64,000 nt of DNA from Spirogloea muscicola. Lineage: Eukaryota > Streptophyta > Zygnematophyceae > Spirogloeales > Spirogloeaceae. The notes under the pieces were generated by a model, which worked only from the letters and a program-made list of their open reading frames with translations, was not told the origin of the DNA and did not search any database. Made by a program: the position numbers and the translations under genes. Below are positions 1 to 64,000 of this stretch, one piece after another (the first letter of the stretch is position 1; each line of letters begins with the position of its first letter). Where the stretch lies: the NCBI GenBank assembly GCA_009602725.1, contig WELB01000075.1, positions 160,032 through 224,031 on the forward strand. The letters are read 5' to 3'.

Positions 1-240
1 GAGGAGGGGGAGGCGGCGGTGACTGTGGCGGCGGTGGCGGCGAGGTGGGTGGCGGAGGTGGAGGGGGCGGCGGCTCGCTGGGAGGCGAGGGAGGAGGAGA
101 GTACTCCTGAGGTGATGGTGGCGGCGGCGGCGGCAGCGGGGGCGGCGGCGGCGGCGGCGGCGTCGACGGCGGGCATGCGCGTTCCGGGGGCCGCGAAGCC
201 CGCCGCGGCTCGCGGGCGTGGAGAGACCAGAAGACAAGCC
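1..240. repeat. GC-rich GGC/GGT triplet tract
   Basis: This is imprecise GGC/GGT/GAG triplet sequence that opens long low-complexity frames rich in Ala, Gly and Arg. Similar tracts sit at the 5' ends of the genes near 6.2, 30.7 and 41.1 kb, so it may mark a promoter or first exon. No conserved protein is seen in it. Confidence 0.6.
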
Positions 241-1657
241 GAGCGGGTAAATACTCTGTTGTATATCGCACCCCGGCAATCCTGCTCAAATAAAGCATAT
301 GACGGAGGCGCTCAGGCACGGCGCCCGTCTGACCAGCCAACGGTTGGGGAGCTGGTGCCCCTTGGCTGCGTCTCCGAAGTGCGCCTCGTCGCCTGCGGCA
401 ACTGCTCGACTTGAAGCATACAAGGATACTGTCATATCTGCTACGTAGATGACGACGTCCGGAGTAAAAGCATCCGTCAAAAGCTCATATTGCTGCCCGC
501 GCGCAGCTTGGTCCCAGTTTGCCGCCATAACCATACATCTCGGCACCGCTGCCGCAGCAGCCGTAGCGGCCGCCGGTTGCGCCGTGGGAAAAGGAGACGG
601 AGCGGCCGCCGGAGTCGGCCAACGCCGCAGTGAGCCGATGAGATGAGGCTCGCTGCCGCCCGCAGGCTCCTGCAGCTTGGCCCCGGGCCGCACGACCGGC
701 CGGATACTCTGATGGCGGGCCGGAGAGTGCGATGCTCGCCAATCCTCTAGCACTCCTGGGAGCTGTGTTCATGGAGCCGTGCCGAGCTTAGCAGCAGTGC
801 GTCGGCCTTGCCACTGTCGCGGCATTGCCTCCATGGCCACCTTAGCATCACGGGTGCCACAGCAAGCAATAGCTGCAAAGCCAAACCGCTGCACCATCCG
901 CTCGGAGAACAGTGACCCACCAGCTGCTGCACCAGGTGCTCCTTGCGCCTGCTGCAGAACCTTTGCTCGACCTGGACGAATTCCACGGAGGCACAAGGTA
1001 CTGAGTAGTGCTCCTGTATGTGACCCTCGTAGCAGCCCAAATGCAGTGGCCTGGAAGTATGACGTCTGGTCCATCTTCGGCAAGGATGTGTGATAACCTA
1101 TTGTACAATGTAGCTTAGACAACAGCTGTCTCCATGCACTATCAGCCATGTCTACAGATGTTCGTGTTGCCGTCTGTGACGCTGTTGAGCTGCCTTGAAG
1201 AGGCCCTAATTTTTTGCCTGCTATCCAGGTAGGGCTGGTTCAACGCTCTCGTTCGCGAGTTGCTCAGGCTGAAGCTTGCACTGCAGCTGGAATCGGCAAC
1301 TCCAACAAGCAGCAGGGGCAGTTGGCTAATAGTAAGAGCCAAAGGATACAGCTAGTCTTCATTGCTGGTGAAGGTACAGTAAATGATCCGGCACCCCTGG
1401 TAGTTTCGTTTCAATGACGACCATGACTATGCCATGACTGTGGTGCACAATTCAAGGCAGCACCCTGCCGTTGTAGTGGACTGCCATTTCAAGGAGTGGA
1501 CCATGTTGTGCTTTTCAAGCCAATGTGGCCTAACACAGTCTTGCTACTCAGCCTTACTGTGATATGTGGTGTTCCCCCATGGAGTGGTTCAGACCTAAAT
1601 CCGACCTAGGTCTTAAAGAGTGCCAAGCATCTGATGCTACTTCTGTTTCTGGTGCAG
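241..1657. other. Unassigned sequence upstream of the YaaW-family gene
   Basis: No frame gives a recognisable domain. A plus-strand frame from about 830 begins with a short Ala/Arg/Ser-rich stretch that could be an organelle-targeting peptide for the downstream gene. A minus-strand frame at 286-753 is open for 155 codons but resembles nothing I know. The first exons of the downstream gene should lie here, but I could not place them. Confidence 0.4.
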
Positions 1658-4239
1658 ACCAGGAGTCAGACTTACAGCGTGTGCTGCAGCTGGCTAGCTC
1701 TTCAGAGCTGCAGGAGCTTTGTGAGATTCTCTATGGCCGAAGGTATGCTCGGCATTCGGAAAAGATCACAAAGAATGTCAGTGCTTGAGTCACTTGCATG
1801 TGATCATTCACTCACCACGCTGATTGCCTCAAGGTCACTAGCTGCAGCAGGTGCCTCACTCTCAGATCGTCTCTGACTACAGCTTTTAGCTCATACTCAT
1901 CAAGCTCGGTGAACACATTCCCGCAGTTTACTGAGTCCCTTGCTGAAGTCCTTTGCTCCTGGCGATGGTTCATCTGAGGAGTCAGTCTTTGACTCATTGC
2001 GAGAAGGAGCCCAGAGTGAAGAAAGAAACTGCCTTTTGCAGCGCTTAGAAGCGCGCTTTCTATACCTTGCTGCTGATGCAAAGCTCACATTGAGGTCATT
2101 AACCAAACTCACAGCCATGTTACTGTTGCAAGTCTCTGTTGCCAACTGCTTGTGCCTTCGTCTTCAACATGAAATAATGTATCTAGGCTCAGGCGGGCTT
2201 GTTTATTGGTAAGACAACACAGGCAACTTTAGAAGCACTAAAGTACGATTTCGCACTGTTATACGGACTGTCTAGTGGGCGGAGACCAACATATCGGGAC
2301 GTCCTACTTCGGGTGAAGAGGAGATTGAGGGTCCACTGCTTGAGTACCTTGCCAACCTCTGATCTAGAAGCAGAGATCTTCCTGCACCTCCTTCAGGATT
2401 ACAAGAGGTCAGAGTGCACACCTCAATTTGCGCAGCTGGTGTCAGCACCAGAAACTACAGCAAAGAGAACAGTAATCACGTCGAAATATTGCGACTCTAC
2501 TTGCGAGCTTCTTAGGCAGCAAGAGGAGGCATTTTCTTCCACATAAACTGCACAAATTGTTTGGGTGGTTGCAGAGAAGTTGATTCTACAAGAGCTCCTC
2601 CTAGTACTGGAGAGGGCAAGAAATATGCCAACAAGACTGAGGCAGTGCAGGTTGACTGGTGGCCACAAAATCTACTTACATCAGTCCGACTGGGTGGAAA
2701 GGAGATAATGACCAGCATGTTGAAGGTAGGCCACAACAACTGTACCTGTGAGGACATCTTATAGCAAGACAGCCCTGGCGATATTTGTGATATACATTAC
2801 AGTCACTTGCTGACACCCAACTCGGAAGTTCATGTGGAGGGATTGTTGAATTTGTTGACACATGAGGCCTTGTCAACTATACATCTTGGCACTTTTCTGC
2901 TTTCGATGAGATTTACTGATCCTTATGGCCTTCATTCCAGGGTGGGAGTGCTCTGACAATGTCGGCAATGCAACAGCTGGTATTGGCACTTTCTGCTGCT
3001 TGACTCACACATCAGGACGGCTTCATTGCTCTTGAGCACCAGTGCAGAAATGTTGTCCACCATGCAAGCATTTTGTGCAGAAAAATTTTAAGCCCAGTAA
3101 TTGTATCTGCTGAGTTTGCATGTTTGCTAGTTATTTAGGCACCTGCTGCTCACTGGCAGGCTCTAAGGAACTTGACAGGAAAGCTTCTACTTGAACAAGC
3201 AAGATATCAAGTTGCTAAGGAGGCCTGCTTGAAGGTACTTTATACATTTCATTCTATTGTGCATTTTAAGGAAAGTGGGGCGCTAGTGAGGCATGTGCTT
3301 GGAGTAACATAGTTTGCCTCACACCGTCAAGGATATTCAATTTGAAAGACCAGGACAGTATCAGGAGTTGCTACCCTGTGCAGAATCGGCTCCTCCTTTC
3401 CTCATTGTGACATCCACCTGGCACCTCAGGGGGGCCGAGTGGTCGCTTGCAAGCTGGAGTCACGACTAGCATACCTCACTGCCCGCCAGGTATATGCTCA
3501 AGACCATCAATGTCTGTGAAGGTAGTATGCAGTCCCTTCTGTGTGTTGTGGTCCTTGTCATTACAGACAACACAAGGTATGCTGTGAATAAGACTGACTG
3601 TATGCTCACCTGCAACAGCTGCACGGTTGTGCCGTGCGGCTGCGGCATACCAAAGTCCACCGGGAGCTGCGGAGCTTCCATAAGGAAGTTGACACATCTT
3701 GCTGTGCTGTGCACTTTGCAGGGGCTTGCTGGTGCCGCTGGTCGATATGTAGCCCTTCGCTATGCCATGAACTTTCTTGGACCATTGTAAGAGCAGGAAC
3801 TTGCTCACAACTCTTATACCTTGAAGAAATTGGAAAGCGAAGGAATTCCACCCTTAACTGAGAACAGCTCATTGATATGCACATCAATGGCCTAACGAGT
3901 GGCTGGTTTCCTCTGTGCAGACTCTGGGGTACATTCCTGGCTGATGTAGTCCTCCAAGCAGTTGGGACGGATTATGCCCGTGTGGTGCGTGCCATATTCG
4001 CGCTTGCACAGGTGAGAGCAAGCTGTAGGCTGATGAGATGCTTCAAGTCAGTCTACATGCTTAAGAACTTCGTGGAAGGCAGCTGGTACTGTGCGACTGC
4101 TGCAGATACATGTACATTGTCATTCTATTTGCCTTAGGTAACGAGCGGTCTCATCGGTCTTCCTTGGCTGATGCTGGTGCAGATTCGACTAACACGGACC
4201 TATGGGTGGACCAAAGGGAGTGAAGGAATTGAACATTAG
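1658..4239 (+). CDS. YaaW/UPF0174-family protein, cyanobacterial type (5' end missing)
   Basis: Function is unknown. The family occurs in cyanobacteria and in bacteria such as E. coli (YaaW), and this copy resembles the cyanobacterial form, so a plastid location is an inference. Visible exons are 1658-1742, 1927-2094, 2276-2407, about 2941-3001, 3139-3234, 3430-3489, 3722-3786, 3921-4011 and 4183-4239 (stop TAG). Family blocks occur in the expected order: an N-terminal ELCEILYGR block, RFLYLAADAK-like and LEAEIFLHLLQ blocks, ARYQVAKEACLK, and a Gly/Ala-rich membrane-like segment followed by YARVVRAIFALAQ and the terminal IRLTRTYGW. Most joins are GT-AG and keep frame. One linker exon between 2407 and 2941 was not found, and the donor near 3001 is not an obvious GT. 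Start and targeting peptide are not located. Confidence 0.82.
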
Positions 4240-5653
4240 TGCAACAGACATCGAAGACATTTGGGGGTTGTGCTTCCCATCGTGGGCTAAATAGAGGGTT
4301 GTGTGGCAAAAGAGGCACTGAGCTACCTTAGTCTTGCCACTCCCTTGACTCTGGCATAGCTCAGCTCATATTGGTGGCTTGCACTAGGCAATGGAGGTAT
4401 ACTCGTGGTGCTGGGTGTCAAATACGTCAGAAGTTGAGCTGCATGCTGTATTTGTAAATTGCAGGCTGAAAGATCAGACCATAGAAGGTCAGCGCCTGCT
4501 CAGGTTCTAAAGTGTCAAACTGTATATGTGGGTTGCACGGGCATAGGTCAGGTTCAAAGGTCTGCGGAATGGAAGTATACACATAGTAGAGTATCCTCCA
4601 CTATGGCCATATATTATTGGATCTTTGAAGGCACCAATCAAATAGATTAGTTGATAAACTCGGCACCTTGCCGAGGTGGGCCGTCAAAGGGAGCGTCTGG
4701 TGAGACCGGCAGCATTATGCAGGATCTGGTCCATCATAAGCTGTTGCTCTAACAAACTCTAGGTCATGTGCTGTCTGCAATCACAGCCGTTGATCCTGTG
4801 GAGGAGCTTCATTTGCTCCTGAGGAGGAGCTGCAGTGTTTGCGAGCTCCCATTTTCCAGCTCGGCCATGCAGGTATCACATAAGGTCGTCCTTGTCATGG
4901 CAGCGCTCGCTCAGGGGCTCTGCACTTTCATGTCAGTTGTGCATAAGCTGCTGGCTCAGGCTTTTGCCATCGGCCTCACTACAGCAGCAGCGTGTCTAAG
5001 CTCAGGCTGCTGTCTCGCTGCTGTCAAGCTCTCCTACCCATTGTCGCGCAGCTGATACTTTCCATCGTCAGCTGCTTCTGCTGGCGCCATCATGCCCCTA
5101 TACCTTGGCAGTCCATGCCAGACCACTATCTTCCAGCTTTTGTCCCTCTGGAAATATCTCTTATATAGTAGAACATTCATGAGCTCCCACAAGAAAAAGT
5201 GGTTGCAAGGAGAACTTGGCTAGAGAAGAATGAGTGCTTGTAACATGATCTTCAGAGTGGACAATGGCCATGGAGGCCAGCCGGAGCCACAATTCAATCG
5301 TTGGGGCGTGACGCGCAGATGCAGGCCTCCGCACGAGAGATTACCATTGTAAGCAGCCGCGACCAGACGATGGCAAGAGGCGCCAAATGCCTGGTCCTGG
5401 ACAACGAGCACAGACGATCCACCATGACATTCCTGCGCTTTTGTACAGGTACCCTTAGACCCCAACGACTGTGGAATCGACGAGCTGCGACATTCTTGTC
5501 GGCTGGACGCCCTCAACCAAATTGCTTCCAGTGGACGAGCCAGCTAGCTTGGGCACACCGGGCGTGTCGTGAGGCCGGCCGCCTTGCCGGGTCCCGAGAG
5601 CGCCCATCACAAAGGAGCCACGGCGGCAAACGGGGTCTCTAACCATTAAACTT
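4240..5653. other. No assigned gene
   Basis: An exon-like frame at 4762-4869 has a TAG acceptor and GTATCA donor and encodes a 36-residue segment with two cysteines. A hydrophobic frame follows to about 5055. Neither matches a family I recognise, and no chain of exons could be built around them. Confidence 0.35.
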
Positions 5654-6030
5654 AGGGCCGGGTTACACCGTGTCGACCGCCGGGTCAAGGGGTGTCGCTG
5701 CCACGGAGGCCGAGGCCGCCTGCTCGTGCGGATGCGTTTTTGAATTCTCGTGTAATTGGAGGGGATGGTGCCAGCTGTCCCTTTTCGGGCCGGGCCGGGG
5801 GTGGGGGGGTCGTGGTCGGAATCCAGACCACCACGGGAGGTGGTCTGAATACCGGCTGCCAGCGTGGCAAACGCGCGCGTTTCTTCCTTGAACGCGCCCG
5901 AAAGGGGTCCTGGTCAGCGTCCGATGTGGCGCCTACGTGGCGGGCGGTCGCGACCGGGCGCCGGTCAGGCCATACAACGCGCGACGCGTACCCCTCGGCG
6001 CGACCGACCGCCCCGGTGTAACCCGGCCCT
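5654..6030. mobile_element. Foldback MITE, PIF/Harbinger (Tourist)-like
   Basis: A perfect 17-bp terminal inverted repeat, AGGGCCGGGTTACACCG, lies at 5654-5670 and in reverse complement at 6014-6030. The element is about 377 bp, non-coding and GC-rich. Its exact middle carries a second inverted repeat (CAGACCACC at 5824-5832, GGTGGTCTG at 5839-5847), and the outer sequence is loosely palindromic. The left flank reads TTA and the right TCA, close to the TTA/TAA target duplications of PIF/Harbinger elements, and the GGGCC terminus also fits. Superfamily is an inference from termini only. Only one copy is seen in this window. Confidence 0.75.
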
Positions 6031-6084
6031 CAGCTCTCGAGCAAAGTCTCCCAACCCTGTCCTGGCTGTGGGCTAACTGGGGCC

Positions 6085-6499
6085 CGAAACGTGCGCCCCT
6101 GAGATGACGGCAGGATAACGGCGAGAAGGGTAGAGAGGCTTCCTGGTCCGCCTGCCCGCGTGTCGCGCCGCACCCGGCGGCGGCGGCGGCGGCGGCGGCG
6201 GTAGCGGCGGCGGCGGCGGCGGGGAAGGCGGTGGCGAGAGCCAGCAAGGTCGGGGCCGGGCNGGCGGCGCGGGCCTACGACACCGCCGCGGCTGGCACGT
6301 CCGAGAGCGACAGCGAGCTCGGTGAGCGCTCCTCCGTGGCCCCCCCCGGCGCCGCCGCCGCCGCCGCCGCCGCCTGCCTGAGGGATGCCCGGGATACGCG
6401 GCGGCTTCGGCGCCGTCTCTGCCGGCGGCGGCAGCGCCGAGAGGGTCTAGGGCGCTCTTGCCGCGGATGCGGTCTTGGCTTCGGCTGCGAGGATTCAGC
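6085..6499. repeat. GC-rich (CGG)n promoter-like region
   Basis: It contains CGG-type tracts at about 6172-6232 and 6350-6373 and one ambiguous base at 6262. Long frames here are poly-Pro, poly-Ala or poly-Arg. It sits directly upstream of the small membrane-protein candidate and may be its promoter or 5' UTR. Confidence 0.6.
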
Positions 6500-6999
6500 A
6501 TGGCCAAGACGGCGGCAGCGGCGGTAGCGCTCGTCGCGGCCGTCTCCTGTGCATGGACTTGGTGTCGCGGCCGCGTTTCCGCGGCGAGGGCTTCGTCAAG
6601 TAAACGTAATCCGTCAAGTACATGGAACGCGCGACTAGCAGATCGGCGCTAAGCCAGCCGGCGTCGCAAGGAGTCCCGCATCACTAAACCACGGCGGTCA
6701 TGCCTGATTTGCTGCGGATCCCGCTCTAAATACCGAAACCTGGACCCGTGCTTGCAGAGAAGCGCCGGCGGCGACCGCGGGAGGGCAAGGGCCGGTGCAA
6801 CGGCGGCAGGGTCTCGCGCTTCTTTATCTTCCTCGTCGCCTTCTCGATCATCGCATGGGTGAGGCCCACGCTCTTGTGGGACTGCAAGTCTAGAGCGTGC
6901 TGGCCTTGCGTGAAGCCCCAGCGCTGACACAATGCGCTGTGTCTTCGTGGGCTTGTTGAGCAGATGTCGTACATGTTCCTCACCAAGGACGAGGAGTAG
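6500..6999 (+). CDS. Putative 78-residue membrane protein, three exons
   Basis: Exons 6500-6599, 6758-6858 and 6964-6999 join at GT-AG sites in frame (phase 1, then phase 0) and end at TAG. The product has an N-terminal hydrophobic segment (about residues 5-18), a strongly basic middle (KKRRRRPREGKGR) and a second hydrophobic segment (FFIFLVAFSIIAW) before a short acidic tail ending KDEE. This would suit a small endomembrane protein with two hydrophobic anchors. An in-frame ATG at 6458 could be the start instead. I do not recognise the family. Support is the splice-phase agreement and the membrane-protein pattern only. Confidence 0.42.
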
Positions 7000-7536
7000 G
7001 AGTCGGCGGCTGGGCTCGGTGCGCACAACTGGAGCTTGCAATTCTCACATGGTGCACAGGGACTTGCGGTGCCTCACTTAGGCGAGGCTGATGCCAAGGC
7101 TGGCTTCTCACGACCGCAGTGAGGCCTTGTCTTTGGCTGATGTCGAGTGGCATACGGCTCCCACGAGCCCCGGCAACTGCAGTAGGCGGTGCCTCTCAGA
7201 GCTGCCGCTTCAAGAGAAAGAAACCTTGTGCCTGTCACAGCTGCCGCTGCAAGACAAGCCAAAGCTGCGTGCCTCAGCAGCGCCTTTCAACATCACACTC
7301 ACTGTGCTTGTGTCATCACCATAACCTTGATGGCTGAGCAGGATGCTGCCATGTCACCCAGATCGACGGGTGCAGCCTGCAGTGCGGCAATTTGTTGCAG
7401 CGGCAGCGGCAAGTCCTGCAGGCAGCGGTACGTCGGCATCCCACTTGATCGAGACCACCACCGGCAAGCGCAGACCAGTGTGCAGTAATGAGCGCTGCAG
7501 CAACAGAAGGGACAGAGAGGGGAGGGCGGCAAGCGC
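7000..7536. other. Intergenic, no gene seen
   Basis: Several overlapping open frames occur on both strands but look like chance frames of GC-rich DNA. The region probably holds the 3' UTRs of the two flanking genes, which converge here. Confidence 0.4.
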
Positions 7537-8961
7537 TCATGGCGCTGCAGCTTCAGACCAGCCGGCGGCCGCACTCTGCAGGACAAACGTAGCAAGCGCG
7601 CGGATCTCGTCGTCGCTCAGGCGCGGCCCGAACGTGCACTGCCCGCGTGGTGCACAGGCCTCACCATAGCCCTATCACCCAATGCCCCACGGAGCCACGC
7701 CGCGGCCGACGTCAGTGATAGGGCCTCACGACTTGTCCTTGTTCTTACGTACTTGAGTCTCCGCAGCAAGATGTCATCAAGGGCCTCACCGGCATCCTGC
7801 CACGTCCAGAGTAGATGAGCGAGTAGACACTGTCCTCGCTATTTACACCATTCCTGCAGCTCATGTGGAGGTCCAGGCAGTGGCTTTGTGTATCAGTTGG
7901 GCACACTTCTGGTCTCTCCGAAGACAGTAAACAACTTCAATGTAGCGCACACATTCACATGCTTGCTGCACATATATTCCAGTTTGCAGTAAGTCGACCA
8001 TGATAAGTGATCAATCTGGACTCTCAATCATGCCATTGAGTGAGAGTCCAAGAGGGATCAGTGTTCAGAAATTGGTGATTGTTGATTCTTTTTGCTTAGA
8101 CAATGCATACAAGCTGTCAAATGCAAGTGTGCGAACCTCTCCAGGTCGCCCAGAGTGAGAGTGGCCTCCTGTGATGCAGATAGAAATACTCGTGGATCAG
8201 TGGCGAATGGAGGGCGTCAATGCACGTATTCAAGTCCATGCTGAAGTTGATCATGGATTGAGCAGCTTCCTGGGCTGTCAAGCCCCCATCCAACTTGCGA
8301 AGTCCCTATCTGGCTTAACAATTTGCTGAGGAGGACAACGTACCGACTGCAAAATGTTGCCACCACCGGCGTGGCACCCAACGCAAGACTTTTGGAATGA
8401 TTGCCCAGCCGCTGCCAAATCTGGCGCAGCGACAGCCGCCATGCTGGGCGCTGCACATGTTCCGTTGAGGTTCTGTCAGGGCGCCTGTGCTCTGCTAATG
8501 CTCCAGTTACAATCAGCTGATACACCTAGCCCGCACGTTGGACATGCATGGCATCCACTTTACGGCAACGCCTGAGTAGTGGACTCTGTATGCTACATGT
8601 CTTGCATTGCCTCGTGACCCTTACATCTGCTTAGATACAGCTGAAAGAAGTTGGCTTCCTCAGCATGAGCAATCCCAAGGTGTTGCTTGGCCAGAGAAGT
8701 GACATGATGTCTAGTTGAGTAAAAGCAAAGTTTAGCTGCTCATTGAGCAGCTCTCCAATTTCTGCACAAGATTCACGTGAACGACAAATGTATAACTTCT
8801 CTTAACAAACCTGCCAAAGGGCCGCCAAGTGCGAGGGCGGCGGCTGCAGCTGCCAGGCTGAGCAGGTACGTCATCAGAGAGTTGGCAATGGAGGCGCTCC
8901 ACAAGTGCTCCTTGTGCAGGGCTCCTGTGAGCCACGGCCTCAGCACATTGCTTTCATTCAT
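7537..8961 (-). CDS. Cytochrome c6A (5' exon incomplete)
   Basis: This is a thylakoid-lumen class I c-type cytochrome of the c6A branch, found only in plants and green algae. Its role is unsettled; redox sensing or thiol oxidation has been proposed, and it does not replace cytochrome c6. Exons in transcript order are about 8961-8811, 8450-8344, 8168-8137 (32 nt), 7853-7790 and 7671-7537 (stop TGA). All have GT-AG borders and the phases agree. Visible are the haem motif CVGCH in an AGQSFQKSCVGCHAGGG context, the axial methionine in GRGRMPGYG, and the c6A hallmark loop insertion CAPRGQCTFGPRLSDDEI with its two cysteines. A hydrophobic [17 protein letters not shown] stretch followed by AVAAP before the mature start fits a lumen-targeting signal. 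The chloroplast-targeting part probably lies in an unplaced exon above 8961. Confidence 0.93.
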
Positions 8962-9715
8962 GACTCAAAGACCAAACGTCGCTGACGCAACAGTGAGCCA
9001 AGGACATAGCAGCCAAAGAGGCACATTTGAGAAATCCATTAGGCTCAGATTAGTGTCTTATTGTGGAGGCGAAGTTAGGTGGTTCTGGGATCAGCATTTG
9101 AGTATAGCTAGCTCATAGTGCAATGTCCAGCCGCCAGTAAGGAGCGTGCAGACTGTACCCAAGGGCCGGCGCAACAGTGACTGCAACGTTGGCAACGGTG
9201 ACAGCGGCTCCAGCCGCCAACTCTTACACTGTGCAAGCCTGCAGTGCCCACTGGCCCGCACGTCTGCAAGCTGCCGCTGACAGCAAGCGTGGTACTGCGG
9301 CTCAGCACCTGCGGCAGCGGGCTTTGACGGTCAAGACATCGATGGCAGCGGAGGCCCGCAGCCAGCCCAATTGCGCACGTATTGGGCTGCACCCAATTGG
9401 TGCTGTGGTCGCTGCGGTCCGTTGTAGCTGCCGCTGCAGATCGGCGGCGGGCCGCCAGGCCGCTTCGCCAGCGCGAGGGACGAGGCCGACGACTCCATGG
9501 CCGCGCTGCAGCACAACTCCTGAGCGTTCCCAATGCTTCAGCTGCTCAAGTCGCTACTGGCCTCTCGCCGTCTCGCCGCTATCGTCTCACGTGGTCGCAC
9601 GTAGTCGATGTTCCAGGCTGAAGCTAGGCGGCAACTGAGAACAGTGGCGTTAGCACGGCCCTACCTTTGGAGATGGGAGGCTGGCCCACAAGACGTGAGC
9701 CCAATGAAGCGAGAG
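8962..9715. other. Unassigned region upstream of cytochrome c6A
   Basis: Between 9108 and 9640, GC-rich frames are open on both strands. The minus-strand frames are rich in Ser, Arg and Ala, so one could be the c6A chloroplast-targeting exon. No splice join could be demonstrated. Confidence 0.3.
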
Positions 9716-9795
9716 AGATGGCGCGCGGTGCGCATGAAGTAAAAGGGAGGCCGATTCAAGCCAATACATTGTTCAGGCAAGAGCTAGCCCAATTA
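9716..9795 (+). repeat. Dispersed repeat D, copy 1
   Basis: A segment of about 80 bp contains GCGCATGAA, a GAGGCC core and AATACATTGTTCAGGCA. Related copies lie at about 25186-25245 (+), 25432-25490 (+), 27180-27262 (-) and 40752-40830 (+). It has no coding potential and is probably the end of a larger transposable element. Confidence 0.7.
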
Positions 9796-10050
9796 AACTG
9801 GGCTGCATGAAACGAAGCCTTCAATGGAATGTCCGGAAGCTGTGCAATCGTTTCTGCCGTTCGCCAACCAATTTTTTATTTTTATTTTTTTTTTATTTTT
9901 ACGTATTTATTGCTGCAACGCTGTCCATGTTCACTTGCCCAAGTCGGACTCGTCCTAGTAGGACTGCGCTACGATCGGCAACAGCTTGAGCAGCCGACGG
10001 CCATGGCCCGGAGGTGACGCCCAGGTGGGCGCCCGCGGCACGGAGCCGCC

Positions 10051-13000
10051 ATGGCGCGAGGCGTGCTGGCGGACGAGACCCACGTCGACGGCCACGCCGA
10101 CGAGCTCTTGCGCCGCCGTGCCGTGGCGGAGGTGCCGCCCGGCCGTCGTCAAGAAGACCTCCTCCTCGTCCGAAGCCCATCTGGCGTGGCCACCATCGAG
10201 CTCACCGAGCCTGCGTTGCTGCAGGTGGGCCTTCTCATAGGCCGCGTGGGGGAGGCCTCCAGGGACTTCGTGTTCGCGCTCATCCCGACGCCGCCCAAGG
10301 ACGTGGAGACTGCGGCCTCGCACGCGCTGGATGCGCCGGGCCAAGGCCGGGCTGCGGCCAGCAGGAAGACTGCGCCGGCAGCGGGGCTTGTTGTTGATGA
10401 GGACTGGGTTGCCGAGCACGCAAGGCAGGTGGGCGAGTCTGGCTGCCACAGCACCACAGTGCTGCGCCCGTAAGCAAGAGCGGACTGCTCTTTGTGACTG
10501 ACAAAAGCGGAGCGCTGCATGCTCTCACAACGGTGCGAGAGTTGAAGGTTCAGGGTATACAGTTCAGCTTTGTTGAGTAAAAGCTGCTATGAGTGCTCAA
10601 GATCCACAATGTGAATGTGGGCTCGATTCTCAATCTGTGTTCTGAAGATTAGCTGTGGGAGGGGGACTCCTTATGGCCAGTTCTCCTGCAAATGGTTGCA
10701 GGTGGCACGCATGCTCTTGGGTGGCATGCGCGTCGTTGGCATCTATGCCTTCTCAACTGATGCCGCCTTCAAGGCCGCCACCGCCGTTGTCTGGCAGGTC
10801 TATAGTCGTCAGTGCAGCAATGCCCCCAATGCCTGTTGCTGCCTCAGTCCTTGGCACGAATGCTTAGCCACTCAAATGAGCTGACAATTTGCTCCAGCAA
10901 CCGACCTCCTGACAAGCTATAGGCAGCCGCATGTTACTCTAATGATGCTCATGACAGTGCAATCTATGTCCAATCGCACCATCAGGCTGTGAAGGGCGTG
11001 GCTGCCGCAGCGGGAAGTCTGCTAGGCGCAAGCATGGACCCGCTCCTCCTACACATCTGTTCCAGCCCAAAGAAGTACTCAACGCTCTGCCATTGTTCTG
11101 CTTCTCATGATTAGGCATCCAAGGACGCACTCGTCCAGCCTCTCCTCGCTCATGCAGTCCCCTGAGATACTCTGGGCTTTGCCTTCACCACCGCTTTTGA
11201 TGTGGCCGTTAAGGTACACCCTACGGAGGTGCACGCTGGACGCCCCCTTTGCGTCTTCACTCAAGCCAAGCGAGCTCAAGTTTGGAAAGACGCTCTCCCA
11301 ACTCCACGCCTTCGTCACGGAGCATGCCGTGCAAATCAAGTCCGCTGCCATGCCTTTCTTCTCCCTAAACTCCACATGCATAATGGCTGATATTGTCAGG
11401 AAGGGCATGAGGGTTCTCCGAAGGGCTACGGAAACTGAGTAGGAAGCTAGGCCTTAGGGTTCTCTAATCACAGAAATATGAGCGTTGCGCATCCTGCTTG
11501 TCAGCATCACAGAGGAAAAGGTCGAGCTTGTTGCTTCACTTAGCTCATCAGTAGCCAATCTGTGCCGTAGGCATTGTCCGAAGCAATTGATGCCACCTTG
11601 CAGCGTCACCTGCGCCGGCTTGAGACGCAGGTGTCTTCTGGTTCTTCGCGCGCTCTTCTTGCAGCCTGCCCATCATGGAGGGCTTGAGGCAGGAGCAGGC
11701 GCCCGCACTGCGCGCCGCTGCAGAGGCCGCCATCCAGCGGGAGCAGGCGAGCTTGGCCTCTGCGACGGCGCTGGTCGATGGCACCCTGGTAAGAGGAGCA
11801 TATGCGCTCGCTTGTATCTACCTCTTAAAGTCAGTCCTTTGGGTGCTAAATGTATCCTGGAAATATGTCAGCCCTGAATAGATATCTCCAAAGCTACTCA
11901 TGAGCCCTCTCGAGCCCTTTTTCGGGCCTTGGACATGGTGCCATATTTGCCACGTGAGCTGACTCAAGATTCTCTGAAGCATAGTATTGCAAAATATATA
12001 GCAGCTGTCTTAAGGCAGTGCTGCACGTATCCGACATTGAGGGTTGTGACGTAGTTACTGGGGTTTGCAAGTCACTTTTTGCTATTCAATTGTGCTGGCT
12101 TCAGCCAGCACAATTGACTCCTCCTCCTCCTCCTCCTCCTCCTCCTCCTCCTCCTCCTCCTCCTCCTGACTCCTCCTCCTCCTCCTCCTCCGTGAAAATG
12201 TGACTGGTCTCGTCTCATGCAGCAATCATGCTGTAGGCAAGTAGCATTACGAAACTTAGCCAGCCTGCTGGGTTGCAGGCTGTACCTGATAGCAGCCTCG
12301 GCGTCGGGAACACATCGAATTCCCCTCATGAAGTGGAGATGCTGATGCCTCTCTCTCAGACGGCCTCCACTGAGGGTGTGCATTCATCCTGTGCAGCTGA
12401 GCTCCACAGTATCTTGTACGCATTTTGAAGAATGCTGTCTTGGTACTATAGCAGATTACCTGGACAAGGTGTTACATGTTCCATGTCTTGTTCCTCTTCA
12501 CAACCCTACATTGAGCAATTGTGGAATTAATTTGCAGGTGGGGATGGCCGTCAGGTTCTGGGAATTCTGAGCATTGAAGGGGTTGTCCATGCACGTGCCT
12601 ATGCATCCAGTCGAGAGACTCTGCAGCGGGCCTTGGCTGACCTCAAGGTACATCGTATTTGCTCTTTTCCTCCTGCCACTTCGATGTTGTGCTGCCGTTG
12701 CAGAGCCTTCTTGCAAAGTGGACCATGCAAATTCAGATGACATTGTCAAGGGCAACTTTCTGTCAAATGGCAGTGCACTTGCTGCTACTCTTTCCACACG
12801 ACATTGTACTTGCTTCAACGGACCGATATTGCAGTGGTGGATTTATCGTAGTCATGTGCAGGGTGTCTACTGTGAAGGTCTATTAAGAGCTGGCTGCGGT
12901 TCTGAAGTTCTGGTATAATTCCAGCAATGAGGACTGATCTCTTTATTTGCATGTTCAATCTGTGCCGCAAAAAGCTAGGCCGACATCATTGCGAGCTTAA

Positions 13001-13955
13001 GATCACGTCTAGACCTACTTTGCGACGAAGCCGAGGCGGCTGCAGAGGAGGAGGAGCAAACAGCAACTACTGACAGCCAACCACTTCCTGGAGAGAGTCA
13101 GCCACAGAAAACTTCTCTGCTCCGTGGGACACACTTTGCAAAGTAAGGACAGGAGTAGTACATGGGTGCCGGTCAGAGCCGTCAATGCTTTTGCTGTCAA
13201 TGCTGTCTTCTGCTTCTTATTGCGCCCCTCGTATCACCTGTCACACCTATGAGCACCTCAAGAGAGGGCCAAAGCACCCTCTGTTATACATTCTGAGGAA
13301 GGTAGTCCCCTGAGTATACCAGTGGTGTGGTGGCAGGGTGAGTTGCATGTGGCAGATGCCTCGGCGCGTTTTGGCTGTGTGGAAGGACGGTGCGCTCGTC
13401 TGCGACTACCTCTTGGGAGATGAGACGCTTGAGGTTGGTGAACCCTGCCCTCACACATTAGTTGACACTTCTAGCGACAATTTGCCATTCTGTGCCACAG
13501 TTGCTTATTGAAGCTTGGCCACAGATCGTGCTTGTAAATTCCCAATGCCTCAGCTTGACTCTAAGCCTTGGCCATGTATGTGAAGGTTTCAAACTGCTGA
13601 ATGCAATGTGGAGCAGTGGAAGTGGAAGCTGTGTTTTACCATTGGATGTTTTCCCCTTCCCCAGCATGCACGAGAGCGATGGGCAGCGATGCTTGCACTG
13701 CAGCCCGGCGATCTTGGCCTGCCTTCAGCAATCTTGGAACCAGAGGAGATGGCGCCCCTCCCAGATCTGTCGGCTGCTTCAATGCCAGGCACTACACTTG
13801 GTGCCGATGGCAGCTCCGGAGTGACAGCAACAAGCAAGGGCGCAGGTGCAGCTAAATATCAGTGTGCAGTTGCTGCAGTAGGCGCCGCTGCAGCGCTGCT
13901 ACTGGCATTAACGATCAGCGCGTTCATTGCTCCTGGAGCAGCCTACCCTGGGTGA
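10051..13955 (+). CDS. ODR4: ODR4-family ER membrane protein
   Basis: ODR4 proteins are C-terminally anchored ER proteins. In animals they help some GPCRs reach the surface and recruit the UFM1 protease UFSP2 to the ER. Exon 1 (10051-10428) encodes the family N-terminus: MARGVLADE, a VGLLIGRVGEASRDFVFALIP block and DWVAEHARQ. Exon 2 (10702-10797) continues VARMLLGGMRVVGIYAF. Later exons lie at about 11107-11400, 11665-11788 (EQASLASATALVDGTL), 12538-12647, 12979-13142 (ADIIASLRSRLDLLCDEAE), 13337-13433 (MPRRVLAVWKDGALVCDYLL) and 13665-13955, which ends in a hydrophobic C-terminal anchor (about 13850-13945) and TGA. Plant ODR4-like proteins show the same block order. The third exon border and one short exon near 13.5 kb are uncertain. 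The gene converges on the carrier gene, leaving 122 bp between stops. Confidence 0.9.
12087..12192. repeat. Hairpin next to a (CTC)n microsatellite in an ODR4 intron
   Basis: A perfect 14-bp inverted repeat (12087-12100 and 12103-12116, loop of 2 nt) is followed at once by a CTC/TCC tract of about 75 bp. It lies in the intron between the exons ending at 11788 and starting at 12538. The hairpin core contains GTGCTGGCT, similar to the GGGCTGG hairpins in the LINE tails of this window. Confidence 0.85.
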
Positions 13956-14077
13956 CACAATTCTGTTGAATGAAAATTACATCTGGTGTGTTGCTGCATG
14001 ACAGGTTTGGTACAAGATATATATTAAGATAGAAAACTCAGTTGTAATCCAAGAGTGGTGAAGGGCAGGCACTTCTA

Positions 14078-15892
14078 TTAGATCATGTGCTCCATGTGAG
14101 CAAAGTGGTCCATGTTAGCAAGATGTGGCTTGATTGAGGCATGGAAGTGGGCCGCAGCTGCGAGCAGCGCGCAGACGAGCTCGAAGACCACAAACTGTAT
14201 GGCGCTGCCGGGCACCGCGCGGAAGAGGCACGCAGGAAGGCCGCGGTAAAGCTCGCGCATCGACCCCTGGTCCTGCAACAGCTGCTGCACGACGTGCACA
14301 GGGCCCCTATACCGTGGCACGCTGAGCGAGTCTGTCTGCAGCCGGCTCTTGACGGTGTCAAACGGGTAGCTCACCTACAGCACCACCAGCAGCAGCACAG
14401 TGACGTAGATCAGCGAGCTCAACTCATACAGCCATCCACACGAAGTGAGAGCAGAGTGTGTGTAACAAGAGTTGCAGTTCATCTGGGTGTGACCTGCAAA
14501 TACTGCAGGTCACCTTGGCCCAGTAGCTCTCACCGCATAGTAAGCCATGCCCGCCAGCGAGCCCGCCGGGAGGATGCGCCAGAAGGACGTGCCAGCGGGA
14601 TGGGCGTGCCGGCTGGCGCCTCGGCCCTCGTGCTTGACGCCCAGCAGCGCCAGCATGAGGTCGTACACGCCTGAAGCACCCCAAGCGAATGGCCAACTTT
14701 GCTCAGCAGGCAGCATCTCACAAGGCAACCCCTACACACGCTGAGCTGCAGCACAGAGGCTGTGCACAAAGAGGATGGTTTTGAGTTTTGAGTCTATGTA
14801 CTCCTGCTGATGCTCCGCTGCAGAGTTAGTGGCATGGGACTCATGAAGCGTAAAGACAGGGTCAAATATTGGAGGGTCTAAACAGATAAGGGGTCAGCAG
14901 TTAGGCTGTCATGGAGCCAGGATGTGAGTATCGAGCGCTCACCAAAGAGCGCAAAGTCGCCGGTGACCTCCTTGAGGAGCTGCATTACCCAGCCGTAGTA
15001 GAGGCCAAAGGGCCCGCGGGCACGCACGATCTCTCGCGCGACTGCGTAGCTGTCCAGGACCTGCTCCGGCGCGCCGCCGCCCTTCCCACGCGGCGGCGTC
15101 GTGCCCCCGCCCGTGGCGGCGGCGGGCGGCCGGCGGACGCGGTGAGGCCCGCCGCCGGCGACCTGCATCCGGGCCTTGATGTGGTCGAATGGGCAATAGA
15201 CGACACTCTCCACGGTGCCGATGAGCACGCAGGCCAGCAGTAGGAGGTGCGGCGCGAAGACTGAGGCGCCCAGGCGGTCGCGCAGCCAGTCCATGGCGCC
15301 GAAGAGCAGCGCCACGCCCAGCGCGCTTTGGACCATTGGCGCGGGCAGGCCGCGGTAGAGGCCCGCCAGGCCCTCGCGGCGCACCGTCGCAGCCGCGCAG
15401 TGCAGCGGCCCCCGGAACGGCACCTTGTCGCCGCGCGGGATGTCCAGCGCCTGCGTCTGCAGCTTCGTCTTGATCGTGTCACACGGGTGGCCTGCAAAAA
15501 CCTCGCGCCGGACGCCAGTAAGCTCGTCAGAGTCGAACCAGGGTCGTCGAACGGCGGCAAGTCGATCTTGAGCTGATCCAGCTGTCGTTAGTATTGATAA
15601 TCACAATTGATCGCAATTATAGCGACGCTAAGCGCAAATAGCGACAATAATTTCCCGCAGACGGGGGGGGTTTTGCAGCCGTTACGGCGCACAGTCGTGT
15701 GACTGGGATCAGCCACAGTTCGGCAATGGCCGCATTGCGGCGATGTTGCCAAACGGTTGCGGAAGGCTCCAGCGGCTGGCCACCACGGCGAAGGCGAAGC
15801 TCGCGGCGGCAGCGGCGGCGGCGCTCACCGATGAGGATCTCCGCGACGCCGGCGCAGAAGCCGGCCACGACGCTGATCGTGGCGCTCTCCAT
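14078..15892 (-). CDS. Mitochondrial carrier family (SLC25-type) protein, 348 residues
   Basis: This is a solute carrier of the mitochondrial inner membrane (occasionally peroxisome or plastid). Four exons (15892-15829, 15491-14943, 14670-14534, 14374-14078) join at GT-AG sites with matching phases and give a complete 348-residue protein. Three repeats each carry the family signature after an odd-numbered helix: HPCDTIKTKLQTQ, CPFDHIKARMQ and YPFDTVKSRLQTD, with downstream glycine-rich LYRGLPA motifs in repeats 1 and 3. The start ATG at 15892 opens directly into helix 1 (VVAGFCAGVAEILIG), as usual for the family. An unusual Gly/Pro/Arg-rich insert follows the second signature. The repeat-1 signature resembles carnitine and amino-acid carriers, but the substrate cannot be fixed from sequence alone. 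Confidence 0.95.
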
Positions 15893-16493
15893 GGCCGCGC
15901 GCAGTCAGATCCCGGCGGCGGCGGCGGGGCTCCTCGCTGCTGTGCTCATGCCCGCGCCTGACGCCGCCGCCGGCGGGCAGCGCGGAGCTCGCTGCCGCCA
16001 CCAGCCGCTACCTCGCGGCCATTGATGCCAAGCGGCGCCGCCATGCCGGCCGCCGGGCTCGCTGGACACCGCGATTGACAGGCGTGACAAGACGGCGAGA
16101 GCCACGGCCTCGCGCAGTGGGCCGGCAACGACGGCGGCGGCGGCGGCGGCGGCTGCGGCGGCGGCGATTGCGGCGGCGACTGCGGCGGGAGAGGCGGCGG
16201 GATCAATGGCAATGTCTTTGCAGCCCGGGCTACCAACGGTAGCTCCAGCGGGCCCACTGCCGTCTCCCAGCAATGGCACAAGCGACCATGGAGACGAGCC
16301 CGTACATGTGTGAAGCAGCCGGCAACGTTGGAAAGATTGTGTTCTGGCACAAACCGAGCCAATCGCAGCTGATGCAACCCTTGCTGAAAAACCGTCAGGT
16401 CCTCAGCTGATAGATGATCCCGTTGATGAGATGTTCAAGCGTCTCGCCCAGGATTTTCCTGCCAACACCTCGCTGTATAAGCAAGGGTTGTTG
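15893..16493. other. GC-rich region upstream of the carrier
   Basis: A GGC-rich triplet tract lies at about 16130-16200 and all long frames are low complexity. It is probably the promoter and 5' UTR of the minus-strand carrier, then plain intergenic DNA up to the gag fossil. Confidence 0.45.
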
Positions 16494-17950
16494 AAGTTTG
16501 ATCGCAGGCAAGATGAGTCTGTCACAATATGTTGTTTTCGATCCACGAAACGTATTCAGCGGTCGAGAACCGAAAATAAGTGAGAAAGAATTAGCACTGC
16601 AATTGTTGCACATCATGGCTGGTAGATCCTTTCATCAAATGCTAGATCTTCTCATGATGAGGAAACAGCAACAAAACAAGGGAGACTATGATCTAGCGGA
16701 TGTCTACCAGGTTTTGATGGAGAAAGAAAAAGAAGATTTCACACTGCAAACTGTCAATGAACGTTTTGCAGGTCTAAAGCTTTGGGTTCGGGACAGACGA
16801 CCAAGGACAAGTCAGTTGCAGGTACCAAAAAGCTCACGTTGCTTTGACTAGTGCTTCTCATCAGGAGCAAGTTGTGATATCCCACAGTCGTGTTGTTCCA
16901 AGGTGTCATACGTGTGGAAGAATGGGTCATCTTGAAAAAGGATTGTCGTCTCAAGCGCCAAACAAGTGGTGCTACCCGTGCATAATGTCAAAGCCAGGTC
17001 ACATTGAACAGCGATGCTGGCAGAAAAATCCCGCAAAAATGCCTGACGCTCTGAGAGCAAAGCTTGCATCTACGAAGCCTCTGTATGATAGTAACAAGGC
17101 AAAAGGGTCACAACGTGATAAGATAGAGCAAATGGCTCTACAGATTGCTGACCTAAACAAACAGCTAGGCATAGCCAAAGCACAGACCAGGGCTAAAGTA
17201 GTCTCGGCTGCACTGTCTTATCCAGATGACCAGGAGGACCAGGACTATTTCCCAGATCCGCAGTCCTCGGAGAAATGAGATAGGTATCATCCTGATCTTA
17301 ATCACTTTTCGGCTGCAACAGCTATGGTAGGGTCTGAAATAAGTCGCAACCCTTCGAAGCGCGGAGAAAGATGAAGATCAGGATGATACCTGTCTAATGT
17401 CTTTGAGGACTGCGAATCTGCGAAATAGTCCTGGTCCTCCTGGTCATCTGGATAAGACAATGCAGCCGAGACTACTTTAGTCCTGGTCTGCGCTTTGGCA
17501 ATGGCTAGCTGTTTGTTTAGGTCAGCAATCTGTAGTGCCATTTGCTCTATCTTATCAAATTTGTGACCCTTTTGACTTGTTACTGTCATACAGAGGCTTC
17601 TTAGATGCAAGCTTTGCTCTCAGAGCCTCATGCGATTTTGCGGAATTTTTCTGCCAGCATTGCTGTTCAATGTGACCTGGCTTTGAACGTTATGCACAAG
17701 TAGCACTACTTGGCGCTTGAGCCGACAATCCTTTTCAAGAGGACCCATCCTTCCACACGTATGACACTTTGGAATAACACGACTGTGGGATACCACATCT
17801 TGCTCATGATGAGAAGCACTAGTCACAGCAACGTGAGCGTTTCTGGTACTTGCAAAATGATCATTGACAGTTTGCAGTGTTGAATTTTCTTTTTCTTTCT
17901 CCATCAAAACCTGATATACATCCGCTAGATCATGGCTAATTTGCAGTCAT
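16494..17950. mobile_element. Retroelement gag fossil arranged as a head-to-head palindrome
   Basis: The plus-strand arm (about 16494-17290) encodes gag-like protein with two CCHC zinc-knuckle-like motifs (the first CHTCGRMGHLEK) and a C-terminal coiled-coil-like stretch. The minus-strand arm (about 17950-17372) is a diverged copy of the same sequence. The arms are about 600 bp with a unique centre of roughly 73 bp at 17299-17371. Only gag is present; no protease, integrase or reverse transcriptase is seen. It is probably an LTR-retrotransposon remnant, family not resolved. Both arms are broken, with several disruptions each, and differ enough to suggest the duplication is not recent. Confidence 0.7.
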
Positions 17951-18205
17951 CCATCACAAGCTCGGAGTCTCCTACCATACTTTTGCTAGACTATCTTTCC
18001 AGTAGTTCCTTGTCTGCAAAATTAGGAATACCTAACTTTCGTGTGTCTCACTTGTATTCATGATGTGTTGCGCTGCCTGTTGCGTAGACTCCAACAATCA
18101 CACTAACTTCTGACTAATCTGTACTATCGACGTTATGTGGCACTTGACAATGCATGGCACGACAGCGCCGCGTATATTGGGAGCGCCGATAACCACGCCA
18201 CCGCC

Positions 18206-18490
18206 CCAGGGAAAAGATCGTGTATTAGAAAGAAATGTAGGCCAAATGGCCAGGTACAAAGGCAAGCACATCTAAAAATGCCCCAGGGCCCCAGGGGAGG
18301 AAGCTGAGAGAAGCCGGGCGCGCCCGCGAAGGTCAGGCGGACGGAGAAGCTCCACCACCTGGTCAAAAGCCGCTTTCTCGACCAGTGCCGTGTAGCGTGC
18401 CTGGGCACGCAGGTCAGGGGTGTGGGCGAGGATGAAAGACAGAAAAAGCTCGCCCATAGAGAAAGCGCGGCCAGATTGACTGGTGGCTGG
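18206..18490 (-). mobile_element. LINE fragment between two tail copies
   Basis: A 70-bp family A 3' tail (18206-18277) is followed by a fragment encoding FILAHTPDLRAQARYTALVEKAAF-type sequence, homologous to the middle of the family B LINE protein at 20.6 kb. It sits directly beside a second copy of the same tail at 18499, so one truncated element lies next to another. Confidence 0.75.
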
Positions 18491-18498
18491 GAAGAAGA

Positions 18499-19845
18499 GA
18501 TCGTGTACTAGAAAGAAATGTAGGCCAAATGGCCAGGTACAAAGGCAAGCACATCTAAAAATCTACATAACCTACAGCAGATTGACCCGCTCAATAACCA
18601 CGGGTCAAAACATAAAGGTCACTACTCGATGCATGAATACTAGATGCCAGGAACGGAGCCCTTCTGCCACCTACTAGAGCTCGCCCAGCTTTCTGGTGCA
18701 AGGCACTAGCCTGAGCACGCTGCAAACAGGCCAAAACTCGTCGTCGCAAGAGCGACAGGTATGCAGCTGGCAAGCCCATCTCAGCCGGAAACACATCTGC
18801 ACGTCGAGTGTAGCCTAGATTGGCAATGTTTTGAAGCAGAGTGTGGAAGCGAGGACCCAGACAGCCAAAGATGTCGATTGCAGCTGGCAGGAGTTGATCG
18901 CATTGGGGGTAATCGGAGTAATGCCGCAGTTTTCTTTGCTCTGCTCCGCCCACTGCGTGCCCAGCAATGTGTGTTGATGCTGGGCCTTTATATGCCTCCG
19001 TAACAACAACGTCGACCAGGGCCCGTGGTCCTCCACCAGGTTGCACGCCCACAATGTCAAGTGTGCGGCGATGATGACGTCCCTGGGCGTCCGTGGTGAT
19101 AGGCATGATATTGTTGACTTCCACGACCGCACGGTAGCCGGCGTCGCGCATCAAGCCCGCCAGGGCATCGCGAAGGAGGTTGTGAATGCCCACCACTTCT
19201 GGTCCAGTGGGGCATCTCAGCATGTGAGTGGCGAGCACAGCACCCTCTGCACGGAAGCCGCACTCGCACTGGCGCACCCCAATCAGGCAATTAGGTGGGA
19301 GGCCGAGGAAGAGTTGAAGCGATGTCCGAAAGGCCTCGGAGCTGATGCTGAAGGCGTTGGCGACGGGGGGAGAGGTGATCCAGTCAGTGGCACCAGGTGT
19401 GGCCAGAGAAGTGAGTCTTGCCAAGCTCCTCGGATTGTTCTGAATCTCTGGCAGCCTCCTCAACCTTCTGCGGCGTTCGTCTTCCACTGCCGTAACCAGT
19501 CTGGATTGTGCCCCTCTATCAGAAGCTTGGGCGAGGGTGGAGAATGGCGTGAGTAGGGGTTGGAGAGAGGGGAAAGAGCTGATGGCTGAGTCGCGGATGC
19601 TCCTCAGATCCGCTTGGAAGGGGAAGGAGCCTTCCTCCACATTGCGTACAGGGTCGTGGAGGCAAGGGAAGCGCATGGGGAGCAGGGAGGCGATCTGGTG
19701 CCAGCAGCCCAGGAAGGCTGCTTGCGCCGTCTGCTCCAACGACCGGCAGCCAAGGCCGCCCATGCGAGTAGGGAGGGAGGCCTGGAGGGAAGCTGAAGCT
19801 GAGGGGCTGGCAGAAGCCAGCCAAAAAAGAATGGACAAAATCCAA
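18499..19845 (-). mobile_element. RLE-type LINE, family A, 3' part (longest copy)
   Basis: An intact 415-codon frame (19838 to 18594) covers the end of a non-LTR retrotransposon protein. It begins in the region after the reverse transcriptase (LPTRMGGLGCRSL). It continues to a zinc knuckle of pattern C-x-C-x11-H-x3-C (CECGFRAEG to HMLRC), and then a restriction-like endonuclease core with the D-x14-D spacing LDIVG to LVDVVV. This is the R2-like layout, in contrast to APE-type LINEs. The protein ends in HASSSDLYVLTRGY and stops, followed by a conserved 3' tail of about 100 bp. The reverse transcriptase is missing: the copy is 5'-truncated, as usual for LINEs. Confidence 0.85.
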
Positions 19846-19859
19846 AGAGCTACAGGAGA

Positions 19860-20263
19860 ATCACTCAGTAACCTCTGCTAAGCAGCCGCAGGTCGGAGAG
19901 GCTAGGCTCGTTGAAGTGGGTCCCCTGGCCAGAGCCAGAGGCAGCAGCGAGGGCTCTGCCGGCACGAAGGTCCGACGCCCGGGCCATAGACCTCTGCAGC
20001 GAGACGGCCAGGCGCATTCGATACACTTGCGTCAGCGACCCGACTGCAGGGAAGTCGACCGGCTCCCCATGGAAGCGACGGGCGATGGTGACCTGACTCC
20101 AGCAGACGGCTTCACCCTCCTGGGGGTCCTCATCGGCGCGCCGTCCTTCGTAGAGGGGCAGCTGCGAGCCCGCCTCGAGGAGCACCTTCAGCCTGCGGCC
20201 CGGCTCCCCGGATATCAGCTGGCTCTGGCCATGTTGACCAAGGCCATTGCGCTGAGGCCCCAA
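19860..20263 (-). mobile_element. RLE LINE, family B, 3' fragment
   Basis: It encodes the family B C-terminus (VYRMRLAVSLQRSMAR, then SLSDLRLLSRGY and stop). It abuts the family A copy at 19.85 kb on one side. On the other it runs into an oppositely oriented family B copy, so two family B pieces meet head to head near 20.08 kb. Confidence 0.8.
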
Positions 20264-21640
20264 TCTCTGACGCGGGCCATCCCGCCGCCCCCAGGGGCAC
20301 TCACGGCGTACGCCGGGTATTCAACGCAGGCATGGTGAAGAGCCTGGCGGCCCTGGTCTGCCACCAGGGCTTCCCCCAATAGCCTGCCGCTCTTCATCAG
20401 GCGACGCTACCCCTCAGTTACGGCGGTCTCGGCTTGCGCCCACTCGTCCGTTCCTGCCGGGCGGCGTACCTCGGCAGCTGGGCGCAGACAGCAGCCTCCA
20501 CGGCCCAGCGCTTCTTGGTCCGCGCCCGGCGTGCGCTGGAGCAGGCGGTGGTGGAGGTAGAAACGGGTGTGCTAACCTTCCAGGCGTCGTTACGCTCCGC
20601 CCACCAGGAGCTGCTCGCGGCGCACCCGGACCTGGCAGGCCAGGCGGTCTCCTTTGCGCACCTCGCGCACACCGCCGACCTGCGCGTCCAAGCGCGCTTC
20701 GCAGCTGCGATGGATAAGGCAGCCTTCACCACCACCTTGCTGCAGCTCCCCGAGGCCGACCTGCGCGGGCGCGAGCGACTCCACTCGGCCTCTTCCACGG
20801 GGGCAGCGGCGTGGCTCCAGGCCCTCCCCCTCCACGACGCCCTCACTCTCCCAGACGAGGTATTTCAGAGTGCCGTCCACCGGGTCCTGGGACTGCCGCC
20901 GCCATGTCTCCAGGGTGTGCGTCAGTGTGACTGTGGCGAGCGAGGGGCCGAGCCTGGGGAGCTGGCCGGTCATGTTCTGCGCTGCTCCCACGGCGGCGAG
21001 CGGACAGCGGCCCACGACCGCCTCCGGGACGCGAGGCATGGCATCCTGGTGGAGGCTGGCTTCTCCGTGGCAGCGGAAATCTCCGCCGTCATGCCGCTCC
21101 AGCAAACGGCCGACGGTCTCCACGCACGTTGCGTAGACCTTGTGGCCACCCCACAAGCCGGCGGGCCACGTCTTCTCCTGGACGTGGTGACCACCGACGC
21201 ATACGACCGCTCACACTCAGCCCAGTGTGCCGTCAAGGCTGGGTATGCGGTCGCCTGCGCCGCTCGGGCTAAGGAGCTCAAATGCGCCGATCATCCGCGC
21301 GAAGACGAGTTCTTCCCGCTGGCCATTGAAACGCATGGGGCGTTGGGCGCTCGGTGGCTCGAGCTGCTCAAACCAGCTCGCCCGCCACGCCATCGTCCGC
21401 CGCTTCCATGGGAAGCCGGTGGACTTTCCTGCAGCCGGGTCGCTGGCTCAAGTGTACCGTATGCGCCTGGCCGTCTCACTGCAGCGGTTCATGGCCCGCG
21501 CGCTGGACCTGCGTGCCGGGCAGAGCCCTCGCTGCTGCCTCTGGCGCTGGTCAGGGGACCCACGTCCAGGAGCCTAGCTTCTCTGACCTCCGCCTGCTTA
21601 AAAAAGCTTAGCAGGTGCAGAACCAAGAAAACTGCGGCAC
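20080..21640 (+). mobile_element. RLE LINE, family B, 3' half
   Basis: A long frame from 20434 encodes family B protein. It has the same order as family A: a post-reverse-transcriptase segment, the zinc knuckle CDCGERGAEPGELAGHVLRC and the nuclease core VDLVATP to LLLDVVTTDAY (D-x14-D). A preceding frame (20083-20338) is the segment just upstream, separated by a break near 20340, and the C-terminal part is shifted near 21370. The copy is thus 5'-truncated and frame-broken. Family B is more GC-rich than family A. Confidence 0.83.
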
Positions 21641-22260
21641 TACTTCGATTACCCCCAATGCGATCAGGTCCTGCCAGCGGCAATCGACATCTATGGCTGT
21701 CTGGGTCCTCGTTTCCACACTTCTGCTTCAAAACATTGCCAATCTAGGCTACACTCGACGTGCAGATGAGTTTCCGGCTGAGATGAAAGTGCTCGCCCAT
21801 TGAGAATAGGGGCTGGAACAACCAGCCCGAAAAAGAATGAACAGAGATGGGCTTGCCAGCTGCATATCTGTCGCTCTTGCGACGACGAGTTTCGGCCTGT
21901 TTGCAGCGTGCTCAGGCTAGTGCCTTGCACCAGAAAGCTCGTAGCAGCTCTGTTTCTGTTACTTAGCGCTTCCCCTGGCCCCCTTCTCGTACTCTGTTCA
22001 TTCTTTTTCGGGCTGGTTGTTCCAGCCCCTATTCTCAATGGGCGAGCACTTTCTTCTCTGAAAGCTGGGCGAGCTCTAGTTGGTGGCGGAAGGACTCCGT
22101 TTCTGGCATTTAGTATTCATGCATCGATTAGTGACCTTAATGTTTTGACCCGTGGTTATTGAGCGGGTCAATCTGCTGTAGGTTATGTAGATCTTTGGAT
22201 GTGCTTGCCTTTGTACTTGGCCATTTGGCCTACATTTGTTTATTTACACGAAATTTTCTT
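21620..22260 (+). mobile_element. Family A 3' fragments interrupted by inverted B-type tails
   Basis: 21620-21790 is homologous to the family A C-terminus (YPQCDQ, FHTLLLQNIANLGYTRRAD). 21790-21840 and 22000-22055 are inverted copies of the B-type tail hairpin module, enclosing 160 bp. Family A then resumes at about 22060 (HASISDLNVLTRGY, stop) and continues through its 3' tail to 22260. This reads as a family A copy into which oppositely oriented B-type tails inserted. Confidence 0.72.
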
Positions 22261-22387
22261 AGCAGGGGGGTACTGAGTGATTCGTAGCTGCTTTGCTCCC
22301 TCAGACCTTGTCCACTCCTTTGGGCTGGCCTTTCCCAGCCACCAGTCAATCTGGCCGCGCCAGATTCTTTTTGTTTCTTTGTGTGCT

Positions 22388-22720
22388 TGTAACGTTCCCG
22401 CCGTTAGGGCGTGCCAACGTTGCGGGAAACATTCCAGTGTCGTCTCGTCACCGTTGGGGCGTGTCAACGGTGCCGGTGCTATTCCCAAAGTCGCCCAAGG
22501 ATCGCTTGGGCGATCCGCCGCACCCTGTATGGCTACTCCCGATGTCGGGCTCGCTTTTGGGCGATCCGTCGTGTCCCCATTGTTGGGCCCGTCCTTCCCA
22601 AGGTGGGCCCTGGGACGACCCTCGTCACACCCTCGGGGGAGGGGTGACAGGTGGAACGCTATTTGTAGCCGGCCGAGGCCAGACTGTTCAGTCGGACCAA
22701 CGCCCGAGAGAGACAGCCCG
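22388..22720 (+). mobile_element. LTR-like segment, inverted partner at 24690-25037
   Basis: About 330 bp beginning TGTAACGTTCCCGCC is a near match to the reverse complement of 24690-25037. It is non-coding. The partner holds a local duplication of a GGGCGATC-containing unit of about 50 bp. The TG start and position beside a gag fossil suggest a long terminal repeat, but the pair is inverted, so the two copies are not the two ends of one ordinary element. Family and age are unresolved. Confidence 0.5.
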
Positions 22721-22856
22721 CTGCTGCCTAGCCAGCCCGGCTGCTGCCTGCTGCTGCCGCCGCCGCCACAGCTTTGCTGCTGCCGCCTGCTGCCAGCCCG
22801 TCGCCGTAGCTCATCGCTGCGGGTCCTGCCGGCTCTCCGTAAGTCTATTGGTAGAG

Positions 22857-24330
22857 TCACCGCCCTAGGTGGGGAGGATTCAGTCCTCGCCTGCATCGGA
22901 CGATGAAAAACACAGGGTCGTCAGCCCCATGATGAATCACCCAATTCAGATACATTTGAGCAGCTGATTGCACTTGGTTGCGGGGAACCCAGACAACAAG
23001 GGGACCACCTTTCACCAAAGCTTGCATTAGCGTATGCAGGGAGCGTACTACGGGTACAGGAAACTGCGGACAAGCATGTCCTACGTGGTCAAAGAGCATG
23101 CGCACATCATGCAGTTGAGGACTCCACCCCGTACTTAAGGAAAGGCACGTGCCCTTGCCTTTATACTGCCCCTTGGGCCCGGGTTGAATGGATTGGCTTG
23201 ATGCGGGGTGCTTGGGAGCTTGGGTACAATCACGGATGCGATGGCCCTTCTGGCCACACCGGTAGCAAGCGCGGTCCTCCTCGGGGACAAAGGCCGCGGG
23301 CTTGGCTGGGCGCCGTGGGCCCACATAGGGCTTGCCAGTGGTGTTTGGCATATTACTGGGGCGACGCTTCGAAGATGAAGGCGCAGCCGGGTCGACGACT
23401 TCTGCCAGGGGACGCTTGCGGGGATACATGGCGAAAGTGATGCGCGCCTGCTCAATGAAGCGGTTCAGAGTGTCCACTGGCTGGAAGGTTACAGCACAAT
23501 TTGGCAAGGAGGGCCACGTGCTCGGGTAGCCCTGCCTTAAACCGCTGGCACTGGTAAGCGTTACCCATGGGCTTGGTGTTGACTTTGGACAACAACATGT
23601 GCAACCGCCGCACATAGTCTTCGAAGTCGTTGTTTCTCATGCGGATGACATCAAGCTCGTTTCTCGCATTGAGTTCGGCGTGCACTTCGCCGTATATGCT
23701 TGACAACGATCTTACGAAGAAATCCCACTGATTGTACACTACGGGGGTAAATGATTTCTTGTGTAAGGCGGCGGGCGGAGGCCCGGGGCCTTAGGACGCG
23801 GAGCTGGACTGCGAGCGAGGATCAAGAGACTGGAAGCACGATGCACAAGGCGTCTTGGATTACTGGAGGGGCAAGAGTACAGAGTGCTCGAGAGGTGAGC
23901 AGGCAGGATACAGATTGCTGGAGATGTGGGCCCAGGAGGGGCCCCCCTCCTTATATAGCCTAGCCTCACTAGGGCCTCTGTAAAGATCTAGAAGTTGCAG
24001 GAGGACGTTCCCATGCCCGGGGTCCCTCGGGAACCCTCTAGAGGAGCCCAGATTAGGGTTAGGGCTGACTAGGCTGGTTTTAGGCTTAGGGCGCGGGCGC
24101 CGGCTCGAGCTCGGGCTAGGGCGCGATTCATGACATGTTGACGCTTTCCCACCACTGGGCGGGATGGCCTGAGAGGTAAATGGCCGCAAGCTCGACACGG
24201 TGTTGTGCGCCGGTGCCACACTGTACGAACCACGCAAGAATCTCGGCGAGCCAAGCGTTGTGGCCGCCGCGGAAGGATTCTCCACTGAATGTGGCCGGTG
24301 AGGCGGGCTTGGCACGCCCCACCTGTGACT
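22857..24330 (-). mobile_element. LTR-retrotransposon gag fossil, interrupted
   Basis: Minus-strand gag pieces occur in order from about 24330 to 22857: an N-terminal gag segment (WLAEILAWFVQCG, HPAQWWESVN), a middle part (YNQWDFFVRSLSSIYGE) and a CCHC knuckle (CYRCGQKGHRIRDC). The pattern is Ty3/gypsy-like. About 390 bp at 23742-24130 interrupts it. That insert has a TATATA motif on the minus strand and may be a solo LTR or another insertion. The element is broken, with several disruptions, and no pol is seen. Confidence 0.72.
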
Positions 24331-24439
24331 CACGGAGTTCGGCCTTCAGTTTTCGGACACGCTTTTCGCCCTTGGTTACTCAGGCGACAAGCGCTTGCAC
24401 TTCTTCCAGCAGCGCTCCCGAGAAGGAAGCTACTGCAGG

Positions 24440-24655
24440 GACCGCAGCCTCGTGGAGCTCCTGAAGGCCAGGGGACCCACTTCAACGAGCCTAGCATCTC
24501 CGACCTGCGGCTGCTTAGCAGAGGTTACTGAGTGATTCGTAGCTGTTTTGTTTCTGTTTCTTAGCGCTTCCCCTGGCCCCCTTCTCGTATTCTGTTCATT
24601 CATTTTCGGGCTGGTTTTTTCCAGCCCCTATTCTCAATGGGCGAGCACTTGTGTA
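24440..24655 (+). mobile_element. RLE LINE family B, 3' end and tail
   Basis: It encodes only the last residues of family B (SISDLRLLSRGY, stop) plus the 120-bp 3' tail with the GGCTGG/CCAGCC hairpin. It is a severely 5'-truncated insertion. Confidence 0.8.
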
Positions 24656-24689
24656 TCCTGAAGGCGCGCACTGCGCCGGGCGTCGTCGT

Positions 24690-25037
24690 CGTCGTAGGCA
24701 CAAGCGGGCTCTCTCTCGGGCGTTGGTCCGACTGATACAGTCTGGCCTCGGCCGGCTCCAAATCGCGTTCCACCTGTCACCCCTCCCCCGAGGGTGTGAC
24801 GAGGGTCGTCCCAGGGCCCACCTTGGGAAGGACGGGCCCAACAATGGGGACACGACGGATCGCCCAAGAGCGAGCCCGACATCGGGGATAGCCACACAGG
24901 GTGCGGCAGATCGCCCAAGAGCGAGTCCGACATTGGGAATAGCACCGGCACCGTTGACACGCCCCAACGGTGACGAGACGACACTGGAAGGTTTCCCGCA
25001 ACGTTGGCACGCCCTAATGGCGGGAACATTACAGTGC
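24690..25037 (-). mobile_element. LTR-like segment, inverted copy of 22388-22720
   Basis: It matches the 22.4-kb segment over its whole length in reverse orientation, with small differences and one extra internal repeat unit. See the partner entry for interpretation. Confidence 0.5.
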
Positions 25038-25039
25038 TT

Positions 25040-25500
25040 GTCTTTCGTAGCGCTTTCCCCTGGCCACGTTCTCGTACCTTGTTCACTTTGCTTACTTTGT
25101 TGATATTTTTTGGGCTGGCTTGTCCAGCCCCTATCCTCAATGGGCGGGCTCTTTCTTCTTCTTGATGAAGGAGAGAAGGCGCGCGGGGCGCATGAAACGA
25201 AATGGAGGCCAATTGAAGCCGATACATTGTTCAGGCAGGTTGTCGATGAAAGAAGAAAGTGCTGGCCCATTGAGGATAGGGGCTGGAAAAGCCAGCCCAA
25301 AAAGAATGAACAGAGTACGAGAAGGGGGCCAGGGGAAGCGCTAAAAAAGGAGGAAGGGCTCGCCCATTGAGAATATGGGCTGGAACAGCCAGCCCAAAAA
25401 AGAATGAACAGAGTACAAGAAGAGGGAGAAGGCGCGCGGTGCGCATGAAATTAAAGCGAGGCCAATTCAAGCCATTACATTGTTCAGGCAAGAGGGGGGG
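25040..25500. repeat. Cluster of LINE tail hairpin modules and repeat D
   Basis: Three copies of the tail module (GGCTGG ... CCAGCC next to CAATGGGCGAGC or its complement) lie at about 25105-25150 (+), 25255-25320 (-) and 25355-25410 (-). They alternate with repeat D copies at 25186-25245 and 25432-25490. No protein-coding part of a LINE remains. Confidence 0.75.
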
Positions 25501-25559
25501 GGAAGCCAGGCGAAGCCCTAAGGCGAAGCAGCAGAAATGACAAGCACACAAGAAAAAAC

Positions 25560-26760
25560 AAAGCAGCTACTAACCACTCAGTAACCCCTGCTAAGCAGGC
25601 GCAGGTCGGAGAGGCTATGCTCCTGGAAGTATGTCCCCTGGCCAGAGCCAGAGGCAGCAGCAAGGGCTCGGCCAGCACGCAGGTGCAGCGCACGGGCCAT
25701 GGACCTCTGCAGCGAGACGGCCAGGCGCATGCGATACACCTGGGCCAACGACCCGGCGGCGGGGAAGTCCACCGGCTCCCCATGGAAGCGGCGGGCAACG
25801 GCGTGACGAGCAAGTTGGTGGAGCAGTTCGAGCCACCGAGCACCCAACGCCCCATGGGTGTCGATAGCCAGAGGGAAGAACGCGTCGGCTGGCGGATGGT
25901 CGGCGTACTTGGTCACCTTTGCGCGAGCGGCGCCTTCGACCGCATACCCAGCCTGGGTGGCACACTGGACTGGGTGGGAGCGGTCGAAGGCGTCGGTGGT
26001 CACCACGTCCAGGAGAAGACGTGGCCCGCCGGCCTGTGGGGTGGCCACCAGGTCGACTCGCCGGCCGTGGACACCGTCGGCCCTCTCCTGTAGCGGCATG
26101 ACGCCGGAGTGCTCCGCAGCCACCGAGAAGCCCGCCTCCGCCAGGATGCCATGCATGGCATCGCGGAGGCGGTCGTGGGCCGCCGTCCGCTCGCCGCCGT
26201 GAGCGCAGCGCAGGACGTGGGCGGCTAGCTCCCCAGACTCGGCCCCTCGCTCGCCGCATGCACATTGTCGCACGCCCTGGAGACAAGGAGGCGGCAAGCC
26301 CAGGAGCCTGTGGACTGCAGTACGGAAGACCTCATCGGGAAGCGTGAGGGCGTCGGTGAGGGGGAGGGCCTGAAGCCACGCCGCTGCTCCCGGGGACGAG
26401 GCAGAGAGGAGTCTCGCGCGCCCGCGCTGGTCGGCCTCAGGGAGCTGCAGTACGACGGTGGTGTAGGCGGCTTTGTCGACGACGGCCGCGAAGCGCGCTT
26501 AAAAAAACAAGCACACAAAGAAGCACAGCTGCTACGATTCACTCACAAAGGGACGGCCTGCTCCGACATGGTGGGGTGGACCGGCAGGAGCCCGTCGCGG
26601 GCAGGGCGGAGGGCAGCCTGGGAGAGCAGCTGGCCAGTCTCCACTTCAGCTGCCGCCCGCTCCATTGGCGCGCTGGCCGTGAACGAGGAACTGCTGGCCC
26701 ATGGGGGCTGCAACCTGAGCCCAGCTCGCCAGGTAGGCCGCCTCGCAGGCGCGGGCAATT
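25560..26760 (-). mobile_element. RLE LINE family B, 3' part
   Basis: An open frame at 25578-26297 encodes the zinc knuckle, nuclease core (VDLVATP to LLLDVVTTDAF) and C-terminus SLSDLRLLSRGY. Upstream pieces (26300-26760) continue the homology in other frames, so the copy is frame-broken and 5'-truncated. It is close in sequence to the copy at 20.4 kb. Confidence 0.82.
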
Positions 26761-27055
26761 GGGCAAGTGTATCGAATGCGCCTGGCCGTCTCGCTGCAGA
26801 GGTCCATGGCCCGGGCGCTGCACCTTCGTGCCGGCAGAGCCCTCGCTGCTGCCTCTGGCTCTGGCCAGGGGACCCACTTCCAGGAGCCCAGCATCTCTGA
26901 TCTGCGGCTGCTTAGCAGGGGTTACTGAGTGTCTCGTAGCAGCTTTGTTCCTGTTACTTAGCGCTTCCCCTGGCCCCCTTCTCGTACTCTGTTCATTCTT
27001 TTTCGGGCTGGTTGTTCCAGCCCCTATTCTCAATGGGCGAGCACTTTCTTCTAAT
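26761..27055 (+). mobile_element. RLE LINE family B, 3' end and tail
   Basis: It encodes IECAWPSRC/LAVSLQ-type C-terminal sequence through SISDLRLLSRGY and stop near 26930, then the full 3' tail with the hairpin module ending about 27050. It joins the oppositely oriented copy above in a head-to-head arrangement. Confidence 0.78.
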
Positions 27056-27179
27056 TGGGCGGCATCACGAGCCGCCACGGCTGACCGGCAAGCTAGCCTG
27101 TAGCAGCGTAGCTGGTGAGGTGAGGAACACGGGGAGCTGAACGAGGGTGGCCGCCGGGTAGAGGCCAAGAAAATGTAGC

Positions 27180-27262
27180 CCTGTTTAGTTTGCCCTAGAC
27201 TCTGCCTGAACAATGTATCGGCTTGAATTGGCCTCCACTTCATTTCATACGCCCCGCGCGGC
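27180..27262 (-). repeat. Dispersed repeat D, minus copy
   Basis: This is the reverse complement of the repeat described at 9716, including TGCCTGAACAATGTAT and CCTCCACTTCATTTCAT. It extends slightly further than the other copies, into a CTAGACTC stretch also seen at 40.8 kb. Confidence 0.75.
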
Positions 27263-27299
27263 TTCTCTCAAGACAAAGAGGACCGAAGTTTGAAGGGGC

Positions 27300-27720
27300 C
27301 AGAAAACTGCTGACTGAAAGAAGACTGGTCCAATAGAGGGCGATAGGTTTTAGCGCACACCGACTCAAAGTAGCCACTGGGTGCTCAACATCCCCTAGTG
27401 AGCAGCCCGCAGGTCAGAGAAACTAGTCTCCGAGATGGAGTGATGAAGGGCCTGAGTGGCCAAGTACAAAGCAAGGAGAGGACCACCAGGAAAGCCCGCC
27501 TCTCGACCTCGGAGCTTGTTCGTCCTTTTGTGGGCCGGCTTATGACAGCAGCAAGCTCTCTCGCCCAGGTGTATGGCATGCGCATGTCGCTTTCGCTGCA
27601 GCGGTTACTGGTACACGCCTTGCATCTGCGCACCGGTCGTGCCCTGGCTGCAGCTATGATTGTTTCCATAATGGGGCGATGCCTGTGAAGGCCAGCCCAA
27701 AGAGAATGGATTGCGGTGAT
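27300..27720. mobile_element. LINE family C remnant
   Basis: The minus strand at about 27300-27470 carries a family C tail and C-terminus (LVSLTCGLL, stop). The plus strand at 27457-27660 encodes the related segment VYGMRMSLSLQRLLVHALHLR. The two pieces are in opposite orientations, the same head-to-head pattern seen for family B. Confidence 0.65.
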
Positions 27721-28648
27721 TTTCATATTCTCAGGCAACACCCACGAGTCTCTTAAAGACAGGAGCTTTACACAAGGAAAATCTTGGATGTTAAGCCAAG
27801 GAAGCTTGTGGGCAAGTTCTGGAGCTTTGCATTTTGCATATCCTGATGGCCTCGGCAACAAGTAACTCATTCTCAATTGTGCAATCGACAGTGGTGGGAG
27901 TGCTCCTCAAAGAAGGCCTCAGCAGGAATGTCAACGCTGGGCTTGCGGCATGGGCAAGAGTTGCAGGACAAGCCCGCCCTCAATTGGCAGGATTGTCAGC
28001 AAGGCAGGGTATGCAACAACAGCCAGCCACTAGGCACAGTGAGAAAGTACAGTGTTGGGGCCTGCGCCATAAACGCCCATCTAACAAATCAAGTGCCCCA
28101 GGCAATCCTTGCCATGACGCGGCGAGGTGCGCCACGGCAGAGCCATGCGTCGAGCATCACCATCCACCATACACCTTCAGCAAGCCATGACCTCATCAGG
28201 CACGTGAAGTTTACGTGGTTAGACTTGCTGCTGGCTGTGCTACAGGCCATCTTGTCCATCTGCTGCCCCCTGTATCTAGGACAGTCAGAAATATTACAAG
28301 TACAGCCCCAGGATGAAAGGACAACTCCTGGCATCCATGCCTCCTTTCTAAAGCATCAAGAACTCACAGTCCTCAGACGTTGTAGTTGCAGCAGTCTGAA
28401 CGCTGGGTATGAGGTGCACTTCACGTACTGCAGGTCCTCAATATGTTGGCCTACTCAGGACTCGCGTTGCTGCCCCTTCTGAGGATGTCAAGAGGAAGCA
28501 GGGAGGGTGCACAAGTCACATACTTCACCCAAACGAGGTACAGACAGCCGCCAATCTCAACGAGGGACAGCAGTATGTGGGATGCTGATGAGCACACACG
28601 ATCAGTGCTAGCTGGCTCTAAGACCAAACAAGGACCTCATCTGCCACG
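27721..28648. other. Intergenic, no gene recognised
   Basis: Plus-strand frames of up to 200 codons cross this stretch, but their composition is irregular and no domain is seen. It probably contains the RRP46 3' UTR near 28.6 kb. Confidence 0.4.
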
Positions 28649-30523
28649 TCATATGACGCAGGCCAGAAACAACAATGTCACAAATTTCTGTGCTCTCAAA
28701 GTCTGTGTGAGCAGCACTTCAGGGGGGTTCTTCACGCAGCTGTCTCTGCGCACCTGATGTTGCTCTATGCCCTTCCTGTCGAAGTCACTCACCACCGTGC
28801 AGGCAGCACGGCCGCGTGCAAGGCATGCCAAGTAATCATCCACTGCAGAATGGAAGGAAGCCTTAAGAAACCCGTTGTTATTGATTGAGAAGCACTGAGT
28901 CACAGCAAGTTTTCCAAGAGTCAAACCCTCAATTAAATGTATAGTACCTGTGGATAGCCTAACTCAGCAATTTGAACGGTCGCAATGAGTACCTTCCATG
29001 CTGCCCCAAGTAATGGAGGTGGTCACCCCCTCCTCTGGCGGTGCGGAGGAGCTTGACACAACCAGACTTGCCACTGTGCCCTGCTCGACTTGCAGCGGCG
29101 TGCTCTTATACGCAAGACAAGCCAGCCCCTGCGCAACCTGACAAGCTTGCCGCCCTTGTTAATTTCTCAGATATATCAATAGTCAAGAAATAAGATCATA
29201 CAAGGACTTGGCGATAGACTATCAGTACATAAGAGGCAAAATCGTGCAGAGGAGGCAGAAGCTAGCACCTCCAGTGTAGTAGCGACACTTTGATGAGGAG
29301 CATAGCAGCCCGTGGAGAGAGTAAGACAAACCTGCTGCTCCTTGGCTGTCGGGTCCAGCATGATCTTTCCTGCTTCCAATACAGCGCACGTCACAGCATC
29401 TGCGCCCAACCGAGCAGAGTAGTAATAATGAGCCAAATGTTGCACACAGCACCAGAAATGGCTTTGAAAGGTAGGGCTCCCAATTCAGGCTTTAGCATTG
29501 AGCTAGGAGGAGGAGAATTGCAGCCTGCCACGGCGTCAAAGCACGACAGCATTGCCCAAAAGCGGCCCTCCTGCAAGAACTTTTCAGTTGAGAAAAAAGA
29601 TCAGAAGCTCACAGATGCGACCTCTCATGGCAATCCCTGCGTCGACGAGGGCTGCGCAGGCCCCGTTGATGGCGCAAGCCAAGAGCTGGAGGTCAGCAGT
29701 AAAGGCCAAGGCCATCTCCTAAATTAATGACTCTTGAGATCAGGACAAGCCAATGGACCCATAGTCCTCTGCCGGACAGATCTCAAGAGTAAGCATGCGG
29801 ACCTTGACAAGACAAAGGCGCGAGAAGGTCCACATAGGCAGCAGTGACTGTGAGGACCAATGCAAACAAGGTAGGCGACGTGCGGCACAGGCTAGGTTAC
29901 GGCGCCATCGTCGTGACAGACCTGTCACAGCTCAAGCGCACCTCAGCAGTGGTTGTTGTCAAAGCTGCTGCAGGCCTGTTGACCCACTTCGTGCATCATG
30001 ATGGGCAATGCCCAATCTGACGTACCGCCAGTCGACCGCGCACCTGTATGATGACAGAGATGCTGGTGCGCGGATGCAGCACGACCAGCACGACCGCCTC
30101 GAGCGTGCGCCGCACGACCAGCTCCGCCTCGCGCTCCGCATTCCCTGCCCGACCCAACAACAATGTCACCAAATCAGGCCTGACGCATGTCATGGCCAAA
30201 CCAACCTAAAAGCCTTAGCCTATAAACCATAAGTCCCAACCCCCAACCCTGAACCCTAGAAACTCAAACCCTAAACCCTACACCCGCCCTGCCCTACCTG
30301 GGAGCCGGAAGCAAACTGTGAAACCACATTGCCAAAATTATGGAGCGCCGAGAAAGGGACTTGAACCCTCAACCTCAGCCTTGGAGGCCATTGTGGAAAT
30401 GATCGCCACCTGCCAGGCCGCTGCGGGGCTTCCATAGGACGTCGAGCGTGGCGCGCTCCGCGTCCTCGCGGCGACCCGCTGCCGGGCGTGGGCCGTACAC
30501 CGCGACGAGCACACTTGTGTCGC
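28649..30523 (-). CDS. RRP46: Exosome complex component RRP46 (RNase PH fold), N-terminus missing
   Basis: RRP46 is one of six RNase PH-like subunits forming the ring of the RNA exosome, which degrades and processes RNA in nucleus and cytoplasm. Exons in transcript order are 30523-30410, 30144-30044, 29921-29901 (21 nt), 29685-29622, 29399-29332, 29137-28993 and 28842-28649. All splice phases agree. Family blocks in order are GDTSVLVAVYGPR, LDVLWKPRSGLAGNAEREAELVVRRTLEAV, HPRTSISVIIQ, VCHDDGA, CAINGACAALVDAGIAMR, LDPTAKEQQ, EEGVTTSITWGSMEVDDYLACLARGRAA. These match plant RRP46 closely. The first 35 or so residues are not found between 30523 and the XPD start. The last exon may instead be cut at a GTGAGT near 28790. 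Confidence 0.93.
30232..30290. repeat. Telomere-like CCCTAAA tract in an RRP46 intron
   Basis: Degenerate CCCTAAA units lie in the intron between the exons at 30410 and 30144. On the RRP46 sense strand they read TTTAGGG. Confidence 0.85.
30342..30391 (-). pseudogene. 3' half of a mitochondrial-type tRNA-Gly
   Basis: On the minus strand the anticodon arm (CCTCCAAGG), variable region and T arm (GAGGGTTCAAGTCCCT) of a tRNA are present, but the D arm and 5' acceptor strand are not. It shares about 25 identical bases with the fuller copy at 59233-59303. It lies about 20 bp inside an RRP46 intron, just after the splice donor. Confidence 0.65.
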
Positions 30524-30706
30524 CTGCGGCCGAAACGGAGGCGGCGCCAGCGCCTCAGCTGCTGCCGCCGGCGCTGCCGCCGCCACCGCCGCCGCCTTTG
30601 GCGGCGCATGCAGCGCNTGGTGGCGCCTGCTGGTGTTGGCTTGCGGCCTCTCAGGCGGAGCCCGTTGCCGGGGAGAGCCCCGGCTTCTGCAGCCAGCGCC
30701 GCGGCT

Positions 30707-30746
<40 letters not shown>

Positions 30747-30747
30747 G
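30524..30747. promoter_or_regulatory. Shared promoter region between RRP46 and XPD
   Basis: The two genes are head to head with only 224 bp between the last recognised RRP46 base and the XPD start. The interval ends in a pure GGC tract (30703-30747) directly before the XPD ATG and holds one ambiguous base at 30617. The missing RRP46 first exon should be here or beyond it. A bidirectional promoter is an inference from geometry. Confidence 0.5.
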
Positions 30748-33700
30748 ATGAAGTTCAAGCTGGAGGGGCTGACGGTGTACTTCCCGTACGAGTTCATCTA
30801 CCCGGAGCAGCATGCGTACATGCTGGAGCTCAAGCGCGCGCTGGACGCGCGCGGCCACTGCCTGCTGGAGATGCCGACGGGCACCGGCAAGACCATCACG
30901 CTGCTCTCCCTCATCACCTCCTACCAGGTGCCACGCCTTCTGAGCCCCTCGACCACTAAACCCCACATCCTTTGACATGCTCATCCTCTTCAAGCTTTTG
31001 GGTTCTGGTTCTGACGTGAACAACGATATGAACACGGCTTCTCCTACTAACGCTAATCTTAGATATAGTGACGACTACTCCTACATTGATGTCCGGCCCC
31101 TGACGATTGAAGCTTCGGCTGTGACATAGGGGTGCGGTTGTGGGTTCAGGGCTTTAAGGCCGACCCAGCATCTCTTCACGTTTCCGTTGAGATGCCAAAA
31201 CACCAGAGATTGCAACCGGAATGGCTCCAAGCCCTTGAATAGCCCCCCTTCCCATTGCACGATTAGCGTTGCAAAAGGCACTAATACCAAGTCCTCCATG
31301 CCAGCCCGCTCGCAGCTCCACACTGGCAGTCTGGCTGGGCTTGGCCTGCCTGCTCCGCGATGGTTATGGTTAAGAGTTGAGGGGTAGGGTTACGATTTAG
31401 GGTTTAGGGTTTGGTGTTTAGGGGTTCCGGGTTTAGGCTTAGGGTTAAGGGTGAGACAGCAAGCAGTGGGTGAACTCCTACGCCCACGAGGCTTTCAGAC
31501 TGACGGCTTCTCACTCACCATGTCACGCAGCTCGCAAACCCGGGCATGGGAAAGCTGATATACGCCACGCGCACCGTCCACGAGATGGAGAAGGTTGGCC
31601 ATGCAAATCGCGGTTGGCCAGCTGCGACAGACTCACTTGTTTAGGGTTTAGCTTGCGCATGTTAGATAGGAAGCACGACACAGGGCTCGATCTTGAAGCC
31701 ATCCCAAGCCTGAAGCCTTTTACTGTCACGTCCTGATTTTAACCATAAGCCTTTGATCTCGGACCACGCAAACACCGAAGACCCTTCCTGCGAGCTGGCG
31801 CATGTCGAACACGACCACGCACTCCTTCTCCAACTCCCGCGAAATGATGCCCGACACCTTGGGGTCGAGTAGATACTGCATAAGAAAACCTACGCTTTAG
31901 CCACATCAATGTTCAAAGTTCCAGGTTTGAGTGTCAAGGATCAAGGCCTACTTACGATGTCGACGAAGCTCACAACATCGACAATGTGTGCATCGAGGCG
32001 CTTAGTGTGTATCTCCGCCAGCAGACACTGGACGGCGCCTCGCGCAATTTGACCAAGCTCAATAGCACCATTGAGAAGTAGGGTCTCCTCTCTCCCGCCT
32101 TGGCCGTTCCCACCTATACTGCACTCAGATTGTTACACGAAATGATGGAGTCCTGCACTCACGTAGCTCTTCTGCCCTCTTCCCTGGCTCTTCAGCTTCT
32201 GTCTTGATTGAACGTGGCAATCGGACTTACAATGTGCTACAGCATGGATCTGGACAGATGGTCTCACGTCATCACGGTGTCAATGTTGTCACCAACCTGG
32301 GCACCTGCACTGATGCCACATGCATCTTCCTTCCATACATAGTAGTGAATTTCCTCAATTGATAAGCAATGTTGCTATTGCCAGATTTAAGGAGACCGAT
32401 GCCACGCGGCTGCGGTCAGAGTACAATCGGCTAGTGGAGGGCTTGGCGCAGCGTGGCAACCTTCCTGGTCAGTCTCTGTCCAGCATCCACTTTGCAAGAA
32501 GCCAGCCATTATTGAAAGCACTGATGGTGCTCTGCTTTCTGACTGCAGCGGTGCTTGCCAAGTCTAGAGCTGAGTTCCTCACTCGCAATTCAGCTGCTGG
32601 CTCGTGCTGCAGCATCAGACACGTGGTTTGCAAACCCCGTGCTTCCAGCCGACATCCTCAAGGAGGCCGTTCCGGGCAACATCCGGCGCGCCGAGCACTT
32701 TGTAGCCTTCCTGCGCCGCTTCATCGAGTACCTCAAGAGTCGGATGAAGGCCGATCAGGTCTAGCAAGCACACTGAAACTTAGAGACTGCAGTCAAGCGA
32801 CATCGTATACTGTATACATAGCTCAGCGCTTGCTTCAATCATAACCCTTGTACCTTAGGATATTATTTTGGGTTCAGGTTCAGGTACTAGATTGCCAAGG
32901 AGGATGTTGAAGCCTAGATCTTGAGAGTTCTACCATTGCTTTTGCACGCTGGCAGGTGGAGAGCGAGGGGCCCACGTCTTTCCTCGCATCGCTGCAGTCG
33001 GTCGTTGGCATCGACCAGAAGACGCTTCGTTTCTGCTATGATCGACTGCAGTCGCTGCTCCTCACGCTGGAGGTCACCAACACGGACGAGTTCATGTACC
33101 TTCAGAGTGTCTGTGACTTTGCTACACTCATTGGGACGTATCAGCGCGGCTTTGCTGTCATCATGGAGCCCTTTGACGAGCGCATGCCCCACATCCCCGA
33201 CCCTGTCCTGCAGGTCAGCCAGCCAATACATTATATAGTATCTCATGTGAAATATGGAATAATGAGAGGCTAAGGGTCCGATCTCTGTTACATGAGGATG
33301 GACAGAGAATAGCAGTGCCCTATGGCAGGGTTTAGATCTTAACACAAGCACCTTGTGCCCATCTGGCATGCTGAGGAGTGTTGTACCGCAGTGGCTACAA
33401 CTTCAGCTTGGCTCCTGCAATGTCATAGCAGTAGGCGTCTTCCTATCATTGTAGTGGTTTCATCTCAGGTCATTGACTTCAAACACCGCATTTGCACTTT
33501 GCCTGCATGTAAGTTGTTCTCTGGATTGTCACTCGTGACTTGGCCTGAATTAATTGGCTTGACATGCAACTTTGCTGCCTGGACGCTTCACTAGCAATCA
33601 AGCCGGTGTTTGAGCACTTCCAGTCGGTAGTCATCACGTCTGGCACACTGAGCCCCATTGACTTGTACCCACGTCTCCTCAACTTCAACCCGGTGTCCAT

Positions 33701-35727
33701 TCAGAGCTTCTCGATGTCGCTCTCTCGCGACTGCCTGTGCCCTATGGTCCTTACTCGGGGCAGGTGAGAAGGTTCAATTTGCCAGTCGGTAAGTCATATG
33801 CAGCAGCCTTGTCTTGACCACGTGCACAGTATACAGCATTGTCAGAAATCTATATTACATACTAACACATGTGAAACATGTCTGCGGGAGTTTTTGGGTT
33901 GCAGTGATCATTTGCCAGTCAGCACCAAATTTGACATGCGGAGCGACCCCGGCGTCGTTCGAAATTATGGGCGCTTGTTAGTGGAGATGGTTGCGGCTGT
34001 GCCAGATGGTGTAGTGTGCTTCTTCGTCTCCTACTCTTATATGGATGGCATCATCAACACCTGGAATGAGATGGGAGTCCTCAAGGTTTCACACGCACAT
34101 TTGCCGGTCTATATGAAGTTCAGGCTCAGGTTGTTGAAGTAGGAGCTTTTGACGAGATCCTGCAGATAGAGCTCCATTGTCCTGCCCCGCACAACCTTGT
34201 GCGCCTATCCACCCAAATTTGAGGGCGTGGATAATAAACTCCACAGTAGAAGGTTGTCATATTATTTGACTCAGCTGAGTAGTAATGCTAACCTGTTTTA
34301 GGATTGTCATCCACTACTCTCGGCTGTAAGCAGGAGGTTATGCAGCACAAGCTGGTCTTTATTGAGACGCAAGACGTGGTCGAGACGACCCTGGCGCTTG
34401 ACAACTATCGCCGCGCTTGCGATTGTGGCCGTGGCGCTGTCTTCTTCTCCATTGCTCGGTGAGCACGTTCAGAGTCCGATCTCGACAAAACCTGTACAAC
34501 ATACCAACCTGCTATTGCATCATCGTCGTTGTAATTGACTGCCGGCCTAGTGTTCATGCCTATCTCCAGAGGAAAGGTTGCAGAGGGCATTGATTTTGAC
34601 CGTCATTATGGCCGCTTGGTGATCATGTACGGCGTGCCCTTTCAATACACGCTGAGTCGGTGAGTGGTCAGCTGTGACAGCTGTGACTTCACCCACTTTC
34701 ACATCTCCTACTTCATGCTAAGCATTTGCTAAACATGGCATCCAACAATGGAGCTTTCATTGTAGTGCTCTTTTGTGGCAGGATATTGCGGGCACGCCTG
34801 GAGTACCTTAGAGAGACATTTCAGATTAAGGAGAACGACTTTTTGACATTTGATGCTGTGGTATGAATTTCTGCATTGAATTGAAATTTAATCTCCATAA
34901 CTCACTTTAATCTCCATAACTCATGCTGCTAGGACAGAAAGTTGGTGGTGCAAGCTGTTGCAGCTTCTGAGTGTCGCTGCATTTTAAGTGGTGGCAAGGT
35001 GGTGGCTTGCCATGCCTATGGCCCATTGTCCTTGAGTGCTTGCAGAGGCAAGCGGCGCAGTGTGTGGGGCGCGTCATCCGCTCCAAGGCCGACTATGGCA
35101 TGATGATCTTTGCCGACAAGCGGTGAGATCCAAGCACGAGCTTTGGCTGCAAGCAGCATATAAGTAGAGATAATATGACATGCTCCAAGTGTGCTGAAGT
35201 CTTTTTTGGTACTGATGACATGTTCCGGATGCTGCAAAAGGATTGTGTGATGCTAAGTATGATGGAGATTGTTGCTGGCTAACATCATTGAGTGATGAAT
35301 GGGTACATGGAGCTGCACCTGTGCAGCATGCAACGCCCACATCACCTTCACTTGTACATAACGTGCAGCTATAATCGACACGATAAGAAGTCGAAGCTGC
35401 CGGCGTGGATACTGACCCACTTGAAGGACGCGCACCTCAATCTGAGCACCGACATGGCCCTGCACATTGCTCGGGAGGTCTGCCCTGGCAGCTAAATGCA
35501 AAGTCCCTTGTCATCTGCAATGGAGCTGGAGCAAGCCTGCCTTTCTAAACTTCAACTGTACTTTCCAAGAATGTTACTGCAATCCCCCATGGCTTCTCAT
35601 GGCTATGAATTCGGCTGTCCTCTGCGTGCCTCAGTTTCTGAGGAGGATGGCACAGCCATACGACCGCATGAGTACGCGGAATGGCACGCTGCTCTCAGAA
35701 GCGGACGTGGCCGCCATGGAGCTTTAG
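30748..35727 (+). CDS. XPD: TFIIH helicase XPD/RAD3, internally rearranged
   Basis: XPD is the 5'-3' SF2 DNA helicase of TFIIH, used in nucleotide excision repair and transcription. Exons: 30748-30927 (start, [11 protein letters not shown], Walker [10 protein letters not shown]), 31531-31593 ([14 protein letters not shown]), DEAH exon from about 31962 to 32072, 32383-32467, 32613-32758, 32956-33213, about 33571-33763, 33905-34085, 34334-34458, 34570-34659, 34782-34860, 35046-35122, 35369-35477, 35635-35727 ([11 protein letters not shown], stop). Motifs [20 protein letters not shown] and QCVGRVIR are present. Two oddities are visible. About 80-100 residues after HEMEK, including the four iron-sulphur cysteines, are absent. 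The exon encoding [20 protein letters not shown] lies on the opposite strand at 31805-31875. No AG precedes the exon at 33571 within 60 bp. Confidence 0.95.
31379..31453. repeat. Telomere-like TTTAGGG tract in XPD intron 1
   Basis: Several TTTAGGG and near-TTTAGGG units lie on the plus (sense) strand. A shorter unit occurs in the next intron at about 31639. Confidence 0.9.
31805..31963 (-). other. Inverted segment inside XPD, bounded by TCGA palindromes
   Basis: On the minus strand this interval reads a GTAAGT donor, a short intron, an acceptor and an exon for [20 protein letters not shown] followed by VVFD. Flanking exons are on the plus strand. The interval is bounded by TCGA at 31805-31808 and 31960-31963, each preceded by ATG. 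In the opposite orientation the exon would run directly into the DEAH exon in frame. Confidence 0.88.
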
Positions 35728-37379
35728 GGCCTTCCAGTCACCCTCCATAAGCAAACCTTTGTGCTACAGCGTGCAGCAGCCCCGCCTTTTGCAGCAGCCC
35801 ATCCAAGAACCATGCAGGTGGGATCTGAGAAGACCATTGCAGGCCAAAATTATCCTTCACAGGTGCCTTTTAGCATTGCTGGCCATATGGGACGTCCTGT
35901 GAAGACTAATCAGTCGCTCTGCCTAGCAACTGTCTCACTCAAAGGCACCCTTCTAAAAGCTGACAAAGTCTATCTTTTATCCAGGGCCTTGGCATTAGCA
36001 AATGGCCGCTCAGCAGTCCTGGTGGTTGGAGCTCCGTGGACGCGCTAGTGGTGTCACGGGAGCTCATTTCCCAGTGGCAAAGCTGCAAGCTTTGGCATGG
36101 GGCTTAGTCCTGCTTCAGTCATCCTACTATCAGGCACATCTGCTTCATTTGGGACCTCTGTCAGCATAGTGTGACTGAGAAGCAGCAGCCAGAAAATTGC
36201 GAGAGGGCGCACTTCTTGGTCTTCTAGCTGCTACATCGGAATAGGATCCATGCTGAAGGAGGTCGTGTGTCATCCTTGCGATTCTCTAAGGCGAACTTGG
36301 GCCCGTGTTGCAACAAAGAAAGAGCAAGAAGGGAGTGGCAGCAGGGGTCTGCCAGTCTGCCAGAGATCAAAAGTGGTAAATTAGCAGCCTCTGCTATTTG
36401 GACGATGGGGTCGCAGCAGCATATCATTAGCTGTTTGCCGCAGGGCACAATCAGTGTGCACATGGAGACTGGGCTGCAATACCTGCTCCCATTGCTGCTA
36501 GCTTCTATGAAAAAGCTGCATCTTTTCTTGTGCTATTACACATCTTTTGCTGCCTTGGTGACACTACTGCTTCTGTTGGCGCTGTGGCAGGCGTTGCTGC
36601 TGCGGCACCTCCGCATGTGTCAGCTACTCGGGGTTAAGCATGCAGGGCTAGCCACCAGAGTACAGATTCGGCTCGTGTAGAAATGGTGGTGATGCAAGTG
36701 TCAACTGCGCGGTGTGTGGCGCAGGCTCTGGGGCTTGTTTACGCCAGATCAGGGGGCGTGGCATTCATTATGGGGCATAAAAGCTTGTCTGGCTAGAGAA
36801 GTTCAGTCGCCCCGGAGGAGCCCCGGAGCCCAGGTAAGGCTGGGCTGCACACAAGAAGCAGCACACCGAGGCAGAAGCTGAGCCCATATGGCAGGCAGGG
36901 CTGGCTCATGGCGCCCTTGCTGGAGAGCGGGTGACTGACAGACCAGCCCAAGGAAAAGAGAGGAAGATGCATCATGTAGATGTAAAGAAAATGAAGCCCT
37001 TTCTGGAGGTGGGGAGAGAGTGGTCTTATGAGAGCTGCTCCGAGGATCTGGCCATCCATCAGCCTGCTGGGCGCGCACCGAGCCACGCCACGTGGCAGTA
37101 CTCTGGCTTCTCGAAGGTAGTCTGTCGGTGTTTTCGGTGCTCAACCGGGAGTTCTGAAGTCCCTCTTTAGTTGTGCATTCGCCTCTGCTACCAATTTCGC
37201 CTGAACAACTTACTAGCTCTACTTGGCCTTTCTTTCACTCCATGCGCACTGTGTGCTTTCTGCCTATTTCACTGAGGAGTAATGACAAACTCTTCTAGGG
37301 GGTGAGAGCTTCTCAATCTCTCTGCAGTGTATGTTGGCATTTGCCGCGCACTTGAGGGCAGGCCGCTTCTTGGCTGCTG
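35728..37379. other. No assigned gene
   Basis: A plus-strand frame at 36267-36680 has a strongly hydrophobic stretch (FAALVTLLLLLALWQALLL) that could be a membrane-spanning exon, but no flanking exons or family are recognised. The rest probably holds the XPD 3' UTR and intergenic DNA. Confidence 0.3.
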
Positions 37380-38160
37380 CCTTTGGTGTTTGACAGGGCG
37401 ACGCTTTTTCGCCCTCCAGTTCCGGCCTTTTCAGACCTTGTCAATTCTTTTGGGCTTGGCCTCTCACAGCCATTGCCTTACATAGGTAGAGCTATTTCTA
37501 GTTCGAACTCCGATCTGCATTTGTATACTAGGGAATATAGAGCGTCCCTTCACAGAAACAACGGAGAGGAATTTCATCTTTCAGCCTTCCGGTTTTCGGA
37601 CCTTGGTCACTCCTTCTGGGCTGGCCTCTCGCAGCCATCGCCTTACTAAGATTGCACTCTGGAAAATGGCGACGGCTGTGAAGACATCCTACAGTCCTTG
37701 CTGTGGATGGCCAGCCAGAACGACGGGCATGGACGAGGTCTACAAGGGCCAGGATGCGCAAGTAAGGCCCCAGGCCAAGCCCACTTAAATTCTTCGAGAA
37801 AGAAACGGCACGTCAAGAGGGAAACAGCTTTTTCAGATTGACAGCAGTGCCTGTGAGAAGCCAGCCCAGAGGATGGACAAGGTCTAAAGGGCCGGATGGT
37901 GTCCACACGAGGCCCACAGGAGCGGAAAACCTTCTCAATGAGACGGTTGCTACAAAGTAATAGCTCGTCCAATGTGAGGCAATGGCAGTAAGAGGCCAGC
38001 CCAAAAGAAACGAACCAGGTTTGCTAGGGACGGAAGGCGCAAAAACGACTCTTCCAGTAGAGGGCGATAGCTGTTGGCCAGCCCAGAACAAGTAACGGAA
38101 CTACTCTCCGTGACATCGGCAAATGGACGCTCAATAAAAGAAAGCGTAAGCTCAATAACC
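37380..38160. mobile_element. Cluster of LINE family C tails
   Basis: At least five short copies of the family C 3' tail occur in both orientations, at about 37430-37490 (+), 37590-37650 (+), 37850-37890 (-), 37975-38010 (-) and 38055-38090 (-). The recognisable core is GGGCTGGCC ... AGCCATCGCC followed by the TCTACTGG-like end. No endonuclease or reverse transcriptase frame is left. Confidence 0.65.
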
Positions 38161-38209
38161 TCTGCTCAGACCTAGGGACCCACTGGCATTGTGCAAGGAA
38201 GAAGTGGCC

Positions 38210-39900
38210 CTCCCAATGGGAATGCCACTTTTGGGCTTGCCAGCTGCATATCTGTCGCTTTTGCGACGACGAGTATCGGCCTGTTTGCAGCGTGCTCAGG
38301 CTAGTGCCTTGCACCAGAAAGCTGGGCGAGCTCTAGTTGGTGCAGAAGGGCTCTGTTTCTAGCATCTAGTATTCATGCATTGATTAGTGACCTTTATATT
38401 TTGACCCGTGGTTATTGAGCGGGTCAATCAGCTGTAGGTTATGTAGATCTTTAGATGTGCTTGCCTTGGTACTTGGCCATTTGGCCTACATTTGTTTCTA
38501 ATACACGGAATTTCCTTCCCAATGGGGGCAAGGGCTGTGTAAATTTAGCCCAAAAAAGACTTGACAAAACTTCAAAGGGGCCAACCTTCGTGCTGGCCGA
38601 GCCCTCGCTGCTGCCTCTGGCTCCGGCCAGGGGACCCACTTCCAGGAGCCTAGCATCTCTAATCTGCGGCTGCTTAGCAGGGGTTACTGAGTGATTCGTA
38701 GCTGCTTTGGTTTCTTTGTGTGCTTGGTTTTCGTCGCGCTTCCCCTGGCTTCTCGTACTCTGTTCATTCTTTTTTGGGCTGGCTTTTCCAGCGCCTATCC
38801 TCAATGGGCGAGCACTTTCTTCAAGAAACGCTTAGCAGCTACGTTCTGACATAGCCTGAAGAAGAAGAAGGTGCTCGCCCACTGAGAAGAGGGGCTGGCA
38901 AAGCCAACCCAAAAAGAATGGACAATGTTTAAAGCCAAAGAAAGAGGTGCTGAAGAAGCTATTTCAGAACGGGGTGAGGACGGACCACTCAGTACTTACG
39001 AGTGAGGAGCCTCAAATCCGACAGACTAGTTGCCGGGAAACTATCCCCCTAGTTGGTGGCAGAAGGGCTTCGTATCTGACATTCAGTATCTGACATTCAT
39101 GCATCGATTAGCGACCTTTATGATTTGACCCGTGGTTACTGAGCGGGTCAATCTGCTGTAGGATATGTAGATCTTTAGAAGTGTTTGCCGTTGTACTTCG
39201 CCATTTGGCCCACGTTTGTTTCAAATACACGAGATTTTTCCTGACGAAAGCCGGCGGCCGCAGCGAGAGCAAGGACCGCAAGAATGTGCTTAGGATACAA
39301 TGGAGCCCAGACGAGGGCGGGAGAAATGAAAGTGGCACACTCCCAATGGGGGGAAAGGGCTGTTAAAAGCCAACCCGAAAAAGCAGGAAGCGCGGCCAGA
39401 TTGACTGATGGCTTGGAAAGGCCAGCCCAAAGGAATGGACAAGGTCCGAAGGAGCCGGAGTACTAAGGACTAGGACTAAGACATCAGCCAGGGAACGCTC
39501 AGTAACCTCTAGTCAGGAGATGCAAGTCTGAGTAGCTAGCCGGCGGAGAGACGTCGCCCTGACGAAGAAGTGGCACTCCCAATGGGGGCAAGGGCTGCGA
39601 AAAGCCAGCCCAAAAAGAATTCACAAAGGTTCAGAGGGGCCTAAGAGCGGTGAGCAGCTACAAAGGGGCCTGAGGATGCAATGGTAAAACAGGGGGAGGA
39701 TGGATCACTCAATAAGTACGAGTGAGGAGCCTCAGATCCGACAGACTAGCTGCCGGGAAGCTATCACCCTGACGGAAGCCGGAGGCCGCCGCCAAAGCTC
39801 GGCCTGCTCGCAAGTGAACCGCGAAGGCAAGCGGTTTCTTTGTGTGCCCTTGCCCCCATTGGGAGTGCCACTTCTTCGTTTCTTTGTGTGCTTGTTTTTC
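38210..39900. mobile_element. Nested LINE tails of families A, B and E
   Basis: 38230-38500 is a decayed family A C-terminus plus tail (+). 38565-38820 is a family B 3' end (LICGCLAGVTE frame, stop) with tail (+). 38860-38930 is an inverted B tail. 39060-39235 is another family A tail (+). 39340-39640 and 39770-39890 carry a further tail type, E, with CCCAATGGGGGCAAGGGCTG and AAAGCCAGCCCAAAAAG in both orientations. All are short 5'-truncated insertions stacked on one another. Confidence 0.68.
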
Positions 39901-40358
39901 CACAGGCCTCCCCTCAGGACATGGCAGGGCGGGCGCATCGCGAGGATGCTTCCTCGGGGAGCCTCCGCGCGCGTGCGCCACGCGGCGCGCCCGCGATGCC
40001 CCGCCGTGCCACGCGGCAGGTGCTGCGCGCGGCGCGGGATTCCGGCCGCGGCCCCGCACGCGGCCGTGGTGACGCGAATATCCGGGCCCCTGAGTGGGCA
40101 GACGGCAAGGATCGCGCGGGGCCGCTGCCGATCGGACGGCTCGGAGCCGCGCTCGGGGCCCCGGAAGCCCTAGAAGGGGCTTGTAGAGTTCGAATCCAGG
40201 GCGCGCGCGCGAGGGCGAGATGCCCATTTTCTGGCCACGGTTGATTGGCGCATCAAAACTGCCGGCCGCCCGATATTCGCTCCCACCACCTTCCCCGCTG
40301 GCTCAACGTTCCATCATGTTCTTACTCAAGGATTTCTTACTTTCCGCCTTTTTTTCAA
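39901..40358. other. GC-rich spacer, no gene seen
   Basis: The sequence is very GC-rich with CG-dense tracts (for example GCGCGCGCGAGGGCG near 40200). Its frames are Arg/Ala/Pro low complexity. A GTTCGAATCC motif near 40187 resembles a tRNA T loop, but no tRNA fold surrounds it. Confidence 0.4.
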
Positions 40359-40425
40359 ATCTGGAATACCCAACTTTCTTTCTTGGGGCGGCCAACCCCA
40401 AGAAAGAAAGTTGGGTATTCCAGAT
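40359..40425. repeat. Perfect 30-bp inverted repeat (hairpin)
   Basis: The left arm 40359-40388 (starts ATCTGGAATACCCAAC) and right arm 40396-40425 are perfect reverse complements around a 7-nt loop. No gene is near enough to call it a terminator. It could be a foldback transposon or a small-RNA hairpin locus. Confidence 0.92.
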
Positions 40426-40751
40426 AAAAAGCTCTTCCAAATTGACAGCAAAAGGAGCCCGCTTCGGCGGCCGCGCGCTGCTTGGCGCCGTTTCCCGCCG
40501 CCTGGGACGGGGAAAAGTAGAAGAAGTAAGCTCATTGAATCTATCAAATGCGGGGGGGGAACTGGTGAATGTGGCTCGCGCCTGGAATTTCGAGCCGAGA
40601 ATTTCGAGATGGGGCCATATGTCATTAGCCCACATAAACTATCGGCGGCGAGGTCGCCAAATTTGGGCAGCCGGGGCGAGCGCGCGCGAGGGCGCGGTAG
40701 CTGGCGGGAGGGGGTGACCCGGTGTCACGACCATTCCGATCACGCCAGGGG

Positions 40752-40940
40752 GGAGCGCGCGGGGCGCATGAAATGAAATGGAGGCCAATTCAAGCCGATA
40801 CATTGTTCAGGCAGAGTGTAGGGCAAAGTAAACAGGAATAGATCGTGTATTAGAAAGAAATGTAGGCCAAATGGCCAGGTACAAAGGCAAGCACATCTAA
40901 AAATCTACATAACCTACAGCAGATTGACCCGCTCAATAAA
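40752..40940. repeat. Repeat D copy joined to an inverted family A LINE tail
   Basis: 40752-40830 is repeat D (+), extending into AGAGTGTAGGGCAAAGTAAACAG. At 40843-40940 the minus strand is the family A 3' tail, almost identical to that at 18499. Confidence 0.8.
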
Positions 40941-41125
40941 CAGGGGGGTGTGGGGGGGCGGAAAAGGCCACCGTTTCGCCAACAGGTGTGACGACGACGG
41001 CCCCTCCCTCCAGACCCCCGTTCCGCCACCCCTCCCTCCCTCCCTCCCCCGACTGCCCCGCCGCGGCAGCCNGGCGGCGGCCGCGGCGGCTGCGGGGGCG
41101 GGCGGGCGGCTCCGTCGTGCCAGGA

Positions 41126-43181
41126 TGACCAGCGTGCCCCCTTGCAGTGCAGTGGCGAAGCGCCGCGTAGCGGCCGTCACCCCTGGCGGCCCCGATGGCT
41201 ACCCGCTGCCATCGCTCTGGCAGCGCAAGCGCCTGGCGCCTGCCTGCTGCGACGACATCACGGCGGCCTCGGCGCTTGCCGAGGGCTGTGCTGACAGCAC
41301 CGACCTGGCGCAAGGCGACGGCAGCGGCAAGACCTCCGCCGGCAGTCACAGCAGTGCGCTGATGTGCCCCCTCGACGCCGCCGACGCGACGACCCGCCGA
41401 GCTGGACCTCCGCCCCGTCGTCGCCAGCGCCACACAGCCGCAGAGCCGTTCGTTCTGCAGGATGCGTACACCAAGGGCAACGCTCGCTGGCCACCGCCTG
41501 TGGTGTCATCGCCAGCCCCAGCCCCAGCGGACTCCGCTGGCAGCGACGCTGAAGCCACGGACTGGATTGATGACGACGATGGCACGCTCTCGTCGGAGGC
41601 GGACATTGGTGACGGCAGCTCCCGGTCAGCAAGCATGGCCTCTGGACAGAGGCCGTCCTGCAGTGATGAGGAGTCTGATGCTGAGAGCCCGGTGTCAGTT
41701 GGCAATCTCAGCAAGCCGCTGGCATCCGCCGTCCAGCCCCCACCGCTGGCAGCCGATGACTGCCGCGCAGTCCTCATCAACTGGCTCACCGAGGTAAGTT
41801 CCTGCTGTGTGATGCATACAGATTGTTGCAACCCTACCCTACTTTTGCCTCATGATTGATGTTGCTGTGAGTTTCTCTTCTGATGTTTATTACAACGTAT
41901 TGTCGACTTAATCTGATCAGATCACTGGTGATCAGAAGAAAGTGCTCGCCCATTGAGATCAGAACACCCCCCATCCATCTTGAAGACCTTGACCTTCCGC
42001 TGCTACTAGCTGCTAGGAGCAGTCAATTTGTTTGATTGTTTACGGTTCGCTAGTGGTGCAACTTGAGGTGGAGTCTCAGTCGGCTCTTATTGGCTGTTTC
42101 TCAGGCGATGCTGAAGCTGCAAGTCCGTGTCTCGGAGCTTTACCTGGCTGTGCTTCTCCTAGACATCTGCCGCGAGGACGCACGCCGGCAGGGCCGTCGC
42201 CGGCTGGACTGCGTGCAACTTGAGGTCCTTGGCCTCACCTGCCTTTTCCTGGCCACCAACCGCAGCCAGACCTCGCCAAGGTACGACTGATTATCCTCTT
42301 TGGCTATGAAGAAAGGCACATGTGCTGGATAGATGTCAAGCTTGGTTCTTGTTTGCTTGTCCAAAGGCATATGCACTTTGCCTACAGTACCGTGCGTGAT
42401 TGTGCAAGATTGTGCATGTTCATCGAATAAACATCCACATATACATGGGCAGCCATAATTGACCTTTATCATGCATTCCCTTCATTCTTGCAGGACGCCT
42501 GATCACTTCTGTGAAGCTGTTGGGCTCCCCGAGGGCGCCGTCAAAGGCTGCATGATCTTGGTGCAGCAGGCCATGGTGGAGCGTGTACTCGGCGGAGCAG
42601 AGAGCCTGAGGGATGCCTCGGCTCGCAGCCTGTGGGGCCGCCTCCAGCCATCGCTGCTATGCTCTGAGGCCGAGTACATGGCCGACTTCGTCCTGCGCGT
42701 GGCCAAAGTTCGCCCAGCCAGGGCGCTCCTCAGGCGCAGTGCTGCAGCAGCTGCACTTTGCCTCGTTGGCCGATCTGTGCCCGTCGGACCCGGCGCCTCT
42801 GCGGACTTCCCTCAGGTGGGCAAAGCTCCTGCCACAGCAGGCATCGTGATCATTTGCTTTCGCTAATTGGTCAACCTCACCTATGTTTTGCAGCATTCTG
42901 GAACTTGACTGAATCGAGTGAACGAACTCTGACGAAGATTGGCGTGCCATCTCTTGCCTCAGATCCTGAGCGACTTCCTCTGCCCCACTGAGCGCGGGTC
43001 CGTTGCAACGGGGTCCCCACCTGCTGTTGGTGGCCCAGATCTACGGCAGAAGAAGGTTATTGTCCTCCTCAGGCGTAGCAGCACTCAGCAGCACAACAGC
43101 ACCGGCAAAGAGTTTGTGGGTGAAGCCAGCTCCAAGAGGCAGCTGCCTGTCCTCCTCCGCAAGCCCGTGGCATGCCAGTGA
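41126..43181 (+). CDS. Cyclin-like protein
   Basis: The product is a probable cyclin-box protein that would bind and activate a cyclin-dependent kinase. Exons 41126-41793, 42105-42280, 42494-42815 and 42963-43181 join at GT-AG sites in frame and end in TGA. Exon 1 encodes a long low-complexity, acidic and serine-rich N-terminus, then DDCRAVLINWLTE, like the start of a cyclin box (cyclins have RAILVDWLVEV). Exon 2 gives a helical segment (SELYLAVLLLDICRED ... LEVLGLTCLFLATN) matching cyclin helices 2-3. Exon 3 has EAEYMADFVLRVAKV ... SAAAAALCLVG, as in the second cyclin fold. Divergence is strong and no subfamily (A, B, D or other) can be assigned. The start is the first ATG of the open frame after the GC-rich stretch at 41.0-41.1 kb, which holds an ambiguous base at 41072. 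Confidence 0.72.
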
Positions 43182-44870
43182 ACTGCGACGTCACGCCGTG
43201 CTACGATCAACATTGAGCACCCATTGCGGACGATTAACGGTGTCCTTGACTACACTTATGCAGTGAGCAGGTCGTGCTCAAGGTTGCAGCTAAGATTGTG
43301 GCAAGCAATCTCAGGCACCCACCATGGATGTACATACTGTAACAAGCGCTGGCAGTAGCGGTTGGCAGACCCCAATGTCAGCCCCCAATGTCAGAGGAGA
43401 GGCACCTGTCTTCAACGACTGCCTTCGATTGGCCACACTGTTTGGGGATGCTTCTTGTTGCCAAAGGAGCGTGGCAGCTTCTCCTTTGAGCCGCGCAGGC
43501 TACCAGCAAGTTGATCTCAACAAGGTCACATTGCAAGTACAGCATTAGCATGCAGCATCAGACTTCCCTGACGCACGATGGAGCACATTGGCTGCACAGA
43601 CTTCCACCTCTCTCACACCCCACCCCCCCGGAGTTTCAGCTCTTTGTAACATCCAACATTGGCAGGTGTTAGACACCGACGTACTCAATAAGGCTTGCTT
43701 TTAAGCTAGGAGGTAGGTAACCTGGAGAAGATGCTTCTCTGCCTTCTCTCTCCGCCCCCCCCCCCCTCCCTCTCTTTTTTGGGCTGTAGGACCATCTTCA
43801 GCTTCATTACAACGAGTTAGATGGCAGCAATTCTTTCAAATGTTGAGGGCAATGAGAGGTCTGCACTTGGCGATAGCTAGGCAAGGCCACCCTTTCGAGC
43901 GCAGAAGGAGGCTGTTGCCTTGCTAAGTGTCCGTGCGTCCTGTAATTACCTTCTGCGCACCTGCGCTGATTGTACATAGCTGTACTTTTGACTTTTCAAG
44001 GAGCTTCTTTATGCCTCATGAGTTGGTCGGCTTTTCGAGCTGTACAGTGTTGCCTATTATTTACGGTGAGACTTGGCAACTTCCTAACATGCAAACGGTC
44101 TAACCTCACTTACTCATCAGCACTCCTGTGATGACTGTTTTAAAATGTATTATGTAGGTCGGAGCTGTAGAATAGCCATCTTGTGTACAGCATGGACTGT
44201 GCTAAGTTGCAGAGCTGGCCTACATATGGTGATTCTACCAGTCTGCCAGTCAACTGTCAGTGACAACCAGTGGCACTGAAGGCCTTCTGTGACCTTGGAG
44301 GCCCTTGCAATAGAGGTGCTCAAGTGGTCAGAGATCACATACTAGAATGCTGGACAACTCATCAGTGTGGGCGCAGTGCGGCAGTCTGTCAGCAGACTCT
44401 CTTGTATTTGTATGTTTAAGAAGGGTGTTGCAGGAAGCAATGAGGTACTGGTGGAGCTCAGGAATGGGCTTATCACCACAATGAAGGGAGTCCACACTAC
44501 AGCCCCGGCTGTTCAGTGCCGCCCCACGATAAACTGTGAGAGCCCCAGCCCGTGAGACACTCTGTTGACGGTTATTGGAGCGAGCTGCTTCACCTCGTCC
44601 AGGTCTTTCATTCTGTCAACAGCTAGGGGTGTGGGTGCAAGACTACGGAGTGTTTCATAAGACATGGACATCACACTGCACGGACTGAAATAATAGCACT
44701 TCTCTCTCATGTATTCCCTGCACAATCAACGTGGAAGTCTGGGATGCCATGCCAGCATCCAGGCCACTACGAGTGTTGTGCAACAAAGCTCATCTTGAAG
44801 CCCCCACAGTGGGGCATATGAAGCAACTAGCAAGCACTTGTGCATCGCATGCCCTTGCAGTATCTTGAGC
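43182..44870. other. No gene seen
   Basis: Short irregular frames only. A poly-C tract lies near 43757. The start probably holds the cyclin-like gene's 3' UTR. Confidence 0.45.
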
Positions 44871-44879
44871 TGAGCATAA

Positions 44880-45335
44880 GTGAGAAGAAGCTCGTCCAGT
44901 AAGAGGCGATGGCTCTGGAAGGCCAGCCTAAAAGGACTGACAAGGTCTGAAGGGGCCGGAAGCCCATCTCTTAGCATAGCAAGTGGCTACTACGGATGCC
45001 CACCAAAATACCTCTTGCCAACAGCTGCAAGTTGGAGCAAACGTGGAGAATAAGTCACAGGAGCTTAGGATGCTCAAAATGTGACCAAAGCTGTACTACA
45101 GAGGAAGACTCCAACAGTAGAGGGCGATGGCTGTGAGTGGCCAGCCCAAAAGAGAGGGTTAACAAAGGTATAAGGGGCCAGAAAAGCGCTCAATCACACA
45201 GCGACTCAAATAGCCACTAGGCACTCTATATCCTCTGTTGAGCAGCCGCAGGTCAGAGAAACCAATGTCCGGGCAGCGGGTCCCCTGGCCAGAGCCAGAG
45301 GAACGACCTGAACTCGCTCCCGCACATTGAGTGTC
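44880..45335 (-). mobile_element. LINE family C 3' end and tails
   Basis: The minus strand from 45335 encodes the end of a family C protein (SGSGQGTR, then IGFSDLRLLNRGY and stop). It continues into a tail of about 130 bp with the hairpin core and the GCCCTCTACTG end at about 45110. A second, partial tail lies at 44880-44960. Confidence 0.75.
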
Positions 45336-46389
45336 ACCATGAAGCACTTGAACATGGGATTGACTGTGACGGAGCCACCACGTTAAAATGTTACTGTAGC
45401 TGCCAAACGAGTAAAGCATTTTTTGTCTCGAATTCATGCTTCGTAGTTTCAGATGGCAGATTGTGAGCTCAGTCATACACTGTACTTGCAAGCAACAACA
45501 TTAACAAGGAACGTACTGCTTCTCTATTGGGTGCAGCGCTTGGCAGTCCTGCTCATCTCAGAGTTACTACGAAATGAAGAAGTCTATACAGCACCTAAGT
45601 AGTTCCCTGGCTTTGCATGAGCAAGTACTACAAGCAAGGCCTCTGCCAGTTAGGCTGTGACTGCTGTTCCTTTGGTGATCTGTGACTAAGTCAGCGTTCC
45701 CGCTTAGCAGGACCAGTGCCTTTTGATGCCTGCATTTGGTAGACAATCAGCCTTGATCGGTTTCCTCCAGCCTGCACGCATGTAGCGTAAAGTAACAGAT
45801 ACAGCAGGCAACAGCGTGCTGGGATCTCATACTTACTGTCCTGCTCAGTCAACATAGGCTACCTGGTACTACTGGACAGCATACCGGAGATCCCAAGCTG
45901 AGCTCAGCATTGCATTCTGTAAAACTAGATAGCTATGCTGATGAAGGAAACCAACTATTGCCCTCTCCTTTCTGGCTGGCAGTGGACTATTTACGCACTC
46001 TGGGAGAAGAGTTGTTGAACTTGCTCAATCTCCTTGCATGCCACCATCAGACTGAGGTCCAGTGTGGTAACAACTAGCATTCATTGGCCTACTTTGCTGG
46101 CGTGGTTGAGCAAGTGCAGGTCTCGTTTTGCATTAATGTAGTAAGTACTTCGGCTGCCAGGCTCAAGGCTTGCGCTTGTGCAGTCCGCCAAAGCTCTCAT
46201 TGCTGACCAGCAGCTACTGAGCAATAGAAGTAATCATTGTTTGCTTCAGTATGAGGTCTCCTCTGCCGTACAGGCGCATTGTCCCCACTCGCAGATTCTG
46301 TTTATGCCTTTAGGCTGGACATGACAGTGAGCAATTGATCCTCTTCATCGCCTGGCTGACTGCTCAACCAGACTTATTCACATAAGAAG
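45336..46389. other. No gene seen
   Basis: No frame above about 60 codons with sensible composition and no repeat of this window is present. It appears to be plain intergenic DNA and the METTL25-like gene's 3' flank. Confidence 0.5.
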
Positions 46390-49300
46390 TCAGACGTCTT
46401 TGGTGGCTATTAAAGCCATATTCCGCGGAGACAGGGAGGGGTCAAACACAGGAACCAGCCTTGAGCTGGTCACAACTCCCGCACCCACGTCCTCCGCTCT
46501 GGCGTTATGTCCGACCGCTGCAGCCGCTTCCTCCAGGAACAGCAGCCGGTCCAGCAGGATGAGGGACTCAAGCGGGCTTGCCAGCACTGCGCGCAGCGCC
46601 CACATCACGCCCACAAGCCACTGCAGCGGGCAGTTTGCTACTTCAGACTTTGGGCGAAGACTTAGAGGTAAGCGTTACATAACTCTGTGTGCTTATAGGC
46701 CACAAGAGTGCAGCGGCATTTATCGTCAGCGGTGCCTAGCAATGGCTGCTCTGACAGAGATTGGCAGTACCTGATGCGGCGCAACTTCCAACCACGTTTG
46801 GTGGAGGTCCTCCACGGGCACCATTGGCAGGCCAAGGCGCTCCAGTGCAGCCTGCACGTAGGCCACGAAGTCCATCGCCATTTGGTCGTCGTCCTCGCTG
46901 CAGAGGTCGGCGGCATCTTGGTCACTTTCTCTTGACTTGCAAGTGTCAGCATTGGGGCTGCTCATAGGCAGAGCAGGAGGGAGGCCCTGCTGCCTCTGGA
47001 GCGCGAGCCGGCGTCGGCGGGCAGCCTTGCCCTGCCGCCCCACCACTGGCCTCACCGCAGCCACCACCGGATACCATCGCTGCAACACCTGCAATGTCCA
47101 AATGTACATCACATAAATTACACACAAAGCCATGCTTACTTACGACTAACTCACAAAGGACATAGAAGCGACTGTAGACAGTCCTGTCACGATCTTCAGC
47201 AATTGCGGAACTGTGTTGTGTTACCAGCTGCAGCGCTGCTCGGCAGGCGTGGACAAAGAAATTGCACTGTGCCTCGTCGTCTTGCAACGCCCTCCACCTT
47301 TCAGCGCTCTGCTGCCAAGGAGGGTGTACAGACTGGTGAGTCCGGTATGCAAAGTCCTGCAAGTTTAAGGACCCCATGAACATGCAATGAAGGCGCCAAG
47401 ATCCTGCCAACATTTGCACTGTTGACAGGCATGCGAGGTTGGCAGCAGATCTGATACGAGCAAGTACATTTGCTTGATAGACACCTGAGGCTCTTGAATC
47501 ACATCAAGTAAGATGAGCAGAATGCAAAGAGGGCCTCACCTGACAAGCAAGGTCTCTACCGCTCCTGCCAATATGGAGGCGTGCGTCCCCCATGCAGCGG
47601 CTCATGGGGTAACCTACGGTTGTGAGCTCCTGTCGCCCCAGGATGCCAGCCACTTGATCCCCGTCATTGAATTCTGCGACGAACTCTTGCTCGCTCAACA
47701 GGTTGTAGCAGCAGCCGACGCTGACCACGGCTGCCACCTCTGGGAGTGCCAGGAATGTGCTGCTCAAAGTCCAACATGTGCACACAATCTTGGTTAATCA
47801 GTCTAATGAGAGGGTAACAATAAGAAATCAGGGAAACCTCAGAATCTAGAGGTCAGGGATATTGAAATGGAATGCGGTTATATGCATTCTGGTGTGATCC
47901 TGCACAAGCTCTCACAGCAGCATCGTTGGTGAGAGGTCCCCGCAAGCATGCAGGCCCACCAGAAGTGCTCGAGACCGGCTGACTGTGAGTAGGGCAGGAT
48001 TGCAGCCCTCTGGGCAGTCTGCCAAGCGGAGGCTAGACAAGAAGCTCGCGAGGGTTGCGGTGCCGGTGTCGGTTGGAATGTGCAGGGGCACAGCAGTGGG
48101 GGCAGAGACCAAAGAAACAGCTCCACTGTCAACACCTGCTAAATCTCAAGAATTGGCACTACCTTAGTGAATTCAATATCGTTGTATATTATGAGTCAAT
48201 CATTTAGAAGGCTAAGTGGTCAACAGATGGCTGCAAGGTTAACAGTGTTGTGGAAATTTGGCAAAGAGTCTGAAGCCATGTCTGGGAAGCTCTGGGGCTC
48301 TCGTTTTATGTTCTGTACCTTCTCGGCGCTCGCAAATCAGGTGCTTAGCGACGCGAGCTGCGCGAGCGCAGGTGACGTCTGCATACGCAGCAACAGCGTC
48401 AAGGGCGTCGACCCTGAGTTTGTGCCGGAAGGTGAGGACCTGGGCCAGATGGCCCTGGCCGGCCCCCAAGTCGATCACGCAGTTGGCTCCTGAGCTGCGC
48501 GCCAGGTCTGCGACGACCTTTGCCAGGCGCTCTGCCTGCAGGACAACAGCCGATGGTACTCAGAGGGGCTCCCTGGCTGCCTTGCCTGCACTCTCAGGAT
48601 CTCGGTGTCAGAGAGTTGCTTCCATAGCCACAGTGGGAGGTAAGGAAGCAACTCCAAACACAGAAACCACTGGGAGTTGGACCTACAAGTTTGACAGATG
48701 GAAGAGACCGTCATGCACGATGTGTGGCAGCCTGCTTGAGTACCGTCACCGGCGATGCAGAGCAGGCGGGGGGCGCCCACCTCATGCCGCTTCTTGGGTG
48801 TCATACCCTGTGAGAGCACGGTCCCGAGCGTTGTGCTCTCGCTTGTGCCCTCCTGCAGGCAGTCCCTCGGAGTGCAAGTAATCGAATGAGAGACGCAAAG
48901 GGCCGGGCATGCCTCCGCCGATCCTGACCAAGGACGGCGACATGATGGGCACGGTGGCAATGGCTGGCTTGCCTCAGAGTATGAGGCTCACGGGCAATGC
49001 TCGTTGCAATGACAGCTCTCGCGCCGTGCGTACGAAATCACGTAATGAGACTGGCCAGCTTTCCTGCATGCAATGCATACTTTGGCCTTGGATTGCGGCG
49101 CAGCAGGCAAGGAGGCTGCAGCTTGTGCTCATTGCATGTGGCTCTTGTTGTCATAACACAGTGGAGCTGCAAGCCTGACACCATTCAGGACTAGATTGGA
49201 AATGAGGCAGGAGGTCCTGGAGCTGCAACTTATATTTCATGATTAAGGGCATGGTCAGGGAGATGGAGATTGATTAACTATTTAGTTGATTGCTTGGTTT

Positions 49301-49874
49301 ACCACTTTAAGTAGGTTGCAGACGAGCTAGCTGGCAGTGGGGCCCTGCCTGGTGGACGCCGACCGGCATGAGGAGGAGATGGCACACGGGCACGTGGCGC
49401 AGGTGGGGCAGCCATGCGGGGTCGAGCTTCTCCCAGTACCTCTGCTGCAGCACCACCGGCGCACTGCGGCATCAGCTCTCTCGCCTCCAGGGCCTCACCC
49501 ATGGCCCATGGGCGAGCGCCACGCCGCGCCCATGTGGGCACTCAGTACCCAGCATGTTCCAACTTGAAGAATGTGTACGAAGGACCTTTACCCTGACCCC
49601 AACCCTGAACCCTAAACTCCTGACCCCCATCCTGAACCCTTAAGAACAGATTGTAGTGGCAGAAGCCAGCGAAGCACGCCAGCAGGAAGCAGTGGGAGCG
49701 CTCGACACTGCGGAGGCGAGGCACGGCGGAGGCGGCGCTCACGGCAAAGAAGTCCACGAGGTGGATCCCCCACAGCCATTCATGCGACCGCAGGAACGCC
49801 ACCAGCGCCGCCGCGCGCTCGGCCGCCCCACTCGGAGGTGCTGCCGTGTCCGCCGCCGCCGCCGCCGTCGCCAT
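46390..49874 (-). CDS. METTL25/METTL25B-like methyltransferase-domain protein
   Basis: This is a predicted SAM-dependent methyltransferase of the METTL25/RRNAD1 family; the substrate is not established. Exons in transcript order: 49874-49743 (MATAAAAADTAAPP start, EWLWGIHLVDFFA), 49444-49364 (RYWEKLDPAWLPHLR), an unplaced exon near 48.9 kb, 48807-48781 (27 nt, GMTPKKRHE), 48535-48319 (motif I VIDLGAGQGHLAQVL), 48135-47916 (LLVGLHACGDLSPTMLL), 47759-47540 (VVSVGCCYNLLS, VGYPMSR), 47356-47225, 47088-46771 and 46620-46390 (LLDRLLFLEE, LVPVFDPSLSPRNMALIATK, stop). The order of the MxPKKxHE, GAGxGHL, GLHACGDL, GCCY and FDPxLSPRN motifs is that of the family. The 27-nt microexon carries one whole conserved motif. 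Confidence 0.9.
49588..49648. repeat. Telomere-like CCCTAAA tract in METTL25-like intron 1
   Basis: Degenerate CCCTAAA/CCCTGAA units lie between exons 1 and 2. The sense strand of the gene reads TTTAGGG. Confidence 0.8.
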
Positions 49875-50394
49875 GGGCGTGGGCTCACCGCGACGCAGCA
49901 CCCACAAACTCTTCCGCGGCTCACTCTAAGACCTGCTTCTGTCCTAACGTCCTCCTGTGCCGCATTGCCGTCTGCACCAAGAAATCCTCAGCGGAACTAT
50001 AGCTCGATGGCAGCACTTGCTGCCCAGGTTCAGAAAGGTGTCAGGCCTCCAGCACACTGAGCTCTCAGCCGTCAGCCGTGAGCCGTGAGCCTTGAGCCGT
50101 AAGCCGTGAGCCCTGCATTGCGCGCCTGTACCCTTGAAGCCCTGTGGTCTGCATCTATATTGCAACTTTGAATGGTGGCATGCTTGGTGGCTCTCGAGAG
50201 TCCTGCCGCTGGCGTAGCCCCAAGTCCTGTGTCCCGGGTGCCGCCGCCGAGCCAGGCGCAGAACTAGCTTCGCTTGTCTAAGATAAACTTGACGTAGGCC
50301 CCTGCCATGCAGCTGCTTCTGCAGATATGTGCGCCGGTGTAAGTGATTATAATGCAACGCTGTCAGCCAAACCAAGCTATCCACTGGGCCGCCA
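49875..50394. other. Intergenic upstream of the METTL25-like gene
   Basis: At 50060-50115 there is a short tandem array of a GCCGTGAGCCGT-type unit of 7-14 bp. No gene is seen. Confidence 0.5.
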
Positions 50395-50520
50395 TAGGGG
50401 CCACTTGAGTCGCTGTGTGCTTTAGCTCTTTTCTGGCCCCTTCATGATCAGTTCCTTCTTGTCTTTGGGCTGGCCACTCTTAGCCATCGCCCTCTACTGG
50501 AAGAGTCTATTTTCTTCTCA
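50395..50520 (+). mobile_element. LINE family C tail
   Basis: It matches the tail at 45.1-45.2 kb in plus orientation (CACTTGAGTCGCTGTGTG, then the GGGCTGGCC hairpin, then GCCCTCTACTGGAAGAGTC). No coding part is present. Confidence 0.75.
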
Positions 50521-50796
50521 TAGTAGCCCACTACAGCAAGCTAGGTCTTGCACATATCTGCATAAGCATGAATGCATATCAACGACTCTTGCTTCTCCAA
50601 CAAACTGCCGAAAGTGACCAGACCTTGGTGCAGCTTGTACTGGGCATGCGCATGCGCGCTGACATTTCTAAATATTCCTCTTGCAGCACGACAAGGACAG
50701 AAACGTGTCACCAATGCATGATGCTGGACTTAGCCCGTTGTCTGAGCGTTGTTAAGCTTTGTTGTCGGAATTTCAGGTGCGTTATTTGTGCTTAAG

Positions 50797-53700
50797 TTAT
50801 GAAAGTGAGTCAAAGTGGCCGTGGAGGGCCGCATCCACAATTCCCCGCATCTCCTCCTGGTGCTGCTCGAAGCTGCCTGTGGCCGTCGCCGCGGACGGGC
50901 TCCTACCCACGAATCTTACAATCCGATGCCCAGTAGCTGCCTCTGGGGTGGGGGGTAGAAGCTGCTGTAATGTCGTCGTCAATCTCGGCTGCATATACGG
51001 CCATGCACCTGCGTTCTTTGGCTCCTCCTGCCCAGGCCAAGAGTGCACAAACATTGCTATACTTTACCAAAGTTTACCCTTACTTGGAATGGGTGCACGG
51101 CAGATCATGCAGGCCACTCTCAACAATGACAATCACTTAGGATTCTGGGCTGCTGACCTGGACCCAGAGGATGTTCGCTGTGCGGTCATATCGCCGCAGG
51201 ACCACCGCAATACGGTCGTAAGGAAACGGCGCAAGTTGCTCCAGCCTGACGAGGGCTACATCATTCAACTTGTGCGCCCTCCTAGCATGAGCCAAGACAT
51301 AGTAGATCTGCACTGAACGCCCTGCAGTGTCTCAGAGGCGGAGCTTTGTAACTGCTGTTCGTAAATTGTACAGAACTAAAAGTGACATAAAGATCTCAAC
51401 AAGCCTCCGGAGCTCCTAACTTTGTTGACAAAGCAAGTGCTGTCTAGCATTGCCGAGCCAAGCAGTGCATCTGAGGTCAGTGGCCTTCACCTCACTTGCA
51501 CTCAGACAGAATCACACAGAACCAGACTCACCTTTCCAGAGCACAAAATGATGCGCCTCATCTGCTGCCGCGGAAGCAGGAAGTCTTGGGTATGGCGAAG
51601 ATTGTCAGCCCTCTCACCATCAGCTATCACTCTCCTGAGTACAGAAGAGTAGAGCAGCCGACACTTTAGTGACAATCAGGCCCCTGACTAGTATCAGGAG
51701 CTGCAAAGTGGCCACAAAATGACGAAGCTGTGCCATGTGACACAGACTTGATCCGAATATGTAAAAGTAGCAATGCTGACCTGAAGTATGTACCCTCGGT
51801 CATGTCCGAAAGGCTTGAAACACATGCTTTGTGGTGAAGCAAGTACTGCAATGCGAATCAGCAGCATTCGCATAGCATGCCTTAAGTCAAGCTGATGCTG
51901 CAAAGCTGTTCTCCAGCCTGTGTGCTGGTAAGGTACCTTGAAGGCAGGCCTAGGCCATGCAAGAGATGCAGACAAGGAAAGGTGCACTGAAAAGGATCAC
52001 CCAGAAAGCCCATGACTCATACCTTTGGACTCATCACCACTAGGGGCTTCGAGAAGGGTCTGTACATCTGTTCGGCAAGTCCACTAGGCACAATTGAGGT
52101 GGGGTGCTCAGCATGTTACTCAAGATGCATGTAGGACCGCTGCACACGAGAAGCATGCTGCAGGCAGCCTACATGGTTCTGTCTCATCAAAGATTCTTAC
52201 ACATTGTGATCATACCTGCCGGCGGAGGACGTGAAAGTAATTTGCAGGGTTGGTAACATTCACAATGGATCTGCAAGCCAAAAGGAAGGGTGGGCAGTGC
52301 ACAATGAATGAGGAAGAGAAAGTTTTGAGTCATTCAACTCAAGCAGAGAGTCTCATATTCCTGCCTACAACATGCCTAGACGCTACAGAGCAACAATGCA
52401 GGTCAGCAATGGCAAATACAGCTGCAATCCATGGAGGTCGCTATGTGAATGCACTAGTACAGGTTGTGCTCCTTCTCCATGTTGCGCCGCATCCAATTTA
52501 TCATTGCTATTGACCAATCTTGTCTGCAGATTGAGGTGCCAGCATGTCATACAAAATTTTAGCGCCTGCAAGCAGAACTGGTCTGGCACAACACAAGCAT
52601 AAGCAGCGCTCCTACAGTAGATGGCACATAGTGTGCTCACTGGTTGATGCGTTCTGACTTGCCCAAGTCATTATTCTGCAACAGCTCTTCTGCTTTTCTT
52701 GTGCTCATCTTCCCGGTTCCCGATAGAAAGGAGATCAAATCCTGTCTTTCTAAGAAGCCCTTGTTTCCCTTGTCTGCAGCCAAGAACCCCTCTTGGATCT
52801 CAGCTTCATGACGAGGGTCTCTTCCAGGTTGGTAGTCTGGGTCGTCGTTGCAGAGCTGCTCATCACCAACACAGGGCAAAAAGCTTCACAACGTTTGCAA
52901 TTTTGATGGTGATAGTGCCTACTTAGCTAGAGAACATTCTCTGTTCTGCCTCTTTACTCCTTGTTCTGCCTCTTCACTTCCCTGCCTTTGATAAGTATGA
53001 GATTGCCAAAGCTTGAAACTGCGTGGCATTTTGGCACAGACGCGGACCCTCCCGTACCATTGAACAGCATACCAAGCTCTGATTGCATGCGGAAGGGCTC
53101 ACTGCTCATCGTCACAGAATGCTGGCACTGGAGAAGAAGTAACTAGCATGAGTCTAGGGCAGCTTGAATGCATGGCTTTGTTAAGGGTCCCATCAATGTC
53201 CCACCTGGAGGAACCTCTCAAGCCTGGCAGAGCTATGATCAGGCCCTTGCCCATCATATCCATGTGGCAGCAGGAGGACCATGTTGGTTGGTGTCATCCA
53301 CTTCTCTTCCCCGCTTGCTATGAAGTTGTCAATTATCTGCTGTGCGTTGTTTGCAAAGTCCCCAAACTGCAGCAGTATGGAAGCAGCTTTAGGCAGACTG
53401 CGCCACAATAGTTGCCAGCTTAGAACGTGGGCATTCCGTGTGCCCAATTATGATTCACCACCTAACATGCACGTCCAAGGCTGCAGTCCAGATTGACTGT
53501 AGCAGGCTAATGACTTTTCCCCCATTACAATGTGTACACAATCGTCTGCGGAAATGATGGGGCACACCTGTGCTTCCCAGATGACAAGGGCATTCTCATT
53601 CTCCAAGCTGAAGCCGTACTCAAAGCCCAGGACCCCAGCTTCAGAAAGGTTGGAGTTACAGATGATGAACTGCGCTTGTTTACCCGGAGCAATGTTCTCC

Positions 53701-56700
53701 AGTGGCACGTACCTGCAGACATTCACCACAGAGCAACTTAGTGCAAATCTAAGAGATGACAATGCTTACATGCAGCAAGTGCTGTAGCATGAAAAGAGAG
53801 GTCCTTAAGTACAAGAGTATAAAACAACACTGCAGTTGTGGACAACAAATTAGTCACTTCCCAACTGATAGCCTGACGCTGTGATTACATGATGCATCCA
53901 CAGAGGCCATTCAAAATGATATAAAGCCAATCAAACACACGCACAAGGATGCAAGTGCTTTGGTCGCCTTTCACCTCTCTGCAGTCATCTGGTCGTGAAG
54001 CACTGCATGCCTCTGATTGAAGGTGCCCCTCTCAGAGTCCTGCCCAGACAGTCGCACTGGGAAATGCGGGTGGCTCTGCGGCGTTTGAGAGATTGATGCG
54101 TCTGCATGTAGCATCAGTGTCCTGCACCCCAGTGGCACCATCAGAAGTTAGCCATCAGCAATGTAGGATGAAGACCCAGTCAATGGCTCACAATTCTAGT
54201 GTAATTCTGGCTGATATAGAATCTACAGAGCTATCTGGTAGCTCGCAATGACAAAGAGCAACAGCATGATATGAAGAAGCCCAAGTACTACATGAACAAT
54301 GACTTGAGCACTGACAAGGCAGACACATGTGAGACAGATGCCTTTCAGCCTTCACATACTTCCACGTGCTATATAATGTTTGAGAAGTTGTTACCCAAAT
54401 GCTAGCGCCTCTGCCATGGCAAAGTCTATCTGTTTCCCAGTCTCTATAACTATGCTCTATCCAAAACGTACAAAATTTCGTAAATATCAAAATTCTCGAC
54501 CTGGATGTCAGTAACCGGGCCACCTGAAAACAGGGCAATTTCACACAGAGAAGATATTGTGACCTGTGAGACTGACCTGATGTCATAGTGAAAATGTGTT
54601 GCTTACATCTTACCTCCTCAAAGGACAATGCTATGGTGAAACCAAAGAGCAGATGATGATGCAGCCTGCTTGATGTGACAATTTGTGTGGAGATTCTCAC
54701 ATCTGGGTGCAGGTTGAATCCTTCAGGCACCACGCAGATGGCCCTTCCCTGCAACATTGTGATAGCGCCATTTATAAGACGACTGGCGCATCACAGCTCC
54801 AATACAACAACCATGTGTCCTTGTAGGACAGCTCTCCATTCTCCAGCAATGGCATCCTTTCGCAAGTGGCCTCGAGAGTTCTCCCGCCAAGCAAGCTTGA
54901 GCAAGGTTGGGCTGCATGAGCCCTTGCTTGCCTGCCATACAATGTTGAATCATTGCACAAAGGCAGACCCACAGATGTACGACAGTCATAAACTGATGGA
55001 AGGACAAGACACCTTGCTGAGCCTGTGCAGAGTGTAGGGTCACGCAGAGGGGCTGACCACTCGTTGGAGGGTCACTTCTGGCAGGCCAGTCGGCTGTACC
55101 ACCCGATCTTTGGTCAGCGACCCCAATGCCTGCCCTGTGTCACGGCATCCATTTGCTGTGAAGCGAGCACCTCGCCTTCTGCCATGCAGTCTATAGGTTT
55201 ATTTCAAGACAGATTGCATTTGACTTAAGCTGTTTATTGGGTTCCTTCTGAAGCTTATGCTTGCCAGCGCTTGCACCTTGCCAGTTGCTAGCTAGCCAGT
55301 CCTGGGGCGTGGGAGAGTGCTCCTCGACCCGAGCATACTCATCCTCGAAATTTGCCAGCATGCCTGTCGTCCAGTTATCGATCATCTGTTGACGAAATGT
55401 GAAATATATGAGTCCTTGATCCTCATGTCCAGGTCACTGACCATCCGCTATACCTATGATAATAACTTACAACAAGATTTGAGCCTATGTACAGGCCATT
55501 CTTCAATCAAGCATATCAGACTGGCTGTAAGGAATTGTAGAGCGCACCATACACAAATTTGAGAGTACGATCTTCTAACCATAGCCTAGCCTAACATTCT
55601 GTATACAAGAGTACATTCCTCAAATGCACCAGGTCAAACTGGCCAGAGAGAGGAGGTTTACAATCACATACTTCTTGGCTTATGATGCCTTCGTCCAGTA
55701 GTTGTTGCGAGTATTGTTGCAGCACAGTGGGGTGATCTGCTATTCTCCTGTAGGACAGTGGCTGTGTCACTCTCGGATCATCCTGTACCGGTAGGACCAC
55801 TTTGGATGAGGATTAGAGCAGAAAGCAGGGAAGCAGCAGTTCAGTAGCATGAAAAGAGCAGACAAACCCTAAGTCAAGTGCCAGTCCTTATGTCATAGTA
55901 TATACAATGAGCGACATGAGTGCCTGCACTCCGTTATACAGTCCCCCAAGATGTGGAAAGGGCCCGTATCAACAAATAAAGGAGAGAAAGCTTTCCTCCT
56001 TGTCAGGAGGAAAGCTTTCCTTGTCAGACAACAGATTTTCTTCATGTCTTACTCATGACATGTGCATTACACTAGCAAAGCATAAGCTCTGTAAACAAAC
56101 CAGAACTGCTAGGGAGGTAAGACCTGCTCGTTGTGGCCATGTCGCCTGTAGCAAACTAGGTCAATTACAACATCATGGTGAAACAACTGCGAAATGGCGA
56201 CAAGCAAGGCAAGCGCTTTAATATAGGCCAACACAGCTGCCCAAGGATAACATCGCAACGCAAGTACGGTTGAATACAGAGCTTCCATATACAACGTATC
56301 CTGCATTTGAGATTGGGTTTGATGCTTAGGGTTCAAACCATCAAACCCAATCCAATCTGACTCTAAATCTGTCGGAAATCGACGGCCAACTGGCAGGCGC
56401 GAGCGACTGCCTCAGGGTCGTCACCATTCACGTGGAATATGGGTGCTCCAACTGCCTGTACCAGCAACTTGTGAGTTGGGGCACACTGCTCAGAGCCATG
56501 GATGCAAAGAAGTACATCGTCCAACAAAAGCATCAAAGAAGATTGTTATGTCAAGGTGTTCACCTTGGCCACGTCGCTTGGATGGGGGGTGGATCTGGCA
56601 AGCTTGGGATCGGTTGTGAAACCAATCTGGTTATTTATAATCACATGCACAGTTCCCCCAGTGTGGTACTCGGGCAAGTTCGACAGCTGCATCGCAAGTA

Positions 56701-59700
56701 TACAGATTAAGCAGGTGAAAGCGTCGCTGCCATCATTCCACCCTTGCAAGTCCGGTACCACAGAATTAGCTTCGTGCTAAGATTTTTCCCAAGGGTGAGA
56801 ATATTGTCACACCTCCATAATGCAAGAGCCATAATGCAAGAAGACTATGCACACAAGGATACAGTGCTCCTTAATAATTTGGATCTCTAAGCAGCAGCAT
56901 GTCGGATGACAACAATCCTGACCTGGAGCACCTCTGACACAATGCCAAGCCCGGCAAAAGCAGCATCCCCATGCAGCAGCAAACCCTGCAGCCATGGAGG
57001 AAATAGCAGCATAACAGAAACAATCAACTCCAAGCGAACTGCTACACAGTCCAGATCAACTTTGCAGTGTAAAGATAAGACGTACATATTTAGGCGGTCA
57101 GCCTGAATTGTAAAGTGACCTTCACATACTGCAGACATGATTGAAGTAGCTACAATACGAGCTATTTGACTGATGTAGCTAGAATACTGAGGAAGTGGTG
57201 GCGAAGCCTAGTTGCTTCTCATAATTGGCTATTTAGTAATCAAGCAACAGCACATCCTTCTGCGTGCTTCTTTGCAACAAGCTCTGACTAACCGGTTAAG
57301 GATTGGTTAAGATAACTAAATGTTGCTGACTAGCAAACTCCCTGTGGGTAAGGGACTTGTTCATGCAATGAAGGTTGTCAAGGTGACTCTCTTCAGTACA
57401 AGCTTGTGACGACGAGATCCTGGTGTTTGACCTTCAGGACCCTGCCGGATAGGGAAAACGGGAAATGTACCCCCACTAGCACAGTCTGAAAAGAGACAAC
57501 ATTGACCTGCAAATGAAGCATCATTGTGGCTCTCACCATGACCCTTGTCCGATTGTTGTCCTCCAAGAAGACTTGCTTGGCCCTCACTTTGCCTACGACC
57601 ACAGAGTCCACCGACTCTAGGTGGCTTGGATTAGGTGACAGCGACAATTGTACCTGCGAGCCAGTGACAAGAGCTGCTGTGCATTTATGTAGTGACAACA
57701 AGCTATAGACCTCCGACTTATTGCTCCCATAGATTGTGGAGCCTGTGAGGACTGGATGATACTTTCCGTGATGGGAACACTTCATGCATTGCAAGCATGT
57801 ACAAAGTGAAAGATGTGAGAGACGTAAGCCATTCTAAACCCTTACATAATACTGCTCGCAGATCAGTAGGCCTCAGTGTCATGAGCTCATGTCTAGACAT
57901 GTTGAGGCGAAACATACCGCGGGACATCAAGATGATGTGCACAATTGTCATACCTACCTCCTTGCCATTGACTTTAAGCAAGCCACGGGTGCCTAGGTGG
58001 TACTTCACATCGCCTACATTTGAGTATTTGGCCTTGCTGTGCAAGTGGAACTCGGCAGTAATTGCGCCTAGCGGCTTGGATAGGAGGGAGTGAAGGACAT
58101 TCAGTCGGCCCCTGGACAGAGGCACCAATTGACAAATGTGACTATCAGAATGAGAATTTTGGTGCTGACTGTTAATCTCTTTCTCCTATCAAGAGCAAGT
58201 ATGTAGGACTAGATAAAAGGTCAATAAAACTAAACCCAGCACCTTTAACACAAGTACATTGCTGTAGCTTGACACCGTTTTTGCCTCATACATTTCCTCT
58301 ACCAGGCAAGCATCTCAGCAGATGTATAGATGCTTGACTTGTTGCCAAGACTACTTGGACTACTTACCTGTGTGCCATTCCCAGCTCAATGCTCTCCACC
58401 CCTGTTTGTACTGCCCTCTGTACGGACATCAATGCCCTAAAGCTCCAAGAATCAGTAGAGCAAAAAAACATCTGGCATGTAAATCCGTGCAGCTACTTAC
58501 AGGCAAGAGAAGTCCATGGGTGCATGGCCATCAAGAGCTGCTGATCTCTGAGGCAGTAAGCAGCACTGCTGACTTTCATGGGAAGGCACTGGTCCTACGA
58601 CAGTAGGTGCTCTGGTGGTCAGACAGCCACGACCTCTGTGAGGGACCAGAGCCCAGGGATGAGACTCTCGCAGCCCTCGATGCCAAAGCGCTTGGATGAC
58701 GGAAACTTTCTGGCGAGGAAGCGCTCAAAGTGGTCTGCCGCGAAAGGGGGCCACGGAGTGGACATGAAGGTGGACCCAAGGACAGCTGTAAAAGGGAAAA
58801 GATGGGTCTGCAATGGGGCAGCAAGCTGGCCATACCCAGTGCCCGACCTGCATAGAGGAGCCGGCGGAAGAGCGCCTGCCGCTGCGGCGGCGTGAAGCGG
58901 CTGCGGCCGGGCGGGATCTCAAGATGGCGCTGCAGCCAGGCCTTCTGGTCCGGCGATGGCAGGTGGGCGTACTCCGCCGTCAGGGTGCCGCAGTAGGCGG
59001 CGCGCAGGAGCGCCACGAGCTCGCGCACCGTCCAGAAGAGCTGCGGCGCCCGCGCGATCTTGAGCTGGTCGCCCAGATAGTAGCTGCGCTCGCAGCGGCG
59101 GCGGCATCAACAACCTATACCCTAACTCTAAACTCCTGAATTCCTAAACCCTAAACCCTGTGAAGCTATCCTGCAGGCATATGTTACCATTCTCAATTGT
59201 TCTGATCTTCATGATGCTATCAGCTTGCACTGAGCAGGAAAAGGGGCTTGAACCCTCAACCTCAGCCTTGGCAAGGTTATACTCTATCATTAAGCTATTC
59301 CACTTCTCTGCTTTGCTTTCCTTCTCTTTTCTGGATGGGCCTAAGTAGATATGAACTACTGACCCCCTAAAAGTAACCCTAGATTCAAACCCTTATACTA
59401 ACATCCTAAACGCTAGGACTCAAACCCTAAGCTAAACCCTAAATGACGGCAATTAGCCTGTCAGCCGAGGTCAAGGGCCTGCACATATCGCAAGGACGAC
59501 AATCCGGAGGCCCAGTGGCTGCCATGAGAGCTCACCGCCGGTCTGGGTCGACGCCAGCGAGGCAGACGGCGGCGAGGTCGAGGTCGGGGAAGCGGCGCAG
59601 CAGCGCAAAGAGGTCGCGCGCGTCAGCGGGCTCGCCGGCGGCCGCGTCGTTGCCGTCGCGCAGCGGGCCCAGGGTGCGCCCCAGCGGGTCTGCGGCGGCC

Positions 59701-59953
59701 CGCCGCCGCCGTGAGCCATCAGGCTCAACTCGCCGGCGGCCTTCCGGCTGAGCTCCCACAGCCCAGGCGGCACCGCGAGGGGCTCACCGAGCGTGGCGGC
59801 GAAGTGGCCGCGGTTGCGGAAGGCGCGGACGAGCGACGCGATGCGCAGCGTCTCGCCAATGACCTTGATGTCCGTCGCCGGCGCCGGCGGCGGCGGCGAC
59901 GCGGCGGTGGCTGGGGCGGCGGAGCTGAGCCCTCGGCAGCGTCGGCAGCGCCA
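50797..59953 (-). CDS. OGDH: 2-oxoglutarate dehydrogenase E1 (OGDH) with an EF-hand-like insert; 5' end in the gap
   Basis: E1 is the thiamine-diphosphate subunit of the mitochondrial TCA-cycle complex that decarboxylates 2-oxoglutarate. About 28 exons were placed, among them 59953-59788 (partial), 59689-59536, 59083-58848, 58785-58647, 58436-58368, 58111-57958, 57653-57537, 56985-56923, 56686-56564, 56455-56369, 56186-56124, 55782-55672, 53712-53568, 53366-53205, 52855-52641, 52523-52461, 52270-52216 and 51027-50797 (stop). Family motifs are present: [127 protein letters not shown]. About 71 extra residues between CNDDPD and the FHVLRRQ block form two EF-hand-like units. The exon ending at 56369 lacks a GT donor. 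The exon at about 55.08 kb is uncertain. N-terminus and targeting peptide lie in the Ns. Confidence 0.96.
55987..56018. repeat. Perfect 13-bp inverted repeat in an OGDH intron
   Basis: Arms 55987-55999 and 56006-56018 (AAAGCTTTCCTCC and its complement) enclose a 6-nt loop. A further partial copy of the right arm follows. Confidence 0.85.
56311..56352. repeat. Perfect 14-bp inverted repeat in an OGDH intron
   Basis: Arms 56311-56324 and 56339-56352 (GATTGGGTTTGATG and its complement) surround a 14-nt loop. It begins 17 bp past the end of the OGDH exon at 56369 that has no GT donor. Confidence 0.88.
59112..59445. repeat. Telomere-like tracts flanking a tRNA-Gly relic in OGDH intron 2
   Basis: CCCTAAA-type units occur at about 59112-59158 and 59365-59445, on either side of the tRNA-like sequence at 59233-59303. 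On the OGDH sense strand they read TTTAGGG. Confidence 0.85.
59233..59303 (-). pseudogene. Mitochondrial-type tRNA-Gly(GCC) relic
   Basis: On the minus strand a near-complete tRNA is visible: TAGCTTAATGATAGAG D arm, an anticodon loop with GCC (CTTGCCAAG), and the T arm GAGGGTTCAAGCCCC. It closely resembles plant mitochondrial tRNA-Gly. The first three acceptor pairs are mismatched, so it is probably a dead insertion of organelle DNA or RNA rather than a working gene. Confidence 0.7.
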
Positions 59954-60946
59954 NNNNNNNNNNNNNNNNNNNNNNNNNNNNNNNNNNNNNNNNNNNNNNN
60001 NNNNNNNNNNNNNNNNNNNNNNNNNNNNNNNNNNNNNNNNNNNNNNNNNNNNNNNNNNNNNNNNNNNNNNNNNNNNNNNNNNNNNNNNNNNNNNNNNNNN
60101 NNNNNNNNNNNNNNNNNNNNNNNNNNNNNNNNNNNNNNNNNNNNNNNNNNNNNNNNNNNNNNNNNNNNNNNNNNNNNNNNNNNNNNNNNNNNNNNNNNNN
60201 NNNNNNNNNNNNNNNNNNNNNNNNNNNNNNNNNNNNNNNNNNNNNNNNNNNNNNNNNNNNNNNNNNNNNNNNNNNNNNNNNNNNNNNNNNNNNNNNNNNN
60301 NNNNNNNNNNNNNNNNNNNNNNNNNNNNNNNNNNNNNNNNNNNNNNNNNNNNNNNNNNNNNNNNNNNNNNNNNNNNNNNNNNNNNNNNNNNNNNNNNNNN
60401 NNNNNNNNNNNNNNNNNNNNNNNNNNNNNNNNNNNNNNNNNNNNNNNNNNNNNNNNNNNNNNNNNNNNNNNNNNNNNNNNNNNNNNNNNNNNNNNNNNNN
60501 NNNNNNNNNNNNNNNNNNNNNNNNNNNNNNNNNNNNNNNNNNNNNNNNNNNNNNNNNNNNNNNNNNNNNNNNNNNNNNNNNNNNNNNNNNNNNNNNNNNN
60601 NNNNNNNNNNNNNNNNNNNNNNNNNNNNNNNNNNNNNNNNNNNNNNNNNNNNNNNNNNNNNNNNNNNNNNNNNNNNNNNNNNNNNNNNNNNNNNNNNNNN
60701 NNNNNNNNNNNNNNNNNNNNNNNNNNNNNNNNNNNNNNNNNNNNNNNNNNNNNNNNNNNNNNNNNNNNNNNNNNNNNNNNNNNNNNNNNNNNNNNNNNNN
60801 NNNNNNNNNNNNNNNNNNNNNNNNNNNNNNNNNNNNNNNNNNNNNNNNNNNNNNNNNNNNNNNNNNNNNNNNNNNNNNNNNNNNNNNNNNNNNNNNNNNN
60901 NNNNNNNNNNNNNNNNNNNNNNNNNNNNNNNNNNNNNNNNNNNNNN
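59954..60946. other. Assembly gap (Ns)
   Basis: 993 unresolved bases. It hides the OGDH N-terminus, the presumed divergent promoter and the first exon or exons of the HIT zinc-finger gene. Flanking sequence is GC-rich on the OGDH side. Confidence 1.
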
Positions 60947-61252
60947 CCCCCCTCCCGGCCACCGTGTGCCCCCTCTCCTTCTCTCCTAGCCTTCCTCTCC
61001 TTGCTTGTACGTAAGCTCGAACTTTGTCCCCTTCTTGCATTCCCCCCACCAGTTGTCCAGCCTTTGCATGATAGAAGTGTAAGCCCATCACTTCACTGAA
61101 CTCCGCCTGGTATCTCCACCCTGCAATCAACGCTTAGCCTTCATTCACAGTACCCCCTACATCACAACAAGTCACCGACTATGACTGTCGATTTTTCAGC
61201 TAACCGGTCCTCAAGCCCTGACTACATGTGTTGGCATGCCTGTTCCCCGCAG

Positions 61253-62769
61253 CTGCTCAGTGCTCTGTTACCGCACACACAAGGGTGAGCTCCACTGATT
61301 TGATTACATCTCACACCCATAGCTGTGTCAGCTGGTGTGTATTTGCCATATTGTGAATTGACTTTACTCACCGAGCTGCATACAAGGCTGGAACCAAAGC
61401 CTTTGCCTAGCCACCGGCTTGGCAGCTCTCTCCATCAGCCTCAGCTGCCTAAACAAAGGCAATAAAGCAAATAGAAGACATGAAAGTACTTGCATTGTAG
61501 TACTACTCCTTAATTCCAAGTACTTTTCTTATGTATCCGCTCGACTCACTGTGACCAAGCCCTGCGGCTGCAGAGGTCGTGTGCGCAGCTGCGCCCCCTG
61601 CTGTCCCTCTGCTCCCCAATGGTGAGCTCGTCAGCAGTGGCTCCTCCTCAGCTACCTCTTCCAAGGACCTGATGCTATACTTAAGTCAGAATCCTAACCT
61701 TAGTATATCAGTTTGCCTAACAACCTCTTGGCCCCTGAAGCCGCAGCTTGTGCCACCTTTCAGGAGCCCAAGCAGCTGGCGAGCTGCCGCTGGCAGCAAC
61801 TGCAATAGCAGACGGCACTGCTGGCGAGCACGTTGTGCTGTCACCGCCGCTGCGCCAGCAGCCCCCGCGGGCGTTTGAGGACGGCCACAACGAGGCTGCC
61901 CAGTGGCGCCTACGGCGACCACAGCTCGAGGCCCTAGGTGCGCGCGCTGCCAGTCAATACCTGCAATGATTGCAATTGTCAACCTCCAGCTCTTACTTTC
62001 ATTGTCAGCGTAATACTGAGCTCCAGAATTCAGCAAGAGGTCAAGATCGCTGAATGTTATCGGCCGGCAATTGTGATATGTAGCCGTTGTCTTTGGAGCA
62101 ATTGTTGAGCTGGATAGTGAGTCCGAGAGTCAGCAGGATTGCTCAAACGCTGAGATCGTCGGCTGTCGTGCGGTCCCTCTCTCTGTATCGTCAGCGGCAT
62201 CAGAGCTGGTGCAAAGTGCCCTCCAGAGCACCGAGCTGCAGAACCTAGTACGCATGATCGACGGCGCCGTTGATGGGGAGAAGGTTGCCATCCAAGCACT
62301 CCTCATCGCGTCGGTGCTGGTGACAGTGTCTGAAACTGTATATGGTGTTTAACTGCGTGTCTAGCAACATCAAAATGAACAGCCATAAGGCGCAGTTTTC
62401 AACGTGCAAACCTAGACTCAAGAACGAGAATCCCTACGCCTTTGCCATCACTTGGAGTGAGGCATCCCAGGAGATGCTGAGAAGCTAGTAACGTGGAAGT
62501 TGGCTGCACATGCAGGAGCTTGCACGAGCAGAGGAGAGCCCGCTCTTCCGCAATTTCTGCCAGAAGGTTATGGCCACCCCTGCCTCCCACTATTGCCACC
62601 ACTTATCCTTGATATAAAGAAATCAGATTGTGGGTTCTGCAATTTGTAGCTCACCAGTTCCAGTGTCACCTTCGTGCAGGTTCTGGCGGTTGTGAACCCA
62701 GATGTACATGCAGCCCCTGCGCTGCTCATGCCGGAGGCAGTTGTAGACACTCATCTAACACTGATGTAG
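61253..62769 (+). CDS. HIT-type zinc-finger protein, ZNHIT3-like (5' end missing)
   Basis: ZNHIT3-type proteins act in box C/D snoRNP assembly with NUFIP1. Exons 61253-61284, 61575-61621, 61771-61937, 62195-62283, 62516-62566 and 62680-62769 (stop TAG) join at GT-AG sites with agreeing phases. The first exon gives CSVLCYRTHK, the second half of the zf-HIT finger. The first half (CxxC) must lie upstream, in or near the gap. The C-terminal half matches the family pattern: QWRLRRPQLEAL, then ELVQSALQSTELQNLVRMID, ELARAEESPLFRNFCQK and VLAVV. Subfamily assignment rests on the C-terminal pattern and is moderate. Confidence 0.78.
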
Positions 62770-64000
62770 GCTGAGCGCAGCAGTGCCGGAAGGCACGCCT
62801 GCAATCACGCTGGAAAGCCGGCTGTCCTTGCCATGGTATAGAGAAACGAGGGGCGGCCAGGAAACTGGTGGGAGCTAGTTTGAGTATCTTCAGCAGCATC
62901 AGCATGCAATACGTGCAAGGCCAAATGGCGGCTGGTAGTTGCAACCGGAGACACAAGACGCAACCGACCAAGCAACTGCAGTGCAGCAAGTGGAGTCCAA
63001 GTAAGACACAGAAGGCTTCAGGGCTTTTTATACATTGCTATTTTGTACCCATTTTGCTAGCGGCATCAGAGCTTTCCAGCGAGGGCTTTGGGTATGAGTG
63101 GTCCTCGGCAATAGACAACATGAAGCAATGAGTATTCAATTGTGTATCTATCTGTGAAGGTTGTCCATTATAGTCAGTTGTCCTTCGTCTTTGCTTGCCC
63201 GCTGCCCATTAAACCTGATCAACTCAGCATCAGCTTGCATGGTGCAGGTCCTGGCATTTTTCAGGTCCTCGCTTGGCATTTGAACGAAAGACCTGGGAGC
63301 TTGAGGTTGAAGGACACTCTAAATGTACCATCTGACTCTGCATAGGTTGTTGAGGAGTTGGCCCACAAGCAAGTGTAGCAATTTTATGGTGCGGGGGTGC
63401 TGGGGGTCTGGCAGAAGTTTATAACAGCCTATCACTTATAGTGGACGGGCCCGTGGAAGGACTGCATTGGGTATTCAAATCTGGTGGCAATAATGTTAAC
63501 GAGAACACAAGACTGAACCAGAGCATGCTGCTGCTGCTGGCGGCATACAAATGTGGACCATAAGGTCATCAGCATGTCACCCTTCGGATCAAAAATCCCC
63601 TGTCCTGGACCTTTTGCGCGTGCCTTTCTTCGGCTTGCTGATGGAGGTGCACCTTCCTATCGCCTCTTTGTCACTTGGTTGGCTTTACAGCGGTTTGACA
63701 GTATCAGCAGTTGTTCTTCTGATTTGGCTACTCTCAGGCTCTGACCACTCTCTTGCTGGCACTTCCGTCCTGAATTGTCGCTGCATAGCACTCGCCTTTG
63801 TTGCTTGAGTGGCAAAACAGCCGTCTCCACTAGTGATACCCGGTCTGCAGTTTGTTACCTGCTCCAGTCAAGTCACATCGTAGTTGGTCGTCGCGCTAGA
63901 TTGTGTATCAGCTGGAGAGTGTTATGACACCAGTTGGAGTTTAATCTTTGTAGGGTCCTCAAGCTTGTCGAGTGGGTGATGTTGTCAATGAGTAGCATCA
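62770..64000. other. No gene recognised
   Basis: Plus-strand frames at 62868-63131 and 63551-63808 are open but resemble no family. The second has a hydrophobic stretch (WLYSGLTVSAVVLLIWLL) that might be an exon of a gene continuing beyond the window. Confidence 0.35.

Follow-up and report, generated by a model that had tools for sequence, protein, structure and literature searches.

The window, by which we mean the whole stretch of DNA that was analysed (64 kb), contains on its minus strand a predicted gene for 2-oxoglutarate dehydrogenase E1 (59872-50797). The exons were assembled one by one from protein continuity and GT-AG sites into a model of 28 exons and 1010 amino acids, which has GT-AG at 27 of 27 junctions, is consistent in frame and has its sole stop codon at the end. 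At the N-terminus the model is incomplete: its first base is a choice within an open frame, not a known start, and a gap of Ns lies upstream (59954-60946). The predicted protein exceeds the cut-offs of two E1 equivalog models, with 1001.8 bits for NCBIfam PRK09404.1 (cut-off 764) and 891.9 bits for TIGR00239 (cut-off 770). In three pieces it aligns with the solved E1 chains 7wgr_A and 8i0k_A and with bacterial chains. The C-terminal half (475 residues) alone stays below the cut-offs of the E1 equivalog models and matches Transket_pyr (PF02779, 126.1 bits) and OxoGdeHyase_C (PF16870, 160.6 bits; cut-offs 27). The features discussed below are the following:

50797-59872, minus strand: E1 gene, 28-exon model, 1010 amino acids (frame, GT-AG, NCBIfam PRK09404.1)
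53205-53366, minus strand: exon upstream of the insert, ending in ARLERFLQ; its His lies opposite E. coli E1 residue 729 in the protein alignment with 2jgd_A
52641-52855, minus strand: exon 21 (215 nt, phase 0 in, phase 2 out), encoding LCNDDPD, the first EF-hand unit and, of the second unit, the entering helix, loop positions 1-9 and two bases of codon 10
52739-52774, minus strand: EF-hand-like loop 1 (loop pattern; EF-hand_7 and EF-hand_6 matches)
52641-52669 and 52523-52517, minus strand: EF-hand-like loop 2 (DLGKSERIN plus two bases of Q, then the rest; exon model, loop pattern)
52461-52523, minus strand: exon 22 (63 nt, phase 2-2), encoding the end of loop 2 and the exiting helix; its last Asn is invariant in 10 aligned E1
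52216-52270, minus strand: E1 exon downstream of the insert (E1 alignment)

The sequence-only reading had claimed two consecutive in-frame exons inside E1, which was borne out by the frame, the GT-AG junctions and the 1010-residue model. The segment 52461-52855 consists of exactly two minus-strand exons (52855-52641 and 52523-52461), and these join the flanking E1 exons in frame with GT-AG at every junction there. Exon 21 starts with the E1 residues LCNDDPD and continues uninterrupted into the extra sequence; exon 22 completes the insert and ends with HNL, the Asn of which is invariant in 10 of 10 sequences of an alignment of the window with 9 of 19 bacterial loci (alignment A1). The frame is open across all 92 codons of the two exons (stops per frame 0, 6 and 4), and codon usage fails to single it out (0.061, 0.042 and −0.079 bits per codon over the three frames). 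A separate nested gene was rejected because a single open frame in exon 21 encodes E1 residues as well as EF-hand residues, and because exon 22 has the conserved Asn. The idea that the two exons entered an old intron together, as a single cassette, was rejected on account of their flanking phases, 0 and 2.

Relative to bacterial E1 the insert amounts to 86 extra residues (alignment A1). From the SAR[LI]ERFL block to YFH..R the distance is 103 residues in the window versus 17 in bacteria (13 of the 19 loci read by a strict pattern), and the short form of the region was seen in the sequence stretches of all 19 bacterial loci. In the human chain 7wgr_A 12 residues lie opposite 78 in the window; the human loop is thus already somewhat longer than the bacterial one, and the window adds a net 66 residues relative to human E1. 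The earlier estimate had been about 71 residues added and about 14 in human E1. When the E1 piece with the insert was compared with the PDB, the best stretch stopped at query residue 169-178, before the insert, in 15 of 15 matched sequences (alignments viewed for 5 of the 15).

As judged from its sequence, the E1 gene is otherwise ordinary and apparently intact. The exon 4/5, 10/11 and 16/17 junctions each have a frame-consistent GT-AG path, that at 10/11 with loss of five conserved residues. The conserved VDFRQ ends the exon 56455-56369 (minus strand) and is followed by atttag instead of GT; 23 frame-keeping paths lead on from this exon end, and among the 6 listed the sole GT-AG path without added residues loses VDFRQ, the other 17 paths being GC-AG. 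Just past it, at 56311-56352, two perfectly matching 14-bp arms (GATTGGGTTTGATG) form an inverted repeat around a 14-nt loop. This junction may have a non-canonical intron or may have received an insertion recently. Another addition relative to human E1, of 13 residues directly before RLSGQD (54121-53975, minus strand), may represent a short intron that either stays unspliced or was misjudged, and the model requires a 46-nt intron (54500-54455, minus strand), its shortest by coordinates. Elsewhere in the window an open frame matches the mitochondrial carrier family (14881-15600, minus strand; PF00153, E = 9.4e-25). The window's two longest open frames (20383-21744, plus strand, 454 amino acids; 18594-19877, minus strand, 428 amino acids) match no Pfam family at E ≤ 0.01; stretches in them such as LPLSYGGLGLR may correspond to the ends of LINE reverse transcriptases.

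The splice sites of exons 21 and 22 were scored along with those of the then-current model, from whose 19 exons 18 donors were taken. The donor of exon 22 (CCT/GTACTA) is the weakest of the 18 (−4.45); the others score 3.1 to 10.3, where 3.1 belongs to position 58634, an exon 4 end later revised to 58647, and the next lowest, 3.79, belongs to the exon 21 donor. For the acceptors, the scores are 3.45 (exon 21) and 2.66 (exon 22) within a range of 1.69 to 10.06. Skipping of exon 22 (63 nt) keeps the frame; skipping of exon 21 (215 nt) or of both exons (278 nt) breaks it. With one exon between 53205 and 52270 there are 97 frame-keeping alternatives, all of them without exon 22 by construction. 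Among the best 8 of the 97, six retain exon 21 wholly or partly, the top one ending it early at 52659, and two swap it for a microexon of four or five residues at 52382, with loss of the EF-hand and of LCNDDPD. A cryptic donor at 52788 (ggg/gttctt) would permit in-frame loss of most of the EF-hand. The alternatives are opposed by the conservation of LCNDDPD in exon 21 (CNDDPD in human E1), by the Asn of exon 22, which does not vary among the aligned E1, and by an EF-hand match that spans both exons.

Three EF-hand models match the spliced insert of 86 residues, among them EF-hand_6 and EF-hand_7 (PF13499; E = 5.2e-5, 24.0 bits). EF-hand_7 gives 21.7 bits (E = 2.7e-4) with the open frame of exon 21 (82 residues, ten of them upstream of the acceptor) and a weaker 19.6 bits (E = 0.0012) within the 475-residue C-terminal half, all three scores being under the curated (gathering) cut-off of Pfam, 30 bits. 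The gain in score from the exon 21 frame to the spliced insert is not a clean test, the query ends differing too. When the insert was shuffled at constant composition, 0 of 8 shuffles matched an EF-hand model and 4 of 8 gave one non-EF-hand family each (E 0.045-0.091). A phmmer search of 177,635 distinct PDB sequences with the spliced insert returned calmodulins first (E = 5e-5), residues 5-73 aligning with the calmodulin C-lobe, and among the 227 distinct sequences at E ≤ 1 the best 60 are all named calmodulin; with the exon 21 frame the best match is likewise a calmodulin (E = 7.3e-4). The continuation of the calmodulin match into the residues of exon 22 supports this exon.

The sequence-only reading had called the insert a degenerate EF-hand pair and had set an EF-hand profile and a fold of the insert as the check. 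Profile and pairwise searches support the pair, though below the Pfam cut-off: the similarity was there (E = 5.2e-5), the gathering score was not (24.0 versus 30 bits), and the fold obtained for exon 21 is of low confidence. AlphaFold, given exon 21 alone and without relatives, returned a model with a mean pLDDT of 58.5 and helices at 14-26, 37-45 and 52-61, which fall where the EF-hand alignment puts the first entering, first exiting and second entering helices. With this low-confidence model Foldseek gave 26 matches at E ≤ 10 and none at E ≤ 0.001; several of its top rows are calmodulin or EF-hand proteins by title (E 1.5-6) and were not counted as evidence. A search of the unspliced window in all six frames found no canonical EF-hand loop, and 10 base shuffles had none either, so that no donor gene is seen nearby; loops split by an intron would escape such a search. 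Profile and pairwise comparisons show a relationship of the insert to EF-hand pairs that exceeds chance.

Both 12-residue loops have Asp at positions 1 and 12, Gly at 3 and a hydrophobic residue at 8, just as had been noted earlier. Canonical loops, according to an excerpt of PMC7465447, coordinate via positions 1, 3, 5, 7, 9 and Glu 12, and replacement of Glu by Asp at 12 lowers the affinity for Ca2+ and shifts the selectivity toward Mg2+. In both loops of the insert the side-chain ligand at position 3 is missing and Asp replaces Glu at 12; loop 1 has Lys at 5, loop 2 has Glu at 6, where Gly is usual, and the residues at position 9 (Glu and Asn, respectively) are permitted ones. Against the loop pattern PS00018, loop 1 fails at 3 and 5 and loop 2 at 3 and 6. 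These features tell against the calcium module that had been suggested, and the Asp at 12 suggests that the insert might bind Mg2+ weakly.

The calcium site of animal E1 is DADLD, which stems from exon 4b (excerpts of PMC7969005 and PMC9177970). This motif follows the LDPLG block, and opposite DPLGILDADLDSS of chain 8i0k_A the E1 of the window has no DxDxD counterpart of it, in a comparison for which the last residues of the query were taken from the earlier exon 4 end (58634), later set at 58647.

Relatives were sought with searches seeded by short exact peptides, by which distant relatives may be missed. In a viral contig collection the insert had 2 pattern matches, neither of them a relative, and alignment A1 had 34 pattern matches with 0 relatives. 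In a genome contig collection the insert plus downstream E1 found the 19 bacterial loci, which match only from query residue 83 or 85, i.e., from the final two to four insert residues. The eukaryotic E1 compared were PDB chains only, and the collections covered (PDB, viral contigs, genome contigs) yielded no E1 from an alga or a plant. That no relative carrying the insert was found in the viral or genome contig collections weighs against the explanation that we favour below. An EF-hand insert in E1 is not described in the accessible portions of open-licence papers that deal with EF-hands together with oxoglutarate dehydrogenase in green algae, in Chlamydomonas or Chlorella, or in algal fusions, nor in excerpts of PMC7050145, PMC12699882, PMC9177970, PMC7969005, PMC8890496, PMC10203282 and PMC10003691. 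To annotators of such genomes the insert may already be familiar.

His157 of the query used for the PDB comparison lies opposite residue 729 of the E. coli E1 chain 2jgd_A, an active-site histidine. The insert starts 18 residues later, at residue 175 (residue 172 by the bacterial alignment), and occupies the loop of the pyrimidine (PYR) domain after the stretch beginning at His157; because that stretch starts at this His, the lobe formed by the insert would lie near the mouth of the active site. For human E1o, cross-links of Lys728 to the lipoyl domain of E2o are reported in an excerpt of PMC10003691.

We propose, with a probability of about 0.5, that the E1 gene gained an 86-residue module from a calmodulin-like EF-hand pair, that the calcium ligands of this module were mostly lost, and that it now forms a folded, calcium-independent surface lobe with a steric or docking role. 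Established within this explanation are the gene, the insert and its reading frame, the similarity in sequence to EF-hand pairs and the missing ligands. The PYR-domain loop would have acquired the EF-hand pair, the loops of which would later have lost most of their calcium ligands. On the surface of the enzyme the insert would fold, without needing calcium, into a closed lobe of paired helix-loop-helix units, and the lobe would act as a steric or docking element, e.g., for lipoyl domains or for another matrix protein. Rigid or bound to a partner, it might affect the access to the active site or the docking of lipoyl domains. We prefer a folded surface module that is calcium-independent or weakly tuned by metal. 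With loops as degenerate as these, the insert may serve for docking or as a structural element and not as a switch operated by calcium.

A working sensor of calcium (or of calcium and magnesium), in which the ion would open the lobe and move the segment with the active-site His, giving the lineage a control apart from the animal one, is possible but not the likeliest reading. It is compatible with what both loops retain (Asp at 1, an acid at 12 and, at 9, a residue that is permitted there), with the calmodulin C-lobe as the best PDB match, with the lack of a DADLD counterpart and with the start of the insert 18 residues after the His aligned with E. coli 729. The loops nevertheless offer no side-chain ligand at position 3, a Lys at 5 in one, a Glu at 6 in the other and Asp at 12 in both, so that PS00018 is failed by each, and with these ligands missing and Asp at 12 we consider a working sensor unlikely. 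To the same degree unlikely is the wider notion that a calmodulin-like lobe built into E1 near the entrance of the active site would constitute a control of the TCA cycle that responds to metal or to a partner and that arose independently of DADLD. Somewhat easier to accept, yet still doubtful, is a neutral or relic surface loop without function that is tolerated because it lies outside the catalytic core. The degenerate loops, the human loop that already exceeds the bacterial one and the lack of conservation support from the searches for relatives agree with it. Free decay, however, would erode what is still observed, namely 92 open codons in two exons and two units that continue to match calmodulin or the EF-hand pair profile, a match that takes in the beginning of the exiting helix, which a separate exon encodes.

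That the insert is no EF-hand at all and only a charged helical insertion made EF-hand-like by its composition would fit the 24.0 bits, which lie below the Pfam cut-off, and the Foldseek search without a significant match, made with a model of low confidence; against three matching EF-hand models, 227 PDB sequences headed by 60 calmodulins and eight shuffles of the same composition without an EF-hand match, it is highly improbable. Compatible with any of the other readings, and itself rather improbable, is alternative splicing of exon 22, which would yield two forms of E1, one with the complete and one with a truncated EF-hand pair. Its skipping is neutral for the frame and its donor is the lowest of 18, but skipping would remove the Asn that is invariant in 10 of 10 aligned E1.

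Direct calcium control of 2-oxoglutarate dehydrogenase has been described in animals, and for plants a comparable role of mitochondrial calcium is described as less clear (excerpt of PMC8890496). An E1 with an EF-hand-derived domain is a concrete place to test for control by calcium, magnesium or a partner outside animals, and it suggests that the PYR-domain loop of E1 tolerates an entire extra domain.

Among known systems the solved E1 enzymes (7wgr, 8i0k and E. coli SucA, 2jgd) resemble the window protein over its whole length, as the 1001.8 bits to the equivalog and blocks such as HGDAAFAG testify, and differ from it by the 86 residues inserted between LCNDDPD and SIVNV. An EF-hand regulatory domain joined to a mitochondrial protein is also found in the ATP-Mg/Pi carriers (Harborne and Kunji 2018). 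In those carriers the domain is an N-terminal addition with working calcium sites; the insert of the window is internal and its loops are degenerate. The animal calcium-sensitive OGDH isoform (exon 4b, DADLD; excerpts of PMC7969005 and PMC9177970) has a calcium-related sequence in the same enzyme. Its DADLD, however, is a short, unpaired DxDxD site near the N-terminus, elsewhere in the enzyme, and is absent from the E1 of the window. With the calmodulin C-lobe and PF13499 the insert shares, as aligned in sequence, a putative paired helix-loop-helix register, Asp at 1, a hydrophobic residue at 8 and an acid at 12; it differs from them in lacking the ligands at 3 (both loops) and 5 (loop 1) and in sitting within the domain of an enzyme.
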